Part shown: piece after piece, positions 1 to 64,000 of the stretch
Layout of the letters: each line of letters opens with the position of its first letter
How positions within the stretch are numbered: the first letter of the stretch is position 1
NCBI RefSeq assembly: GCF_010669225.1
Contig: NZ_CP048627.1
Location: forward strand, 1 to 64,000
Length of the DNA: 64,000 bases
Direction: 5' to 3'
Source of the DNA: Megamonas funiformis
GTDB taxonomy: Bacteria; Bacillota; Negativicutes; Selenomonadales; Selenomonadaceae
Notes under the pieces: generated by a model
The model's database searches: none
What the model was told of the DNA's origin: nothing
What the model saw: only the letters and a program-made list of their open reading frames with translations
Position numbers and translations under genes: made by a program

Positions 1-1491
1 ATGACGGATATTCAATTACAGGCAACTTGGGAAGAAATATTAAAAAATCTTGAAAATTCACTATCCACGCGAGTTTGTAATAATTGGTTAAAGCCATTAA
101 AACCGATAAAACTCACTACAGAAATGTTAGAACTAGGTGCACCTAATGTCTTCACAAAAAATTGGGTAGAAAAATATTATTTACCATTTTTAACAGATTC
201 TTGCTATGAAATCACTAAAGCACATTTAGAAATTTCCATCACTAATCTTGAAAGTACAAAAGACACAGAAACTATTTATCCAGATGAATTAAAACAACAA
301 CAATTAAAAAAACGCAATACTAGAGTTAGAACGAAGAAAAAAGCTACCAGTTTGGCACAATCTAATGATTTATTTCAGCCAACACTAACAGAAGCGATGC
401 AACCACCTAGTGAAATGACAGAGACACCTCTTCCTATAAATCCTGGAGATAAATCTTCACTTAATCCTAAATATACTTTTGAAAGTTTTGTAATTGGTAA
501 TTCTAATAGTTTTGCTCATGCTGCAGCACTTGCTATTGCTGAAAATCCTGCAAAAGATTACAATCCATTTTTTATGTATGGTGGTGTAGGATTAGGAAAA
601 ACACATTTAATGCATGCAATAGGTCATAAAATTTTGCAAAAACATCCACAAAAAAGAGTGTTATACACAACTAGCGAAAAATTCACAAATGAATTAATTA
701 ATTCTATTAAAGATGGCACATCTGCTGCTTTCCGTCAAAAATATCGCAACATTGATGTATTACTTGTGGATGATGTTCAATTTTTGGCAAATAAAGAACG
801 AATTCAAGAAGAATTTTTCCACACCTTTAATGCTCTAAAAGATGCTAATAAACAAATTATATTATCTAGCGATAGACCCCCTAAAGAAATAAAACCTTTA
901 GAAGACCGTCTTTGTTCTAGATTTGAAGGTGGATTACTTGCAGATGTTCAAGCACCAGATTTAGAAACAAGAATTGCTATTTTAAAGAAAAAAACTTTAA
1001 TGGATAATTTAGATGTACCTCTTGATGTCATGACATATATCGCTAGCCATATCGACAATAATGTTCGTGAATTAGAAGGCGCATTGACTAGAGTTGTAGC
1101 TTATGCGTCATTTAAACATTATCCTGTGACTAATGAATTAGCTGTTGATGTTTTAAAAAATACCATCACTAAACAGGAAACAACAGTTAAACAAGTGGAT
1201 AAAGTTATCAACATAGCATTAATTCAAGAAACAGTTGCTAAATATTTCAAATTAACATTAGCAGATTTAAATGGAAAAAAACGCAATCGCAATATTGCTT
1301 TTCCTCGCCAAATAGCGATGTATTTAGCTAGAGAAATGACAGATGCTTCTTTACCGAGAATAGGTGGCAACTTTGGTGGTAGAGACCACACAACTGTTAT
1401 GCATGCCCATGATAAAATCAAGAAACAATATCAAGATAATCCAAAAACAGCTAGCGTCATTGATGAAATACGTAAATTAATCACAAGTTAA
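1..1491 (+). CDS. dnaA: Chromosomal replication initiator DnaA
   Basis: ATP-dependent initiator that binds DnaA boxes, unwinds oriC and recruits the helicase. The 496 residues show an N-terminal helicase-interacting domain I, a variable linker (about 85-150), an AAA+ domain with Walker A GGVGLGKTH at 194-202 and Walker B LLVDD at 254-258, and the C-terminal box-binding signature GGRDHTTVMHA at about 459-469. Length is normal for the family. The window opens exactly on the ATG, so its promoter and any upstream DnaA boxes are out of view. The origin follows directly downstream, as in many Firmicutes, which suggests DnaA autoregulation through those boxes. Confidence 0.98.
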   Translation: MTDIQLQATWEEILKNLENSLSTRVCNNWLKPLKPIKLTTEMLELGAPNVFTKNWVEKYYLPFLTDSCYEITKAHLEISITNLESTKDTETIYPDELKQQQLKKRNTRVRTKKKATSLAQSNDLFQPTLTEAMQPPSEMTETPLPINPGDKSSLNPKYTFESFVIGNSNSFAHAAALAIAENPAKDYNPFFMYGGVGLGKTHLMHAIGHKILQKHPQKRVLYTTSEKFTNELINSIKDGTSAAFRQKYRNIDVLLVDDVQFLANKERIQEEFFHTFNALKDANKQIILSSDRPPKEIKPLEDRLCSRFEGGLLADVQAPDLETRIAILKKKTLMDNLDVPLDVMTYIASHIDNNVRELEGALTRVVAYASFKHYPVTNELAVDVLKNTITKQETTVKQVDKVINIALIQETVAKYFKLTLADLNGKKRNRNIAFPRQIAMYLAREMTDASLPRIGGNFGGRDHTTVMHAHDKIKKQYQDNPKTASVIDEIRKLITS

Positions 1492-1508
1492 AACTTATTA
1501 ACAAGGGT

Positions 1509-1671
1509 TGTGGATAAGCTTGTTGATAAGCTGTGCATAACTTGTGTATAACTTGATAATATACACAACGATGTGGATATGTGGATAATTAGTCACAAAA
1601 TATCCACAAGATATCAACAGGCATAAAGCCATATATCATAAGGTTTTAAGCCACTTATCAACATATCCACA
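1509..1671. promoter_or_regulatory. oriC DnaA-box cluster
   Basis: Exact boxes TGTGGATAA occur at 1509-1517 and 1580-1588. One-mismatch relatives are TGTTGATAA (1521), TGTGCATAA (1532), TGTGTATAA (1543), TGTGGATAT (1572), ATATCCACA (1600 and 1663) and TTATCAACA (1655). The last box abuts the trio element at 1677. This density between dnaA and dnaN is the classic Firmicute oriC arrangement. Confidence 0.93.
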
Positions 1672-1676
1672 GATAC

Positions 1677-1733
1677 CTACTACTAATACTACTAAAATAT
1701 AATATATATATAATATTAATAGAATAATAACAT
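1677..1733. other. oriC DnaA-trio and AT-rich unwinding element
   Basis: Six phased trinucleotides CTA-CTA-CTA-ATA-CTA-CTA run from 1677 to 1694, five bases after the last DnaA box. They are followed by an almost pure A/T tract to about 1733. This box-trio-AT order matches the basal unwinding system described for Bacillus oriC, where DnaA oligomers bind one strand through the trios. Confidence 0.85.
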
Positions 1734-1748
1734 AGGAGTGGATAACTC

Positions 1749-2867
1749 ATGAAAATCACCTGTGAAAAGAAAGAACTTGTACAAGCAATACAAACAGTTT
1801 TAAAAGCTGTACCAAGTAGACCACAAATGCCTATATTATCTGGCATATATATCAAAGCACATCAAAACTATATAGAATTACAAGGAACAGATTATGAAAT
1901 CAGCATTATCTGTAAAATAAAAGCAATAATTGAAACAGAAGGTACTATCGTATTACCAGGAAAATATTTATACGAAGTTGTTCGTACTTTACCTGGTGAA
2001 TATGTAGAAATAAAAAATAATGACAGTGATAACTCTGTAAACATTCGCTCTAATTCTGCACAATTTAATTTATTAAATATGCAAGAAAATGAATTCCCTG
2101 TTATTGAACCATTAAAAGGTCAAATTAATTTTAATTTAAAAAATGATATATTCTTAAATTTTATCAAAAAAACATCTTTTGCTTGTGCAACAGATGAATC
2201 AAGACCAGTATTTACAGGCTGTTTAATGGATATTACTGATGAAAATATCGTAATGGCGGCAACAAATATGCACAGATTAGCATTAATAAAAGGAAATATA
2301 AATTATATATCAGATAATAATATTAAAATAATTATTCCTGCAAAAATATTAAATGAATTTACACATATATTTAATTCTGAAATACCAACAGATATTCAAA
2401 TTTCCTGTACACATAATAAAATAAGCTTTTCTTATGAAAATATATATGTAATTTCACGTCTAATTGAAGGTCAATTCCCAGATTATAACCGCGTTATTCC
2501 TAAAGAATTTAAAACACATGTAAATATTAATAAAAATGAATTCCAATCTGCTTTAGACCGTGTATCTTTAATATCTCGTTCTGGTGATTATAATATTATT
2601 CATTTTGAATTTGTGGATAACATTGTAAGAATTTCCTCAGATAATCCAAATATTGGTAAAGCAGAAGAAACAATAAATGTAGATATCGAAGGCCCTGGAA
2701 TAAATATTTCTTTTAATGCTAAATATATTATAGATGTATTAAAAGCTATTGATGCTGAAAACTTTATTTTTTCCTTTAATCAACCATTAACAACAGCTTC
2801 TATTACGCAAAGAGATAATAAAAACTTTGTTTATGTTGTTACTCCTGTACGCACAAAGACTATGTAA
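1749..2867 (+). CDS. dnaN: DNA polymerase III beta sliding clamp
   Basis: Processivity clamp that encircles DNA as a ring-shaped dimer and tethers replicative polymerase and other clamp-binding proteins. The 372 residues cover the three repeated clamp domains. The N-terminus MKITCEKKELVQAIQTVLKA and the C-terminus ending near YVVTPVRTK are typical, and the length is normal. The ATG has an AGGAGTGG ribosome site. It lies directly downstream of the origin and 5 bp before recF, so dnaN and recF are probably cotranscribed. Confidence 0.97.
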   Translation: MKITCEKKELVQAIQTVLKAVPSRPQMPILSGIYIKAHQNYIELQGTDYEISIICKIKAIIETEGTIVLPGKYLYEVVRTLPGEYVEIKNNDSDNSVNIRSNSAQFNLLNMQENEFPVIEPLKGQINFNLKNDIFLNFIKKTSFACATDESRPVFTGCLMDITDENIVMAATNMHRLALIKGNINYISDNNIKIIIPAKILNEFTHIFNSEIPTDIQISCTHNKISFSYENIYVISRLIEGQFPDYNRVIPKEFKTHVNINKNEFQSALDRVSLISRSGDYNIIHFEFVDNIVRISSDNPNIGKAEETINVDIEGPGINISFNAKYIIDVLKAIDAENFIFSFNQPLTTASITQRDNKNFVYVVTPVRTKTM

Positions 2868-2872
2868 TCATT

Positions 2873-3982
2873 ATGAAAATAGATTTATTAACATTATATA
2901 ATTATCGTAATTATAATAATTTAAATTTAAAATTATCTTCAAATATAAATATTTTTACTGGTTTTAATGCACAGGGAAAAACAAATATAATTGAAGCTAT
3001 ATATTTTTCTTCTTTAGGTATATCTCATCGAACTCGCACTGAGGGTGATTTAATACTATGGGGTAAAGATGAAGCTAGTATAAATGTTAAATTTTCAAAA
3101 AGAAATATTAATTCTATATTAAAAATAATTTTAAAAAAGAATAAACGAAAAGAATTAAATTTTAATGGAGAAATTATTAAACAGAAAGATTTACCAGGAT
3201 TATTAACAATGATATTATTTTCTCCAGAGGATTTAATGCTTATTAAGGGTTCACCCCTATTGAGAAGAAGGTTTATTGATATAGAATTATCTCAAATTAG
3301 TAGAATTTATTATAATGAATTAGTGCAATATAATAGATTATTATTACAACGCAATAATTTATTAAAAAAAATCCGTGAAAATAAAAAGCTTATACCTATG
3401 CTAGACACTTGGGATGAACAAATTGCAAAGACAGCAGCATTTATTGTGGAAAAAAGATTAAGGGGTATAGAAAAATTATCAAAATTAGCTCAAAAAATAC
3501 ATTATGAAATATCTCAAAAAATGGAAATACTTAATATAAGATATAATATCCATAATTATAAAAATGAGGCTTTAAATAGTTTCGATGATTTATTTAATTT
3601 TTATATACAAGCATTAAGTAAATATAGAGATAATGATATTTATAGGGGGTCTACAAGTATTGGACCACATAGAGATGACATTGATTTTTTCATCAATGAT
3701 ATTTCATTAAAATCTTTTGGCTCTCAAGGACAACAGCGTAGTTCTGTTTTATCTTTAAAATTAGCTGAATTAGAATTTTTAAAGCTTGAAACAGGAGAAT
3801 ATCCTATATTATTATTAGATGATGTGATGAGTGAATTAGATACGCGTAGAAGAGAAAATTTATTATCTTTATTGCAAGATAATAATGTGCAAACGTTAAT
3901 TACAGCAACAGATATACATTTATTTAATGCCCACCCTAAAAATAAATTTTTCAAAGTAGAAAAAGGAATTGTCAGTGAATAA
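2873..3982 (+). CDS. recF: DNA replication and repair protein RecF
   Basis: SMC-like ATPase that loads RecA at single-strand gaps. The 369 residues contain the Walker A region GFNAQGKTNIIEAI at about 29-42, a coiled middle, the ABC-type signature SFGSQGQQRS at about 282-291, and the Walker B region ILLLDDVMSELD at about 309-320. It starts 5 bp after dnaN with no separate strong ribosome site, suggesting translational coupling. The usual small S4-domain gene (yaaA) between dnaN and recF is absent here. Confidence 0.96.
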   Translation: MKIDLLTLYNYRNYNNLNLKLSSNINIFTGFNAQGKTNIIEAIYFSSLGISHRTRTEGDLILWGKDEASINVKFSKRNINSILKIILKKNKRKELNFNGEIIKQKDLPGLLTMILFSPEDLMLIKGSPLLRRRFIDIELSQISRIYYNELVQYNRLLLQRNNLLKKIRENKKLIPMLDTWDEQIAKTAAFIVEKRLRGIEKLSKLAQKIHYEISQKMEILNIRYNIHNYKNEALNSFDDLFNFYIQALSKYRDNDIYRGSTSIGPHRDDIDFFINDISLKSFGSQGQQRSSVLSLKLAELEFLKLETGEYPILLLDDVMSELDTRRRENLLSLLQDNNVQTLITATDIHLFNAHPKNKFFKVEKGIVSE

Positions 3983-4025
3983 ATGAGAAAGGCATATAAT
4001 ATTATTTATTATATGAATTAATAAT

Positions 4026-4925
4026 ATGAAAAGAGCATATTCAAATAATTTATTTGAGACTGGAAATACAATAATTCCTAAAACAATGAAAAATCTAGGT
4101 CTTTTAAAAGAGTATAAGAAAAACCAAATTTTTTACAAATGGGGGGATATAGTAGGCAAGGAAATAGAAAAACATATATCCCCTCAAGAAATAAATTTTG
4201 GTGTATTATATGTATATGCAAATTCGTCTGTATGGGCAAATAATTTTCAATATTTAAAGATAGAAATCATTGAAAAAATAAATGATTTTTTAGGGTATAA
4301 ATTTGTTAAAGATATACAATTTACTAGATTGAGAAAGAAAAAAATAGATAATTATTCATCTGTTTTAGAAAGAAAGATTGATTTAGGAAAATATGTACGA
4401 AGAGTCCCAATAACAGATGAGGATTTAATATTAGCAGATACTAAAGTTCAACAAATAGAAGATGAAAATTTAAGGCAAAAATTAAAAACGATTTATTTAA
4501 AAAGTATACAATTAACAAGATTAAAAAAAGATTACGGGTGGATAGCTTGTAAGCGATGTGGCAGATTAACGCCAAAAGAAAAACCTATTTGTTTTAATTG
4601 TCTGCGAGAAATAAAAGAAGAAAAAGAAGCTACTATAATTGAAATATTTGAAGAAATGCCATGGGCTAATTATCAAGATATATCACAATATGTAGATTGT
4701 AATATGAATATGGTAAAAAAAATGCGTGATAAATTAATTCAAATGATAGCAAGTAAATTATCCCCCGATGATTATACTAGTGTGGAAGCTATAAAATTAG
4801 TTATGCTATATAAAGCTATTTCTCCAGAAAAATTAAATGAATATATAATAAAAGATACATTAAATAAATTACGTTTTGATATGGCTTTTTGGGATAATAA
4901 TAAAATAAAAGTGAAGAGAAAATAA
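4026..4925 (+). CDS. DUF721/DciA-like helicase-operator protein with zinc ribbon
   Basis: The N-terminal ~100 residues (about 10-100, including FYKWGDIVGKEIEKH and LYVYANSSVWANNFQYLK) look like DUF721, the DciA family thought to load or operate the DnaB helicase in bacteria lacking DnaC/DnaI. Most DciA proteins are shorter. Here a further ~190 residues follow, with a probable zinc ribbon CKRCG...CFNC at about 177-195 and a helical C-terminus. The gene is 43 bp behind recF and closes the replication-initiation operon, just before a strong terminator. The family call rests on pattern and context. The function of the extension is unknown. Confidence 0.75.
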   Translation: MKRAYSNNLFETGNTIIPKTMKNLGLLKEYKKNQIFYKWGDIVGKEIEKHISPQEINFGVLYVYANSSVWANNFQYLKIEIIEKINDFLGYKFVKDIQFTRLRKKKIDNYSSVLERKIDLGKYVRRVPITDEDLILADTKVQQIEDENLRQKLKTIYLKSIQLTRLKKDYGWIACKRCGRLTPKEKPICFNCLREIKEEKEATIIEIFEEMPWANYQDISQYVDCNMNMVKKMRDKLIQMIASKLSPDDYTSVEAIKLVMLYKAISPEKLNEYIIKDTLNKLRFDMAFWDNNKIKVKRK

Positions 4926-4966
4926 AAAAGATGTGTATATCTCTATAAAGATATACACATCTTTTT
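4925..4966 (+). terminator. Rho-independent terminator after dnaA-recF block
   Basis: A 17-bp stem, 4925-4941 paired with 4950-4966, with an 8-nt loop and a T-rich 3' arm. It lies immediately after the DUF721 gene stop. The symmetrical A/T runs mean it could also serve the convergent PHP gene. Confidence 0.9.
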
Positions 4967-4970
4967 CTAT

Positions 4971-5071
4971 TTATCCACTTATCCACAAGATGATATATAT
5001 TTTTGTGGATAAACAGATGTTTTTTATCTATTTTTTGTGATTAATCAATAAATTTTTTAAATTTATCCACA
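4971..5071. promoter_or_regulatory. Second DnaA-box cluster
   Basis: TTATCCACA at 4979-4987 and 5063-5071, TGTGGATAA at 5004-5012 and a near box TTATCCACT at 4971-4979 fall within 101 bp. A further exact box lies at 5485-5493 inside the PHP gene. It is 3.3 kb from the main origin boxes. It could titrate DnaA or form a second origin sub-region. Confidence 0.75.
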
Positions 5072-5748
5072 GATGTATTCACAATTAATGTGGATGGAAA
5101 ATTCACTTCAGTTAAAATTTGATGTACATATTTATGATTTCCAACATCATTTGCGATATGAGCATCACTGTTGATAATTAAATTAGTTTGATGTTGTGCA
5201 CAATATTTTAGTAAGATTTTCATATTTTCACGAGAATTTAATCGTTCACCATCAGGTCGTACAGAGCTATTGTTGAGTTCTAAAAGAACATTATATTCTT
5301 TAGCAGCAAGAGCGAGTTTTTCATAATCAACAGGATAATAGCCATTATCAGGATGACCTATAATCTTTATTTTATCATGTTTCATAGCATTGATTATGGC
5401 AGATGTATTTTCTTCTTGGCTACCAGGTTTTATACATATATCATGAAGACTAGCAATACCGTAGTCTATTTTACTGAATGCTTTTGTGGATAAATCCATA
5501 GTTCCATCATAATCTATAATATTGATTTCAGCACCCATGCGAATTAGTAGGTCATCTTGTTTTCTAGGGATAACTTTAAAATTGTAAAAATATATTTCAG
5601 AACAAGTTCCAGGCATTTTATTTGTATGTTCTGTAATTCCCAATAATTTTAGACCTTTAGTTTTTGCACTATCAATCATTTCTTGAAGTGTGCTATAAGC
5701 ATGACCACTAGCGATTGTGTGGGTGTGGACATCTAAGATATCAATCAT
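5041..5748 (-). CDS. PHP-domain phosphatase, YcdX type
   Basis: Metal-dependent phosphoesterase of the PHP superfamily, closest in layout to E. coli YcdX. The 235 residues carry the metal-binding motifs in order: DVHTHT (6-11), TEHT near 39-42, GAEINI at about 73-78, SLHD near 100-103, IGHPDNG near 134-140, LELNNSS near 156-162 and NSDAHI near 194-199. No signal peptide is visible, so it is probably cytoplasmic. It converges on the replication block and is divergent from the biotin carboxylase gene. The in vivo substrate of the family is poorly defined. Confidence 0.88.
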   Translation of the reverse strand: MIDILDVHTHTIASGHAYSTLQEMIDSAKTKGLKLLGITEHTNKMPGTCSEIYFYNFKVIPRKQDDLLIRMGAEINIIDYDGTMDLSTKAFSKIDYGIASLHDICIKPGSQEENTSAIINAMKHDKIKIIGHPDNGYYPVDYEKLALAAKEYNVLLELNNSSVRPDGERLNSRENMKILLKYCAQHQTNLIINSDAHIANDVGNHKYVHQILTEVNFPSTLIVNTSVDKFKKFID

Positions 5749-6068
5749 TTGTAAGTCCTTCTTTCCTTATAATATAGTTTTATTTTGAAATATCTTTATA
5801 AGCCTGTCAATAAGTACTTTTGACTAAAAATATTGTATACATATATACATATATTTTTTCATTGATATTTTGTTTTATTATGATATAATAATTTTAGTTA
5901 TGTAATATATGTATAAAATCTATAACAAAAAGTTATAGATTTTATTAAAGATGAGCCGATTGCCATAACATTTATATTTAAATTTACTAAGAAGGCTCTT
6001 TTATAATAGTATTTAGTATAAAGAGAACCAATGAAATGATAAGATTGGCTTATAGGAGGTCATAATAA
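5749..6068. promoter_or_regulatory. Divergent intergenic region with putative accC promoter
   Basis: A 320-bp gap between divergent genes. On the plus strand a candidate promoter TTGACT (5820-5825) is 16 bp from TATATA (5842-5847). A 13-bp inverted repeat (5914-5926 with 5932-5944) and a GAGCC/GGCTC pair before a TTTT tract (about 5952-6002) could form leader hairpins ahead of the biotin carboxylase. The hairpins are seen; any attenuation role is inferred. Confidence 0.4.
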
Positions 6069-7493
6069 ATGTTTAAAAGAGTCTTAATTGCTAATCGTGG
6101 TGAAATAGCAGTACGTATCATACGTGCTTGTCAAGAAATGGGTATAGAAACTGTAGCTGTTTATTCTGATGAAGATGCAGATGCAATGCATGTAAGATTA
6201 GCAGATTATAGTTATAATATTGGTCCAGCTGATGCTAGTGAAAGTTATTTAAATATTGATGCTTTAATGGAAGCTGCTGAAAGAACAGAAGCAGATGCCG
6301 TTCATCCAGGATATGGATTTTTATCCGAAGATGCTGATTTTGCAGAAATGGTAACTAAAGCTGGAATGACATGGATTGGTCCATGGGCAGATACTATCCG
6401 TAAAGTTGGCGATAAAGATGAAGCTAGAGCTGCAATGATACCATCAGGTATTCCAATGTCAAAAGGTAGTACTCCATTGACTAGTGTAGAAGATGCTGTT
6501 GAACAGGCAAAAGATGTAGGCTATCCTATTATTTTAAAACCAGTAGCTGGTGGTGGTGGTAAGGGTATGCTTATCGCTAACAGCGAAGATGATTTAAGAA
6601 ATATCTTAACTATCATTGATATAAATAAAGTAAAATATTATTTTGAACATTATATTGAACATTCTCGTCATATTGAAGTACAGATTGTAGCTGATAATTA
6701 TGGTCATGTTATTCACTTAGGTGAACGTGAATGCTCTTTACAACGTCGTAATCAGAAATTATTAGAAGAATCTCCTTCTATTGCTTTAACTCCAGACCGT
6801 CGTGCCGAAGTTGGTGCTTTAGCTATTAAAGCAGCAAAAAGTGTTCATTACAATAATATTGGTACTGTAGAATTTTTACTTGATTTGAAAACAAATCAGT
6901 TTAATTTCATGGAAATCAATCCACGTATTCAAGTAGAACATGGTGTAACAGAAGCTGTTACAGGTATTGACCTTGTGCGTACACAAATTCGTATAGCAGC
7001 TGGTGAATCTTTAGATTTACAACAAGAAGATGTAAAATTCACAGGTCATGCTATTGAATGTCGTATCAATGCTGAAGACCCAGATAATAACTTCATGCCA
7101 TCTCCAGGAAAAATTGATTTCTTCTTAGAACCTGGTGGACCTCGTGTTCGTGTAGATAGTGGTGTTTGTGCAGGCCTTTCCATATCTCCATATTATGATT
7201 CTTTGATTGCAAAAATCGTAGTACGCGGACGTACTCGTGGTGATGCTATTAAAATTATGCGTCGTGCTTTAAATGAATTTAAAGTTGGTGGCATCAAAAC
7301 AACAATACCACTTCATCAACGTATTTTGAAAAATGAATACTTCTGCACAGGTGATATTGATACAAGATTTATTAGAAATCATTTCTCTAAATATGTACAA
7401 CCAATGACACCTGCACAGTTGAAAGCTTCTAAGACAGCTAAAACTGAAAAAGAAATTATTAATGCTATAAATGCAAGTATGTATTATGCTTAA
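6069..7493 (+). CDS. accC: Biotin carboxylase subunit (acetyl-CoA or pyruvate carboxylase)
   Basis: Carboxylates the biotin of a carrier protein using ATP and bicarbonate. The 474 residues show the N-terminal domain with HPGYGFLSED (79-88), the ATP-grasp glycine loop GGGGKGM (161-167), ERECSLQRRNQK (219-230), MEINPRIQVEH (281-291) and a C-terminal domain with CRINAEDP. The residue after VEH is Gly, where AccC proteins usually have Pro. The gene is alone, without a BCCP or carboxyltransferase neighbour, so it may serve acetyl-CoA carboxylase or a two-subunit pyruvate carboxylase. AGGAGG precedes the ATG. A strong terminator follows. Confidence 0.88.
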   Translation: MFKRVLIANRGEIAVRIIRACQEMGIETVAVYSDEDADAMHVRLADYSYNIGPADASESYLNIDALMEAAERTEADAVHPGYGFLSEDADFAEMVTKAGMTWIGPWADTIRKVGDKDEARAAMIPSGIPMSKGSTPLTSVEDAVEQAKDVGYPIILKPVAGGGGKGMLIANSEDDLRNILTIIDINKVKYYFEHYIEHSRHIEVQIVADNYGHVIHLGERECSLQRRNQKLLEESPSIALTPDRRAEVGALAIKAAKSVHYNNIGTVEFLLDLKTNQFNFMEINPRIQVEHGVTEAVTGIDLVRTQIRIAAGESLDLQQEDVKFTGHAIECRINAEDPDNNFMPSPGKIDFFLEPGGPRVRVDSGVCAGLSISPYYDSLIAKIVVRGRTRGDAIKIMRRALNEFKVGGIKTTIPLHQRILKNEYFCTGDIDTRFIRNHFSKYVQPMTPAQLKASKTAKTEKEIINAINASMYYA

Positions 7494-7522
7494 TTTATAA
7501 AAATATATAGTAATATACCTAG

Positions 7523-7560
7523 CCCTGATAACAGAGATAAATTGTTATCAGGGTTTTTTT
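7523..7560 (+). terminator. Terminator after biotin carboxylase
   Basis: Perfect 11-bp stem CCCTGATAACA (7523-7533) with TGTTATCAGGG (7543-7553), followed by seven T residues. Confidence 0.93.
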
Positions 7561-7561
7561 A

Positions 7562-7602
7562 TTGACAAAATAAATAAAAATGATAAATAATGAATTAATT
7601 CA
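7562..7602 (+). promoter_or_regulatory. tetR promoter with palindromic operator
   Basis: TTGACA (7562-7567) is 16 bp from TAAATA (7584-7589). Directly downstream, at the expected start point, is the perfect 12-bp palindrome TGAATTAATTCA (7591-7602). The same TGAAT/ATTCA half-sites recur in the efflux promoter at 8352-8373, so this is the likely autoregulatory TetR site. Confidence 0.6.
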
Positions 7603-7625
7603 ATTTATATTTAGGAAAGGTAAAG

Positions 7626-8267
7626 GTGGAGATAATGAGTAATTCTCGTGTAAGAATTATTAAAGACCCAGAAGAGAGAAAACAAGAAATCATAGAAGCA
7701 GCCTTACATTTATTTTCCCAAAAGGGATATGAGCATACAACTATACAAGATATTGCTAAATATTTAAATATATCTCAAGGATTATGTTATCGTTATTTTA
7801 AATCTAAAGCGGAGATATTCACAGCAACTGCTGAATTTTATGCACAGCAGATTTTAATTCAAATAAGACAACCTTTTCCTGAAAATATGAAAGCAATTGA
7901 TAAATTTAATGTTACGATAAAAAGACTTTTTCAATATATTATCAAACATGGTGAGTTTGAAGCTAATAGTGAAGTAAGTGCCTTACGTGCAGATAGATTA
8001 GATAGTATTTCCAGACAGATTATAGAAGTAATCATACCGATAATTAAGCAAGGTAATGAAGAAAAGATATTTAATTGTCATGATATAGAAAGAACGACTA
8101 AGATTTTTATTTTTGGTTTGGTGCATACTTTTCATGAAGAAATGCCTAAGCGAAATATAAAAAATTATATTAAGTCTTTTTTAGAGTATTTAAAGACAAA
8201 TTTAGTATTGATTTTAAATATAAAAGAACCTGAATTACTAGGTGAAGGTTGGGAAAACATTTTATAG
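7626..8267 (+). CDS. TetR/AcrR family transcriptional regulator
   Basis: Probable local repressor of the efflux operon that follows. The 213 residues have an N-terminal TetR helix-turn-helix at about 18-62 (ALHLFSQKGYEHTTIQDIAK, then GLCYRYFKSKAEIF) and a variable ligand-binding C-terminal domain. The start used is GTG with AGGAAAGG 5 bp upstream. An in-frame ATG at 7635 with GGTGGAG close before it is the alternative. The gene lies 200 bp ahead of an RND membrane-fusion gene on the same strand, and similar palindromes sit at both promoters. The inducer is unknown. Confidence 0.9.
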   Translation: MEIMSNSRVRIIKDPEERKQEIIEAALHLFSQKGYEHTTIQDIAKYLNISQGLCYRYFKSKAEIFTATAEFYAQQILIQIRQPFPENMKAIDKFNVTIKRLFQYIIKHGEFEANSEVSALRADRLDSISRQIIEVIIPIIKQGNEEKIFNCHDIERTTKIFIFGLVHTFHEEMPKRNIKNYIKSFLEYLKTNLVLILNIKEPELLGEGWENIL

Positions 8268-8277
8268 ATATAGATGT

Positions 8278-8318
8278 AAAAAACTAGGTGTTATATTATA
8301 TCAACACTTAGTTTTTTT
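8278..8318 (+). terminator. Terminator after tetR
   Basis: Stem with arms around 8278-8292 and 8302-8316 (AAACTAGGTGTT against AACACTTAGTTT, one mismatch) and a T run, lying just before the efflux promoter. Confidence 0.85.
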
Positions 8319-8320
8319 AT

Positions 8321-8373
8321 TTGACGGTATAGTTTATTTGTAGTAATATTTAAATGAATGAATTTATTCATTT
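8321..8373 (+). promoter_or_regulatory. Efflux operon promoter and TetR operator
   Basis: TTGACG (8321-8326) is exactly 17 bp from TAATAT (8344-8349). A 22-bp inverted repeat with a single mismatched pair (8352-8373, core ATGAAT...ATTCAT) covers the expected start point. Occupancy there by the upstream TetR protein would block transcription of the RND genes. Confidence 0.7.
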
Positions 8374-8469
8374 ATGAGATGAGATGATAAAATTTGTTAT
8401 TATATTAGGATTTTTCTGATATTATATAAGTGATGAATAAAATAGAAATGAATATAGAAGGAGGGATTT

Positions 8470-9552
8470 ATGATGAAGAAAATATTTTTTGTGCTATGTT
8501 TGTTATTATCTTTATATTTATGCACAGGTTGTGGAAAAAATGAACAAGTTGTGGATAACACTGTTTATGTAAAAACACAGACAATTGATTATGGTGCAAG
8601 TAGTAATGAAGATAATTATGCAGGTGTAGTTAAAGGTCGCTATGAAACTAATTTGGCTTTTCAAGTTAGTGGAAAAATATTATCTAGAAATATAAATTTA
8701 GGAGATAGAGTATCAGCAGGAGATGTCTTGATGGTCATTGATGATAAAGATATTAGACAGAGTGTAAATGCCTATGATGCTCAAGTGGAAGCTGCTAAAT
8801 CGCAATTGAATTTAGCACAATCTAATCTTGCTAGATATGAACAGTTATATGCAGCTAATGCAGTTAGTGCTCAATCTTTAGATCAATATCAAAATGCTTA
8901 TGATAGTGCTTTATCAGCATATAATCAAGCTGTAGCTCAAGCGACACAAGGATATAATTCTTTGGGTTATACACAATTAGTCGCAAATGCAAATGGTGTT
9001 ATTTCTAGTGTAAGTGGTGAAACTGGTCAAGTCGTAAGTGCAGGTCAGACTGTAGCTGTACTTATTCAAGATGGAGAAAGAGAAATTGAAATATCCATTC
9101 CTGAAAATAAAATTCAAGATATAAGCATAGGCCAAAATGCGACAGTTGATTTTTGGGCTTTAAAAGGCACTACTGTTCAAGGTGTAGTCAGAGAACTATC
9201 ACCGATAGCTGATGCCGTAGCAAAGACTTATAAAGTTAGAATTAGCCTTGTAAATCCTCCATCTGATATTCAATTAGGTATGACTGCAAATGTTATATTT
9301 ACAGGAGCAAATAATGGTGATACAAATATTAGTTTGCCATTGAGTGCATTGTATCAAGTGGAAAATAAAACTCAAGTTTGGATCGTCAATGATGCTTCTT
9401 GTGTGGAATTAAAAGATATAAATGTAATATCTTTGGGAAAAAATGATGTGATTGTCAGTGGATTAAATAAAGGTGATGTAGTAGTAACAGCAGGTGTGCA
9501 TAAACTTTATGAAGGGCAATCAGTAAAATTAGCGGATGGTGATACTTTATGA
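8470..9552 (+). CDS. RND efflux periplasmic adaptor lipoprotein
   Basis: Membrane-fusion protein linking an RND pump to an outer-membrane channel. The 360 residues start with a lipoprotein signal ending in the lipobox LCTGC (Cys near residue 18). A lipoyl/HlyD domain split by an alpha-helical hairpin at about 95-160 follows, then a beta-barrel. Two ATGs in a row follow GGAGGG, and the first is used here. The stop overlaps the RND gene start by 4 bp (ATGA), so the two are translationally coupled. Substrates are not predictable. Confidence 0.93.
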   Translation: MMKKIFFVLCLLLSLYLCTGCGKNEQVVDNTVYVKTQTIDYGASSNEDNYAGVVKGRYETNLAFQVSGKILSRNINLGDRVSAGDVLMVIDDKDIRQSVNAYDAQVEAAKSQLNLAQSNLARYEQLYAANAVSAQSLDQYQNAYDSALSAYNQAVAQATQGYNSLGYTQLVANANGVISSVSGETGQVVSAGQTVAVLIQDGEREIEISIPENKIQDISIGQNATVDFWALKGTTVQGVVRELSPIADAVAKTYKVRISLVNPPSDIQLGMTANVIFTGANNGDTNISLPLSALYQVENKTQVWIVNDASCVELKDINVISLGKNDVIVSGLNKGDVVVTAGVHKLYEGQSVKLADGDTL

Positions 9553-12500
9553 GAAATTTAACAGAAGTATCATTAAAAAATAAAAATCTAGTCTGGTACT
9601 TTATCGTTGTGATTTTTTTTGCAGGAATTTTTTCCTATACGAAATTGGGACGAATGGAAGATCCTTCATTTACGATTAGACAAATGGTAGTATCTGTAGC
9701 TTGGCCAGGAGCGACAGCTTCACAGATGGAAGAACAAGTTACAGATAAGATTGAGAAAAAATTGCAAGATACACCAGGTCTTGATTATGTAAAAAGTTTT
9801 TCGCGTTCAGGCGAAGCTGTTATCTATGTAAATTTACGTGATGATATAGATAATGACAAGATACGACCTACATGGCTTGAAGTTCGCAATATGGTTGATG
9901 ACATAAAAAAGGATTTACCAGAAGGCGTTTATGGGCCATATTATAATGACCGATTTGATGATGTATATGGTTCTATATATGCTATCACAGGTGATGGTTA
10001 TTCTTATGAAGAAATGCGTGAAAAGGCAGAAAAAATAAGACGTATCTTATTGACTGTGGATAATGTCAGCAAAGTAGAACTTGTAGGTGAACAGCCTGAA
10101 AAAATATATATAGAAGCTTCATTAGATAAGCTTTCTGAATTGGGTATTAGTCCTCAAGATATCATGCAAGCAGTGCAGACTCAACAACAAATGACACCTG
10201 CGGGCATGATTGAAACTCAAACAGATAATGTATATTTACGTTTAAGTGGTCAATTCGCTGATGTGGATATGCTCAAAGAAATGCCTATCAATGCTGGGGG
10301 CAAAATTTTGCGTTTGGCAGATATAGCCAAAGTAGAACGCAGATATGTAGAACCAGCAGAACCAAAGATGTTTTACAATGGAAAACCAGCTATAGGTCTT
10401 GCTGTTTCCATGGAAGCTGGAGGTAATATTTTAACTCTAGGTGATAATCTACAAAATACTATTGAAGAAGTGCAAAAATATATACCTACAGGTTTAGAGA
10501 TAAATCAAGTATCTAATCAGCCTCAAGTGGTAAAAGACTCAATAGATGAATTCGTAGGTTCCCTGCGAGAAGCAATTATCATCGTATTGGCAGTCAGTTT
10601 TTTGAGTTTAGGACTCAGAACAGGTATGGTAGTTGCAGGTTGTATACCTCTTGTTATTTTAGGCGTATTTGTTGCTATGGAAGCTTTGGGTATAGATTTG
10701 CATAAGGTTTCTTTGGGAGCGTTGATTATTTCCTTAGGTTTATTAGTGGATGATGCTATTATTGCTGTAGAAATGATGAGTGTAAAACTTGAAGAAGGTT
10801 TAGATAGATTTAGTGCTGCTTGTTATGCGTATAAAGCGACAGCTATGCCAATGCTTAGCGGTACACTAATTACTTGTGCAGGCTTTATACCTGTAGCTTT
10901 TGCCGATGGATTAGCATCTGAATTTTGTAGTGCGTTATTCCCTGTAATTGCCATAGCTTTGATTTTATCGTGGATTGTATCTGTAATGGTAGCTCCATTA
11001 TATGGTTATAAAATAATTAAAGTTAAAGTAAAAAAAGATGAAAAGGGAAATGTAGACCCATATCAAAGTAAATTTTATACATTTTTTAGAAAGATATTAT
11101 GTTATTGCTTAACACATAAAAAAATAATATTATCTAGCACAGTGGTTATATTCGCTATTTCTATTTATTGTATGAAATTTATAAGTCAAGAATTTTTCCC
11201 ACCATCTCAAAGACCAGAGCTTGTAGTAGAACTTACTTTGCCAGAAGGTTCATCTATAAAGGCAACGGAAGAACAAGCTGAAAAATTAGCAGCTATTTTA
11301 AGTGAAGAACAAGATGTAATAGATAATTTTGCTTATTATACAGGTCAAGGCTCTCCACGTTTTGTATTGACTTTTGACCCTGTATTACCAAAAGATAATT
11401 ATGCTCAATTTGTAATTACAGCAAAAGATGTAGAAGCTAGAGAATATTTAAATCAAAAATTATTTAAAATCTTAAATGAAGATTTTCCAGCAGTACAATC
11501 AAATATTAAATTTTTACAAATGGGGCCACCTGCTGATTATCCTGTAATGATTAGAGTTTCAGGATATGATGTGGATAAGGTAAAAAATATAGCTGATGAA
11601 GTGGCTATGAAGATGCGCCAAGATAGTAATATTTACAATGTAAATTTTGATTGGCAAGAAAAAGCAAAAACACTTCATTTAGAATTAGACCAAGATAAAT
11701 TGAGAGCAATGGGTATATCTAGTCAAATGGTTGCCCAGACTTTATATACAGAGCTTACAGGAGCAACAGCTGCTCAATTTTATCAAGGTGATAGAACCAT
11801 TGATATAGTTATGCGATTATCTGATGACGATAGAGATAATCTGGAAAAAGTGCGCAATTTACCGATTTATTTAGGGCAATATGGATATGTACCACTTGAA
11901 CAGATTGCTAAAATTAGTTATCGTGCAGAAGATGGTGTTATTTGGCGTCGTGATTTAAAACCTACAATCACTGTTCGTGGTAGTATTTATCAAGGAACAG
12001 CCAATGATGCAACTGAAAAAATATATAATCAATTAGCTGATTTACAAAAAGATTTACCATTTGGTTATAGCATTGAACCAGATGGAGCTATGTCGGATAG
12101 TCAAACAGCCATGGAACATTTGTTAAAACCTATACCTGTGATGGTCATAGCGGTTATTACTATATTGATGTTCCAGTTGAGAAGTGTACAGTTAATGATA
12201 ATGACTGTACTTACAGCTCCGCTTGGCTTAATTGGTGTTAGCTTTGGTATGTTATTGTTTGATAAACCAATTGGGTTTGTTGCAGTATTAGGTATCTTGG
12301 CTTTATTTGGTATGATTATTCGTAACTCAATTATCTTGATTGACCAGATAAAGAAACATATGCTTGATGGTGAAAAACCATGGAATGCTATTATTGATTC
12401 TGCTGTATTGCGCTTCCGTCCAATAATGCTTACAGCAGCAGCGGCAATACTAGGAATGATGCCACTTGTACCAAGTACGCTTTGGGGCTCTATGGCAATT

Positions 12501-12617
12501 GCTATTTCTTGTGGTTTAGTAGTCGCTACGATTTTAACTTTGCTCATTTTGCCAACAATGTATGCAGCATGGTTTAAAATCACACCAGATAGTGAAAATA
12601 AATTGAAACAGAAATAA
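9549..12617 (+). CDS. RND family efflux transporter permease
   Basis: Proton-driven inner-membrane pump of the AcrB/MexB superfamily. The 1022 residues show the duplicated layout: TM1 at 13-31, a large periplasmic loop, TM2-6 around 335-490, a second loop and a terminal TM bundle from about 855. The TM4 acidic pair of the proton relay is present in LLVDDAIIAVEM near 397-408. The gene overlaps its adaptor. No outer-membrane factor is encoded here, so a TolC-like protein from elsewhere is presumably used. The preceding TetR gene and operators suggest substrate induction. Confidence 0.95.
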   Translation: MRNLTEVSLKNKNLVWYFIVVIFFAGIFSYTKLGRMEDPSFTIRQMVVSVAWPGATASQMEEQVTDKIEKKLQDTPGLDYVKSFSRSGEAVIYVNLRDDIDNDKIRPTWLEVRNMVDDIKKDLPEGVYGPYYNDRFDDVYGSIYAITGDGYSYEEMREKAEKIRRILLTVDNVSKVELVGEQPEKIYIEASLDKLSELGISPQDIMQAVQTQQQMTPAGMIETQTDNVYLRLSGQFADVDMLKEMPINAGGKILRLADIAKVERRYVEPAEPKMFYNGKPAIGLAVSMEAGGNILTLGDNLQNTIEEVQKYIPTGLEINQVSNQPQVVKDSIDEFVGSLREAIIIVLAVSFLSLGLRTGMVVAGCIPLVILGVFVAMEALGIDLHKVSLGALIISLGLLVDDAIIAVEMMSVKLEEGLDRFSAACYAYKATAMPMLSGTLITCAGFIPVAFADGLASEFCSALFPVIAIALILSWIVSVMVAPLYGYKIIKVKVKKDEKGNVDPYQSKFYTFFRKILCYCLTHKKIILSSTVVIFAISIYCMKFISQEFFPPSQRPELVVELTLPEGSSIKATEEQAEKLAAILSEEQDVIDNFAYYTGQGSPRFVLTFDPVLPKDNYAQFVITAKDVEAREYLNQKLFKILNEDFPAVQSNIKFLQMGPPADYPVMIRVSGYDVDKVKNIADEVAMKMRQDSNIYNVNFDWQEKAKTLHLELDQDKLRAMGISSQMVAQTLYTELTGATAAQFYQGDRTIDIVMRLSDDDRDNLEKVRNLPIYLGQYGYVPLEQIAKISYRAEDGVIWRRDLKPTITVRGSIYQGTANDATEKIYNQLADLQKDLPFGYSIEPDGAMSDSQTAMEHLLKPIPVMVIAVITILMFQLRSVQLMIMTVLTAPLGLIGVSFGMLLFDKPIGFVAVLGILALFGMIIRNSIILIDQIKKHMLDGEKPWNAIIDSAVLRFRPIMLTAAAAILGMMPLVPSTLWGSMAIAISCGLVVATILTLLILPTMYAAWFKITPDSENKLKQK

Positions 12618-12619
12618 AA

Positions 12620-12635
12620 TGTTTCACGTGAAACA
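12620..12635. promoter_or_regulatory. parS centromere site 1
   Basis: Perfect match to the ParB/Spo0J-binding consensus TGTTTCACGTGAAACA, placed in the short gap after the RND gene stop. parS sites cluster near origins, consistent with dnaA 12 kb away. Confidence 0.95.
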
Positions 12636-12673
12636 AAAAAGTGCAAGTAGGAAATTTCTTACTTGCACTTTTT
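12636..12673. terminator. Bidirectional terminator between convergent genes
   Basis: Stem AAAAAGTGCAAGTA (12636-12649) with its complement at 12660-12673, flanked by A and T runs, between the convergent RND and MFS genes. Confidence 0.9.
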
Positions 12674-12680
12674 CATTTAT

Positions 12681-13892
12681 TTAATTAGCAAATCTTTTAC
12701 GAGGTTTTCTACTAATTGGTGGTTTGAGATACATTAAGGCACTTGTTATGAACATCAAAATTCCAGCGAAAATAAAGACGAATTTTAAACCAAAGAAAGT
12801 GCCGATAAAGCCACCAACTAATGGGCCAATAGTTGAACCAATTTGTTGGGCTGCAAACATCAAACCAAAAATACGCCCACGTTGTTCGGCTGGACTTTTT
12901 TTAACTAAAATAGAATTGATTGATGGATATACACCAGCATAAAATAGACCACAAACAAACTGCAAAATAGCAAATGGAGTAAGCGTGCTAGGTATGGATT
13001 GAATGATTAAAATAAAACCTGTACCAGCAAGGGTTATACACATAGTACGGAAAAATCCATGCGATTGACCATATCTACCCCAAAGCGGTGCGGAAATAGC
13101 TCCAGCAAAACCACCTAAAGAAAAGACCATACCAGATAACATGATAACATTATCCATGCTATGATGTAGTTCAGCTACATATAATGTTAATATAGGCTGA
13201 AGAATTAAAATTGCCATTTGGATAACAACAGCACATTCAAGCATACGTCTAATCATAGGCACTTTTAATAAATTTACTTTTTCTGCTTCTTTAGCTAATG
13301 CTAATTGTTCAGGTGTTTTAGCTTCACGAGGTGGTTCTTTAATGAAAATTAAGGTAATTAAAGTAATCAAAGCGAGAGCACCTGCGGAGATAAAGAAGGA
13401 AACTCGCATACCAAATACACTGGCTAATACGCCACCGAGTAATGGGCCAATAACTCCGCCAGCAGTTAAAGCACCTTGCATTACGCCCATACAAAAACCG
13501 AGCTTTTCTTTGGGAGCATAAGAGGACATAATAGCAAGTTCAGCAGGCCAAAGTCCAGCGGCAAAACCTTGGAGAATACGAGCAAACATTAATTGAATAG
13601 GAGAGCTAACGATACCACAGATGAAATAAGTAATAGCAAGACCTACTCCAGCACGTACTGCCATTGGTTTTCGCCCTTTTTTGTCAGATAATTTGCCCCA
13701 GATAGGAGCCATAACAGCACTAACGATGAATGTTACGGAAAATATAATGCCTGACCACATATTTACATTGTCAGATGTTACACCTAATTCATTAATTAAA
13801 TACATAGGTAAAAATGGAATGAGCATAGTATAACTAGCTGACATCAGTACAACATTGCAAGTCAAAATGGCTAAAACAGCTTTCCAATTCAA
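12681..13892 (-). CDS. MFS transporter, probable drug exporter
   Basis: Twelve-helix major facilitator protein of 403 residues. The MFS loop signature GKLSDKKGRKP lies between helices 2 and 3 at about 65-75, and the motif-C-like GVIGPLLGG near 137-145 is typical of drug:proton antiporters (MdtG-like layout). No signal peptide beyond TM1. It is a single gene converging with the RND operon and divergent from rpe. The substrate cannot be assigned from sequence. Confidence 0.85.
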   Translation of the reverse strand: MNWKAVLAILTCNVVLMSASYTMLIPFLPMYLINELGVTSDNVNMWSGIIFSVTFIVSAVMAPIWGKLSDKKGRKPMAVRAGVGLAITYFICGIVSSPIQLMFARILQGFAAGLWPAELAIMSSYAPKEKLGFCMGVMQGALTAGGVIGPLLGGVLASVFGMRVSFFISAGALALITLITLIFIKEPPREAKTPEQLALAKEAEKVNLLKVPMIRRMLECAVVIQMAILILQPILTLYVAELHHSMDNVIMLSGMVFSLGGFAGAISAPLWGRYGQSHGFFRTMCITLAGTGFILIIQSIPSTLTPFAILQFVCGLFYAGVYPSINSILVKKSPAEQRGRIFGLMFAAQQIGSTIGPLVGGFIGTFFGLKFVFIFAGILMFITSALMYLKPPISRKPRKRFAN

Positions 13893-14065
13893 TTAAATCA
13901 ATCCTTTCGTAATAATTTCATAGTTTATTAATTATTTTTATAAAAAAATAATTAAATATCTAAGATGATTATACATCAAAAGGTATAAATTAAAAAGCTA
14001 CTATAGACGAAAAATATTCTTTGGGCTACAATTAATTATAGATTAATAAATAAGGACGTGATATT

Positions 14066-14731
14066 GTGTATAAATTAGCACCATCATTATTAGCAGCTGA
14101 CTTTGGTATTATAAAAGAACAATTAGCCAAATTAGATGAAGCAAAAGTCCCTTATCTTCATTTAGATATTATGGATGGGGTTTTTGTACCTAATTTATCT
14201 TTCGGTCTTGCTGTTGTTGAGTCTATTCGCAAATATACAAAAATGGTTTTTGATGTGCATTTGATGATTATAGAACCAGAACGTTATGTAGAACAGTTCG
14301 CTAAAGCTGGTACAGATATTTTCTGTTTCCATATTGAAGCGACTAAAGATGCAAAAGCTACAGTAGATAAAATAAAAAAATATGGTATGAAAGCAGCTAT
14401 CGCTGTAAAACCAGCAACACCAATAAGTGAAATAAAAGATTTATTAGGTGAATTAGATATGGTCTTAGTAATGACTGTAGAACCAGGTTTTGGTGGTCAA
14501 AAATTCATGGAAGACCAGATGGAAAAAGTAAAAGAATTAGTAAAACTTCGTGAAGAGAATAATTATAAATATGATATTGAAGTTGATGGTGGTGTAAATC
14601 CTGAAACAATAAAAACATGTTTTGCTTCTGGTGCAAATGTAATTGTAGCAGGTTCTGCCGTTTTAGGAGCAAAGGATATTTCTGCAAGAGTAGAAGAATT
14701 TGCTCAAATTGCCAAAGAATATAATATTTAA
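14066..14731 (+). CDS. rpe: Ribulose-phosphate 3-epimerase
   Basis: Interconverts ribulose 5-phosphate and xylulose 5-phosphate in the pentose phosphate pathway. The 221-residue TIM barrel carries LAPSLLAADF (4-13), the metal-binding HLDIMDGVFVPN (32-43), DVHLMI at about 67-72, TVEPGFGGQKF near 142-152 and DGGVNPET near 176-183. The start is GTG with AAGGA about 8 bp upstream; no in-frame ATG occurs near it. It is monocistronic, ending at a terminator shared with the convergent MFS gene. Confidence 0.96.
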   Translation: MYKLAPSLLAADFGIIKEQLAKLDEAKVPYLHLDIMDGVFVPNLSFGLAVVESIRKYTKMVFDVHLMIIEPERYVEQFAKAGTDIFCFHIEATKDAKATVDKIKKYGMKAAIAVKPATPISEIKDLLGELDMVLVMTVEPGFGGQKFMEDQMEKVKELVKLREENNYKYDIEVDGGVNPETIKTCFASGANVIVAGSAVLGAKDISARVEEFAQIAKEYNI

Positions 14732-14742
14732 TTTTTATCATA

Positions 14743-14779
14743 AAAAAACGTATTATCCATAAAAGATAATACGTTTTTT
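14743..14779. terminator. Bidirectional terminator, rpe and ACS transporter
   Basis: Perfect 15-bp stem, 14743-14757 with 14765-14779, with A and T runs on either side. Confidence 0.92.
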
Positions 14780-14790
14780 ATTTGAATTAT

Positions 14791-16122
14791 TTAATTTGCA
14801 ACAGTATCTGTAATTGTGTTTTCAGTTACTGGTTGGCGATTTTTTTGACCTGTCCAACCATATTTGATTGTGAGAGTTGTTATACCTGCGATTAACATAA
14901 ATAATGCCATAGCAAAATATCCAAGGTCAAAAGAACCTGTTTCTGTTTTGATGAAGCCCATCATATAAGGACCAACCCAACCACCAAGATTACCACAGGA
15001 ATTGATAAGACCGATAGCACCAGCAGCTGCAGGGCCTGTTAAGAATGTAGTAGGAACTGTCCACCATACGCCCATAGAAGCATAGATACCGATAGCGGAT
15101 AAGCAGATTAAAAATAATGCTACAGAAGGATTACTAGCAAATGGGCTAAGTCCAAGACCAATAGCGCCGATGAACATGGCAATAGCTACATGCCAAACTT
15201 TATCACCTGTTTTAGTAGATGTATAACCTGCGATTATTTGTACGATTAAAGCTACAGTCATAGGGATAGCGATAGCGCCACCTAATAGAGAAGTTGACCA
15301 ACCGGAAAGGCTTTTTAATACAGTTGGCATCCAGAAGTTGAAGCCCCAGAAACCAATTACCCACATGAAATAGATAAAGCAAAGTTTTAAAACTTTTTTA
15401 TCAGTAAAAGCTTGCATAACAGTATATTTTTTTACTTTTTGTAAACGAGCTTGTTCAACTTCAAAAGCTTCTGTTAAATATTTTTTCTCAGCATCATTGA
15501 GCCAAGATACTTGATCTGGTCTATCTTTAACCCAGAAGAAGAATACTACAGTAAAGAGGAGAGCAGGAACAGCTTCTAAGATGAATAATTCTTGCCAACC
15601 ATGCATACCTAAAATAGAAGTATTTAATAAAACACCAGCTAAAGGAGCACCGATAATAGTAGATAATAATAGCGAAGTAAGCATTAAGGAAGTAGCACGA
15701 GCTCTTTCTTTTGGTGTGAACCAACGAGGGAATAATACAGAATAAATAACAGGATAAAGACTTGCTTCAGATGCACCAAGTAAGAAACGATAGATATAAA
15801 ATTCAGTTTGAGTAGACATGAAAGCCATGAGAACGCAAACGAGACCCCATGTGAACATGATACGGGCAATCCATTTACTAGCAGAATATTTAGCAGCGAT
15901 AAGAGAACCAGGAATTTCTAAAAGTAAGTAACCCATGAAGAAAATACCAGCACCAGCTCCAAAGATTTCAGGTGTAAGCCATGGTAAATCTTCAGTCATA
16001 GTCAAAGCTGCATAAGCTATATTTACACGATCGATACAAGCGATGATTGAAACTAAGAATATAGGTAAAATAATATGTAAATCACGCTTTCTTTTTAAAC
16101 TTGCAAAATTGATTTGTTCCAT
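14791..16122 (-). CDS. MFS transporter, anion:cation symporter (ACS) family
   Basis: A 443-residue, 12-helix carrier. The N-terminal IACIDRVNIAYA (about 27-38) and LPWLTPEIFGAGAGIFFMGY (45-64) are the hallmarks of the ACS/phthalate-permease subfamily, which moves organic anions with protons or sodium. A conserved RWFTPKERARA loop is near 132-142. It is transcribed behind a complete T-box leader, so its expression should depend on charging of a particular tRNA. That implies a substrate linked to amino-acid supply. It is a single gene. The substrate is unknown. Confidence 0.88.
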   Translation of the reverse strand: MEQINFASLKRKRDLHIILPIFLVSIIACIDRVNIAYAALTMTEDLPWLTPEIFGAGAGIFFMGYLLLEIPGSLIAAKYSASKWIARIMFTWGLVCVLMAFMSTQTEFYIYRFLLGASEASLYPVIYSVLFPRWFTPKERARATSLMLTSLLLSTIIGAPLAGVLLNTSILGMHGWQELFILEAVPALLFTVVFFFWVKDRPDQVSWLNDAEKKYLTEAFEVEQARLQKVKKYTVMQAFTDKKVLKLCFIYFMWVIGFWGFNFWMPTVLKSLSGWSTSLLGGAIAIPMTVALIVQIIAGYTSTKTGDKVWHVAIAMFIGAIGLGLSPFASNPSVALFLICLSAIGIYASMGVWWTVPTTFLTGPAAAGAIGLINSCGNLGGWVGPYMMGFIKTETGSFDLGYFAMALFMLIAGITTLTIKYGWTGQKNRQPVTENTITDTVAN

Positions 16123-16171
16123 TGTTAAAACCTCCTAATAAAATATTTTGTGTAAAACTAAGTATAAATAC

Positions 16172-16480
16172 AAAAAACCTCCGCCCCATAAAGGGACGGA
16201 GGTTATATTTCCGCGGTACCACCCTGATTTTGTCTTAATTATAGACAACAGCTCTCAACGTACATCATAATACGCGTTTCTTATAACGTAGAACAAACGT
16301 TTTAGCTTACTGGATTTCAGCTAAAATCTTCAAGGATGATTTTCATTTTTCTTTTGGCTACCACTTTTCAGCAAAATAGTGGCTCTCTGTAAGCTTTAAG
16401 GAAAAATTACTTGTTCCTATCTCTAGATTTATACTTTATTTTATATTTACAAATTTACAAAACTCATTGTAGATTAATAT
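16172..16480 (-). ncRNA. T-box leader RNA upstream of ACS transporter
   Basis: On the minus strand the leader runs through a stem-I region with an AGAGAGCC element (about 16388-16381) and the invariant T-box AGGGTGGTACCGCG (16225-16212). It ends in a strong terminator, stem 16178-16202 with U tract 16177-16172. The specifier loop is probably the GAAAATCATCC segment (16344-16334). ATC (Ile, 16340-16338) or AAT (Asn, 16341-16339) could be the specifier, and the reading is not certain. T-boxes sense uncharged tRNA and permit readthrough. Confidence 0.93.
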
Positions 16481-16504
16481 AATCTTATATTGCAAAATTG
16501 TCAA
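16476..16504 (-). promoter_or_regulatory. Promoter of T-box transcript
   Basis: Minus-strand TTGACA (16504-16499), 17-bp spacer, TATATT (16481-16476), just upstream of the T-box stem I. Confidence 0.75.
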
Positions 16505-16572
16505 TAGTTTTTTTAAAATAATTTATGATAAAATAAATAAATAATAAAAATTACAGAAAGTAGGCTGAAAAA

Positions 16573-17685
16573 ATGGATAGTAGAAATTTACAATTAGCAC
16601 ATAATCTCATAAATTATTCTGTGCGTTTACAAAAAGGCGAAAAACTTTTAATTGAATTGATTGATGAAGGTATGGAGCTTGCACAAGCTTTGATACAAGA
16701 AGCTTATAAAGTAGGCGGTATACCATTTTTAACTATAAAAAATTTGAAAATGCAACGTGAATTATTATTAAATGCTACAACAGAGCAAATGAAGCTTTGT
16801 GCAGAATATGAATCACTTCGCATGAAAAACATGGACGCATATATTGCTATTCGTGGCAGTGAAAATGTAAGTCAATTGAGTGATGTGCCAGCAGATAAAA
16901 TGGAAATTTATTCTAAATATTGGATGAAGCCAGTGCATAGTGATATACGCGTGCCAAAAACAAAATGGTGTGTTCTTCGTTATCCAAATGGTTCTATGGC
17001 ACAGCTTGCAAATATGAGTACAGATGCTTTTACTGATTTTTATTACAATGTTTGCAATTTAGATTATGCTAAAATGGGTAAAGCTATGGATAGCCTAGTT
17101 AAACGCATGGATAATGCTGATAAAGTCAGAATTAAAGGCAAAGGAACAGATATAACTTTTTCTATCAAAAATATGCCAGCTGTTAAATGTGCAGGTGATT
17201 GTAATATTCCAGATGGTGAAGTGTATACAGCTCCAATTAAAGACAGTGTAAACGGAACAATCACATATAATACACCATCAATTTATCAAGGTACTACTTT
17301 TGAAAATGTATCTTTTACTTTTGAAAATGGTAAGATAGTAAAAGCTACAGCAAATCATACAGAGGCTTTAAATAAAATTTTGGATACTGATGAAGGTGCA
17401 AGATATATAGGGGAATTCTCCTTTGGTCTAAATCCATATGTAACTTTCCCTATGAAAGACATCTTATTTGACGAAAAAATAAGTGGTAGTTTACATTTCA
17501 CTCCAGGTTGTGCTTATGAAGATGCAGATAATACAAATCGTTCAGCTGTTCACTGGGATTTAGTTTTAATTCAGACTCCTGAATATGGTGGAGGAGAAAT
17601 TTATCTTGATGATGAATTAATTCGCAAAGATGGTCGATTTGTTGTGGAAGATTTACTCTGTTTAAATCCTGAGAATTTAAAATAA
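16573..17685 (+). CDS. M29 family aminopeptidase
   Basis: Metal-dependent aminopeptidase of the thermophilic aminopeptidase (AmpS/AmpT, peptidase M29) family, acting on N-terminal residues of peptides in the cytoplasm. The 370 residues include the family's GKGTDITFSI near 194-203, PDGEVYTAP near 217-225, an E-A-L-N segment near 266-269, GEFSFGLNP near 282-290, and a C-terminal H-W-D metal-ligand segment near 335-337. It is divergent from the T-box transcript and followed by a terminator. Length is slightly short of 400 but all blocks are present. Confidence 0.9.
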   Translation: MDSRNLQLAHNLINYSVRLQKGEKLLIELIDEGMELAQALIQEAYKVGGIPFLTIKNLKMQRELLLNATTEQMKLCAEYESLRMKNMDAYIAIRGSENVSQLSDVPADKMEIYSKYWMKPVHSDIRVPKTKWCVLRYPNGSMAQLANMSTDAFTDFYYNVCNLDYAKMGKAMDSLVKRMDNADKVRIKGKGTDITFSIKNMPAVKCAGDCNIPDGEVYTAPIKDSVNGTITYNTPSIYQGTTFENVSFTFENGKIVKATANHTEALNKILDTDEGARYIGEFSFGLNPYVTFPMKDILFDEKISGSLHFTPGCAYEDADNTNRSAVHWDLVLIQTPEYGGGEIYLDDELIRKDGRFVVEDLLCLNPENLK

Positions 17686-17708
17686 CAAGTAAAACATAAT
17701 TAGTAAGA

Positions 17709-17750
17709 AAACAAGGTACTACAAGGGTTTTAGTAGTATCTTGTTTTTTT
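17709..17750 (+). terminator. Terminator after aminopeptidase
   Basis: Stem 17709-17722 with 17732-17745 (AACAAGGTACTAC against GTAGTATCTTGTT, one G-T pair), followed by a T run. Confidence 0.88.
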
Positions 17751-17796
17751 GCAAAAAATCAAAATATTATATATAGTACTTCTTTGTTTACATATT

Positions 17797-17825
17797 TTGA
17801 CATTTTTTATTAGATATTGTAAAAT
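17797..17825 (+). promoter_or_regulatory. Promoter of 77-residue gene
   Basis: TTGACA (17797-17802), 17-bp spacer, TAAAAT (17820-17825) preceded by an extended TG. Transcription would start near 17832, which excludes the upstream TTG at 17825 as a translation start. Confidence 0.75.
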
Positions 17826-17887
17826 TGCCAATAAGAAAAATTAAATCCGTAATATCTCTAAATATGTCCAGCGTCCTGGAGGTGTCG

Positions 17888-18121
17888 ATGTTGTTTTACG
17901 ATGGTATAAAAGTATACATGCAGAATGGTAAATTAGACGATGTAGAGATAGCTTATTATATTAATAAAATAAGGAAAACACATAAGGGTAAAATCCTAAA
18001 ACGTATATCTTTTATTTTAGGCGAAGGATATATTGATTTAAGATACATGTTCCAATCTTATCCTTTTGAAAGAATATGGCGAATTTCTACAAAAGATAGA
18101 CTTATTGAATCTGTTGTATAA
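17888..18121 (+). CDS. Small conserved-looking hypothetical protein, 77 residues
   Basis: Not recognised. The ATG at 17888 has a clear GGAGG 6 bp upstream, and a strong promoter lies 60 bp further up, so I place the start here rather than at the earlier in-frame TTG (17825) or ATG (17864). The product is basic, has no signal peptide or membrane span, and contains a helical YINKIRKTHKGKILKR segment followed by a probable beta segment. It is a complete single-gene transcription unit with its own terminator between the aminopeptidase and an MFS gene. Confidence 0.7.
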   Translation: MLFYDGIKVYMQNGKLDDVEIAYYINKIRKTHKGKILKRISFILGEGYIDLRYMFQSYPFERIWRISTKDRLIESVV

Positions 18122-18125
18122 AGAG

Positions 18126-18179
18126 AAGAACTGTAAACAAATGATTGTATATTTTTCATTTGGTTGCAGTTCTTTTTTT
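18126..18179 (+). terminator. Terminator after small hypothetical gene
   Basis: Long imperfect stem with AAGAACTG (18126-18133) pairing with CAGTTCTT (18167-18174) and inner CAAATGA/TCATTTG, then a T run. Confidence 0.9.
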
Positions 18180-18221
18180 ATGTTAAGGTGAAGTTAAAAG
18201 AAATAAAAGTAGGTGAGAAAA

Positions 18222-19586
18222 ATGACAGAACAGAAAAGAATATTGATTGCAGTGATGATAACATCATTCATAGGTCCATTTATGGGAAGTTCAGTAAATA
18301 TCGCTGTTCCAGCCATGGCTGAAAATTTTAACATGATGCCAGATGAGTTGACTTGGGCTGTTACAGCTTTTTTAATTGGTTCAGCAGCCACTTTATTACC
18401 CTTTGGTCGTTTAGCTGATATAAAAGGACGCAGAAGAATATATCTACAAGGATTGGCTTGTATTTGTGCTACTACTTTAGTCTGTGCAGTAGTGCAAAAC
18501 TTTTTAGCTTTTATCTTTGTGCGATTTTTACAGGGATTGTCCATGTCAATGATTTTTGGTACAAGTATGGCATTACTGGTCTCTTGTTGTGGTGCTGAAA
18601 ATCGTGGTAAGACGATAGGTTTATCAGCAGCATGTGTATATTCAGGTGTTTCATTAGGGCCTTTTATTGGTGGTTTTATCACAGATTATTTGGGCTGGAG
18701 AATGATTTTTTGGCTTACTGGTATAGCTTTATTGATAAATTTCTTTTTGATTTTTAAGGTGAAAACTGATTGGTATGGAGCAAAAGATAAAAAATTTGAC
18801 TATATTGGTAGTATTATTTATCTAGTGATGATAGTTTTATTTTTATATGGATTATCAGATTGGACAATACATGAATTTGTTCATTATATGCCATTTATAG
18901 CCTTTATTTTATTTTTATTATTTATATATGAGCAGAAAAAAGTTGCTTCGCCACTTGTAGATTTATCTATTTTTAGAAATACAGTGTTTACCATGTCAAA
19001 TATAGCCGCTTTAATTCATTATAGTGCGACTTTTGCTTTAGGTTTTGTATTATCTTTATATTTGCAATTAGTCAGAGGTATGGATGCTTTTACAGCTGGA
19101 GGATTTTTATTGATACAACCATTTATTATGACGATTGTTTCTCCTAAAGCAGGAGCATTGTCTGATAAATTCTCATCAAGACTTATTGCTTCTTTAGGTA
19201 TGGGTATGATGATGATAGGATTATTTGCTTTTTCTTTTTTTGATAAAGATACATCATTTTATCTGATTGGTATAAATTTAGCCTTTATTGGTTTAGGCTT
19301 TGGTTTATTTGCTTCACCGAATAATAATGCCATTATGGGAGCTGTAGAGGCAAAATTTTATGGAGTGGCGTCTTCGATTTTGGCAGTAATGCGCCTTACA
19401 GGGCAAGCGATAAGCATGTCATTAGTAACCTTGCTATTATCTATTTTTACTGCTGAAGCGATAGAAAGTAATTATGTAGATATACTTTTACACAGTTTTA
19501 AATATATATTTATTTTATTTGGCTTTTTATGTATTATAGCCCTATTTGCTTCTTTGATGAGAGGTAAAGAAAATGTTAAAGAATAG
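18222..19586 (+). CDS. MFS transporter, DHA2 (EmrB/QacA) type
   Basis: Proton-coupled exporter of the EmrB/QacA drug-antiporter branch. The 454 residues begin with TM1 containing GPFMGSSVNIAVPAMAENF, the DHA2-type motif, followed by WAVTAFLIGSAATLLPFGRL and the loop DIKGRRR. The segment SGVSLGPFIGG near 145-155 resembles antiporter motif C. The ATG at 18222 has AGGTGAG upstream; an in-frame GTG 9 bp earlier lies within that ribosome site and is unlikely. It is on its own before the rpsF operon. The substrate is unknown. Confidence 0.88.
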   Translation: MTEQKRILIAVMITSFIGPFMGSSVNIAVPAMAENFNMMPDELTWAVTAFLIGSAATLLPFGRLADIKGRRRIYLQGLACICATTLVCAVVQNFLAFIFVRFLQGLSMSMIFGTSMALLVSCCGAENRGKTIGLSAACVYSGVSLGPFIGGFITDYLGWRMIFWLTGIALLINFFLIFKVKTDWYGAKDKKFDYIGSIIYLVMIVLFLYGLSDWTIHEFVHYMPFIAFILFLLFIYEQKKVASPLVDLSIFRNTVFTMSNIAALIHYSATFALGFVLSLYLQLVRGMDAFTAGGFLLIQPFIMTIVSPKAGALSDKFSSRLIASLGMGMMMIGLFAFSFFDKDTSFYLIGINLAFIGLGFGLFASPNNNAIMGAVEAKFYGVASSILAVMRLTGQAISMSLVTLLLSIFTAEAIESNYVDILLHSFKYIFILFGFLCIIALFASLMRGKENVKE

Positions 19587-19598
19587 TTAAATAATAGC

Positions 19599-19627
19599 TT
19601 GCGTTAGCATTTAGACAATGATATAAT
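19599..19627 (+). promoter_or_regulatory. rpsF operon promoter
   Basis: TTGCGT (19599-19604), 17-bp spacer, TATAAT (19622-19627). Confidence 0.75.
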
Positions 19628-19650
19628 TAAGAAGTTATGTTAATAACGAG

Positions 19651-19692
19651 TTCCGCTTAGCGGAATTAATCCCTGCCCATTTGTGGGCCGAT
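19651..19692 (+). promoter_or_regulatory. Probable S6:S18 autoregulatory leader of rpsF
   Basis: Two hairpins lie in the rpsF leader: TTCCGC (19651-19656) with GCGGAA (19660-19665), and GCCCA (19675-19679) with TGGGC (19684-19688) followed by CCGA. A stem adjoined by CCG is the feature known from rpsF leaders that bind the S6:S18 complex by mimicking 16S rRNA. The structure is seen; the regulatory role is inferred. Confidence 0.5.
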
Positions 19693-19714
19693 AGTCCAAA
19701 GAGGAGGTGATTTC

Positions 19715-20002
19715 GTGAGAAAGTACGAAGTCGTATTTATTATTAGACCAATGGAAGAAGAAGCAACTAATGCTGTTATCGAAAAGTTCTCTAACTTAAT
19801 CGTTGCCAATGGCGGTACTATTGACAAAGAAGATCGTTGGGGCAAAAAACGTTTGGCTTATGAAATTAAAGACTGCACTGATGGTTTCTATTGCTTATTT
19901 GAATACACAGCAGAACCAGCTTGCTCTGCAGAACTTGATCGTGTAATGAAAATTACTGATGAAGTATTAAAACATATGATCGTTAGAGAAGACGAAAAAT
20001 AA
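19715..20002 (+). CDS. rpsF: 30S ribosomal protein S6
   Basis: Small-subunit protein that binds 16S rRNA as a heterodimer with S18. The 95 residues match the family: [12 protein letters not shown] at the start, [14 protein letters not shown] near 41-54 and a C-terminal [10 protein letters not shown]. The start is GTG with GAGGAGGTG upstream. It is the first gene of the rpsF-ssb-rpsR operon, and a structured leader suggests autoregulation by S6:S18. Confidence 0.97.
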
Positions 20003-20032
20003 TTATAAAGATTTGCCAGGGAGGAAATTACC

Positions 20033-20479
20033 ATGAATAAGGTAATATTAGCAGGGCGTCTTGTGCGTGACCCAGAAGTACGTTACACGCAGACAGGAAA
20101 AGCGGTGGCAAGCTTTACTTTAGCTGTGAACCGTAGATTTAGTCGTAGTGCTGATCAACAACAAACAGCAGATTTTATTCCTATCGTAGTATGGGATAAA
20201 TTAGCTGAAGTATGTGGCAACAATTTAGTAAAAGGCAGTCAAGTCTTGATTGAAGGTCGCATTCAGATTCGCAGTTATGATGCACAAGATGGAAGTAAAC
20301 GCTATGTTACTGAAGTCATAGCCCAAGAACTTGAGTTTATGGGTTCTAGACCAACAAATGCTCCAGCACCAACACAGCAATTCGGTGGTGCACAAATGCA
20401 GACTTCATCTCCAATGATGGGTGGAGCAGCAGCATCTTTCGGTTCTGAAGTACCCCCTGACGAAGAAATACCATTTTAA
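20033..20479 (+). CDS. ssb: Single-stranded DNA-binding protein
   Basis: Coats single-stranded DNA in replication, repair and recombination. The 148 residues contain the OB fold ([19 protein letters not shown] at the N-terminus, then [10 protein letters not shown] and [12 protein letters not shown]) to about 105, a glutamine/proline/methionine-rich linker and the acidic tip PDEEIPF used for partner docking. It sits between rpsF and rpsR, the standard bacterial order. Confidence 0.97.
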
Positions 20480-20493
20480 GGAGGGTAACAACA

Positions 20494-20727
20494 TTGGTTA
20501 AACGCGATAGAAACAGAAGACCAAAAAGAAAAGTTTGTAGCTTCTGCGCTGATAAAATCGAACATATCGATTATAAAGACGTAGCAAAACTCCGTCGTTT
20601 CATTACAGAACGTGGTAAAATTTTACCTCGTCGTATTTCCGGTAACTGTGCTTGCCACCAACGTCAAGTAACAGTTGCAATTAAAAGAGCTCGTAACATC
20701 GCTCTTTTACCTTTCACAGCTGAATAA
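20494..20727 (+). CDS. rpsR: 30S ribosomal protein S18
   Basis: Partner of S6 in the small-subunit platform. The 77 residues carry the basic N-terminus [18 protein letters not shown], the core [20 protein letters not shown] and a C-terminal [10 protein letters not shown]. The start codon is TTG, with AAGGAGGG at 20478-20485 and no in-frame ATG or GTG nearby. It lies 14 bp after ssb. Confidence 0.96.
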
Positions 20728-20740
20728 TTTAGCGATAATT

Positions 20741-20770
20741 AAGCCGATATCATTTGATATCGGCTTTTTT
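20741..20770. terminator. Terminator after rpsR
   Basis: Perfect 11-bp stem AAGCCGATATC (20741-20751) with GATATCGGCTT (20756-20766) and a T tract, shared with the convergent ferredoxin-like gene. Confidence 0.92.
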
Positions 20771-20774
20771 GCAT

Positions 20775-21866
20775 TTAAAAATAATTTTTTAACATATAAC
20801 TGAAATCGTGTTGAGCATAGTCTTGCCAAAATTGTTCATATGTTTCTGGTTTTTTTGTAGGTTTATGCAAGCGAGGGCTTTTTTCAATAGATTTTTGAAA
20901 ATCTTTAGCAAAATAGATTAAATCTTCTTTAGCTTTAGTAAATAATGATTTGCCATTTTGCGTATTGATTAATAACATAGAAATACCTTTATCATCATCA
21001 ATATCTTCGCTGTTTACATTATCAGAGAAGTAATTCCAAAAATCGCCGATAGTTAAATCACTTACTCTATCTAAATTCGTATAAGCACAATTATAGCAGG
21101 AACTCCTGAGGAAATTTCCCTTTAAAAATCCTTTGATATATTCATTAGTATCTTTATAAGAAATATCTTTTTTGTTGTCATCAAATTTGGCGATTACTTG
21201 ATAGCGACGCCAGCCTGGTTTTTCACGAAATTTAAAATCAATGACATTGGCATTATGTGTGGATTTTAAATGATTTAGATAATCTTTGAATATCTGTGGT
21301 GAAGGCACACCATGGCAAAGTAAATCAACTGTGAATAATTGACCTACATAGCGTTTTTTGAGAAAAGCATATAGACCAGCAACTTGGCAAGGTGTACCGG
21401 AAAATAATACTTTTTCGCCTTGAAGTAATAATTTACGGATATCCTTATATGTTGTTCCAATAAAACTCTGTACATATTTAGAGCCAATTAATAAAGGATA
21501 ATCTTCGATTTTATTGATGATGATATGTTTGGATTTTAAATCATCAGTCAAAGTTGAGCCACAAACATAAAAATTTTGGGATAGTGCTTGTAGCATTAAA
21601 GCGGTAAATAATCCTCCTGAAGCTGCCTGTTGACGCTTTTGCGGATTTTTATGCCAGCAAGCATAGATTTCAGTTAAGTTTTCTTCATTATGTGGTTTGA
21701 AGTATACGGGGCAAGATTTATGGCATAATCCACAATTAATACATTTTTCGTTGTCGATTTGAGGTTGCCAAAAACCTTGCTTGTCGGTGATTACTTGTAT
21801 TGCATTTTTAGGGCAGATATTTTGACAAGATAAACAACCAGTACAACTATTTTTTGAGCACAGCAT
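20775..21866 (-). CDS. FrhB-type Fe-S oxidoreductase (F420 hydrogenase beta family)
   Basis: The 363 residues begin with two 4Fe-4S ferredoxin motifs (Cys 8-11-14-18 and 42-45-48-52). The coenzyme F420 hydrogenase/dehydrogenase beta-subunit domains follow, with AASGGLFTALML, SGTPCQVAGL and LLCHGVPSP. In Firmicutes such proteins are often linked to flavin-dependent redox or polysaccharide pyruvylation, not to F420 itself. The ATG at 21866 has AAGGAGG in front; longer in-frame extensions would run into murA. It is next to murA on the same strand, but no polysaccharide cluster is visible. The electron acceptor is unknown. Confidence 0.85.
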   Translation of the reverse strand: MLCSKNSCTGCLSCQNICPKNAIQVITDKQGFWQPQIDNEKCINCGLCHKSCPVYFKPHNEENLTEIYACWHKNPQKRQQAASGGLFTALMLQALSQNFYVCGSTLTDDLKSKHIIINKIEDYPLLIGSKYVQSFIGTTYKDIRKLLLQGEKVLFSGTPCQVAGLYAFLKKRYVGQLFTVDLLCHGVPSPQIFKDYLNHLKSTHNANVIDFKFREKPGWRRYQVIAKFDDNKKDISYKDTNEYIKGFLKGNFLRSSCYNCAYTNLDRVSDLTIGDFWNYFSDNVNSEDIDDDKGISMLLINTQNGKSLFTKAKEDLIYFAKDFQKSIEKSPRLHKPTKKPETYEQFWQDYAQHDFSYMLKNYF

Positions 21867-21890
21867 AAGTAAAACCTCCTTGTTATACCA

Positions 21891-21928
21891 AAATAGCCAA
21901 GATAGATGATGACTATCTTGGCTATTTA
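21891..21928 (-). terminator. Terminator after murA
   Basis: Fifteen-bp stem, 21891-21905 with 21914-21928, located between murA and the Fe-S gene on the minus strand; the T tract is short. Confidence 0.75.
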
Positions 21929-21942
21929 TGTACACACAATTT

Positions 21943-23208
21943 TTAGTTATCAACACGACAAATGTCTGCACCTAATCCACATAATTTTTCTACGAGATTA
22001 TCGTATCCTCTATCAATATGATGAATATAAGATACTTCAGTTTCGCCATTAGCAACTAAACCAGCAAGTACCATGGCAGCTCCAGCACGTAAGTCTGTAG
22101 CTTTTACTTGACAACCATTTAATGAAGGAACACCTTCAACAATAGATGTGCGTCCATCAACTTTAATACAAGCTCCCATGCGTTTTAATTCATCTACATG
22201 CATAAAACGATTTTCAAATACAGTCTCTGTAACAAGACCTGTACCATCAGCAATAGTGAGCATTGCCATAAATTGAGCTTGCATATCTGTAGGAAATCCT
22301 GGATATGGTAGAGTTTTAATATCGATAGCTTTGGGGCGCTTGTTACAGCTAACACGGATACCATCGATATCTTCTTCAATTTTAACTCCTGCTTCATTTA
22401 ATTTTGCAATAACAGGTTTTAAATGTTCACTAATAGCATTTTCTATATAGATATCTCCGCCAGTCATGGCTACAGCCACCATATAGGTTCCAGCTTCAAT
22501 TCGGTCAGGAATAATTGTGTAGTTATGACCAATTAATTTTGGCACACCTGTAATTTTGATCACATTTGTACCAGCACCGCGAATTTTAGCTCCCATGATG
22601 TTTAAGAAATTAGCTAAATCGATAATTTCTGGTTCTTGAGCAGCATTTTCGAGTATAGTTTGACCTTCAGCCATACATGCTGCCATGATGATATTTTCTG
22701 TAGCACCGACACTTGGGAAATCAAGATAAATACTAGTTCCTTTTAGCCCATTTGGTGCAGTAGCACTGATAAAGCCGTGTCCGATTTCGATTTCAGCTCC
22801 AAGAGCTTCAAAACCTTTGAGGTGTAAATCGATAGGTCTAGTACCAATAGCACAGCCACCAGGCATGGAAATTTTAGCTTTTCCATAACGTGCTAATAGA
22901 GGTCCCATAATAACAAAGGAAGCTCTCATTTTACGTACTAAATCATATGGTGCATCAACTGTTTTTAAAACAGTACTATCAACAAACAATGTATGTTGTT
23001 GACGATTGAAATCAACTTTAGCACCAAGCTGACGCAGAACTTCAGCGATTGTGCAGACGTCGTTTAAATAAGGTACTTCGTCTAAAACACATGGCTTATC
23101 CTGGGCCAGAAGAGTTGCTGCAATAATAGGCAGTACAGCGTTTTTTGCACCGCTAATTTTTACACGACCATGCAATTCATGACCGCCATGTATAATCAAC
23201 TTTTCCAA
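21943..23208 (-). CDS. murA: UDP-N-acetylglucosamine 1-carboxyvinyltransferase
   Basis: First committed step of peptidoglycan synthesis: transfers enolpyruvate from PEP to UDP-GlcNAc. The 421 residues show the [12 protein letters not shown] start, the catalytic loop [10 protein letters not shown] with Cys119 (the fosfomycin target), and [11 protein letters not shown] near 305-315. The start is TTG with GGAGG 7 bp upstream; the ATG just after the ribosome site is out of frame. Some Firmicutes carry two MurA copies. Which paralogue this is cannot be judged here. Confidence 0.96.
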
Positions 23209-23320
23209 TTTTCATCCTCCACAAGACTTATATCTTTATTATTTTATCATTTACCTTTATGTATAGCAATAAGAAATTATATATATTATCTATAGACAAA
23301 GTGATTTAGAGTAAAAATAA

Positions 23321-23359
23321 AAAAGCTCTATTAATTTTTTGATAACTAATAGAGCTTTT
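23321..23359 (-). terminator. Terminator after terC
   Basis: Thirteen-bp stem AAAAGCTCTATTA (23321-23333) with TAATAGAGCTTTT (23347-23359), just downstream of the TerC-family gene. Confidence 0.88.
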
Positions 23360-23368
23360 AGATATATT

Positions 23369-24043
23369 TTATTTTTTAGCTACTTTTTGGCTATAAACGA
23401 TAATTGCTCCGATAAAGAGAACAGGTAGAATATAATTCATATATTCAGTTAAAGATAACAAGAAATTACCAATGATTTTATCATGAAGTATCATACTAGC
23501 AGAAGTATAAGCTAAGATAGCAGAGCCAAGAGTGATGAGGATAGGTAATCTATCCATTAAGTTGGAAATGATTTGGCTACCCCATACAACGATAGGAATA
23601 CTAATAGCCAAACCTAATAATACAAGCACCATATTACCATGAGCAACACCAGCGATAGCCAATACATTATCTATGCCCATAGCAGCATCAGCAATGATAA
23701 TTGTTTTGATAGCAGTGGCAAAACCAGTAGAAGCACTAAGAGAATTTGTATCTTCAAGATTGTGTTTTTCCGGTTTTAACAATTTGAAAGCTATTGGCAA
23801 TAAGATAAGACCGCCGATTGCTTGTAGAAAAGGAATGGTTAATAAATATGTTGCAATTAAAGTCATGATAGCACGAATTATTACAGCACCGGCAGTACCA
23901 ATATAAATGGCACGTTTACGCATGTTTTCTGGTAATTTACGAGAAGCCATAGCAATGACTACAGCGTTATCACCAGCTAATACTAAATCAAGTAAGATAA
24001 TAGAACCTAAAGCTAATAAAAATTGAGTAGATAAGATTTCCAT
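23369..24043 (-). CDS. TerC family membrane protein (YjbE/YkoY type)
   Basis: Integral membrane protein of 224 residues with about seven helices. The family metal-site residues appear in DLVLAGDNAVVIAMA (about 19-33) and ADAAMGIDNVLAIAGV (118-133). TerC-type proteins are linked to metal handling, in particular Mn2+ export or metalation of exported enzymes. That role fits the yybP-ykoY riboswitch found directly upstream. The ATG follows GAAGGAG. It is a single-gene unit with its own promoter and terminator. Confidence 0.9.
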   Translation of the reverse strand: MEILSTQFLLALGSIILLDLVLAGDNAVVIAMASRKLPENMRKRAIYIGTAGAVIIRAIMTLIATYLLTIPFLQAIGGLILLPIAFKLLKPEKHNLEDTNSLSASTGFATAIKTIIIADAAMGIDNVLAIAGVAHGNMVLVLLGLAISIPIVVWGSQIISNLMDRLPILITLGSAILAYTSASMILHDKIIGNFLLSLTEYMNYILPVLFIGAIIVYSQKVAKK

Positions 24044-24077
24044 AAATTGCTCCTTCCATTAAAAGTCTTTTGAACAC

Positions 24078-24212
24078 AAAAAAAGACTTTTAATACACAC
24101 ATGAATTATATGCGTATTAAAAGTCTCACTTATCGAAAATAATCGACGTTATTGCCAGAAGCGATTGCTACAGTGATTGTTGACAATAACACAAGGAAGT
24201 TACTCCCTTTTA
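24078..24212 (-). ncRNA. yybP-ykoY manganese riboswitch
   Basis: On the minus strand the aptamer spans about 24212-24120. It starts AAAGGGAGTAAC and closes with AAGTGAGACTTTT, and it has the paired GTC/CACTG and GCGATT/CGAT elements of the yybP-ykoY class. Its 3' arm overlaps a perfect terminator hairpin (24126-24114 with 24096-24084) and a U tract to 24078. The TerC gene downstream is the commonest partner of this Mn2+-sensing class. Binding Mn2+ should prevent termination. Confidence 0.9.
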
Positions 24213-24223
24213 ATATCGTTATT

Positions 24224-24253
24224 ATTATAATAGATAAATATAAAATCTGTCAA
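24224..24253 (-). promoter_or_regulatory. Promoter of riboswitch-terC transcript
   Basis: Minus-strand TTGACA (24253-24248), 18-bp spacer, TATAAT (24229-24224). Confidence 0.75.
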
Positions 24254-24288
24254 TGAGAATAGAAATAATTTATTTTAAAAAGTAATGA

Positions 24289-25170
24289 TTATTTATTTGA
24301 TGATAATTGTAAACATTCATCAATTACTTCTTGCATTTCTGGTGGTATGAATTTGTTTTTATGATAAACAATATTAAATTGACGTTTAAATACAAGTTCA
24401 GGCATAGTAAAAGTTTTTAATTTGCCTTCTTTTAATTCATCTTTGATAGCTTCAGTGGAGATTACAGAAACACCTAAACCGCTGATGACAGCTTTTTTTA
24501 TAGCTTCCATACTATTGTAAATACCAGCAGTTTGATAATAAATATTATGTCTGTGCATTACTTGTTCAAATAATTCACGAGTTCCACTGCCTGTTTCACG
24601 AACGAAAAATCTTAGTTTTGTTAAATCTTCAAGAGTGATTTCTTTATCAGCTAATGGGTGATTTTGTCCAATGATAAAGACTAATTCATCATTCATAAAA
24701 GGTTTAGTAATCAAGTATTCAGAATGGATTTCACCTTCAACTAAAGCTAAATCTAAGCTATCATTTAAAAGCATTTCTTCAAGCTCAGAGGTGTTATGAA
24801 TTTCTGAAAAGATTTCTTTGCCAGAACCATTATGGGAAATATGCTGAATTAAATCAATGAGAAAATTACTGCCGATGGTGATACTAGCACCAATGCGAAG
24901 ATGATATACTTCATTAAATGCACGCATAGCTTGTTCTGTTTGAGCGTTCAGATTGATCAAATTGCGAGAATAACGTAATAATCTACGACCTGCCTCTGTA
25001 ATAAAAATGCGACGACCTAAACGTTCAAATAGAAGTGTTTGATAATGTGCTTCTAATTCTTGAATAACTTGACTAACAGATGGTTGAGTCATATGAAGTT
25101 TTTTGGCAGCAGCAGTAATACCATTTTCTTCACAAACTTTAATAAATATAGCTAAATGTCTAAGTGTCAT
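24289..25170 (-). CDS. LysR family transcriptional regulator
   Basis: The 293 residues have the LysR helix-turn-helix at 1-62 (MTLRHLAIFIKVCEENGITAAAKKLH..TQPSVSQ) and a periplasmic-binding-protein-like effector domain with LRIGASITIGSN near 91-102. The overall pattern resembles CysL/YwfK-type members. It starts from an ATG with GAGGAG. Its likely targets are not obvious: the next gene upstream on the same strand is a CobT-like protein. A parS site lies between them. The effector is unknown. Confidence 0.92.
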   Translation of the reverse strand: MTLRHLAIFIKVCEENGITAAAKKLHMTQPSVSQVIQELEAHYQTLLFERLGRRIFITEAGRRLLRYSRNLINLNAQTEQAMRAFNEVYHLRIGASITIGSNFLIDLIQHISHNGSGKEIFSEIHNTSELEEMLLNDSLDLALVEGEIHSEYLITKPFMNDELVFIIGQNHPLADKEITLEDLTKLRFFVRETGSGTRELFEQVMHRHNIYYQTAGIYNSMEAIKKAVISGLGVSVISTEAIKDELKEGKLKTFTMPELVFKRQFNIVYHKNKFIPPEMQEVIDECLQLSSNK

Positions 25171-25210
25171 TATTACTCCTCTTTGTATTTATAAAATCTA
25201 AAATTAAAAA

Positions 25211-25226
25211 TGTTTCACGTGAAACA
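25211..25226. promoter_or_regulatory. parS centromere site 2
   Basis: Perfect TGTTTCACGTGAAACA in the gap between the LysR gene and the CobT-like gene. Confidence 0.95.
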
Positions 25227-25228
25227 TT

Positions 25229-27151
25229 TTATTTATCTACTTGAATACCAGCTCCAGGTCCATCAGTAGCTATGGCAACGCCTGCTTCAGCAAATGTCTT
25301 CATATCTTTCATCATTTGAAGTGATGCGTCAATTAATTTCATGCCCAAGCTACAGATACAACCACCGCCTGTAGTTATATTTAAATCTAAATAATCAGGA
25401 CATATAAACATTAGATAAGGATTGATAGCAGGAGCTAAAACTAAAGCGTATTTTAAAGCGATAGTGGATACTAAATCATCAGATAATGTCAATATACCAT
25501 TGCTAGCAGCACCTATGGCGATACCTGCCATAAAAGCGATTTGTTGTAAATCTTCTGTAGGTGTTAAGGAAAGAAAACCGCGTTTACCGTAACGTAAATC
25601 ACCATTAGGTAGACATAATTGTTGTTGAATATTTAAGCTAAATGTACCACAAATTTCTTTAGGATGAGTTTCACAGCAAGCTATGCCTAAAACTTCAACA
25701 TTTTTGATTTTAGAGCCATAACTTATACCTTGTAACAGACTGAAGGATAATGTCTTTTCTGTGAGATTGGATTGTGGAATAGCAGTGAAATGATAATCTG
25801 CATTAGCATGATGAGCAAATGATTGAGTGAGTCGATGTTGTACGATACTACAGCTTTTTTCAGATGTTAAAACAATGATTTTTTTGCGTACAGATGTAGG
25901 TTTCACTTTTTTTACAATACCAGATATATGTTCAGCTATTTCTTCTAATCTACCTAAACTATAAATAGGTTTAGTCAGATTATCAATGCGAAATCTACAT
26001 TGTTTTTGGATATCCGCGTCTAAAGCTGGAATATTGCGAGTGCGTTTTAATAATGTGGTCTTTGTATTTAAATCTGCTTGAGGAATGTTAGGGCGGATTA
26101 ATTTATCTGTTTCAGCAAGTGCTGCTTGATATACAGATTGATAAGCTTCAATAGCACAGTCTAAGATATTAACAGCGATAGATGAGCCTGTAGCTTCGCC
26201 TAAGCGGAATTGTAAGTCCATGTATGGAGATAGATTTAATTTCTTTAAAATAGCGTTATGAGCTGGTTCAGCAGCTAAATGAGATGCCATGAGATAATTT
26301 GTTATTTCAGGGCAAATAGCTTGAGCGACTAAAGCAGCTGAGCCTGTATTAAAGCCATCTAAAACGACAAAGCAACGATTAGCGGCAGCACCTAATATTA
26401 TGCCTGTGATACAAGCAAGTTCAAAGCCACCTAATTTACTAATGACATCAATACCATCATTAGGGTCAGGTTTATTTACTTTTAAAGCTTGTTTTACTAC
26501 TTCAATTTTAATGGCAAGTCGTTCATCAGAAATATTAGTTCCTCTACCTGTTGCTTGTTTAGGTGTTAGATTACAAAGACAAGCTACCATAGCAGCACTT
26601 GATGTAGTGTTAGCGATGCCCATTTCTCCAGGCAAAAAACAGCGATATCCTTGTTTAGCATATTCATTTACAAGTTCTATACCAGTTTCAATAGCACGGA
26701 TTGCTTGTTCACGAGTCATTGCAGGACCTTTAGCACAGTTTTGTGTGCCATGAGCGATTTTGCGGTCGATTAATCCAGGAATATCATCAACGGGAGCTTT
26801 GATACCCATATCTACAACTATCATATCAGAACCACAAAAATTAGACATGCAATTGGCTACAGCACCTTTAGAAATAAGGTAATTTTTAGTCATATGTGCT
26901 GTTGTTTCTTGAGGATAAGCGCTGACATTCATTTCAGCAACACCATGGTCGCCACAAGTTATGATAGTGAATTTTTTAGGAATTTCAGGGTGAATTTGAC
27001 CTGTGATACCTACATAGCGCAATAATAGATTTTTTAACTCACCAAGACCATCTGCATTTGTCATGGTTTGAGCTAATTTATTTTCAACAAATTTAATCGC
27101 TCTTTGATCTGGTGGTAAGATTTTTTTTATAGTTTGATTAAGCAAGGACAT
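25229..27151 (-). CDS. Two-domain CobT-like base phosphoribosyltransferase
   Basis: CobT activates the lower-ligand base of cobamides. At 640 residues this is nearly twice the family length of about 350. Domain 1 (1-350) keeps GDHGV (67-71), GEMGIANTTS (175-184) and RLGEATGS with the catalytic-position Glu319, but lacks the usual LTKP-GSLG-RLE motif. Domain 2 (about 375-640) has that motif (LTKPIYSLGRLEE, 392-404) and the family's terminal TFAEAGV, but no GDHGV, and SLGMKL stands where RLGEG is expected. It overlaps the tex stop by 14 bp, so translation is coupled. It could be a fused counterpart of the ArsA/ArsB pair of Sporomusa. Confidence 0.82.
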   Translation of the reverse strand: MSLLNQTIKKILPPDQRAIKFVENKLAQTMTNADGLGELKNLLLRYVGITGQIHPEIPKKFTIITCGDHGVAEMNVSAYPQETTAHMTKNYLISKGAVANCMSNFCGSDMIVVDMGIKAPVDDIPGLIDRKIAHGTQNCAKGPAMTREQAIRAIETGIELVNEYAKQGYRCFLPGEMGIANTTSSAAMVACLCNLTPKQATGRGTNISDERLAIKIEVVKQALKVNKPDPNDGIDVISKLGGFELACITGIILGAAANRCFVVLDGFNTGSAALVAQAICPEITNYLMASHLAAEPAHNAILKKLNLSPYMDLQFRLGEATGSSIAVNILDCAIEAYQSVYQAALAETDKLIRPNIPQADLNTKTTLLKRTRNIPALDADIQKQCRFRIDNLTKPIYSLGRLEEIAEHISGIVKKVKPTSVRKKIIVLTSEKSCSIVQHRLTQSFAHHANADYHFTAIPQSNLTEKTLSFSLLQGISYGSKIKNVEVLGIACCETHPKEICGTFSLNIQQQLCLPNGDLRYGKRGFLSLTPTEDLQQIAFMAGIAIGAASNGILTLSDDLVSTIALKYALVLAPAINPYLMFICPDYLDLNITTGGGCICSLGMKLIDASLQMMKDMKTFAEAGVAIATDGPGAGIQVDK

Positions 27152-29324
27152 TATTGTTCTCCTTTGTTACTTGTTTAAGGCTTAAGCCAATGCGATTGCG
27201 TTTAGCATCTACACTGATGACTAAAACATTTAAAATATCACCAACAGATACAACATCTAATGGGTGTTTTACATGTTTATTGCTTAATTCAGAGATATGA
27301 ATAAGACCAGCAGTCTTGATACCAATGTCAACAAAAACACCGAAATCAGTGATATTACGAACTGTACCACGCATGATAGTACCCACTTTGATATCTTCTA
27401 ATTTGATGATATTTTGGCGTGTAAGTGGTGCTGGTAAATCTTCACGTGGGTCGCGGCCTGGTTTTGTTAGAGCATCTAAGATATCTTTAACAGTAAAAAC
27501 GCCAGCATTTAATTTAGTAGCTAATTTATCTATATCTACTAATTTGATTTTAGCCTTAAGTAAATCTAATTTATTTTTATCGGTTAAATCTTCAAGGGAA
27601 AATCCTAATTCAGCTAATATTTGCTCAGCAAGAGGATATGATTCAGGATGTACAGGCGTATTATCAAGTGGGCAAGTAGCACCATTGATGCGCAAAAATC
27701 CTGCACATTGAGTATAAGCTGTAGGTCCAAGACGAGAAACTTTTAATAGTTCTTTACGTGAAGTAAATATGCCATGTTCATCACGATATTTAATGATATT
27801 TTTAGCTACAGTAGCATTGATACCAGCAATATGTTTTAAAAGAGCAGCGGAAGCTGTATTTAGTTCTACACCTACATGGTTAACAGCAGCTTCAATAACA
27901 GCATCTAAAGTATTAGCTAATTCTTTTTGATTGACATCATGTTGATATTGACCGACGCCAATAGCTTTAGGTTCAATCTTTACAAGTTCCGCTAATGGGT
28001 CTTGAATACGACGAGCGATAGAGATAGCGCCACGAATAGTTACATCATATTCAGGTAATTCTTCTACAGCTAATTTGGAAGCAGAATAAACAGATGCGCC
28101 TGCTTCGTTAGTGATTAAATAATGAACAGGTAATTTATGTTCATTGATTAAATTAGCTACGAATTCTTCTGTTTCATAAGAAGCAGTACCATTGCCGATA
28201 GAGATTAAATTTACTTTATATTTTCGAATATAGTCTAATAATTTCTGTGCAGATTTTGCTTTAGCGTCATCACTCATAGTGATATATAATACACCATGGT
28301 CTAAAACTTGTCCTGTAGCATCGACAATTGCCATTTTACAACCTGTACGATATCCAGGGTCAAGTCCCATTACAGTATAGCCAGCTAGTGGTGCTTGTAA
28401 GAGCAATTGTTTGAGATTGGAAGCAAATACATGGATTGCTTGAGTCTGAGCTGTTTCCGTAAGCTGATTGCGAATTTCTCTTTCAAGTGCAGGGAAGATT
28501 AGACGTTTATAGGCATCAATGATTGCATTTGTAAGAAATTCTTTGTATGGACTATTTTGTTTTAAGATAAATTTAGTGATGATAGCAATATCTTTATCTA
28601 TATCACTGATTAATTTTACTTTTAAAATATCTTTACTTTCACCGCGATTGATAGCTAAAATGCGATGTGATGGTAGATGTTTAATTGGTTCTGTATAATC
28701 TTCGTACATGAGAAAAGCTTCATCACTGTCAGCTTCTTTATCTCTAGTAATGCTCAATGAAGAAGTTTGCCAGAGGTGTTGGCGAAGTTTAGCACGAATA
28801 TCCGCACTATCAGAAATAGTTTCGGCAATGATGTCAGAAGCGCCAGCGAGTGCTTCATCGCTAGAAGTTACTTCATCATTTAAATATTTCAAGGCGATGT
28901 CTTCAAGTTTTTCAGAGCTATCTTCTTGTTTCAAGATAAATTGAGCGAGTGGCTCTAAACCTTTTTCTTTAGCAATCATAGCACGAGTGCGTTTTTTCTG
29001 TTTATATGGTAGATATATGTCTTCAAGTTCTTGAAGTTTTTCTACTTTATCTATAGCCAAGGAGAGTTCAGGAGTCATTTTTCCTTGTTCTTCAATGCTA
29101 TTTTTTATTTCATTTTGACGTTTAATTAAATTACGTACATAAATAAGCTTATCGTTTAAATCACGAAGTTGTTCATCCTTCATATCGCCAGTTGCTTCTT
29201 TACGATAACGTGCGATAAAAGGAATTGTATTACCTTCGTCTATGAGCTTTATAGCAGCATTTATTTGACTTGTTTTTAGTTTAAGTAGATTTGCTAGATA
29301 AGCTGTGATATTTTGTTCAAGCAT
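27138..29324 (-). CDS. tex: Tex-type RNA-binding S1 protein
   Basis: Conserved nucleic-acid-binding protein implicated in transcription. The 728 residues follow the family order: helical N-terminal domain with AFIARYRKEATG (34-45), YqgF/RNase H-like domain with GLDPGYRTGCK near 318-328, helix-hairpin-helix segments around 500-560, and a C-terminal S1 domain near 645-715 (VGTIMRGTVRNITDFGVFVD). It begins with ATG after AAGGAG-like bases and overlaps the downstream CobT-like gene. Confidence 0.95.
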   Translation of the reverse strand: MLEQNITAYLANLLKLKTSQINAAIKLIDEGNTIPFIARYRKEATGDMKDEQLRDLNDKLIYVRNLIKRQNEIKNSIEEQGKMTPELSLAIDKVEKLQELEDIYLPYKQKKRTRAMIAKEKGLEPLAQFILKQEDSSEKLEDIALKYLNDEVTSSDEALAGASDIIAETISDSADIRAKLRQHLWQTSSLSITRDKEADSDEAFLMYEDYTEPIKHLPSHRILAINRGESKDILKVKLISDIDKDIAIITKFILKQNSPYKEFLTNAIIDAYKRLIFPALEREIRNQLTETAQTQAIHVFASNLKQLLLQAPLAGYTVMGLDPGYRTGCKMAIVDATGQVLDHGVLYITMSDDAKAKSAQKLLDYIRKYKVNLISIGNGTASYETEEFVANLINEHKLPVHYLITNEAGASVYSASKLAVEELPEYDVTIRGAISIARRIQDPLAELVKIEPKAIGVGQYQHDVNQKELANTLDAVIEAAVNHVGVELNTASAALLKHIAGINATVAKNIIKYRDEHGIFTSRKELLKVSRLGPTAYTQCAGFLRINGATCPLDNTPVHPESYPLAEQILAELGFSLEDLTDKNKLDLLKAKIKLVDIDKLATKLNAGVFTVKDILDALTKPGRDPREDLPAPLTRQNIIKLEDIKVGTIMRGTVRNITDFGVFVDIGIKTAGLIHISELSNKHVKHPLDVVSVGDILNVLVISVDAKRNRIGLSLKQVTKENNNVLA

Positions 29325-29418
29325 AAAAAGTCTCCTTAATAAATGTTATTAGTAATTATATCATATAATATGAAAAAAAAGTTATAGATAAAAGCTCAAG
29401 AGTCAAACTCAATCTTAA

Positions 29419-29447
29419 TTGACGAGGTTTTATCGCTGTGATAGAAT
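29419..29447 (+). promoter_or_regulatory. metA promoter
   Basis: TTGACG (29419-29424), 17-bp spacer, TAGAAT (29442-29447), 69 bp before the metA ATG. No SAM riboswitch or T-box was recognised in this leader. Confidence 0.65.
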
Positions 29448-29515
29448 TAACGCCATAGCAAAAAGTTTTTAGATATTACATAAAATTTATAATAATAGTG
29501 GGAGGATAAGAAAAT

Positions 29516-30448
29516 ATGCCTATAAAAATACCAAGTACATTACCAGCTTCACAAATACTAGAGAGCGAAAATATTTTCGTGATGGATACCGAAAGAGCTT
29601 ATACACAAGATATTCGTCCCCTCAAGATTTTAATTTTAAATTTAATGCCTAATAAAACTGTTACAGAAACGCAATTATTAAGACTTTTAGGTAATACACC
29701 ACTACAGATTGAAGTAGATTTTATTTATACAGAGTCTTATTTACCAAAACATACATCAATACAGTATTTATCTCAATTTTATGGTACTTTTGAAGATGTA
29801 AAAGATAAATATTATGATGGTTTTATCATCACAGGTGCACCTGTTGAACGTATGGAATATGAAGAAGTAGCATATTGGAAAGAGGTATGTGAAATTATGG
29901 ATTGGAGCAGAAAACATGCTTGGTCTACTTTCCATATTTGTTGGGGTGCTTTTGCAGGACTTTATCATCATTATGGTATAAAAAAATATTATGAACCTAA
30001 AAAAGTATTTGGTGTATATAAACATCATTTAAATGTAAAACATGAAAAATTATTCCGTGGTTTTGATGATGAATTCTATGTACCACATTCTCGTCATATC
30101 GGTATGAAAAGAGAAGATATTGAAAAAGTAAAAGATTTAACTATTATGGCAGAAGGCGATGCAGGAGTTTATATTGTTGCTAATTTGAAAGATAATGAAT
30201 TTTTCATTACAGGTCATGCGGAATATGATCCATATAGCTTGAAAAGCGAATATGATAGAGATATAAAAGCTGGTATGGATATGCATATTCCTATCAATTA
30301 TTATCCTGATGATGATCCAACAAAAGAGCCGATTGTAAGATGGAGAAGTGTAGCTAACTTATTATTTAATAACTGGCTTAACTATTATGTATATCAGGAA
30401 ACTCCATATGATATTGATACACTTAAACAAAATCCTAGACGTAAATAA
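29516..30448 (+). CDS. metA: Homoserine O-acetyltransferase, MetA family
   Basis: First step of methionine synthesis from homoserine. The 310 residues are full length for MetA. Cys142 lies in [10 protein letters not shown] as the acyl-enzyme nucleophile, with Lys47 in MPNKT, and His234 and Glu236 in TGHAEYD. Residue 111 is Glu (GAPVERMEY). In Bacillus cereus Glu111 goes with acetyl-CoA use, whereas E. coli has Gly and uses succinyl-CoA, so acetyl transfer is predicted despite the historical succinyltransferase label. It is a single gene 29 bp ahead of the carboxypeptidase. Confidence 0.94.
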
Positions 30449-30477
30449 ATTAGATAAAGAGAGAAGCGTTTATTTTT

Positions 30478-31683
30478 ATGTGTTTAAAAAAGATAGCTAT
30501 AATTTTTAGCTTATGTTTATTGATTTGCAATATAGCTTTGGCAAAGACCTTGCCTAACCCTGATACAAGTGCAGTGTCAGCTTGTTTAATAGATGCTGAT
30601 GATAATGGTGTATTATATGGTAAAGATGAAGATAAAATAATGCATCCTGCTAGTACCACAAAAATAATGACAGCCATTTTAGCTTTAGAAAGTGGCAAAT
30701 TAGACGAGCCATTAGTGATAACGCCAGAAGCAGTGAATACAGAGCCTTCTTCTTTGGGTTTAAGATTAGGCGATAAAATAACTTTAAGAGAAGCTTTGAC
30801 TGGTATGATGATAGTATCTGGCAATGATGCAGCCGTAGCTGTAGCGCAAACAGTAGCGGGAAGTGTACCAGCATTTGCTAAAATGATGAATGACAAAGCA
30901 AAAGAACTAGGGGCAGTAAATACGCATTTTCTAAATCCTCATGGACTTACAGCTCAAGGTCATTATTCTACTGCTCATGATATGGCAATTATTGCAAGTT
31001 ATGCTATGAAAAAGCCTGAATTTAGAGAAATAGTAAGTAAAAAAGCATATAATATGAAATATATGGATGGTCATACTGAATATGTAACTACTACAAATCG
31101 CTTTTTAAAAAGTGGTTTTGAAGGTGCTAATGGCATAAAGACAGGTTTTACAAATGCAGCAGGAGATTGCTTAGTAGCTTCAGCTACACGTGGGCAAAAA
31201 ACTTTGATTGCAGTATTTTACAATGATGATTATCGTTGGGACGATGCACCAGTTTGGCTTGAATTTGGCTTTAGCTTCTATGACCCTAGTGAATTGCAAG
31301 ATAAAACTGTAGTGAATAAACAAAATGTAATTAAATTAAATAAAATTACAGAACAAAGAATAAAACACAGTAGAGAAACAAATAAAAATTTAGCAGCTTT
31401 AGATGCTGCAATTGTCAACAAAGCTAAAAGCTTAAATAATAAAACAACAGATGTAGCAGATACAGCACAACAAACAAAAGCAAAAGATGTAGATGTAGCT
31501 GAAAATACAAAAGTAGAAGTATCTAGTGATGTAGACAATAATATAAGTAATGATGAGTATAAAGAAAATAATAGTAGTGAAGAAAATGTCGAAGTTGTTT
31601 CTGATGTAACAACAGATATGAATACAACTGAGATAACAACATCAGAAGAATTAAACCCATCATTAGAAAAGTATGTATATTGA
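30478..31683 (+). CDS. D-alanyl-D-alanine carboxypeptidase, peptidase S11
   Basis: Trims the terminal D-Ala from peptidoglycan stems outside the inner membrane. The 401 residues have a signal peptide (about 1-22, cut after ALA), the SxxK motif STTK near 59-62, SGN near 114-116 and KTG near 221-223. This is DacA/DacF-type PBP5 chemistry. The normal C-terminal amphipathic anchor is replaced by a long low-complexity tail from about 300, rich in Asp, Asn, Glu, Thr and Val. The mode of membrane attachment is therefore unclear. It may be cotranscribed with metA. Confidence 0.92.
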   Translation: MCLKKIAIIFSLCLLICNIALAKTLPNPDTSAVSACLIDADDNGVLYGKDEDKIMHPASTTKIMTAILALESGKLDEPLVITPEAVNTEPSSLGLRLGDKITLREALTGMMIVSGNDAAVAVAQTVAGSVPAFAKMMNDKAKELGAVNTHFLNPHGLTAQGHYSTAHDMAIIASYAMKKPEFREIVSKKAYNMKYMDGHTEYVTTTNRFLKSGFEGANGIKTGFTNAAGDCLVASATRGQKTLIAVFYNDDYRWDDAPVWLEFGFSFYDPSELQDKTVVNKQNVIKLNKITEQRIKHSRETNKNLAALDAAIVNKAKSLNNKTTDVADTAQQTKAKDVDVAENTKVEVSSDVDNNISNDEYKENNSSEENVEVVSDVTTDMNTTEITTSEELNPSLEKYVY

Positions 31684-31685
31684 TA

Positions 31686-31732
31686 AAAAACTCTTTGTTA
31701 AATATTGATTTTAATATTTAACAAAGAGTTTT
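31686..31732 (+). terminator. Terminator after D,D-carboxypeptidase
   Basis: Long perfect stem, about 31686-31705 with 31712-31732 (ACTCTTTGTTAAATAT and its complement), followed by T-rich sequence. Confidence 0.9.
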
Positions 31733-31752
31733 TATTTTTAGGTAAGAAAGAC

Positions 31753-31830
31753 AAAGCCTCCAGTTTTGATATGTACTATCTTTACTGAACAAAACCAGTA
31801 AGAAGGGTGTACATCAAAACTGGAGGCTTT
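31753..31830. terminator. Long branched hairpin at iol locus edge
   Basis: Arms 31753-31776 and 31809-31830 pair over more than 20 bp with one bulge. The loop holds a second stem TTACTG (31782-31787) with CAGTAA (31796-31801). It lies directly downstream of the DeoR gene, so it probably terminates that transcript. It is unusually long for a simple terminator. Confidence 0.7.
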
Positions 31831-31834
31831 ATTT

Positions 31835-32590
31835 TTAAGGTGTTACTAAATGAACATTATTATGTTTGAAATAATCGTTGTATTTTGAGGAGAATTTATT
31901 ATCGGAGATGATATAGTCCATATCTTTTAATTTAGCAAAAGTAACTAAGGAAACTTGGTCTATTTTTGTAGAATCTACTAATAAAATTTTAGTTTTACTG
32001 TTACTTGTAAGATATTTTTTTATATCTCCTTCCATTGGAGATGCATTTGTAGCACCATTTTCAATAGAAATACCTGTAGCAGCCAAAAAGCATTTTGAGA
32101 TATTAAATCCTTCTAAAAATTGGAGAACACTTGCTCCAACAAAGGCATTAGATGGGCGATAAAGAGTGCCACCAGTAGCAATTATATTCATTTGTGGATA
32201 ATGAAAAGCTTCATTAATTACATAAACATTAGCTGTTAAAATGGTAAGATTTTTCTTTTCTGCTAAATATGGAATCATATGCATTGTAGTAGTTCCAGAA
32301 TCAATGTAAATAATGTCGTTATCGTCTACAAGATTTGCAGCTAATTTAGCTAGCTGTTTCTTTTTCGTCTTATTTTTTATTTCGCGAGCAGCAAATGGTT
32401 CTGGAATATTAGTTTGATTTCGCATAATGCCACCATAGACTTTTTTGATGGTACCACGCTTTTCTAATTCAGCAATATCTCTACGAATTGTATTTTTGGA
32501 TACATTAAAGATTTCACATAAGTGGTTAATAGATAAAGTATTTTGTTCCTCTAAGAGGTTTTCAATATCATTTAAACGAGTTGCTTTCAT
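31835..32590 (-). CDS. DeoR/GlpR family repressor, likely IolR-like
   Basis: The 251 residues comprise a DeoR helix-turn-helix (about 1-57, with IFNVSKNTIRRDIAELEKRG) and a sugar-phosphate sensor domain with IDSGTTTMH near 93-101. Bacillus IolR belongs to this family and responds to an inositol catabolite. The ATG at 32590 has AGGCGG 8 bp upstream; the in-frame GTG 9 bp earlier is too close to that site. It is divergent from the aldolase-kinase operon. Tandem 11-bp repeats resembling IolR operators lie at 32821 and 57770, so local iol control is likely. Confidence 0.88.
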   Translation of the reverse strand: MKATRLNDIENLLEEQNTLSINHLCEIFNVSKNTIRRDIAELEKRGTIKKVYGGIMRNQTNIPEPFAAREIKNKTKKKQLAKLAANLVDDNDIIYIDSGTTTMHMIPYLAEKKNLTILTANVYVINEAFHYPQMNIIATGGTLYRPSNAFVGASVLQFLEGFNISKCFLAATGISIENGATNASPMEGDIKKYLTSNSKTKILLVDSTKIDQVSLVTFAKLKDMDYIISDNKFSSKYNDYFKHNNVHLVTP

Positions 32591-32912
32591 CTTATACACC
32601 GCCTAATTATAATATTATCAAAAAATATGGTTTTAAATGGGTAAATTTTGGTTAATTTAATCATTTTTTATAATTATATTATTATTATTTGTTTTTTTCA
32701 AGATATTTATAACACAAAGATTTTATCGATTTTATAAGAGTTATATATTCTATAAGTTACTCAAATATATAAAAATATATATTAAATCTATTGACAAAAT
32801 TACAAAAATGTATTAACTTATAATCAAAAGATAATCATAAAATAATCATAAAATTAATATTTTGTATCCGGGTTATATGGCTGGATTTTAATAATTAAGG
32901 AGTTGAATAGAC
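32591..32912 (+). promoter_or_regulatory. iol operon control region with 11-bp direct repeats
   Basis: In this 322-bp divergent gap, TTGACA stands at 32791-32796; the -10 is ambiguous (TATAAT at 32819 is 22 bp away). TAATC recurs at exact 11-bp steps (32821, 32832, 32843), with a partial copy at 32855. TAATCAAAAGA at 32821 fits the Bacillus IolR 11-mer WRAYCAADARD completely, and the others differ by one base. AAGGAG precedes the first gene. Confidence 0.65.
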
Positions 32913-34076
32913 ATGGGCGTGTTTTTAGTTCCATCAAAAATCTTATCTGGTGTAGGTGCAATCAATGAATTAGGTGCTAATATTAAAGGAAAAGGAAATA
33001 AAGCATTAATTGTTACTGATAAATTTATGGTACAATTTGGTAATGTTGCAAAAGTTACCAATGCTCTTGATGCATGTAATATTGAATATGTGGTATATGA
33101 TGGTATTAGTGGTGAACCAACAGATAAAATGGTAGCTGAAGGTGTAAAACTTTATCAAGAAAATGAATGTGATTTCTTGATTGGTTTAGGCGGCGGTAGC
33201 CCAATGGATAGTGCTAAGGCTATTGGTGTAATGGTAGCTAGTGATGCTAAAAAAATCAGTGATTTTATGCATAAATCAATAACTGTTAACGTACCATATT
33301 TAGTAGCTATTCCAACTACAGCAGGTACAGGTTCAGAAGCTACTCAATTTACAATTATTGCTGATACAGAAAATAATGTAAAAATGCTTTTAGCAGGTCC
33401 ATCTGTATTACCAGCATTAGCAGTAGTTGATCCAGCATTTACAATGACAGCTCCTCCATCTGTTACAGCTGCAACAGGTGTTGATGCTCTTTGTCATGCA
33501 GTAGAAGCTTATACATCTAGAAAAGCACAACCACTTTCTGATACATTTGCATTATCTGCTATCAAAAAAATTCATAAAAATTTACCTATTTGTTTTGCTG
33601 ATGGTAAAAATGAACAAGCTAGAATGCAGATGGCACTTGGTGCAACTGAAGCTGGCATAGCATTTAATAACTCTTCTGTAACAATTGTTCATGGAATGAG
33701 TCGTCCAATTGGAGCATTGTTCCATATTGCTCATGGTGTATCCAATGCAGTATTATTACCAGCTTGTATGGAATTTGCTATTCAAGAAAATACAGCAAGA
33801 TTTGCTGAAATTGCACGTATTATGGAAGTAGCAACAGATGAAACTGATGATATGACAGCAGCTAAAGCTTTTGTAGCTGAAGTGACACGTTTCTGTAAAG
33901 AATTAAATATTCCTTCTGTTGAAGAAATTTTAAATAAAAATGGATTTACAAAAGATGATTTCTTAGCTCAATTAGACAAAATGGCTACAGATGCATTAGA
34001 TAGTGGTAGCCCTGCAAATACAATGAGACAACCAACTAAAGAAGAAATCATTGAAATCTACAAAAAATTATTTTAA
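32913..34076 (+). CDS. Iron-containing alcohol dehydrogenase
   Basis: NAD(P)H-dependent group III alcohol dehydrogenase of 387 residues. The nucleotide-binding GLGGGSPMDSAKAIG lies near 92-106 and PTTAGTGSEAT near 139-149. Metal ligands fall in GVDALCHAVEAY and in the VHGMSRPIGALFHIAHG stretch (Asp plus three His). It is the first gene of an operon with iolJ, iolC and iolB. No malonate-semialdehyde dehydrogenase (iolA) is present. I infer that this enzyme may reduce malonate semialdehyde to 3-hydroxypropionate, although 1,3-propanediol or lactaldehyde chemistry is common in the family. Confidence 0.9.
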   Translation: MGVFLVPSKILSGVGAINELGANIKGKGNKALIVTDKFMVQFGNVAKVTNALDACNIEYVVYDGISGEPTDKMVAEGVKLYQENECDFLIGLGGGSPMDSAKAIGVMVASDAKKISDFMHKSITVNVPYLVAIPTTAGTGSEATQFTIIADTENNVKMLLAGPSVLPALAVVDPAFTMTAPPSVTAATGVDALCHAVEAYTSRKAQPLSDTFALSAIKKIHKNLPICFADGKNEQARMQMALGATEAGIAFNNSSVTIVHGMSRPIGALFHIAHGVSNAVLLPACMEFAIQENTARFAEIARIMEVATDETDDMTAAKAFVAEVTRFCKELNIPSVEEILNKNGFTKDDFLAQLDKMATDALDSGSPANTMRQPTKEEIIEIYKKLF

Positions 34077-34103
34077 TTGATATATAATTAAGGAGTAAAA
34101 ACT

Positions 34104-34949
34104 ATGGCATTAGCTAAATTAAGTGAGCTTTTGAGCTCTGTAAAAGATAATAGTTATGCAATTGGTTCATTTAATGTTTCAAATATGGAAATGGCAATGG
34201 GAGCAATAAAAGCAGCAGAAAAAATGCAAGCCCCTATTATCATTCAGATTGCAGAAGGAAGACTTAGATATTCTCCATTAGAAATTTTAGGGCCAATCAT
34301 GATGGCAGCAGCAAAAAATACAACTGTGCCAATCGCCGTACATTTAGATCATGGTGGAACTATGGAAACAATAAAATTAGCTCTTGAATTGGGCTTTACA
34401 TCTGTAATGTTTGATGGTTCTAAATATCCTCTTGAAGAAAATATCGCACGCACAAAAGAAGTAATTGCTTTGGCAAAATCCTATGGTGCTGATGTAGAAG
34501 CAGAGATCGGTCGTGTAGGTGGCGCAGAAGGTGATTATAAAGCAGTAGATATTGCACTTACTAGTGTAGAAGAAGCAAAATGCTTTGCAGAAGAAACAAA
34601 AGTAGATGCTTTAGCTGTAGCTATTGGTACTGCTCATGGTAATTATAAAGAAACACCAAAATTGCGTATTGATAGATTAAAAGAAATTGCATCTGAAGTT
34701 AGTTGTCCACTTGTATTACATGGTGGCACAGGTCTTACAGAACAAGATTTTAAAAACTGTATTGCAGGTGGTATTAAAAAGATAAATATAGCGACTGCTT
34801 CTTATGATAGTGTAGCTAAACGTTTTAAAGAAGTGGCAAAAGAAGATCCAGATGCAAATTATTTTACATTTAGTGATGCTGCTGTAAATGCTACTTGTGA
34901 AAATATTATGAGACATATGGAAATATTTGGCTTGAAAAATAAATTATAA
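34104..34949 (+). CDS. iolJ: Class II aldolase, probable DKGP aldolase IolJ
   Basis: Zinc-dependent class II aldolase of 281 residues. It has HLDHGG near 81-86 (metal ligand and catalytic region), EAEIGRVGG near 133-141, GTAHGNY near 178-184 and LHGGTGL near 208-214. In the inositol pathway IolJ splits 2-deoxy-5-keto-gluconate 6-phosphate into DHAP and malonate semialdehyde. The family also includes fructose-bisphosphate and tagatose aldolases. The assignment to IolJ rests on its place directly before iolC and iolB. It starts 27 bp after the dehydrogenase gene. Confidence 0.88.
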   Translation: MALAKLSELLSSVKDNSYAIGSFNVSNMEMAMGAIKAAEKMQAPIIIQIAEGRLRYSPLEILGPIMMAAAKNTTVPIAVHLDHGGTMETIKLALELGFTSVMFDGSKYPLEENIARTKEVIALAKSYGADVEAEIGRVGGAEGDYKAVDIALTSVEEAKCFAEETKVDALAVAIGTAHGNYKETPKLRIDRLKEIASEVSCPLVLHGGTGLTEQDFKNCIAGGIKKINIATASYDSVAKRFKEVAKEDPDANYFTFSDAAVNATCENIMRHMEIFGLKNKL

Positions 34950-34982
34950 TTCGGCAAATATATAGATTAAGGAGAGAATAAC

Positions 34983-36014
34983 ATGGCTTTAATAGAATTT
35001 GATCAAAATAAACCAATGGATATAGTTTTAATTGGTAGAGCTGCTATTGATTTTAACCCAAATGAAATACATCGTACTTTAGATAAAGTAAGAACTTTCA
35101 CTATGTATGTAGGAGGTAGCCCTGCAAATATTGCTGTAGGTGTTAATAAACTTGGTAAAAAAGTAGGATTTATTGGTGCTGTATCTGATGATCAATTTGG
35201 TGATTTCATCATTAATTTCTTCAATGATAGAGGTATTGATACAACTCAGATCGTAAGAGCTAAAAATGGTGAAAAACTTGGTCTTACTTTCACTGAAATT
35301 AAAAGTCCAACAGAAAGCAGTATTTTGATGTATAGAAATATGGCTGCTGATTTTGTAATTACTCCAGAAGATGTGTCTGAAGAATATATTGCACAAAGCA
35401 AAATCTTATTAGTATCTGGTACAGCTCTTGCAGCAAGCCCATCTCGTGAAGCTTGTCTTATGGCAATTAATTATGCTAAAAAGCATGGTACAAAAGTTAT
35501 TTTTGATATTGACTATCGTGAATACAACTGGAGAAGTAAAGCAGATATTGCTGTTTACTATTCTTTAGTTGGACGCATGAGCGATGTTATTATTGGCTCT
35601 CGTGAAGAATTTAATTTAACTGAATATTTACCAGAAGAAAATGATGTAGCAGATTATGAAATAGCAGAAAAATATTTAAATTATGGTAATCAAATTGTTA
35701 TTATTAAACATGGTAAAAAAGGTTCTGTAGCTTATGGCGCAGATAAAGAAGCTTTTAAAGTTGATTCTTATAAAATTAAACTTTTAAAATCCTTTGGTGG
35801 TGGAGATGCTTATGCTTCTGCATTTATCTATGGTCTTTTAGAAGGTTGGAGCTTAGCAGATTCTCTTCGTCATGGTACAGCACATGCAGCTATGGTTGTT
35901 GCTAGTCATAGCTGTTCTGAAGCAATGCAAGATGCACCAGCTATTGATGCTTTTATTCAAGAACATGCAGCTGAACAAGTTATTACTCCTGTTGAATGGA
36001 AGGTAGTGTTATAA
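34983..36014 (+). CDS. iolC: 5-dehydro-2-deoxygluconokinase
   Basis: PfkB-family kinase that phosphorylates 2-deoxy-5-keto-gluconate. The 343 residues contain YVGGSPANIAVGVNKLGKK near 41-59 (substrate lid), the family's DIDYREYNW near 179-187, and the ATP/anion-hole motif GGGDAYASAFIYG near 272-284 with its catalytic Asp. Length and order match IolC. The stop codon overlaps the iolB start by one base (TAATG), so translation is coupled. Confidence 0.94.
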   Translation: MALIEFDQNKPMDIVLIGRAAIDFNPNEIHRTLDKVRTFTMYVGGSPANIAVGVNKLGKKVGFIGAVSDDQFGDFIINFFNDRGIDTTQIVRAKNGEKLGLTFTEIKSPTESSILMYRNMAADFVITPEDVSEEYIAQSKILLVSGTALAASPSREACLMAINYAKKHGTKVIFDIDYREYNWRSKADIAVYYSLVGRMSDVIIGSREEFNLTEYLPEENDVADYEIAEKYLNYGNQIVIIKHGKKGSVAYGADKEAFKVDSYKIKLLKSFGGGDAYASAFIYGLLEGWSLADSLRHGTAHAAMVVASHSCSEAMQDAPAIDAFIQEHAAEQVITPVEWKVVL

Positions 36015-36823
36015 TGGCTGAAGCAAAATTTGGTAAAATGGGTGCACAATTAAAACATGGTTATAATAGTGCGACTATTTGTGAAAGCAATATGATGATG
36101 GACATTGGTATTCAAGTTATGAGTGCTGGTGAAAAACTTACTTTTAACGAACAAGCAAAAGAAGTTGCCTATGTAATTTTAACTGGTGAAGTAAAAATAT
36201 CTTGGGAAAATAATACAGAAGTAATGAAACGTACTTCTTTATTTGATGAAAATCCTACTTGTTTGCATGTACCATTAGCTACAGAAGTTACTATAGAAGC
36301 TGTAGTAGATTCTGAGGTTTTAATCCAAAAAACAGAAAACGATACAAAATTTGCTCCTAAATTCTATTATCCAGAAGATGTACAAGCTGATGTCTTCGGT
36401 GGAGGTGTATGGAGCGGTACAGCAACAAGAACTGTTCGTACAATTTTTGATTATGAAAATGCGCCATATTCTAATATGGTAAATGGTGAAGTTATCAATA
36501 GCCCAGGTCGTTGGTCTAGTTATATACCACATTTTCATCCACAGCCAGAAGTATATGTATATAAATTTGACCGTCCACAAGGTTTTGGTGCAGCTTTTAT
36601 TGGTGAAGATACCTTCCGTACAGAAACTAATGCATATGTAGCAATTCCTGGTGGTGATATACATCCACAGGTAACAGCTCCAGGTTATGCTATGTGGTAT
36701 AGCTGGATGATAAGACATCTTCCAGATGATCCTTGGGCCAAAACTCGTATTGTATGTGAAGAACATGCTTGGCTTGAAGAAGATGGAGCAGAAGCAAAAA
36801 TTTGGGATCCTCTAAAGAAATAA
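36014..36823 (+). CDS. iolB: 5-deoxy-glucuronate isomerase
   Basis: Cupin-fold isomerase converting 5-deoxy-D-glucuronate to 2-deoxy-5-keto-D-gluconate, the step between IolD and IolC. The 269 residues show the duplicated cupin, with SSYIPHFHPQPEVYVYKFDRP near 173-193 supplying metal ligands (HxHxxxE type), and YSWMIRHLPDDPW near 230-242. The ATG at 36014 lies in the TAATG overlap with iolC. An earlier in-frame TTG within iolC is not needed. A terminator follows, separating iolD. Confidence 0.94.
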   Translation: MAEAKFGKMGAQLKHGYNSATICESNMMMDIGIQVMSAGEKLTFNEQAKEVAYVILTGEVKISWENNTEVMKRTSLFDENPTCLHVPLATEVTIEAVVDSEVLIQKTENDTKFAPKFYYPEDVQADVFGGGVWSGTATRTVRTIFDYENAPYSNMVNGEVINSPGRWSSYIPHFHPQPEVYVYKFDRPQGFGAAFIGEDTFRTETNAYVAIPGGDIHPQVTAPGYAMWYSWMIRHLPDDPWAKTRIVCEEHAWLEEDGAEAKIWDPLKK

Positions 36824-36847
36824 AATAAATTAAAAATAGAAAAATGG

Positions 36848-36888
36848 AAAAGCTATAATTTTGAATTATCAAGATTATAGCTTTTTTG
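36848..36888 (+). terminator. Terminator after iolB
   Basis: Stem AAAGCTATAAT (36849-36859) with ATTATAGCTTT (around 36874-36884), an inner TTGA/TCAA pair and a T tract. It separates iolB from iolD. Confidence 0.88.
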
Positions 36889-36889
36889 T

Positions 36890-37101
36890 TTTTAAAAATG
36901 TTTAAAAATATAAAATATTATTAAAAAGATAATATAAACCTATTTTTTAGTTAATATTATATCTATAGTATTCTTTTATTATATGCTATAGTATTAATTG
37001 TAAAGGCAAGGTAGAAAACGAAATTTTATGTACATAAAGATAAATATTGCCCGTAGAAGCAAAATAGATATTGCAATCGGAAAAGAAAGGATTAGATAAT
37101 A
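36890..37101 (+). promoter_or_regulatory. iolD upstream region with short repeats
   Basis: This 212-bp AT-rich gap holds the direct repeat CTATAGTATT at 36963-36972 and 36986-36995. A GGCAAGG...TTGCCCG pair (about 37003-37052) could fold in the leader, and two ATATTGC copies lie near 37044 and 37068. The terminator upstream implies that iolD has its own promoter here, but I cannot fix a -35/-10 pair with confidence. Confidence 0.4.
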
Positions 37102-39048
37102 ATGGCAAATACAGTTCGTCTTACAGTAGCACAAGCTTTAGTAAAATTTTTAAATAATCAATACATCGAATTTGATGGTAAACAAAATAAAATGTTTAAA
37201 GGTATCTTCACTATTTTTGGTCATGGTAATGTTGTTGGTCTTGGTGAAGCTTTAGAAAATGATCCAGGTGATTTAATTGTACATCAAGGTCGTAATGAAC
37301 AAGGTATGGCTCATGCAGCAATGGGTTATGCAAAACAAAAAAGAAGAAAACAAATTTATGCATGTACTTCTTCTGTAGGACCTGGTGCAGCAAATATGGT
37401 AACAGCAGCAGCAACTGCAACTGCTAACTGCATACCAGTATTATTTTTACCTGGTGATGTATATGCAACTCGTCAGCCAGATCCAGTTCTTCAACAAATG
37501 GAACAACCACATGATTTATCTATTAGTACAAATGATGCTTTTCGTGCTGTATCTAAATATTGGGATAGAATTACTCGTCCTGAACAGTTGATGAGTGCAT
37601 GTATCAATGCAATGCGTGTATTGACTGATCCAGCTGATACTGGTGCAGTAACAATTGCACTTCCTCAAGATGTTGAAGGTGAAGCATATGATTATCCAGA
37701 ATACTTCTTCCAGAAACGTGTTCATCGCATTGACCGCCGTCCTGCAACAAAAGCTATGGTTGAAGATGCAATTAAATTAATCACTGCTAAGAAAAAACCA
37801 ATGCTCATTTGTGGTGGTGGTGTAAAATATTCTGAAGCTTGGGATACATTTAGAGAATTTGCTCATAAATATAATATTCCATTTGGCGAAACACAAGCAG
37901 GTAAAGGGGTTATCGTTTGGGATGATCCAATGAATTTAAATGGTCTTGGTGAAACAGGTTGTATAGCTGCTAATGAAATTGCTAAAGAAGCTGACCTTGT
38001 AATTGGTGTTGGTACTAGATATACAGACTTTACGACATCTTCTAAATGGATTTTCCAAAATCCAGAAGTTTCTTTCTTAAATATCAATGTTTCTGAATTC
38101 CATGCATATAAATTAGATGGTGTACAGGTTGTAGCTGATGCTAAAGTAGCACTTGAAGCTATTGATGCTGAACTTGAAAAAACTGGCTGGAAATCTTCTT
38201 ATACTACAGAAATTGCTGCTGCTAAAGCAAAATATGTAGCAGAAACTGATCGTTTATACAACTTAGAATATACAGGTAAAGATTTTGTTCCAGAAATTGA
38301 TGATGCTTTAGATACAGATAAAGTATATGAAGAATTCCACAATATTACAGGTTCCTATCTAACTCAAAGCCGTGCATTTGGTATTATTAATCAATTTGTT
38401 GCTAAAAATGGTGGCGTTGTAGTAGGTGCATCTGGTTCTTTACCAGGAGATTTACAAAGAGGTTGGCGTGTATATAACCCTAATACTTACCATGTTGAAT
38501 ATGGTTTCTCTTGTATGGGTTATGAAGTAAATGCTTCTTTAGGTGTAAAAATGGCTGAACCTGATAAAGAAGTATATACTATGGTTGGCGATGGTGCATA
38601 CATGATGCTTCATTCTGAACTTCCTACGTCTATTCAAGAACATAAAAAGATTAATGTTATGTTATTTGACAATATGACATTTGGTTGTATTAATAATCTT
38701 GAAATTGAACATGGTATGGGTAGCTTTGGTACAGAATTCCGTTTCAGAAATGAAAAAACTGGTAAATTAGATGGTGGCTTTGTACCAGTAGATTTTGCGA
38801 TGAATGCAGCTTCTTATGGTTGCAAAACTTATAAAGCAACAACTGTAGAAGAATTAAAAGCAGCTTTAGAAGATGCTGAAAAACAAACAGTATCTACATT
38901 AATAGATATCAAAGTATTACCAAAAACAATGCTTCATGGTTATGGTCATTGGTGGCGTGTAGGTCAGCCTCAAGTTTCTAAGAGTGAAACTGTTCGTAAG
39001 GCATATGAAGCACTTAAAGTAGAACTTGCAAAAGCTAGACAATATTAA
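37102..39048 (+). CDS. iolD: 3D-(3,5/4)-trihydroxycyclohexane-1,2-dione hydrolase
   Basis: Thiamine-diphosphate enzyme that opens the inositol-derived ring to 5-deoxy-glucuronate. The 648 residues follow the ThDP family order: N-terminal pyrimidine-binding domain with [13 protein letters not shown] and the catalytic Glu in [13 protein letters not shown] near 54-66, central domain with [12 protein letters not shown] near 234-245, and C-terminal cofactor domain with [14 protein letters not shown] near 494-507 and a following NN. It is separated from iolJCB by a terminator but lies on the same strand. Confidence 0.95.
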
Positions 39049-39067
39049 TTGAAATATTAAAATGAAT

Positions 39068-39095
39068 AAAAGTCCCATAATTTTATGGGACTTTT
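39068..39095 (+). terminator. Terminator after iolD
   Basis: Perfect 13-bp stem AAAAGTCCCATAA (39068-39080) with its complement (39083-39095) and a T tract. It precedes the start I place for the next gene. Confidence 0.92.
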
Positions 39096-39124
39096 TTAGT
39101 ATGATTTATTGGAGTGTAATAAAA

Positions 39125-39748
39125 ATGAAAGTAGTAGCATTTAATGGTAGCCCTAGAAAAGGCGGTAATTGTGAACAAGCGTTAAATTTTATGGGAGAAG
39201 TATTTAATAACAATGGTATAGATTTTGAAATTGTACAAGTTGGTAATAAAATGATAAGAGGATGTTTAGCTTGTTATCATTGTTTACAGACTGGCAGTAG
39301 TTATTGTGTGCAAAAAGATGATGTTAATGAATGGATTGATAAAATGCTAGAAGCTGATGGTATAATCTTAGCATCTCCAGTTTATTATGGTGGTATATCA
39401 GGTACAATGAAATGCTTTTTAGATCGAGCTTTTTTAGCTGCTGGTCATAAACTTCATCATAAAGTAGGAGCATCTATAGTAACTGCTCGTCGTTCTGGAG
39501 CATTAGAAACATTTCAGCAATTAAATGCTTATCTTAATACCATGGAAATGATAATGCCAACAGCAGATTATTGGAATAATCTTCATGGATTAGATGTAGG
39601 AGAAATAAATCAAGATATTGAAGGCATTGAAGTTGTACAAAAATTAGCTCGTAATATGGCTTGGATAATGAAAGTAATAGAAGCAAGTAAAGACAAGATT
39701 GATCCACCAGAAACAAAACCACGTACTATGACTAATTTTATACGTTAG
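39125..39748 (+). CDS. Flavodoxin-family NAD(P)H-dependent oxidoreductase
   Basis: FMN-binding flavodoxin-fold protein of 207 residues. The phosphate loop is FNGSPRKGGNCEQAL (5-19) and the flavin site SPVYYGGISGTMKCFLDRAF near 79-98. Two Cys-containing stretches (CLACYHC, then SYCVQKDD) at about 46-63 resemble iron-sulfur flavoproteins and related reductases. The ATG at 39125 has GGAG about 10 bp upstream. Starting earlier would place the start inside the iolD terminator. The physiological substrate is unknown. Confidence 0.85.
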   Translation: MKVVAFNGSPRKGGNCEQALNFMGEVFNNNGIDFEIVQVGNKMIRGCLACYHCLQTGSSYCVQKDDVNEWIDKMLEADGIILASPVYYGGISGTMKCFLDRAFLAAGHKLHHKVGASIVTARRSGALETFQQLNAYLNTMEMIMPTADYWNNLHGLDVGEINQDIEGIEVVQKLARNMAWIMKVIEASKDKIDPPETKPRTMTNFIR

Positions 39749-39754
39749 AAATAA

Positions 39755-39786
39755 AAAAGAGTCTTGTTATCAAGGCTCTTTTTTTG
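39755..39786 (+). terminator. Terminator after flavodoxin-type gene
   Basis: Stem AAAAGAGTCTTG (39755-39766) with CAAGGCTCTTTT (39771-39782), one mismatch, then a T tract. Confidence 0.9.
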
Positions 39787-39833
39787 CTAAACTAGAGAAA
39801 AGAATAAATATGTATTTTGAGGAGTAAAGTTGT

Positions 39834-41129
39834 ATGACAAAAACAGCAAGACAATTACAAGAAGAAGGATTATTATACGATGTTTTTGAACAAGAATTAA
39901 CTGATATAAAAGATAGAACATATGGTTTAGTCAGTGAATTGAGTAGAGTTAGTCATTTTGATACGGAATATGTAATGTCTTTAGTAAGAAAAATAGTAGC
40001 GAAAATAGGTCAAGATAGCTATATTGTGCCACCATTTCGTTGTGATTATGGTGACCATGTATTTATTGGCAATAACACATATATAAATTACAATTGTTGC
40101 TTTTTAGACTCAGCAAAAGTTACGATTGGCGATTATGTGTATATGGGGCCAAATTGTAATATTTTCACACCATGTCATCCTATTCATTATGAACTACGTA
40201 AGGAAAAAGTAACTGAATACGCACTTCCTGTAACAGTAGGTTCACATAGCTGGATTGGTGGAGATGTAGTCATCACTCCAGGTGTTACTATTGGTGAAAA
40301 TTGCGTCATTGGTGCAGGTTCTGTAGTAACAAAAGATATTCCAGATAATTCAATTGCTGTAGGTAATCCTTGTAAAGTAATTAGACAGGTAAATGATAAA
40401 GACAGAGAATATATAAATAGTTTGATTTTGGATGATGAAACAAAAGATAGCAAATATAAACAAGAAAATGGTTATGTTTATAGTGCCAAAGATGAAGCTA
40501 TTTTTAATATAGTGAAAGATACAGTTCATTATGTAGAGATTTTAAATAAATTATCTAATAGTGAAATTCAGCGTCGTAGAGATTTCTTAAGAACTTTTGT
40601 GGCAAAATTAGATGAAGGTGCTATGATTAATAGTCCATTTTATATGGAATTTGCAAATCATTTAGAAATGGGTGTAAATAGCTTTATCAATTATGACTGT
40701 ATCATGCTTAATAATGCGATGGTAAAATTGGGTGATAATGTATTAGTTGGGCCAAAAGTAAGTTTCTATACAGCTATACATCCAATTGACGCTAAACAAC
40801 GTGAACAATGGCTTGTATATGCTAAGCCAATAACTGTTGAAGATAATGTATGGATTGGTGGTTCAGCTACTATTTTAGGTGGCGTAACTATTGGTAAAAA
40901 TGCCATTGTAGGTGCTGGTGCAGTAGTAACAAAAGACGTTGAGCCAAATACAATAGTAGTGGGTAATCCTGCTAGAGTTTTGCGTAAAATCACAGCAGAA
41001 GATAGTAAGAAATATCAAGAAGAATTAGCAAAACAAAAAGATGTAAATAAAAGTGAATTTGATTATTGTAAGCCGCACACTTGTGATTTTAATCATGAGT
41101 TAGGCAAACAAAATAGTCAGCGTATATAG
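39834..41129 (+). CDS. Tandem-domain maltose/galactoside-type O-acetyltransferase
   Basis: The 431 residues contain two complete left-handed beta-helix acetyltransferase domains of the Maa/LacA type. Domain 1 (1-190) has IVPPFRCDYGDHVFIGNNTY, HPIHYE with the catalytic-position His, and GNPCKVI. Domain 2 (about 215-395) has INSPFYMEF, HPIDAKQRE with its His, and GNPARVLRK. Ordinary members are about 185 residues with one domain, so this is a fusion or internal duplication. A related third gene begins 4 bp downstream but is interrupted by the IStron. Acetyl-CoA is the usual donor. The acceptor sugar is unknown. Confidence 0.88.
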   Translation: MTKTARQLQEEGLLYDVFEQELTDIKDRTYGLVSELSRVSHFDTEYVMSLVRKIVAKIGQDSYIVPPFRCDYGDHVFIGNNTYINYNCCFLDSAKVTIGDYVYMGPNCNIFTPCHPIHYELRKEKVTEYALPVTVGSHSWIGGDVVITPGVTIGENCVIGAGSVVTKDIPDNSIAVGNPCKVIRQVNDKDREYINSLILDDETKDSKYKQENGYVYSAKDEAIFNIVKDTVHYVEILNKLSNSEIQRRRDFLRTFVAKLDEGAMINSPFYMEFANHLEMGVNSFINYDCIMLNNAMVKLGDNVLVGPKVSFYTAIHPIDAKQREQWLVYAKPITVEDNVWIGGSATILGGVTIGKNAIVGAGAVVTKDVEPNTIVVGNPARVLRKITAEDSKKYQEELAKQKDVNKSEFDYCKPHTCDFNHELGKQNSQRI

Positions 41130-41133
41130 AAAT

Positions 41134-41166
41134 ATGTACGTAGAGATAGACAAAGAGCTATCCAAT
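41134..41166 (+). other. Putative 5' exon of interrupted acetyltransferase gene
   Basis: From ATG 41134 the frame reads MYVEIDKELSN and then stops a few codons later (TGA at 41173-41175) inside the mobile element. If joined to the coding sequence resuming at 42903 it reads MYVEIDKELSN-KMMAGQWYNAMD, a good Maa-type N-terminus. The exact splice point is uncertain by several bases. No clear ribosome site precedes this ATG, but it is 4 bp after the previous stop. Confidence 0.55.
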
Positions 41167-41460
41167 ACTGTTTGAATTGCTGGAAAACCCTAAAGATATT
41201 TGAACTACAACGTAAACATGAAATAAAGTTAAGCGTGAATGTGGCGAAAGCAGAAAAAATCAGATATATAGCATAAGGTTAAATCCTAAGTGCTGAAAAA
41301 TGGATAATCAGCAGCGAAGCTCCGAAAAGGAGAACGTTCAACGACTATTCCTCTTGAGGGAAGTACTCAGTAAGCGATTGACTGAGGAAGTGGACAGACT
41401 CTAACAGGTAAAGCTGAGGGATAAGATATAGTCTGTGCCGTTATGAAAGTAACGGAAGTT
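41160..41460 (+). ncRNA. Group I intron ribozyme of the IStron
   Basis: The catalytic core elements occur in order. P: GAATTGCTGGAAAACCC near 41174-41190. Q: AATCAGCAGCGAAGCT from 41306. R: GTTCAACGACTA (41336-41347). S: AAGATATAGTC (41423-41433). P and Q pair as GCTG/CAGC (P4). R and S pair as GACTA/TAGTC (P7). P8 (TTCCTC/AGGGAA), a P7.1-like CTCAGT/ACTGAG stem and a P9 stem CCGTT/AACGG (about 41439-41457) are visible. No homing endonuclease lies within the core. Confidence 0.87.
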
Positions 41461-41687
41461 CATAAGAGAACTGTATAGAAAGTAGCGTTTCTATATGAAC
41501 GAGACCTCATAATACGACTAAAGTAAAACCTAGAGTTCTTGTATATGTTATTTAAAATATATAAACACTTGTTATATTACTATAGATATGTCATGATTAT
41601 ATTGAGTGACAGTATGAAAGTAATTCATGGTAGAGGATATAAATTATAGAATATATCTAAAATCAGAAGAAAGAGTAAGTGTTTATT

Positions 41688-42797
41688 ATGGAAAAAGCTT
41701 ATAAATTTAGGATATACCCTAACAAAACACAAGAGTGTTTACTTCAAAAAACTTTTGGCTGTGTACGTTTTATATATAATCACTTTTTAGATAAAAGAAT
41801 TAAAGCATATGAACAAAATAAGAAGACTATAAGTTATAACGAATGTTCAAAAGAGCTTACTCAATTAAAAAAAGAAAAAAAGTGGCTCAAAGAACCAGAT
41901 AAATCCTCTTTACAAAATGCTTTAAAGAATTTAGATACAGCTTATAAAAACTTTTTTAATAGACAAAAAGCAGGCTTTCCTAAATTCAAATCTAAAAAGA
42001 ATCGGTATAAATCGTACAAAACAAATATGACAAATAACAACATTGTATTTTTAGAAAATAAAATAAAACTACCTAAAATAGGCAAGATTAAAACAAGAGA
42101 TAAATATCGCCAAATAGAAGGTAGAATTTTAAGTGCGACAGTATCACAAACTCCTAGTGGAAAATATTACGTTGCACTATGTTGTACAGACCTGCCTCAA
42201 CCTGAACTCATCAAAACGAATAAATATGTTGGCTTAGATTTAGGGATAAAAGATTTTGTCATAACCTCAGATGCAGTAAAATATAGCAATCCTAAATACT
42301 TGCAAAAATCACTGACTAGATTAGCTAAACTCCAAAGAGAGCTTTCTCGAAAAACAAAAGGAAGCTCAAATTGGGAAAAGGCTAGAGTAAAAGTGGCTAA
42401 ATTGCATGATAGAATTGCCAATCAAAGACATAATTTACTACATCAAGTAACATGTCAACTTATCAGAAATTACGATGTAATCTGTCTTGAAGATTTACAA
42501 GTTGAAAACATGATGAAAAATCATAAATTAGCAAGAAATATAGCTGATGTTAGTTGGTCAGAGTTTATGAGACAACTAACATATAAAGCAAAATGGTTTG
42601 GCAGGGTTATTGTCAAAATAGACAAATTTTATCCTTCAAGCCAATTATGTCATATTTGTGGGTATAAAAATATTGAAGTAAAAAACTTAAATGTTAGAAA
42701 ATGGAATTGTCCTAAATGTAAAACACATCACGATAGGGATGTAAATGCAGCTATAAATATTAGAAATGAAGGATTAAGAATATTAAACATAGCATAA
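41688..42797 (+). CDS. tnpB: TnpB RNA-guided nuclease of IS605-type element
   Basis: Compact RNA-guided DNA nuclease encoded by IS200/IS605 elements and ancestral to Cas12. The 369 residues start [15 protein letters not shown]. The RuvC triad is intact: Asp184 (GLDLGIKD), Glu268 (ICLEDLQ) and Asp351 (HDRDVNAAI). A zinc ribbon uses Cys321, Cys324, Cys341 and Cys344. The ATG at 41688 is preferred over an in-frame GTG 9 bp earlier. The gene lies between the group I intron and the omega-RNA region. It should cut DNA matching the sequence just beyond the right end and so help retain the element. Confidence 0.95.
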
Positions 42798-42902
42798 ATA
42801 ACATATACAAGAACCGTAGGAACTATGGGGATAGCTCGGAGATACTGTATTCGTTAGAATACTTGACCGAGAATTCTGCGACTTTAGTCGTGGGAGGTTC
42901 AG
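42700..42902 (+). ncRNA. Omega-RNA (TnpB guide RNA) scaffold and right end
   Basis: After the tnpB stop the right end folds into CTCGG...CCGAG enclosing GTATTC/GAATAC (about 42835-42872), then a CGACT/AGTCG hairpin (near 42880-42890), then GGGAGGTTCA. This short terminal hairpin motif is characteristic of TnpB-associated RNAs. The guide would be host sequence from about 42903 on. The 5' limit inside tnpB is estimated. Confidence 0.75.
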
Positions 42903-42905
42903 AAG

Positions 42906-43475
42906 ATGATGGCTGGTCAATGGTATAATGCAATGGATTATTCTATGTTGAAAATGCGTCAAGAAAATAATAAAAAGACAGAAGCATATAGCAGAATAAC
43001 TATAAATACTTTGTCTTATAAAGATAGAATAGCAAAAGCTATTGTTAAAGAATTTGGTGAAAATGCTAATATCATACCACCGTTTACTTGTGATTATGGT
43101 TGTAATGTAAAAGTAGGAAATAATACAGTTATTAATCATAGTGGTGTATTTTTGGATACGAATGAAATCAATATTGGTAAACATGCTTTAATTGGGCCAA
43201 AATCTGGGCTTTATGGAGCTATACATCCTTTTGATGTAGAAGCTAGAAATGAAGGCATTGAAAAAGCAAAGACAATTAATATCGGTGATGGTGCTTGGCT
43301 TGGTGGTAAAGTAACAGTAGTACCAGGTGTAAGCATTGGTAAACATTCAGTGATTGGTGCAGGTTCAGTAGTAACAAAAGATATACCAGATGATGTAGTA
43401 GCAGTAGGTAATCCTTGTCGAGTGATTAGAAAAATTACAGAAGATGACAAAATAAATCCAATTCGCAAAAAATAA
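42906..43475 (+). CDS. Maa-type O-acetyltransferase, interrupted by IStron (3' part)
   Basis: Hexapeptide-repeat acetyltransferase of 189 residues as it stands. It has MAGQWYNAMD at the N-terminus (the Maa capping domain usually begins about 10 residues earlier), IIPPFTCDYG near 58-67, GAIHPFDVEARNEG with the catalytic-position His near 101-114, and GNPCRVIRK near the end. ATG 42906 has GGGAGG 8 bp upstream, but that site belongs to the IStron right end. The true N-terminus is probably supplied by the exon at 41134 after intron splicing. Without splicing, a shortened protein could still be made. It is related to both domains of the preceding gene. Confidence 0.85.
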   Translation: MMAGQWYNAMDYSMLKMRQENNKKTEAYSRITINTLSYKDRIAKAIVKEFGENANIIPPFTCDYGCNVKVGNNTVINHSGVFLDTNEINIGKHALIGPKSGLYGAIHPFDVEARNEGIEKAKTINIGDGAWLGGKVTVVPGVSIGKHSVIGAGSVVTKDIPDDVVAVGNPCRVIRKITEDDKINPIRKK

Positions 43476-43486
43476 ATAGATAATGA

Positions 43487-43521
43487 AAAAGCCTTAAGAA
43501 TTTTTTTCTTAAGGCTTTTAA
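43487..43521. terminator. Terminator between acetyltransferase and EamA gene
   Basis: Stem AAAAGCCTTAAGAA (from 43488) pairs with TTCTTAAGGCTTTT (to 43520), serving both convergent genes. Confidence 0.9.
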
Positions 43522-43522
43522 A

Positions 43523-43538
43523 TGTTTCACGTGAAACA
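43523..43538. promoter_or_regulatory. parS centromere site 3
   Basis: Perfect TGTTTCACGTGAAACA; its right half overlaps the 3' end of the EamA transporter gene. Confidence 0.95.
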
Positions 43539-44423
43539 TTTGATGATTTTTTGACTATGAGTTGTTATATATACTCCTAAAAAAATAAATAAGGCGCCAG
43601 ATAATTGAATATAACCAATATCTTCTTTAAGAAAAATAGCACCACAGATCATGCCAAAAATAGGAGTTAAGTTAGAAAAAATAGCTGCTATACTAGGACC
43701 AGCATTTTTTACACCGATGTTCCAAAATAACATCGAGCCAACACCGCCACATATTACAACAAAAGCAAAGGACATATATCCTAAACTATCTAGTGGTGTG
43801 TAATATAACTGTCCAGAGAAATAAGCATAGATTGCTACTTCAATAGCACCGATTAATCCCGACCAAGCTGTTACAGCAATAGCAGATAAATAATTCATGA
43901 TTTTTAGGCCTAAAATGGAATATAATGCCCAAACGATTTGACAAATAAAAAATAATGTATCGCCAGGATTAAAATTAAAATTTAATAATACATCTATAGA
44001 GCCTTTTGTAATTAAGAAAATGACACCAATAAAAGAAATAAAAATACCAATCCATTGGATGAAATTTAATCGTTCATGAATGAATATCATGGCAATTAAT
44101 GCTGTAATAGCAGGACCTGTAGCGGCGATTAATGTACAATTAGTGATACTAGAATATTGAAGCCCTGTAAACTGAGCTACATTATTGATGCCTATACCTG
44201 TCAGTCCCATGAGGATTAGAGGAACGATACAATGTTTAGGTGGAATAAATTTTTGTTCTTTTTTTAAATAGATAATTATGAATAAAATCGTACTTATTAA
44301 TAAATATCTAAAAGTAGTTAAAGCAGGGGGTGTCCAATTTTGTACAAGAATTTTAATACATAATGGTTGGATGCCCCAAAAGATGGTGGCAAGCGATAAT
44401 AATAAATATGTTTGTTTTAACAT
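43527..44423 (-). CDS. EamA/DMT family transporter
   Basis: Ten-helix drug/metabolite superfamily permease of 298 residues made of two EamA repeats. The first repeat contains GIQPLCIKILVQNWTPPALTTFR near 17-39, and the second ends with a typical SALFIFLGVYIT-like helix. Such proteins export amino acids, sugars or metabolites. No substrate can be assigned. The C-terminal codons overlap a parS site. It lies 23 bp after the GntP-type gene on the same strand, so they may share a transcript. Confidence 0.85.
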   Translation of the reverse strand: MLKQTYLLLSLATIFWGIQPLCIKILVQNWTPPALTTFRYLLISTILFIIIYLKKEQKFIPPKHCIVPLILMGLTGIGINNVAQFTGLQYSSITNCTLIAATGPAITALIAMIFIHERLNFIQWIGIFISFIGVIFLITKGSIDVLLNFNFNPGDTLFFICQIVWALYSILGLKIMNYLSAIAVTAWSGLIGAIEVAIYAYFSGQLYYTPLDSLGYMSFAFVVICGGVGSMLFWNIGVKNAGPSIAAIFSNLTPIFGMICGAIFLKEDIGYIQLSGALFIFLGVYITTHSQKIIKCFT

Positions 44424-44446
44424 GGAATATATACCTTAGTACTTAA

Positions 44447-45862
44447 TCATACTAAACCAAATAACATATAAGCGATTAAACATATGAAAGCTACTGAGAA
44501 TTTTAATAATGTAAGTACAAAAATATCATAATAAGATTCTTTATGAGTGAGACCACAAACTGCCATTAGAGTTACAAGTGCCCCAGCATGAGGTACAGTA
44601 TCAAATCCTTCAGAAGCAATGCAGATAATACGATGTAAAACTTCTGGGGACATACCAATTTGCTGTGCCCAAGTCAGCCATTCTTGACCAAATGTTCCTA
44701 CTGTAATCATTAAACCAGCAGAAGAGGAACCTGTAATACCAACCATGATATTAGTAGTAATGATAGAAGAGAACAAAGGACCATCACCAAAAGAGAGTCC
44801 TAAAAGAGCAGACTTTATCATAGCAAAAGCAGGAAGTGCAGCGATAACACAACCAAAAGCATAACCAGAAGCTACATTTAAAACAGCAGAGGTAGAGCCA
44901 ATAGCACCTGTATTTATTGGATGAATAACGCCTCCTAAACGGCGTAATTTTTTACGACCAATATAAGCAGCGACAATGCTACTGATTAATAAAGCAACAT
45001 TGATAGACCATATAGCTTGAACTTTAGCAACACTTGAAGCAATCAAAGAGAGCTTTAAAGGTGCAAATGCTAATAAACTATTTTGATCCCAATGAAAAGC
45101 CCAAGACCAGTTAAATGGATTGCTAACATATAGATTAATAATAATAACCATTAAAAGAGGAATAGAGGATAATCGCCAATCAGGTAGTTCATCATTATTG
45201 TTTTCTGGTTCGTTTAAAGTATGTTTGCCATAACCTTCGCCTTTAGATTTAAGCGATTTACTACGGTAAGAAATCCAAACATAAGCTATGATAAAAAATA
45301 GTATCGATGCAAGTAGCCCTTGACCTATACCTGCCCAAGTAGTTGTACCAAATACAGCAGCTGGGATAATATTTTGTATTTGAGGTGTACCTGGTAAAGA
45401 TACCATACTATAAGTAAAAATACCCATCCACAAAATTGCTGGTAAAAGACGTTTAGGAATATCAGCTTGTTTAAAAAGTATAGCAGCAAATGGATACATA
45501 ACAAAAGCTACTACAAACACACTTAATCCACCATAAGTGAGAACACCGCAACCAAGTAATACAGCAAGGATGGCACGTTCTTTTCCTAGAACAGATACAA
45601 TTTTAGCAGCAACTGAAGCAGCTAGACCGCCTTCTTCCATGATTTTGGCAAAGACAGCACCAAGTAAAAATACAGGATAATAACTTTTAATATATTCAGC
45701 AGCTTTAGTCATATACAATTCACTATACACAGGCATGGAAGTATAGTCACTAGTAATAGCTGCTAAAACAGCAAATATTGGAGCAATAAAGATTAATGAA
45801 AAACCTCGATAGGCAAAAAACATTAATAATAATAAACTAATAAAAATAATAGCTAAATCCAT
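44447..45862 (-). CDS. GntP-family-like permease
   Basis: A 471-residue membrane protein with 12 or more helices, in the GntP/organic-acid permease style. Features include YYPVFLLGAVFAKIMEEGGLA near 61-81, ATTYGG-like GVLTYGGLSVFVVAF, and a conserved C-terminal GFDTVPHAGALVTLM near 427-441. GntP relatives carry gluconate and related hydroxy acids with protons. It sits just downstream of iolE, separated by a terminator-like hairpin, so an inositol-derived acid is a possible cargo. The ATG at 45862 has GGAGG 8 bp upstream. Confidence 0.82.
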   Translation of the reverse strand: MDLAIIFISLLLLMFFAYRGFSLIFIAPIFAVLAAITSDYTSMPVYSELYMTKAAEYIKSYYPVFLLGAVFAKIMEEGGLAASVAAKIVSVLGKERAILAVLLGCGVLTYGGLSVFVVAFVMYPFAAILFKQADIPKRLLPAILWMGIFTYSMVSLPGTPQIQNIIPAAVFGTTTWAGIGQGLLASILFFIIAYVWISYRSKSLKSKGEGYGKHTLNEPENNNDELPDWRLSSIPLLMVIIINLYVSNPFNWSWAFHWDQNSLLAFAPLKLSLIASSVAKVQAIWSINVALLISSIVAAYIGRKKLRRLGGVIHPINTGAIGSTSAVLNVASGYAFGCVIAALPAFAMIKSALLGLSFGDGPLFSSIITTNIMVGITGSSSAGLMITVGTFGQEWLTWAQQIGMSPEVLHRIICIASEGFDTVPHAGALVTLMAVCGLTHKESYYDIFVLTLLKFSVAFICLIAYMLFGLV

Positions 45863-45885
45863 AAATAATACCTCCAAGTATAAAT

Positions 45886-45914
45886 AAAAGCCTTCCTAAA
45901 TAAGGAAGGCTTTT
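45886..45914 (-). terminator. Hairpin between iolE and GntP-type gene
   Basis: Perfect 12-bp stem AAAAGCCTTCCT (45886-45897) with AGGAAGGCTTTT (45903-45914). It would attenuate or end the iolE transcript. Confidence 0.88.
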
Positions 45915-45927
45915 ATGATGCTTTAAA

Positions 45928-46815
45928 TTATAAACCAGAAACTTCGTGGATATATTTTCTAGCTTTTTGAGCATATTCAAGAGGGTTAGCAATTGCAGGA
46001 TCTTGTTCTGCTTCAACCATTGTCCAACCTTCGTAATTATTTTCTTTTAAAATATCATAAACAGGTTTGAAATCAATGCAACCATCACCAGGAACAGTGA
46101 ACATGCCCATTCTTACACCATCTAAGAAACTCATATTTTCGTTTTTTACTTTTTCAACAAGTTCTTTACGAACATCTTTTAAATGAACATGTTTAATACG
46201 ATTAACATATTTTTTGAGAATACCAATGTAATCTTCACCAGAACATACGAGATGACCAGTATCATATAAAAGGAATACAAGATTAGGATCTGTCATTTCC
46301 ATAAGTTTATCAATTTCTGCCTCAGTTTGTACACCTGTTCCCATATGATGGTGATAAACAAGTTTCATATCTTTTTCAGCAGCTAAAGCCCCTAATTTGT
46401 TAAGTCCTTCAGAAACTAGTTTCCATTCTTCATCAGTATTATGAGGTTTGTTAGCGAATAAAGGTGTAGAAAGTTGACCTTGAATACTATTACCTTGTTC
46501 GGATACTACAACTACTTTTGCTCCCATAGCATGTAAAAAATCACGGTGAGCTTTAAATGCTTCAGCAGTTTCTTCATAAGGTTTTGTTGTTAAAAAAGAA
46601 CTAAACCATGCACTAGCAACAGAAAGACCACGTAGAGCAAGAGCTTTTTTTAATACATCTACATCTTTTGGAAATTTACCACCCATTTCACAGCCAGTGA
46701 AACCTGCTAAAGCCATTTCACTTACACATTGTTGAAATGTGTTTTCCTTGCCGAGGTCTGGCATATCATCGTTTGTCCAACCAATTGGGCAGATACCTAA
46801 TTTAATATTTGTCAT
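45928..46815 (-). CDS. iolE: Myo-inosose-2 dehydratase
   Basis: Dehydrates 2-keto-myo-inositol to the diketo intermediate used by IolD. The 295-residue TIM-barrel protein of the xylose-isomerase-like superfamily begins [19 protein letters not shown], a hallmark of IolE. It has metal-site segments GCEMGGKFP near 41-49, YHHHMGTG near 137-144, LYDTGHL near 166-172 and HLKDVR near 196-201. The ATG at 46815 has GGAGG 8 bp upstream. It is divergent from the AraC regulator. Confidence 0.93.
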
Positions 46816-47258
46816 GAGAAATTCCTCCAAATTATAATTTATATTTATGGTTTAAATAACCTTGTTTGCAAAATAGATAAGTATGCTTACTAAACATACT
46901 TATCAAAATAAGAAATAAAAGGAAGACTTATTTATATAGTGATAATATATAAATTTATGCTGAATTAGTGTAAGAGGAGAAATTTTCTCCTCTTAGAAAA
47001 TATATAGCATAATAAAAAAGGGGGCAATTTTATATCATAAATTGACAGTTTTAAGAAGTTAATTTATGATTATATAAAGAGCATATTAGTTAAATAATTA
47101 AAAATATTTATCTATATTATGAATATATTATGAATATATTATGAGTAACTTATGTAAGTATATAGTACATCTTTTTGGTGATTTTGTCTATAGTTTTTAT
47201 GAAAATTTTTATTATTTTTAGTAAGTTTAATTTTAATAATTTTGAAGGGAGTATTTAT
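46816..47258. promoter_or_regulatory. iolE-araC divergent control region
   Basis: This 443-bp gap holds an inverted repeat GATAAGTATG/CATACTTATC (46876-46885, 46895-46904), a perfect 12-1-12 palindrome at 46971-46995, and a promoter toward araC, TTGACA (47042-47047) 17 bp from TATGAT (47065-47070). In its leader is a tandem 11-bp repeat with three near-identical units and one degraded unit (47113-47156). These are likely regulator sites or leader structures; their ligands are unknown. Confidence 0.6.
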
Positions 47259-48110
47259 ATGTTACAGTATTTTATGCCACATAAATATAAACATATTTTG
47301 AATAGAGATTGTACGCCTAAATTAGAATATTTTTGTAAAGTAGATGAAGTTTCATCTGTTATGCCTAGAGCTATGCATGTACATGAAAACTTAGTTGAAG
47401 TTTTATTAGTTTATGAAGGTAGCGGTATTTATACAATTGATAATAATAAATATATAGCTAAGAAAGGTGATTTGATTTTTTATAATTCTGGAGTAGTACA
47501 TGATGAATTTGGTGGTAATGGAAGTAATTTAGGAACGTATTGTTTAGGTATATCTAATTTAAAAATAGTTAAATTAGGAAATAATAAAATCATTGAAGAT
47601 AATTATTGTCCAATAATAAATTGTAATGAGTATTTTGATGATATTTTGAGTATGTTTGATATAATAAGAAAAAGTATAGATATTGATGGAATACATGTAG
47701 CAGAATTCAGTAATTTTTTAGTACAAGCATTAGTGGTTAAGTTTCGTATAATTATTGAAAAAAATGGAGATGTAAAACAAATAAAAGAGCCATCATTAGC
47801 AACAAAAGTAAAAATATATATTGATAAAAATTATAATGAAAATATATCTTTAAAAAGTATTGCAGAAGCTGTAAATGCCAATCAGTATTATTTATCACAT
47901 ATTTTTAAAGAAGAAACAGGATTTTCTCCAATGCAATATGTTACTCGAAGAAGAATTGGAGAAGCACAAAATTTGCTGATTAATACACAACTTAGTATTA
48001 CAGAAATAGCAGCAAATGTAGGATATAATAATTCAAATTATTTTCAAAATGTTTTTAAAAAAATAGTTGGATACACTCCAGGTTCATATCGTAAGCGTTG
48101 GCAGGTATAA
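47259..48110 (+). CDS. AraC family transcriptional regulator
   Basis: Activator-type regulator of 283 residues. It has an N-terminal cupin sensor (AMHVHENLVEVLLVYEG near 41-57) and a C-terminal double helix-turn-helix: SLKSIAEAVNANQYYLSHIFKEETG, then SITEIAANVGYNNSNYFQNVFKK. The ATG at 47259 has GAAGGGAG 7 bp upstream; longer upstream reading frames start without a ribosome site. It is divergent from iolE and next to carbohydrate carrier genes, so control of the inositol locus is plausible. The inducer is unknown. Confidence 0.92.
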   Translation: MLQYFMPHKYKHILNRDCTPKLEYFCKVDEVSSVMPRAMHVHENLVEVLLVYEGSGIYTIDNNKYIAKKGDLIFYNSGVVHDEFGGNGSNLGTYCLGISNLKIVKLGNNKIIEDNYCPIINCNEYFDDILSMFDIIRKSIDIDGIHVAEFSNFLVQALVVKFRIIIEKNGDVKQIKEPSLATKVKIYIDKNYNENISLKSIAEAVNANQYYLSHIFKEETGFSPMQYVTRRRIGEAQNLLINTQLSITEIAANVGYNNSNYFQNVFKKIVGYTPGSYRKRWQV

Positions 48111-48112
48111 AT

Positions 48113-48151
48113 AAAATAAGCTAAGACATATTTTGTGTCTTAGCTTATTTT
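48113..48151. terminator. Bidirectional terminator, araC and EIIA gene
   Basis: Perfect 16-bp stem (48113-48128 with 48136-48151), flanked by A and T runs, between convergent genes. Confidence 0.92.
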
Positions 48152-48155
48152 AGAA

Positions 48156-48467
48156 TTACTTTTTAATGATACTATATAATTGAATGATTTCAATTACCAT
48201 ATCTTTAAGTATATAGGTGGTCATTAGATAATCTTGAGCATGTGATATTAAAACATTAAAAGAAAGTTTTTCACCATTGGCTTCACGTGTAAGTAATTCT
48301 TGTGTTTGTAATTCATGAGCTTTTTGTAATTGTGGTGTAGCTTTATCAATTTGAGCTTGTGCTTCAGTAAACTTTCCTTGATGAGCTAATTTTAATGCAG
48401 CTTGTAATTCAGCTTTAGCATCTCCAGCCAAGGAGATAATATCAAATGCAATTTTTTCTGTATTCAT
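48156..48467 (-). CDS. PTS lactose/cellobiose-family EIIA protein
   Basis: Small helical PTS phosphocarrier of 103 residues. The family motif LISHAQDYLM near 73-82 places the phosphorylatable His at position 76. EIIA normally passes phosphate from HPr to EIIB and then onto a sugar entering through EIIC. Here no EIIB or EIIC gene is near, only a broken sugar:proton symporter 27 bp upstream. It may complement a remote permease or act as a regulator of carriers. The ATG at 48467 has AAAGGTG upstream; an earlier in-frame TTG is weak. Confidence 0.9.
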   Translation of the reverse strand: MNTEKIAFDIISLAGDAKAELQAALKLAHQGKFTEAQAQIDKATPQLQKAHELQTQELLTREANGEKLSFNVLISHAQDYLMTTYILKDMVIEIIQLYSIIKK

Positions 48468-48494
48468 GTTAACAACACCTTTCAAAAATTTTTA

Positions 48495-49891
48495 TTATTT
48501 ATAATCATGACGGAATTTACGTTCAATATCTTCTATAGATAAACCTTTAGTTTCTGGCATAATAAATTTAGTAAAGAGTAGAGATAAAATACCAATAGAA
48601 CTAAAAATATAAAAAGTATTAGATAAGCCAAATGTATTCATAAGTATTGGAAATAGTAATTGAATACAAAAGTTGGATCCCCATAGAAAGAAAACGGCAA
48701 TACCAAGAGCTGTACCACGCATTCTAAGTGGAAATATTTCAGACATATATACCCAAGTTACAGGAGATACAAATGTTTGTTGAAAAAAGAGAAATGTTAT
48801 TGTAAGAGATAATACAAAATATGGTAAATTTGGAGAGCCAGCCATAATATTAGAAATAGTGCCAATACAAGTATTAGCAAATAGAATACCTATAAGCCCA
48901 ATAGTAAGCATTTTGCGGCGAGTTAATCGTCTCACTAATGTAAAACCAAACAAGGTACCAATAACTGAGATAATACCATTACCAATATTGCCAATTAGTG
49001 CAGCATCAGTAGAAAATCCAGATTTTGTAAGTATTTGAGAGCCATAGAACATAATAGTATTAACACCTGTTGTTTGCTGTAAAATAGCTACTCCAATACC
49101 AATTAATAGAACTTTCTTCATCCATGGTTCAGTAAAATCTTTAAAAGATAAATTTTGTTGAATAGACTGCTCTGCTAATAAATCTTGGATATCATTTAAT
49201 TCAGCAATAGCTTTAGCTTCACTTTCATGGGTTAATCTCAGAACATCTAAAGCTTCAGAAGTTTTTCCTTTAGCAACAAGCCAACGAGGAGATTCTTTGT
49301 TTATTAACATACCAAAAAATAATAGAATAGCAGGAATAGCTGCTATTGCTAAAATATAACGCCAAACATGAGGATCGTGTCCAAGCGTAATAGCAATAAT
49401 AGCATTTACTATATATGCTAATAATTGACCAGATACAATAACTAGTTCCATTAGAACAACTAAACTACCACGTAAATTACCAGTGGCAATTTCTGCTAAA
49501 TATGCAGGAACAATAGTAGAAGCACTACCAACAGCTAATCCTAATGTAAATCTAAATATTATAATCATAGTTGCATTAATGGATAGAGCACAACCAAGAG
49601 TAGATATAAAAAATAGTATTGACAAATAAGTAAGTGATGGTGTTTACGACCCAAAATATCAGAAATACGACCTCCAAGAGCAGAACCAAAAGCAGCGCCA
49701 ATGCAAATGGCACTTACTACAAGACCTTCTAATGCAGGTGTTAAATTTAGTTGGTCAGGTTCAGCCATATATGGAAGTGCTCCATTTATAACTCCTGTAT
49801 CATAACCAAAAGCTAAAGAAGCAAATGTAGCAGTAATAGCCATAATCATTACAGTTCTTGAGGCTTTTGTATTTATTTGTTCACTAGACAT
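48495..49891 (-). pseudogene. Sugar:proton symporter (MFS sugar porter), frameshifted
   Basis: Two adjacent frames encode one sugar-porter protein. The N-terminal part (from ATG 49891) has FGYDTGVINGALPYM and GGRISDILGRK. The C-terminal part resumes in another frame with LFFISTLGCALS, PESPRW-like NKESPRWLVAKG, QQTTGVNTIMFYG and the terminal PETKGLSIEDIE. Together they make about 465 residues, the normal length for IolT/XylE-type carriers. One base appears lost from a run of A (minus strand) at about 49643-49645, just after GRK. Restoring one A joins the frames. Inositol uptake is plausible from context. This may be a true mutation, a phase-variable tract or a sequencing error. Confidence 0.85.
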
Positions 49892-49969
49892 ATAATTCCC
49901 TCACTTTGACTTTTTGATAAAAATTAAAAATAATTTTAAAATTTAAAATAAAATGAAAATAATTTTAGT

Positions 49970-50006
49970 AAATATAGTAGCTAGGTTATTTCTAGCTACT
50001 ATATTT
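49970..50006 (-). terminator. Terminator after iolH
   Basis: Fifteen-bp stem (49970-49984 with 49992-50006), just downstream of the iolH-like gene. Confidence 0.85.
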
Positions 50007-50012
50007 ATTTGT

Positions 50013-50933
50013 TTATTTACCTAATAATTCACGTTCAATACGTTCACGAGCTTCTGGTGCTTGGATATTCATTTTTTCAGGGAAGCCAAAATAAGATACG
50101 CAAGCAATATTATCTCCACCTACTTTTGGAGCATCTTTCTTTAATTGTTTATTTGCAAAATCCATTCCGCGTAGTGTTTCAAAAATACCTGCAAAATCTA
50201 CATCGCCTTCTCCCATTGCTAAATGTTGATGGATAGTTACATCTGCTCTACCTCTTGCATTTAAAGATGGTGGATTTGCTATATATCTACAATCTAATGT
50301 TTGATTAAATGTATCAGCAAATAATACATGTGTTAATTCGTCTCCTGCGTATTTTAACATAGAACGAACGTCACCTTTTCCTTGGTCATAGAAGAATGTA
50401 TGAGCTGCTGAATATACTACACCTAAGTTTTTAGAACGGAATGATTTTACTAAATCACAAGTTTCATTATTTAATTCACAAAAATCATAAGGATGAGACT
50501 GTATTTCTACACGTAAACCTTCACGTTCGATAATTGGAAGCAATTCTTCCATAGATTTAAACCACATGCCGTTGCAAATTTCTTGTTGATTTGGATCTCC
50601 AGAAAATTCAGTATTGATGACAGGAACACCCATATCTACAGCTATTTCAATCATGCGTTTCCAATTACGTACAGCGAATTGACGTTCTTCTTCAGTAGGA
50701 CCAGACCAACGATATACAACAATAAATGAAGAAATTTCTACACCAGTTTCTTTAAGAGCTTTTCTATATTCGCGTTCACAATCTTCAGAGAAAAGTGGAT
50801 GTTTATAAAATGGATTAATGCGAGGATGTGGGGATTGTTCAATATATTTATAACCCCAATCAGCTACTTGGTGAACCATAGTGTTAATATCCATTTGTTT
50901 AGCGAGCACATCAACATCAAATGCTATTTTCAT
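50013..50933 (-). CDS. iolH: IolH-like sugar isomerase/epimerase family protein
   Basis: Xylose-isomerase-like TIM-barrel protein of 306 residues. Its pattern follows Bacillus IolH closely, as I recall it: MKIAFD start, YKYIEQSPHP near 28-37, YRWSGPTEEERQFAVRNWKR near 74-93, MEELLPIIEREG and QSHPYDFCE near 145-153. The biochemical role of IolH is not well settled. It is the last gene of the iolG-iolI-iolH operon, which ends at a terminator. It has a good GGAGG site. Confidence 0.85.
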   Translation of the reverse strand: MKIAFDVDVLAKQMDINTMVHQVADWGYKYIEQSPHPRINPFYKHPLFSEDCEREYRKALKETGVEISSFIVVYRWSGPTEEERQFAVRNWKRMIEIAVDMGVPVINTEFSGDPNQQEICNGMWFKSMEELLPIIEREGLRVEIQSHPYDFCELNNETCDLVKSFRSKNLGVVYSAAHTFFYDQGKGDVRSMLKYAGDELTHVLFADTFNQTLDCRYIANPPSLNARGRADVTIHQHLAMGEGDVDFAGIFETLRGMDFANKQLKKDAPKVGGDNIACVSYFGFPEKMNIQAPEARERIERELLGK

Positions 50934-51011
50934 AATAAAACCTCCATGAATTTATAAGTAAAAGATATAGTATATTTTAAGTAAATTAATAACTAAAATT
51001 TTAGTATGTAT

Positions 51012-51044
51012 AAAAGACGGCTTATCTATAGACAGCCGTCTTTT
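51012..51044 (-). terminator. Hairpin between iolI and iolH
   Basis: Stem AAAAGACGGCT (51012-51022) with AGCCGTCTTTT (51034-51044). It could reduce readthrough into iolH. Confidence 0.85.
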
Positions 51045-51052
51045 GTTATATT

Positions 51053-51886
51053 TTAACCAAAATATTTATTTACAAATGCTTTAGTTACTTCGGCTGCTTT
51101 TTTAATATTTTCTTCATGACTCATAGCATAATATTCTGGACGAAATTCTTCGATAGTGCAAACTCCATCAAAGCCAATTTCTTTTAATGCTGTAGCAATA
51201 CCTTCATGATCTACAACACCTTCTCCTGGCCATAAACGTTTATCATCACCGCAAGAGCCAAGTGGTAAATCTTCGCAATCATTTAAATGATAAGCAAAAA
51301 TTTTATTACCATCTGCTTTTTTGAGGTCTTCAAGTTTAGAACACATTTCATGGAAATGGAATGTATCTACAGTGATGCCAACATTTGGACGATCAACAGC
51401 TTTTACAACATCATAAGCTGTACCAAATTGATTGATGGAGCAATTTGGAGCACCACAGAATTCAAGAGAGATTTTCATATCTTCTCCAACTTTATCAGAT
51501 AAATAACGTAGACGAGCAACAGCTTCTTCTTTAATTTCAGAGATAGTTTTATCTTTTACATCAAAAGATGGTACAGTAATAAGCATTTTCATACCGATGG
51601 CTTTAGAAACTTTTAAAATGAAATCTACTTCATCATCGATTTCTTTTTCTCCAGCTTCATCTCTTTGGTTGAAGAAAATTAAAGTATTGTAAGCCCAAGG
51701 TTTTAAATGATGATTTTTAAACCAAGTAGCGAGTTCATCTAAAGTATGTTCTTTTAAATAGTCTTTTACGCAGTCAAAACGAATTTCAATATAATCGAAA
51801 CCGTATTTTTCACACATTTCGAGGTCTGCCATTAAAGACTGACCTTTACATTCTAAAGCTGTAGCTTCATTAAATCCGATTTTCAT
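51053..51886 (-). CDS. iolI: Inosose isomerase
   Basis: Converts 2-keto-myo-inositol to 1-keto-D-chiro-inositol, linking chiro- and myo-inositol use. The 277-residue TIM barrel begins MKIGFNEATALE and has CEKYGFDYIEIR, NTLIFFNQRDEAGEKE near 66-81, SLEFCGAPNCSINQF, DTFHFHEM near 178-185 and a terminal EEFRPEYYAMS, all matching the IolI pattern. The ATG at 51886 follows GGAGG. An upstream in-frame start would cross a regulator-like motif and lacks a ribosome site. Confidence 0.92.
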   Translation of the reverse strand: MKIGFNEATALECKGQSLMADLEMCEKYGFDYIEIRFDCVKDYLKEHTLDELATWFKNHHLKPWAYNTLIFFNQRDEAGEKEIDDEVDFILKVSKAIGMKMLITVPSFDVKDKTISEIKEEAVARLRYLSDKVGEDMKISLEFCGAPNCSINQFGTAYDVVKAVDRPNVGITVDTFHFHEMCSKLEDLKKADGNKIFAYHLNDCEDLPLGSCGDDKRLWPGEGVVDHEGIATALKEIGFDGVCTIEEFRPEYYAMSHEENIKKAAEVTKAFVNKYFG

Positions 51887-51901
51887 GTTTATATTCCTCC
51901 A

Positions 51902-51918
51902 ATTTGTACACGTGAACG
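51902..51918 (-). promoter_or_regulatory. Second LacI-type operator motif between iolG and iolI
   Basis: Minus strand TTGCGTTCACGTGTAC repeats the 11-base core TTGCGTTCACG, and most of the rest, of the iolG promoter operator (53022-53037). No -10 is spaced from it, so it may be an internal roadblock or auxiliary site. Confidence 0.5.
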
Positions 51919-51930
51919 CAATGGGCAAAA

Positions 51931-52941
51931 TTATTTATTGTAGAAATCAGGTTTTTCTACAGCTGCGTTAATTTTTTCAATAGCACCAGTTTGTTGAGCT
52001 TTTACAAGAGCGTCAGCAGTGATAGCAGCAAGATAGCCATCCCAAGCATTTGGACCATTGATTTCGCCTTTAGCAGCATCATCAACCCAAGCTTGAACTT
52101 CAGCATCATAAGCGTCTTTAAAACGAACGAAGCAATCAGTATCAATTGTTGTGGATACACTAGCATTTTTACGAATTGTTGGATAAACAGTAGCCATAGG
52201 CATTTTGATAGCACCATCTTCACAAACTACTTCGCAATTGATATCGTAACCAAATTTGCAGTTAACAAATACTTCTACATCAATGCAGACACCTTTTTTT
52301 GTACGGAGTAACATGATTTGAGGATCTTTTAATTCGCTATGAGAATATTTAGTAACTCTTGGCATGATTACTTGTGCGGATTCATATTCATCATCAACAA
52401 GCCAATGTAATACGTCAATTTCATGAATTGCAGTATCATGAACAGCCATTGGAGTATTATAATTAGTACCTACTTCTGGGTTTCTATGTGTGCAGTGAAG
52501 CATTAATGGTTCACCATATTCACCAGATAAGAGAGCTTCTTTTACTTTAGCATAACCAACATCATAACGACGCATAAAGCCTAATTGAATTAAATGTTTG
52601 CCAGAAGCAACTTCAGCTTGTACAACTTTTAGGCAATCTTCAGCTGTTGTGCAAAGTGGTTTTTCGCAGAAAATACGTTTGCCAGCTTGGATAGCTTCTA
52701 AAAGAGCTTCGACATGAGCAAAACCAGGACTTACAATGAATACAGCATCAACATCTGGATCATTAATTAAAAGTTTTTCATCAGTATAAACTTTAGCGTT
52801 ACAAATACTAGCAGCTTTTTTTGCGCTTTCTTCAAATACATCACAAACAGCAACAACTTGAGCACCTTGAATTTTATTTGTCAATCTGGAGATATGGTCT
52901 CTACCCATTCCGCCACAGCCAATAACACCTACATTTAACAT
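51931..52941 (-). CDS. iolG: Inositol 2-dehydrogenase, IolG type
   Basis: NAD-dependent oxidation of myo-inositol to 2-keto-myo-inositol, the first catabolic step. The 336 residues of the Gfo/Idh/MocA family show the Rossmann GVIGCGGMGRDH (5-16), the catalytic Lys in CEKPLCT near 93-99, and the His/Asp region TAIHEIDVLHWLVDDE near 168-183. The ATG at 52941 has GGAGG 8 bp upstream. It heads the iolG-iolI-iolH operon, behind a promoter whose spacer holds a LacI-type operator. Confidence 0.9.
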   Translation of the reverse strand: MLNVGVIGCGGMGRDHISRLTNKIQGAQVVAVCDVFEESAKKAASICNAKVYTDEKLLINDPDVDAVFIVSPGFAHVEALLEAIQAGKRIFCEKPLCTTAEDCLKVVQAEVASGKHLIQLGFMRRYDVGYAKVKEALLSGEYGEPLMLHCTHRNPEVGTNYNTPMAVHDTAIHEIDVLHWLVDDEYESAQVIMPRVTKYSHSELKDPQIMLLRTKKGVCIDVEVFVNCKFGYDINCEVVCEDGAIKMPMATVYPTIRKNASVSTTIDTDCFVRFKDAYDAEVQAWVDDAAKGEINGPNAWDGYLAAITADALVKAQQTGAIEKINAAVEKPDFYNK

Positions 52942-53008
52942 TATATATTCCTCCAATTATAAATTTATGATTATTTATTAGTTGTTTATAATTTCTTTCG
53001 TTGAATTT

Positions 53009-53037
53009 ATTATATAATAATGTTCGCGTGAACGCAA
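53009..53037 (-). promoter_or_regulatory. iolG promoter with embedded LacI-type operator
   Basis: Minus strand: TTGCGT (53037-53032), 17-bp spacer, TATAAT (53014-53009). The near-perfect palindrome GTTCACGCGAAC (53033-53022) overlaps the -35 and its spacer. A central CG is typical of LacI-family operators, and a LacI gene lies directly upstream. Confidence 0.72.
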
Positions 53038-53104
53038 GATGTTTTTGCAAATAAAATAAACTTTTTTTTATTATAAATTTTCTGATGATTAAATAAAAAT
53101 AGAA

Positions 53105-53150
53105 GGGAAATATCTTGATAATAATAATAAAGATACATTCCCTTTCTGTT
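53105..53150 (-). terminator. Terminator after lacI-family gene
   Basis: Imperfect stem with AGAAGGGAA...TCTT and AAGA...TTCCCTTTCT arms around 53102-53120 and 53134-53152, just past the regulator stop on the minus strand. Confidence 0.6.
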
Positions 53151-54177
53151 AGATGTTGAAGCGATTTTTAATCACAATATCAGTATAAGCAAATTTACTG
53201 TCAGGATTTTTATTATCAAATAATTTATAAAATAATAACATAATAGATTGATATCCTTGAGTATAAGCATCTTGTCCAATTAAAAAATTGATTGTACCAT
53301 TTGACAGTAATTGAATATTATCATTAATAAAATCATTAGCAATAATTTTAATATCTTTGATTTTATTTGCTTTTTGTAGTGATTTACAAACCCCCAAAAC
53401 ACCAGATCCTGTAATATATATGCCTTTTAAATTAGGATACTTATCTAAGATTTCATCGGTAATTTTTTCTGCAACCCAATCATCATCATAAGCATATCGA
53501 ATACCAAGATTATTGATTTGAGGATAAGAAATAGAAATTTCTCTGTTAAAGCCATCGGCACGCTGTTGTAGAGAGGGATTTTCTTCATGTCCAGAGATAA
53601 TAATAATTTGACCTTGTCCGTTGGTGATTTCTCCCATCAAACCAGCAGCTGTTTGACCACTTTTTACAGCGTTTTGTCCAATAAAACAAAGACGAGCTGT
53701 ATTTTCTAAATCAGAATTAAAAGTAATAATAGGGATATTATATTCTTGTGAAAATTTATCTATTAGCTTTATTAACAAATTATCTTGAGATGGAGAAAGA
53801 GCGATACCATTAAATTTTTCAGATTTCATTTTTTCCATTATTTGAATGACCTCTGTTGGATTTACTCCATTAATTTTATGGATTTTTACACTAGCTCCAA
53901 AACTTTCAGCTTCTAATTTTGCAGCTTTTAAACCTATTAAAACATCTTTCATAAATGGAGTTTGAGCTAATTGTAAAATAACTCCAATTTTAATATTTTT
54001 TTTAGCCATAGCAAGAGCTCTACCAGCTCTACTAGGTTTATAACCTACATCTTTAGCTATTTTTTTAATACGTTGTTCTACTTCGGGTTTTATACGACCA
54101 CGATTATTAAGAGCTCTATCTACTGTTCCACGTGAAACACCAGCCAAATCTGCAATTTGTTGTAGAGTAATAGCCAT
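53149..54177 (-). CDS. LacI family transcriptional regulator
   Basis: The 342 residues have a LacI helix-turn-helix (TLQQIADLAGVSRGTVDRAL, 4-23), the hinge region KPSRAGRALA and a periplasmic-binding-like sensor domain (KIGVILQLAQTPFMKDVLIG near 64-83) of the ribose/xylose-binding type. It is most likely a repressor of the iolG-iolI-iolH operon it precedes, through the GTTCACGCGAAC site. The DNA encoding the HTH contains a one-mismatch parS sequence. The effector is not known. Confidence 0.92.
   Translation of the reverse strand: MAITLQQIADLAGVSRGTVDRALNNRGRIKPEVEQRIKKIAKDVGYKPSRAGRALAMAKKNIKIGVILQLAQTPFMKDVLIGLKAAKLEAESFGASVKIHKINGVNPTEVIQIMEKMKSEKFNGIALSPSQDNLLIKLIDKFSQEYNIPIITFNSDLENTARLCFIGQNAVKSGQTAAGLMGEITNGQGQIIIISGHEENPSLQQRADGFNREISISYPQINNLGIRYAYDDDWVAEKITDEILDKYPNLKGIYITGSGVLGVCKSLQKANKIKDIKIIANDFINDNIQLLSNGTINFLIGQDAYTQGYQSIMLLFYKLFDNKNPDSKFAYTDIVIKNRFNI
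54124..54139. promoter_or_regulatory. Near-consensus parS (one mismatch)
   Basis: TGTTCCACGTGAAACA differs from the consensus at one position. It lies in codons for GVSRGTV of the LacI helix-turn-helix, so coincidence with coding constraint is possible. Confidence 0.5.
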
Positions 54178-54260
54178 TTACATTCATCCTTTAAAATATC
54201 TTAATGATAATTCATTATAATATTTATATTTTTGGATATCAATAATACATTTAATTAAAA

Positions 54261-54288
54261 AAGAGATAAAGTAAAAACTTTATCTCTT
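54261..54288 (-). terminator. Terminator after cytidylate-kinase-like gene
   Basis: Perfect 12-bp stem AAGAGATAAAGT (54261-54272) with its complement (54277-54288). Confidence 0.85.
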
Positions 54289-54298
54289 AAATCTTATA

Positions 54299-54901
54299 TT
54301 ATTTTTGTTGAAGTTTAATATATTCAATGATTAAGTCAGCAGCTTTTTCTAAAGAAATGTTACTAACATTTATCATTAAATCATAGTTTTGTGCTTCTCC
54401 CCAAGTTTGACCAGTATAGTAAGCATAATATCTTTTACGATTTTTGTCTTCTTTATCTAATTGTTCTAATGTATTATTTCCATAATGATCTTTAGCTCTA
54501 TTTTGTCTAAAATCATCATCAGCATAGATAAAGAAGGAAAAAGTATTTGGATAATCTTTTAAAATATAATCAGAACATCTACCTAAGAATACAGCACTTC
54601 CTTTTTGTGCTAATTTTAAAATGGCGATAGATTGCTCTTTAAACATTTTGTTGTAAAAGGGAATACTTTCAAAAGAATAATCTCCTAAAGAACCAGGCAT
54701 TGAATAGGAAGTAGTAATTAAGTCTTCCATAACTTCATTTGATATAGGTTCTGTGGAATTATGGAATCTTTCAGCAGCTAAATGTACGATTTTACGATCA
54801 TAACAGTTAATACCTAATTTTTTAGCTACAATATTAGCTACTTCTTTGCCACCACTACCATATTGTCTAGTTATTGTAATATACGTATTATCTTTTAGCA
54901 T
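54299..54901 (-). CDS. Cytidylate kinase-like family protein
   Basis: P-loop nucleotide kinase relative of 200 residues. The N-terminus ITITRQYGSGGKEVANIVAKKL (about 8-29) holds an atypical glycine-rich phosphate loop as in the cytidylate-kinase-like family, and VFLGRCSDYIL near 105-115 matches its conserved RG/RC region. These proteins are common in gut Firmicutes near carrier genes, but their substrate is unproven. It starts 28 bp after a GPH symporter gene and is probably cotranscribed with it. A true housekeeping Cmk would be longer. Confidence 0.82.
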   Translation of the reverse strand: MLKDNTYITITRQYGSGGKEVANIVAKKLGINCYDRKIVHLAAERFHNSTEPISNEVMEDLITTSYSMPGSLGDYSFESIPFYNKMFKEQSIAILKLAQKGSAVFLGRCSDYILKDYPNTFSFFIYADDDFRQNRAKDHYGNNTLEQLDKEDKNRKRYYAYYTGQTWGEAQNYDLMINVSNISLEKAADLIIEYIKLQQK

Positions 54902-54929
54902 TGTAAAATCAATCCTTTCAAATGAATGA

Positions 54930-56309
54930 TTATAATTTGCCTTCAGCTTCGCGTTTAGCTAAATCTTTCATAATTTGAGGATATATTTTATCTAAGTTGT
55001 AAGCTAATAAAACAATTATAAGAACAATCCATACTAAGATTGGTCCATACATATAAAGACTAACAATCATATCAATAGCACTTTGAGGTTGAGTGATGAG
55101 GCCACTAGCAGAAGAAACATATCCAGCATAAGATAATAAGCCAGTTAAAGCTGCACTAGTAACACCAGAACCGATTTTTGTACCTACAGAGCCACCAGAG
55201 AAAATAAGACCTTCTTGGCGAACATGGAATTTCCATTGACTATATTCAATACAATCACCAAAGAAACCAAAAATAACGGAGCAAAGTGGAGCAAAGAAAA
55301 TACCACGAATGACGCAACTAGCTACTACCCAGTTGAAATCCATTGGATTGATTAGATATATTAAATGACCAATTAAGGCTAAAATGATACCAACTAAAGA
55401 CATATTGCGTTTGCCATATTTTCTTAGTAATGTAGGACAAACTAAGAGAATGACAGCAATCATAACAATAGTTTCTACTAAATAAAGTAAGCCATATAAG
55501 GAATCATCAAAAAAGATATATTTACAATAATAAGGTAAAATGATACCGGTGATACAAGCAATAACATTTTGCATTGTCCAAATAGTCATTGCAATCCAGA
55601 AATATTTATTTAGAGCTAAGAAGCGTAATGCTTGTCTAGCTGGAATTTTTTCAGTTTTTTGTGTTTTTTCAAGAACAACTGTTTCTTTACATTTATAGAA
55701 GCAAATAAGTAACAATAAAAGAGCTAAAACAGCCCAGATAGACATAACTTTTACCCAAGCAAGCTGGTTATCACCGAATACTTTAATAAGTGGTAAAGTA
55801 GCAGATACTGCTAAAATTTTACCAAAAGGAGATAAAGCCATTCTAAAGATACTGAGCATATCACGTTCTTTAGAGATACGAGTCATCATTGCAGATAAAC
55901 TACCATAAGGTAAGTTTAAAGCTGTATAACAAACTGTAGTACATAAATTATATGTTACGAAAATATATGCAAATTGAAGTGCAGATGTAGTTTGAGGTAC
56001 TGTATAAATTAATACAATGGAGATTGCAAATGGTAAGCTAGTCCATAAAATCCAAGGTCTAGATTTACCCCATTTGGAATTAGTTTTTTCTACTAAAAAA
56101 CCCATGATAACATCAGATACACCATCAAAACATCTGGATAGAAGCATTACTAACCCAACAACGCTAGCATCAATACCAGCATAGTCAGTATAGAAAAAAG
56201 TGAGGATACTCATTGCACCCCAAACGACGTTTTGAGCTGTATCACCTAAACCATATGCTACACGGGTTGTCCAAGATAATTTTCCACTAGAAGCCTGTGC
56301 ATTATTCAT
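54930..56309 (-). CDS. GPH family sugar:cation symporter
   Basis: Twelve-helix carrier of the glycoside-pentoside-hexuronide family, 459 residues. The N-terminal AYGLGDTAQNVVWGAMSILTFFYTDYAG (18-45) and DGVSDVIMGFLVEKTNSKWGKSRPWILW near 63-90 are diagnostic. The C-terminal FGDCIEYSQWK near 347-357 is also typical. Members import sugars or uronates with Na+ or H+. Its location between LacI and the distal iolG-like gene suggests inositol or an inositol derivative as cargo, but this is inferred. Confidence 0.9.
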   Translation of the reverse strand: MNNAQASSGKLSWTTRVAYGLGDTAQNVVWGAMSILTFFYTDYAGIDASVVGLVMLLSRCFDGVSDVIMGFLVEKTNSKWGKSRPWILWTSLPFAISIVLIYTVPQTTSALQFAYIFVTYNLCTTVCYTALNLPYGSLSAMMTRISKERDMLSIFRMALSPFGKILAVSATLPLIKVFGDNQLAWVKVMSIWAVLALLLLLICFYKCKETVVLEKTQKTEKIPARQALRFLALNKYFWIAMTIWTMQNVIACITGIILPYYCKYIFFDDSLYGLLYLVETIVMIAVILLVCPTLLRKYGKRNMSLVGIILALIGHLIYLINPMDFNWVVASCVIRGIFFAPLCSVIFGFFGDCIEYSQWKFHVRQEGLIFSGGSVGTKIGSGVTSAALTGLLSYAGYVSSASGLITQPQSAIDMIVSLYMYGPILVWIVLIIVLLAYNLDKIYPQIMKDLAKREAEGKL

Positions 56310-56399
56310 AAATATACTCCTCTCAATAAAATAAGAAAATTAATAAAAATTAAAATATAAAATAAATTCTATATAATAATATTTACTATAAGTATATAT

Positions 56400-56431
56400 A
56401 ATTAGCAAGGATAAATTTATCCTTGCTAATT
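56400..56431 (-). terminator. Hairpin after distal iolG-like gene
   Basis: A perfect 32-bp palindrome (16 + 16) directly past the stop. The minus-strand U tract is poor, so termination is plausible but not certain. Confidence 0.6.
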
Positions 56432-56447
56432 ATTTTATATTAAAGAT

Positions 56448-57473
56448 TTATAGATTATATTCATCAGCAATTTCTTTAATAGTTACAGGACGACCTTCTT
56501 GTACAGATTTTTTAGCAGCAAGACCAATTAAAACTGGTTGTAAGCCATCATTAGCATTAACTTCTGTTTCAGTGTCATTTTCAATAGCATCAACAAAAGA
56601 TTTAACTTCATGAGCATATGCCATCATATAACGTTCTAAGAAGAAATACATAGGTTTTTCAGCTACAACACCTTCTTCGCCACTAAATACTGCATTAGAA
56701 TTAGAGTCGTTGGAGATTGCAATAGCACCTTTAGTTCCAAAAACTTCAGCACGTTGGTCATAACCATAAACTGCTTTACGACAATTATCAATAACAGCAG
56801 TAGCACCATTTGCTAGTTTTAAAGTGATAACAGCAGTATCAATATCACCAGCTTCGCCAATTGCAGGATCAACTGTAACAGAACCTACAGCAAATACTTC
56901 AGTAACTTCACTTCCGGAAAGATAACGAACCATATCAAAATCATGAATAGTCATATCAAGGAAAATACCACCAGAAACTTTAACGTATTCAATAGGTGGA
57001 GCTTCTGGGTCACGAGATGTTACTTTTATAATTTGTTGTTTACCAATTTTGCCAGAAGCTACAGCTTCTTTAATTGCACGGAAATTATGGTCAAAACGAC
57101 GATTGAAACCAACTTGATATTTAAGACCAGATGCATTAACAACATCAAGAACTTCTTTGATTTTATTAACATCATGGTCAATAGGTTTTTCACAGAAAAC
57201 ATGTTTACCAGCTTGAATAGCTTCTATAGAAAGAGGAGAATGCATATCAGTAGAAGCACAAATGAGAACAGCTTGAATATCTTTATCAGCCAATATTTTT
57301 TTATAATCTGTATAAGTTTCAGTAATGCCAAGAGCGTTTGCCCACGCTATAGTGTTATCGTTTAAAAATGGGTCAGCTATTGCTTTTACTTTTGCGTTAG
57401 GAACAAATTTAGAAATACTTTCACCATGAACACGACCGATACGTCCAGCACCAATAATACCAATATTAATCAT
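56448..57473 (-). CDS. Inositol dehydrogenase family protein (second IolG-like)
   Basis: Gfo/Idh/MocA oxidoreductase of 341 residues, with the Rossmann motif GIIGAGRIGRVHGE (4-17), CEKPIDHDV near 93-101 (catalytic Lys) and DMTIHDFDMVRYLSGSE near 166-182. This resembles Bacillus IolG more than the other paralogue at 51931 does, notably in GAGRIGRVH. It probably oxidises myo-, scyllo- or chiro-inositol. The ATG at 57473 has AAAGGTGG 8 bp upstream. Tandem 11-bp repeats of IolR-operator type lie about 300 bp upstream. Confidence 0.9.
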   Translation of the reverse strand: MINIGIIGAGRIGRVHGESISKFVPNAKVKAIADPFLNDNTIAWANALGITETYTDYKKILADKDIQAVLICASTDMHSPLSIEAIQAGKHVFCEKPIDHDVNKIKEVLDVVNASGLKYQVGFNRRFDHNFRAIKEAVASGKIGKQQIIKVTSRDPEAPPIEYVKVSGGIFLDMTIHDFDMVRYLSGSEVTEVFAVGSVTVDPAIGEAGDIDTAVITLKLANGATAVIDNCRKAVYGYDQRAEVFGTKGAIAISNDSNSNAVFSGEEGVVAEKPMYFFLERYMMAYAHEVKSFVDAIENDTETEVNANDGLQPVLIGLAAKKSVQEGRPVTIKEIADEYNL

Positions 57474-57817
57474 TAAAAAAACCACCTTTGAATAATTTAT
57501 GTTCAACTTTTGAGTTATTTATGTGTATCTTATATATATAATTTTAACTGTTTTTATAAAAAAATATCTATAATATATTGTTTTTTATAATATTAGCAAT
57601 ATATTATAGATACTTAATTATTAATATATATGCGATTGCTATATAAAAAAATGAATTTAAAAACTATAAAATCTTGCTTTTATCAGAAAACTTAAAACTT
57701 TAATATCATTTAGATAAAATAAAAATGCAAATAAAAATATATTTATTTTGTATATAAACATAGTCAATTTAATCAAGAAATAATCAAAAAATAATCATGT
57801 GAATTTTAATCATTTTA
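57474..57817 (-). promoter_or_regulatory. Distal iolG control region with 11-bp direct repeats
   Basis: A 344-bp AT-rich gap. On the minus strand TTGACT (57767-57762) could be a -35, with TAAATA 16 bp on. Just upstream, TAATC units start at 57770, 57781 and 57792 (plus strand), exact 11-bp steps; the first two (TAATCAAGAAA, TAATCAAAAAA) fit WRAYCAADARD fully. Two more TAATC copies occur at 57807 and 57819, out of phase. The same motif precedes the aldolase operon. Confidence 0.62.
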
Positions 57818-58735
57818 CTAATCAATAACTGGTATCCAATTTTTATCTTTATAAGCAGCAAAACAAAGTTCAATTTGTTCTTTTGTATTTTTACCTAGAG
57901 ATAGATTAGGGAGATTATCTAGCGTGAAATAAGCACTATCACTTGTTTCTATATTTTGATTGAATTTGCCGGAGATGACTTCACAGAGCATGAAGATTTT
58001 AGTTATGCCATAAGCGTATAATGGCACATTGTGGCGATTTCTATCATGTATTGCAATTAATCTAGTAGGAATGACATCAAGACCAGCTTCTTCTTTAGCT
58101 TCTTTGATGAGATTATCGCAGATGGATTGGTTGACATCTACCCAGCCCCCAGGGAGAGACCAACGACCATCACGTTCTTTGACGAGCAGGATTTTATCAT
58201 CTTTGAAGATAACAGAACGTGTATCTAATTTGGGTGTTTGATAGCCAGTTTCATTGCAAAATAGAGTTTTTACTTTTTCTACAGGTAAATCTACATATTC
58301 GCTCATGATTTCAGCAGCCATTTCGCTAAGTCTAGTGAAACGTTCATAATCAAAATCATCTTTAGTATAAGCAAGACCAGCTTGAGCGATAAATTGCATT
58401 TCCATAGCAGTTGTAAGCCATTTATGATTGATATATGGTTTTTCAATCATAGTTAATGTATTTAAAATATCATAGGGTTGACGGAAATAATATTTTGCTT
58501 GAATATGTTTAAAATCATGGCAACACCATGTAGCAAGGGCAAAATCTATATTTAATTCTTGGGATAAATCGCTATCTTGGGCATTGATACCAATGAATAA
58601 AGCATTATCTTTATCTGTAAAATCTGTTTTAGTTTCTACAAATGATATGGAAATATTTTTCTGTTCTAAAAGGGAAATTATTTGCTTGAATTCATTATTT
58701 TGTAAGCTTTTATTGATAAATAGTTTCTTATACAT
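57818..58735 (-). CDS. Nudix hydrolase with HAD-like N-terminal remnant
   Basis: Residues about 170-300 form a Nudix domain with box GGWVDVNQSICDNLIKEA followed by KEEAG; the usual Glu after G-x5 is Gln here. Residues about 103-160 look like the helical N-terminal domain (Nudix_N type) of nucleoside-diphosphate-X hydrolases. The first ~100 residues (ALFIGINAQDSDLSQELNI, then YYFRQPYDIL) resemble only the C-terminal third of a HAD phosphatase of the phosphoglycolate type, without its nucleophile Asp motif. The length of 305 therefore suggests a fusion. The substrate is unknown. Confidence 0.82.
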   Translation of the reverse strand: MYKKLFINKSLQNNEFKQIISLLEQKNISISFVETKTDFTDKDNALFIGINAQDSDLSQELNIDFALATWCCHDFKHIQAKYYFRQPYDILNTLTMIEKPYINHKWLTTAMEMQFIAQAGLAYTKDDFDYERFTRLSEMAAEIMSEYVDLPVEKVKTLFCNETGYQTPKLDTRSVIFKDDKILLVKERDGRWSLPGGWVDVNQSICDNLIKEAKEEAGLDVIPTRLIAIHDRNRHNVPLYAYGITKIFMLCEVISGKFNQNIETSDSAYFTLDNLPNLSLGKNTKEQIELCFAAYKDKNWIPVID

Positions 58736-58860
58736 AAAATCACATCCGTAGTTTTATTTGTTCTTGGCTTATTAGCTTATTATATTTAAAGCGAGGAACT
58801 GTTTATTTTTATTATATCTATTTTTATTTGAAAAAGTAGTTATTTTGATTAAATTTATTA

Positions 58861-58911
58861 TTGAAAACTATTATCAATTATTATATAATACACTTATGAT
58901 AATGATTATCA
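58861..58911 (+). promoter_or_regulatory. Promoter with Fur box
   Basis: TTGAAA (58861-58866), 17-bp spacer, TATAAT (58884-58889). A perfect 7-1-7 Fur box TGATAATGATTATCA (58897-58911) lies at the expected start point. A further ATTATCAAT half-site is in the spacer (58870-58878). Repression by Fur under iron sufficiency is predicted. Confidence 0.85.
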
Positions 58912-58929
58912 ATTTAAAGAGGTGAAAAA

Positions 58930-59499
58930 ATGAGAGTATGTGATAATGTAGAAACTATGTTGGCTTTTCATGGCGCTCCAACATTAGAAGGTATAAAGCC
59001 AGGTAGTTTGATTTCATTTAATAAACAACGTATAAAAAATTGTCATTTGATATTAAAGCGATATAAGAAATGCATGGAATGTAAAGGCATAAGATTTTTT
59101 ATAATATCAGAAACAGATAATTGGTTGTTACTCTTTATTTATCGCCAAAATGCTTTAAATCAGGTAATTCAAGAGAATAAAGTTCAAGAGTTTTTGAGTT
59201 TTTATGGTTATGTGAATTTTAAAAATCTAAATCAATGCTTAAATTATTTAAAGACTCGCATGAGCTTGCAAAAAGGCTTTCCTCATGAGATTGGCATATT
59301 TTTAGGCTATCCGCTAGAAGATGTAAAAGGTTTTATTGAAAATAGCGGACGTCATTTCAAAATCTGTGGTCAATGGAAAGTATATTCAGATACAAAACGA
59401 GCTGAAAAATTATTTGCAAAATACGCAGAATGCTCAGACCGTTTTTGTGCTTGTTTATCACAAGGGCAATCAATAGAAGATTTAGTAAAAGCTGTTTAA
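58930..59499 (+). CDS. DUF3793 family protein
   Basis: A 189-residue cytoplasmic protein of the DUF3793 family, recognised by its opening (MLAFHGAPTLEGIKPGSLISF), the central LLFIYRQNALNQVI, and HEIGIFLGYPLEDVKGFIE near 118-136. It contains Cys residues but no known cofactor motif. The function is unknown. Members are repeatedly found beside flavodoxin genes, as here, under a Fur box, so a role in iron economy is likely. AGAGGTG precedes the ATG. A flavodoxin gene follows after 23 bp. Confidence 0.85.
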   Translation: MRVCDNVETMLAFHGAPTLEGIKPGSLISFNKQRIKNCHLILKRYKKCMECKGIRFFIISETDNWLLLFIYRQNALNQVIQENKVQEFLSFYGYVNFKNLNQCLNYLKTRMSLQKGFPHEIGIFLGYPLEDVKGFIENSGRHFKICGQWKVYSDTKRAEKLFAKYAECSDRFCACLSQGQSIEDLVKAV

Positions 59500-59522
59500 G
59501 TTAAACTTTAGGAGGTTTTTTG

Positions 59523-59954
59523 ATGAATAAAATAGCGATTATTTATTGGAGTGGTTCTGGTAATACAGAAGCAATGGCAAATGCAATTAAAACAGGTGTA
59601 GATGGTGCAGGAGTGCCTTGCGATTTATATTTTGTAAGTGATTTTGATGTAGCTTCAATAAATGATTATGATGGGCTTATTTTAGGCTGTCCTGCTATGG
59701 GTGCAGAAGTTTTGGAAGAATGTGAATTTCAGCCAGTTTTTGATGAAATGATAAATTCTTTAAATGGTAAATCCGTAGCTTTATTTGGCTCTTATGGTTG
59801 GGGCAGTGGCGAATGGATGACGACTTGGGAAGAGCAAGTTAAAGAAGCTGGTGCTGATTTATTTGAAAATGGCTTAATCATCAATGAAACACCAGATGAA
59901 GATGGCTTAAATACTTGTGAAGATTTTGGCAAACGTTTTGCTGTAAGTAAATAA
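59523..59954 (+). CDS. Flavodoxin
   Basis: Short-chain flavodoxin of 143 residues, an FMN electron carrier that can replace ferredoxin when iron is scarce. The FMN phosphate loop is YWSGSGNTEAMA (8-19). The isoalloxazine loops are CPAMGAEVLEECEF near 57-70 and FGSYGWGSGEWM near 88-99. The ATG at 59523 has AGGAGG 7 bp upstream. It shares the Fur-controlled transcript with the DUF3793 gene, which supports an iron-starvation role. Confidence 0.95.
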   Translation: MNKIAIIYWSGSGNTEAMANAIKTGVDGAGVPCDLYFVSDFDVASINDYDGLILGCPAMGAEVLEECEFQPVFDEMINSLNGKSVALFGSYGWGSGEWMTTWEEQVKEAGADLFENGLIINETPDEDGLNTCEDFGKRFAVSK

Positions 59955-59967
59955 ATATGTTTTAATT

Positions 59968-59996
59968 AATCCTTAGCGAAAGCTAGGGATTTTTTA
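59968..59996 (+). terminator. Terminator after flavodoxin
   Basis: Stem AATCCTTAGC (59968-59977) with GCTAGGGATT (59982-59991), a GAAA tetraloop and a T tract. Confidence 0.9.
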
Positions 59997-60101
59997 TTGA
60001 CTTGAAGTGTACTTTAAGTTGTAAAATAACTATGTATGTAGAAAACTATATTTATATTATGGTATTATATGGTATAAATAATATACATAGGAGAGGTAGT
60101 C

Positions 60102-61229
60102 ATGGAAAAAGCTAAAGTTTATTTTACTGATATGCGTGCATATCCAGGTAAAGAAAATCTATTACAAAAACTTGAACGTTTAATGGTTAAAGCTGGTATT
60201 GATAAAATTGATTTTAAAAATAAATTTGTAGCCATTAAAATTCATTTTGGTGAACCAGGAAATCTAGCATATCTTCGTCCAAATTATGCTAAAGTTGTAG
60301 CTGATGTAGTAAAAGCTCGCGGTGGTAAACCGTTTTTAACAGATTGCAATACTTTATATGTAGGTCGTAGAAAAAACGCTATAGAACATATGGACGCAGC
60401 TTATGAAAACGGATATAATCCATTCACTACAGGTTGTCAGGTAATTATTGCAGATGGTTTAAAAGGTACAGATGAAGCTTATGTTCCAGTGCCAAATGGT
60501 GAATATGTAAAAGAAGCTAAAGTTGGTCAAGCTTTAATGGATGCAGATATCATCATTGATTTATCTCATTTTAAAGGTCACGAAATGACTGGTTTTGGTG
60601 GAGCAATTAAAAATATTGGCATGGGCGGTGGCTCTCGTGCTGGTAAAATGGAAATGCATTGTGATGGAAAACCAAGCGTAGATACAGATAAATGTGTAGG
60701 CTGTGGCGCTTGTAGCAGAATTTGTGCTCATGGTGCACCAATTATCACAGATAGAAAATGTTATATTGACCCAGATAAATGTTTAGGTTGCGGTCGTTGT
60801 ATCGGTGCTTGTCATTTTGATGCTATTAAACCTACAAATTGGAATGCTGAAGATTTATTAAATAGACGTATGGCAGAATATGCTTATGCTATTTTAAATG
60901 GTAGACCACATTTCCATATCAATATCATTACAGATGTTTCTCCAAACTGTGATTGCCATGGTGAAAATGATATGCCAATTGTACCAAATCTTGGTATGGT
61001 AGCTTCTTTTGACCCAGTAGCAGTTGACCAAGCTAGTGCAGATCTTGTAAATGAAGCTCCTGTAATTGCAGGTTCAGAACTTGCTGATAATATTTTAAAA
61101 GATAGTGTTGAAGCAGCAAAACATGATCATTTCCATAATACACATCCAAATACAAATTGGCATGTATGTCTTGAACATGCTGAAAAAATTGGACTTGGTA
61201 CTTGTGAATATGAATTAGTTAAAATTTAA
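60102..61229 (+). CDS. DUF362 protein with two 4Fe-4S clusters
   Basis: A 375-residue protein of the DUF362 family. The N-terminal ~190 residues carry KIHFGEPGN near 46-54, FLTDCNTLYVGRR near 78-90 and HFKGHEMTGFGGAIKNIGMG near 154-173. A two-cluster ferredoxin insert follows (CVGCGACSRIC near 197-207 and CLGCGRCIGAC near 226-236), then a C-terminal part with SFDPVAVDQASADL. These proteins are widespread in anaerobes. They probably transfer electrons, but the reaction is unproven. It is a single gene with its own terminator. Confidence 0.9.
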   Translation: MEKAKVYFTDMRAYPGKENLLQKLERLMVKAGIDKIDFKNKFVAIKIHFGEPGNLAYLRPNYAKVVADVVKARGGKPFLTDCNTLYVGRRKNAIEHMDAAYENGYNPFTTGCQVIIADGLKGTDEAYVPVPNGEYVKEAKVGQALMDADIIIDLSHFKGHEMTGFGGAIKNIGMGGGSRAGKMEMHCDGKPSVDTDKCVGCGACSRICAHGAPIITDRKCYIDPDKCLGCGRCIGACHFDAIKPTNWNAEDLLNRRMAEYAYAILNGRPHFHINIITDVSPNCDCHGENDMPIVPNLGMVASFDPVAVDQASADLVNEAPVIAGSELADNILKDSVEAAKHDHFHNTHPNTNWHVCLEHAEKIGLGTCEYELVKI

Positions 61230-61241
61230 GTTAGAAATAAG

Positions 61242-61277
61242 AAAACAGCACTAAATTTTAATAGTGCTGTTTTTTTA
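61242..61277 (+). terminator. Terminator after DUF362 gene
   Basis: Twelve-bp stem AAAACAGCACTA (61242-61253) with TAGTGCTGTTTT (61262-61273), then T residues. Confidence 0.92.
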
Positions 61278-61470
61278 TATTTTTTTATCTATCTTTAATT
61301 TAATAAGAAAATTATTATTAAATTTATATGATTAAATAATAATATAGTTAATAAATTTAAACTATAAATATATAGATTTTAATTATTATAAACTATTGAA
61401 AAATTTTTTGTTTAGTTTTAAAATAATTAAATAGTTAATTAACAATATAATATAAGAAAGGAAAATTTAC

Positions 61471-62154
61471 ATGATAAAAAGATATGGTATTTTTTTAATT
61501 GGACTTACATTTATGTCTTTAGGAATTGTTTTAATCATCAAATCAGCGTTAGGGACTTCTCCAATTTCTAGTGTACCATATGTATTAAGCTTGGCATTGC
61601 CATTTACAGTCGGTCAATTTAATTTTGCTGTTAGTTCATTGATGTTTATTTTACAACCTATTATTTTACGCAATAAATTTGAATGGGTACAGATTTTACA
61701 AGTGCCAATGACTTTTATTTTCTGTGCTTTTATTGATTTATTTATGTATATATTTAGTTGGCTTCATCCTCAAGCTTATTATCAACATATTTTAGTATTG
61801 TTAATCGGTTGTATTTGTATGGGAATAGGTGTTACATGTCAATTATTAGGACGTGTGGTTATGCTTCCTGGTGAAGGTTTAGTGAATGCGATTGCTACTC
61901 ATTGGAAATTAGACTTTGGCAAGATAAAGGTTATTTTTGATTGGTCACTCGTTGCTATAGCTGGTGGATTATCATTATATTATTTTGGCACTATTGAAGG
62001 AATACGAGAAGGAACACTTGTTTCAGCTTTTGCTACAGGTTTATTAGTGAAATTCTTTATGAATATGCTTTTGAAATTTAGAGTGAAGAGATTTGGGCAA
62101 TTAAGACAGCAATATAAAATGGAAAAGTTAAAATCTAAAGGAAATAAAGTATAA
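61471..62154 (+). CDS. YczE/YitT-like integral membrane protein
   Basis: A 227-residue membrane protein with about five helices. The opening MIKRYGIFLIGLTFMSLGIVL is followed by IKSALGTSPISSVPYVLS near 23-40 and LLGRVVMLPGEGLVNAIA near 124-141, as in the YczE family of unknown function (DUF6198-type). The C-terminus is strongly basic. An AAGGAAA ribosome site precedes the ATG. The 240 bp upstream are very AT-rich, with no clear promoter pair that I can fix. Confidence 0.82.
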   Translation: MIKRYGIFLIGLTFMSLGIVLIIKSALGTSPISSVPYVLSLALPFTVGQFNFAVSSLMFILQPIILRNKFEWVQILQVPMTFIFCAFIDLFMYIFSWLHPQAYYQHILVLLIGCICMGIGVTCQLLGRVVMLPGEGLVNAIATHWKLDFGKIKVIFDWSLVAIAGGLSLYYFGTIEGIREGTLVSAFATGLLVKFFMNMLLKFRVKRFGQLRQQYKMEKLKSKGNKV

Positions 62155-62257
62155 TCATTTAGATAAACTTTTTTTATTTTTTTAGAAAATAGTGCTAAAC
62201 TAAAATTAAAATTCTTATTGATTTTATACATAATAAAGAAAAGGGCTGATTTTGATT

Positions 62258-62833
62258 ATGGGTAAAATGTTGACAAGACAAGAAGCTTGGGAATTATTGA
62301 CAAAATATACAAAAACTCCTAGCTTACAAAAACATGCATTGGCAGTAGAAGCTGTAATGAAGCATTTTGCAAAACTAAATAATGAAGATGTAGAAAAATG
62401 GGGAGTAGTGGGTTTACTTCATGATTTAGATTATGAACAATTTCCGGAAGAACATTGTCATAAAGTTGTAGAAATCATGCAAGAAGAAGGAATTGATGAT
62501 TTTTATATTCATGCAGTATGTAGTCATGGTTATGGTATATGTTCTGATGTGAAACCGGAATATATCATGGAAAAAGTGTTATTTACTACAGATGAATTGA
62601 CTGGACTTATCAATGCACTTTGCTTGATGCGACCTTCAAAAAGTGTATTAGATTTAGAAGTAAAATCAGTTAAAAAGAAATTTAAAGATAAATCATTTGC
62701 CTCTGGTGTAAATCGTCAGATTGTAAAAGATGGCTGTGAAATGTTAGGCATGAGCTTAGATGAAGTCATCAAGGAAACTATTGAAGGCATGAAGACGGAA
62801 GCAGAAGCTATTGGTTTAAAAGGTAATCTATAA
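62258..62833 (+). CDS. HD-domain hydrolase
   Basis: A predicted metal-dependent phosphohydrolase of about 191 residues. The HD core shows SLQKHALAVEAVMKHFAKL, the HD pair in GLLHDLDYEQFP near 52-63, and a following HCHKVVEIM and HAVCSHGYG. This is the compact HDIG-type layout often seen in gut Firmicutes. It could act on nucleotides; the substrate is unknown. The ATG at 62258 is used. An in-frame TTG 6 bp earlier is better spaced from AAGGG and is a real alternative. Confidence 0.85.
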   Translation: MGKMLTRQEAWELLTKYTKTPSLQKHALAVEAVMKHFAKLNNEDVEKWGVVGLLHDLDYEQFPEEHCHKVVEIMQEEGIDDFYIHAVCSHGYGICSDVKPEYIMEKVLFTTDELTGLINALCLMRPSKSVLDLEVKSVKKKFKDKSFASGVNRQIVKDGCEMLGMSLDEVIKETIEGMKTEAEAIGLKGNL

Positions 62834-62853
62834 AATTTTAATTAATAATATAA

Positions 62854-62885
62854 AAAAGCCTAGAGAATTTAATCTCTAGGCTTTT
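62854..62885. terminator. Bidirectional terminator, HD gene and purA
   Basis: Thirteen-bp stem AAAAGCCTAGAGA (62854-62866) with TCTCTAGGCTTTT (62873-62885), between convergent genes. Confidence 0.92.
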
Positions 62886-62898
62886 GTTGTATCATTAA

Positions 62899-64000
62899 TT
62901 AAAATACATCATGAAGAATGATTGTTTGGTCACGGTTTGGACCTACGGAAACAAATCCAAGACCAATACCTGTAACCTGTGCCATTCTTTCTAAATATTT
63001 ACGTGCATTTTCTGGTAAATCTTCGTATTTTCTGATGCCAGAAATGTCTGTTTTCCAACCAGCGAATGTTTCATAAACTGGTTCTACGTTTGCAAGAACT
63101 TTTAAGCTTGCAGGCATTTCATCTAAGATTTCACCATTGTATTTATAAGCTACACACATTTTGATTTCATCGAAAGTATCGAGGATATCAAGGCGAGTAA
63201 CTGCCATATAATCAATACCACTGAGGTAACCTGCATAGCGAACTACGCAAGCATCAAGCCAGCCAGTACGACGAGGACGACCTGTAACTGTACCATATTC
63301 ATGACCGCAATCACGGATTTTATCGCCGATTTCGTTGAGCTGTTCAGTTGGGAAAGGACCTTCACCAACGCGAGTGCAATATGCTTTTACGATACCTACT
63401 ACTTTATCGATTTTGTTAGGGCCTACACCAGCACCGGAGCTTACGCCACCAGCTGTTGGATGAGAAGCAGTAACATATGGATAAGTACCATGGTCGATAT
63501 CAAGCATAGTAGCTTGAGCACCTTCAAACATTACTTTTTTACCAGCATTGATTTCTCTATTTAAGAATGCGGAAGTATCAATTACATGTTTTCTGAGTTT
63601 TTCAGCGTAACCGAGATATTCAGTGCGAATATCTTCATAGTTTAATGGTTCTTTACCATAGAGTTTTACAAGCTCACGATTTTTAGTTTCAAGAGCTGTT
63701 TTTAATTTTTCGTTGAATGTTTCTTCATCAATTAAATCACAAACGCGGATACCAATACGGTTATCGCGGTCCATATAGCATGGGCCAATACCACGTTTAG
63801 TAGTACCGATTTTTAATTCGCCTTTGTTTTCTTCTTCAAGACCGTCCATAAGACGATGGTAAGGCATTACAACGTGAGCACGATTAGAGATACGTAATCC
63901 GTCAACAGAGTAACCATCTTTTTTTAGAGCTTCCATTTCTTGAAGGATTACTTCAGGGTCAAAAGCTACACCATTTGCAATCACACAAATTTTATTATCA
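62899..64000 (-). CDS. purA: Adenylosuccinate synthetase, 5' end beyond window
   Basis: GTP-dependent first step from IMP to AMP. The visible C-terminal ~367 residues continue in frame to the window edge (DNKICVIANGVAFDPE at the break). They include KIGTTKRGIGPCYMDR, GAQATMLDIDHGTYPYVT, TGRPRRTGWLDACVVRYA and a terminal FVSVGPNRDQTI. The N-terminal P-loop and about 65 residues lie outside. It is therefore a partial gene in this window, not one starting at an internal codon near 63984. Confidence 0.97.
   Translation of the reverse strand, partial: DNKICVIANGVAFDPEVILQEMEALKKDGYSVDGLRISNRAHVVMPYHRLMDGLEEENKGELKIGTTKRGIGPCYMDRDNRIGIRVCDLIDEETFNEKLKTALETKNRELVKLYGKEPLNYEDIRTEYLGYAEKLRKHVIDTSAFLNREINAGKKVMFEGAQATMLDIDHGTYPYVTASHPTAGGVSSGAGVGPNKIDKVVGIVKAYCTRVGEGPFPTEQLNEIGDKIRDCGHEYGTVTGRPRRTGWLDACVVRYAGYLSGIDYMAVTRLDILDTFDEIKMCVAYKYNGEILDEMPASLKVLANVEPVYETFAGWKTDISGIRKYEDLPENARKYLERMAQVTGIGLGFVSVGPNRDQTIILHDVF

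What the first reader, a model, noticed from the sequence alone, without database searches (positions are those of the whole stretch)
41134..43475. IStron inserted in an acetyltransferase gene whose reading frame is restored by splicing
Seen: group I intron core elements P, Q, R and S (41174-41433), then tnpB with an intact RuvC triad, then a TnpB-type right end. The reading frame before the element (MYVEIDKELSN from 41134) and the frame after it (KMMAGQWYNAMD from 42903) are in register and together form a plausible maltose-acetyltransferase N-terminus. Known: IStrons such as CdISt1 join a group I intron to an IS605-type element and splice out of host mRNA. Inference: this Negativicute copy is a splicing-competent IStron that leaves the host gene functional. 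The exact exon ends (5' near 41159-41169, 3' near 42900-42902) are not fixed.
Basis: partly seen in the sequence, partly recalled or inferred. Interest (0 to 1): 0.9.

Follow-up and report, generated by a model that had tools for sequence, protein, structure and literature searches.

The report
Known IStron (self-splicing transposon), MfISt1-type

Summary
A group I intron (Rfam RF00028, 70.5 bits) plus an ISDra2-like TnpB with an intact RuvC triad form a group A IStron of 1839 bp. Five copies in this genome and twelve in a sister species fix its ends at 41064-42902, directly after a TTGAT target (41059-41063) and ending in TTCAG. The true 5' exon is the upstream ORF (39834-41063). Joined to 42903-43475 it gives one 600-aa, three-domain hexapeptide acyltransferase; the sister species has an uninterrupted 620-aa orthologue, 69% identical and gap-free across the junction. 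In all, 15 of 17 copies lie inside genes, all sense, all with the frame restored; 13 have uninterrupted orthologues, all gap-free. Intron-less IS200/IS605 copies avoid genes (p = 2e-5). Splicing in the cell is very likely, but no RNA was seen. The element matches MfISt1 of Megamonas funiformis (1839 bp), published in 2014. It is already known; the host-gene census, and spread without any cognate TnpA, are the parts of interest.

The parts
39834..41063 (+). 5' exon: first two hexapeptide acyltransferase domains of the host gene (410 codons), ending ...NKSEFD
   Evidence: Open frame; Hexapep domains; joined frame; gap-free alignment to the uninterrupted 620-aa orthologue in G001.
41059..41063 (+). 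TTGAT target pentanucleotide; last five bases of the 5' exon, paired in P1
   Evidence: Present before all 17 copies; group A target in PMC4227781.
41064..42902 (+). Complete IStron (MfISt1-type), 1839 bp: group I intron with tnpB inside
   Evidence: Ends fixed by alignment of 5 own-genome copies and 12 sister-species copies and by gap-free orthologues at the junctions; length equals published MfISt1.
41116..41120 (+). Internal guide sequence GUCAG, pairing with exon UUGAU; U41063-G41116 wobble marks the 5' splice site
   Evidence: Fold; six P1 pairs paired in all 5 sequences including two C. difficile elements (these columns do not vary).
41079..41100 (+). Left-end subterminal hairpin (transposon end) nested in the P1 loop
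   Evidence: 100% paired, one pair with a compensatory change against C. difficile copies.
41120..41141 (+).
   Evidence: 9 pairs, 3 with changes on both sides against C. difficile copies.
41116..41455 (+). Group I intron catalytic core match (RF00028); P7 strands at 41343-41348 and 41428-41433
   Evidence: 70.5 bits, E 2.1e-17; P7 strands read from the sequence.
41535..41553 (+). 5' arm of a 19-bp inverted repeat enclosing tnpB
   Evidence: Perfect complement of 42796-42814.
41688..42797 (+). tnpB (369 aa; RuvC D-E-D and zinc ribbon intact); an upstream GTG start at 41679 is possible
   Evidence: PF01385, PF07282, PF12323; ISDra2 TnpB match; motifs.
42796..42814 (+). 3' arm of the inverted repeat
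42798..42902 (+). Right end: subterminal hairpin and probable omega-RNA scaffold, ending ...GGGAGGTTCAG with the terminal G as 3' splice site
   Evidence: Conserved in all copies; C. difficile elements also end GGGAGGTTCAG; omega-RNA role inferred from ISDra2 homology.
42903..43475 (+). 3' exon: third hexapeptide acyltransferase domain, KMMAGQWYNAMD... (190 codons + stop)

Best explanation
This is a group A IStron, almost certainly MfISt1. As DNA it is an IS200/IS605-type transposon inserted after TTGAT without target duplication. As RNA it is a class IA2 group I intron whose internal guide (GUCAG) recognises the same UUGAU, so the ribozyme cuts exactly where the transposon joined and ligates the flanks, restoring the host reading frame. 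TnpB, with an omega-RNA from the right end, presumably cuts empty sites (TTGAT plus the downstream flank) and so favours retention. Shown here: anatomy, exact ends, frame restoration and uninterrupted orthologues. Inferred: splicing in the cell, TnpB cleavage, and the source of mobility.
For: RF00028 match. Exact ends from 17 copies. 15 of 17 copies are inside genes, all sense, with the ORF restored on exact removal. 13 host genes with a relative lacking the element align gap-free across the junction, including cmk-, pyrF-, hldE-, lpdA- and CCA-nucleotidyltransferase-like genes and the window gene. The share of copies in genes (88%) equals the share of TTGAT sites in genes (about 90%), whereas intron-less IS200/IS605 copies in the same genome avoid genes (1 of 13 at most, Fisher p 1.7e-5). 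P1 with a U-G pair at the junction, and the same P1/hairpin/P2 layout with compensatory changes in C. difficile elements. Published MfISt1 has the same size and features.
Against: No RNA data. Sense orientation alone is weak evidence: against a same-strand local null it gives p 0.24, since these transposons are known to enter the lagging-strand template and genes are co-oriented. The intron-less control elements use other target motifs.
Confidence: 0.93

Rival explanations
1. A degenerate IStron that no longer splices, leaving the host gene split into two separately translated proteins.
For: No transcript seen; the third domain could be translated alone from ATG 42906 or 42909; short copies with deleted tnpB exist.
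Against: The core, P1 and both ends are intact and near-identical in all genic copies. Insertions sit in genes expected to be needed (cmk-, pyrF-, hldE- and CCA-nucleotidyltransferase-like) in places that should abolish function without splicing.
Confidence: 0.05
2. One reading: exon 1 is a short acetyltransferase N-terminus starting at 41134, and the intron starts near 41159-41169.
For: MYVEIDKELSN is in register with 42903.
Against: That stretch is conserved in all 17 insertions in unrelated genes. Orthologues match the 41063/42903 junction gap-free instead. P1 lies at 41059-41120.
Confidence: 0.01
3. A plain IS200/IS605 TnpB element next to an unrelated intron-like sequence, inserted between two complete genes.
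For: The upstream ORF runs on 21 codons into the element to a stop (41129), and the downstream ORF has its own ATG, so gene callers would list two genes.
Against: The sister genome has one uninterrupted 620-aa gene spanning the junction. Intron and tnpB move as one unit in 14 copies, and the intron with deleted tnpB in three more.
Confidence: 0.01

Closest known systems
MfISt1 of Megamonas funiformis (Tourasse et al. 2014, PMC4227781)
   Same: 1839 bp; Negativicutes host; IA2 group I intron; truncated ORF A plus ORF B; IS200/IS605 type; TTGAT-type target and TCAG end for the group.
   Different: The paper lists one full-length copy per strain; here there are five in this genome and twelve in a sister species. 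The paper's sequence and host gene could not be compared (supplement not available).
CdISt1 of Clostridioides difficile
   Same: TTGAT target, GGGAGGTTCAG end, same P1/IGS (AUAGUCAG), same left-end hairpin and P2 layout; about 69% DNA identity over 96% of the element.
   Different: Some CdISt1 copies carry full ORF A (paper); sequence diverged; stem bases changed in a compensatory way.
ISDra2 (IS8301) of Deinococcus radiodurans
   Same: TnpB clearly homologous over its length (E 6e-115 to 8bf8); the paper reports the same TTGAT target and similar ends as CdISt1.
   Different: No intron; has its own TnpA (established knowledge and PMC4227781).

Membership tests
Group A IStron | Group I intron at the 5' part of the element | tested here: met
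   RF00028 70.5 bits, over the gathering score of 50.
Group A IStron | Insertion directly after TTGAT (or ATTAT, TTTAT), no target duplication | tested here: met
   All 17 copies follow TTGAT; orthologues show no duplicated bases.
Group A IStron | 3' end TCAG | tested here: met
   GGTTCAG end in all copies.
Group A IStron | IS200/IS605 ORF B (TnpB) downstream of P9.2 after a GAACGA-like motif, ORFs flanked by an inverted repeat | tested here: met
   GAACGA at 41497-41502; tnpB; 19-bp inverted repeat. The repeat is longer and more AU-rich than the 6-10 bp the paper gives for group A. P9.2 itself was not modelled.
Group A IStron | U-G pair at the 5' splice site flanked by P1 pairs on both sides | tested here: met
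   U41063-G41116 within a six-pair stem, paired in all 5 aligned sequences.
Group A IStron | Class IA2 (P7.1, P7.2, P9.0-P9.2) | not tested
   Peripheral helices were not modelled; class taken from the paper for MfISt1.
Group A IStron | Self-splicing that rejoins the exons | not testable with these tools
   Only genomic inference.
TnpB RNA-guided nuclease | RuvC D-E-D triad and zinc ribbon | tested here: met
TnpB RNA-guided nuclease | omega-RNA-guided cleavage next to the TTGAT motif | not testable with these tools
   Inferred from homology.
Autonomous IS200/IS605 transposon | Y1 transposase TnpA in the element | tested here: not met
   No tnpA between the intron and tnpB; Y1 genes elsewhere in both genomes belong to elements with other ends.

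The most novel reading that the evidence does not exclude
Twelve near-identical copies in a single-contig sister genome with no cognate TTGAT transposase suggest the element may spread by a route other than its own TnpA, for example help from a foreign TnpA, TnpB-driven copying into cut sites, or a route that uses the intron RNA.
Probability: 0.12. Interest if true: 0.7.

Novelty: already known. Interest (0 to 1): 0.3.

Why it matters
It supports, with a natural experiment of 17 insertions in two related genomes, the idea that an intron makes a transposon nearly harmless in genes: IStrons land in genes as often as their target motif does, while intron-less relatives are kept out. It also gives a ready set of host genes, several probably essential, for testing splicing in living cells, and restates the open question of how IStrons move without TnpA.

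Tried and rejected
Sense orientation as proof of splicing was downgraded: p 3.7e-4 against all TTGAT sites, but 0.24 against same-strand local sites. The bias to codon phase 0 (13 of 15) is explained by the motif: TTGAT holds TGA, so phase 1 is nearly barred, and 75% of sense sites are phase 0 (p 0.23). No cognate tnpA was found in either genome. Genome-wide search for related loci with TnpB gave only distant TnpBs, and a check of eight of them gave no intron match over the gathering score with the fast filters. My first P1 structure string was one column off and was redone. [quoted passage not shown]

Full report
What was claimed.

Check of the observation. A focused Rfam search gives Intron_gpI (RF00028) at 41116-41455, 70.5 bits against a gathering score of 50; the fast whole-window scan had missed it. 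The ORF at 41688-42797 is TnpB (PF01385, PF07282, PF12323). Its best natural solved relative is ISDra2 TnpB (8bf8, E 6e-115), with the RuvC D, E and D motifs present.

Exact ends. The own genome holds five copies and a sister species in the same genus twelve. Aligned, they share everything from just after TTGAT to GGTTCAG and differ outside. In the window this sets the element at 41064-42902, 1839 bp, after TTGAT at 41059-41063. Its start falls on the P2 stem.

Host gene. Removing 41064-42902 joins the upstream ORF (39834-41063, two hexapeptide domains) in frame to 42903-43475 (a third domain)...NKSEFD|KMMAGQWYNAMD..., 600 aa. The sister genome has an uninterrupted 620-aa ORF that covers the junction and aligns at 69% identity with no gap there.

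All copies. Of 17 copies, 15 lie inside a gene, all in sense, all with the ORF restored; two are intergenic. Judged by eye from the translations (no family search was run on these), the host genes resemble hldE/rfaE1, a Crp/Fnr regulator, a lytic transglycosylase, lpdA, pyrF, cmk, a CCA-type nucleotidyltransferase, asparaginase, an aldo-keto reductase, an O-methyltransferase, a HAD phosphatase, modC, a PilN-like gene, one unidentified gene and the window gene. For 13 of these an element-free orthologue was found in the sister species or family, and every one is gap-free across the predicted junction.

Is it more than chance? About 90% of TTGAT sites lie in genes, so 15 of 17 in genes is what a cost-free element would show. 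Intron-less IS200/IS605 elements of the same genome are at most 1 of 13 in genes and none in sense (Fisher p 1.7e-5). The four Y1 elements of the sister genome also appear intergenic. Sense orientation by itself is not strong evidence once strand is taken into account (p 0.24). The surplus of phase 0 is explained by the motif.

RNA mechanism. The exon UUGAU pairs with GUCAG at 41116-41120 and places a U-G wobble at the 5' splice site. The transposon's left-end hairpin sits in the P1 loop, followed by P2. Two C. difficile elements fold the same way; all six counted P1 pairs are retained, and five pairs in the other stems carry changes on both sides, 10 cells against 4 expected from shuffling. 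The P1 pairs themselves do not vary, so they give no covariation support. The 3' splice site is the final G of GGTTCAG. The ribozyme and the transposon thus recognise the same TTGAT, so the spliced RNA equals the uninserted gene (inference from anatomy; splicing was not observed).

What is known. IStrons were surveyed in 2014 (PMC4227781). Table 1 lists MfISt1 of Megamonas funiformis: 1839 bp, IA2, truncated ORF A plus ORF B, IS200/IS605, group A. The window element has the same length and every tested group A feature. No tool named the organism, so identity with MfISt1 is very likely but not proven letter by letter. The finding is therefore already known as a kind and probably as an element.

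What is left open. No cognate TnpA was found: Y1 genes in both genomes belong to elements with other ends, although twelve near-identical copies exist in the sister genome. The 2014 paper raised the same puzzle. The one copy with a change in the P7 strand (L118, C to U) is also one of the two intergenic copies and has lost tnpB, which fits relaxed selection but is a single case.

Noticed in passing
window 16189-16432 (-): T-box leader riboswitch (RF00230, 149.5 bits).
   Followed up: no
L118 (sister genome G001, 1320600-1327600): 835-bp IStron without tnpB, intergenic, with a C-to-U change in the 5' strand of P7; two further tnpB-deleted copies of 1115 bp (L116, L122) sit in genes and still restore the frame.
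   Followed up: partly
G000 and G001: No TnpA with TTGAT-type ends in either genome, although twelve near-identical IStron copies exist in G001: the mobilising enzyme is unknown.
   Followed up: partly
window 42808-42925; L200 2382-2436: Sub-threshold Rfam matches at IStron right ends: Ref70 (Enterococcus sRNA 70) in the window and RAGATH-18 in a C. difficile element. These families may partly represent TnpB omega-RNAs.
   Followed up: no
L029/L204 and L024/L207 (genome G005, another genus): The same TTGAT left-end hairpin at contig ends, one after an ORF that resembles rnhB: probable IStrons broken by assembly, so IStron-split genes may be mis-annotated or lost in drafts.
   Followed up: partly
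window 41535-41553 with 42796-42814: A perfect 19-bp AU-rich inverted repeat encloses tnpB, longer than the 6-10 bp reported for group A IStrons and more like group B.
   Followed up: partly
L189 (G000 2359300-2365700): A single intron-less tnpA+tnpB element whose tnpB is related to the IStron's (75% over 196 bases near the 3' end).
   Followed up: partly
window 41116-41455: The Rfam gathering scan of the full 64 kb missed an intron that scores 20 bits above threshold in a short scan, so fast filters can hide IStrons.
   Followed up: yes
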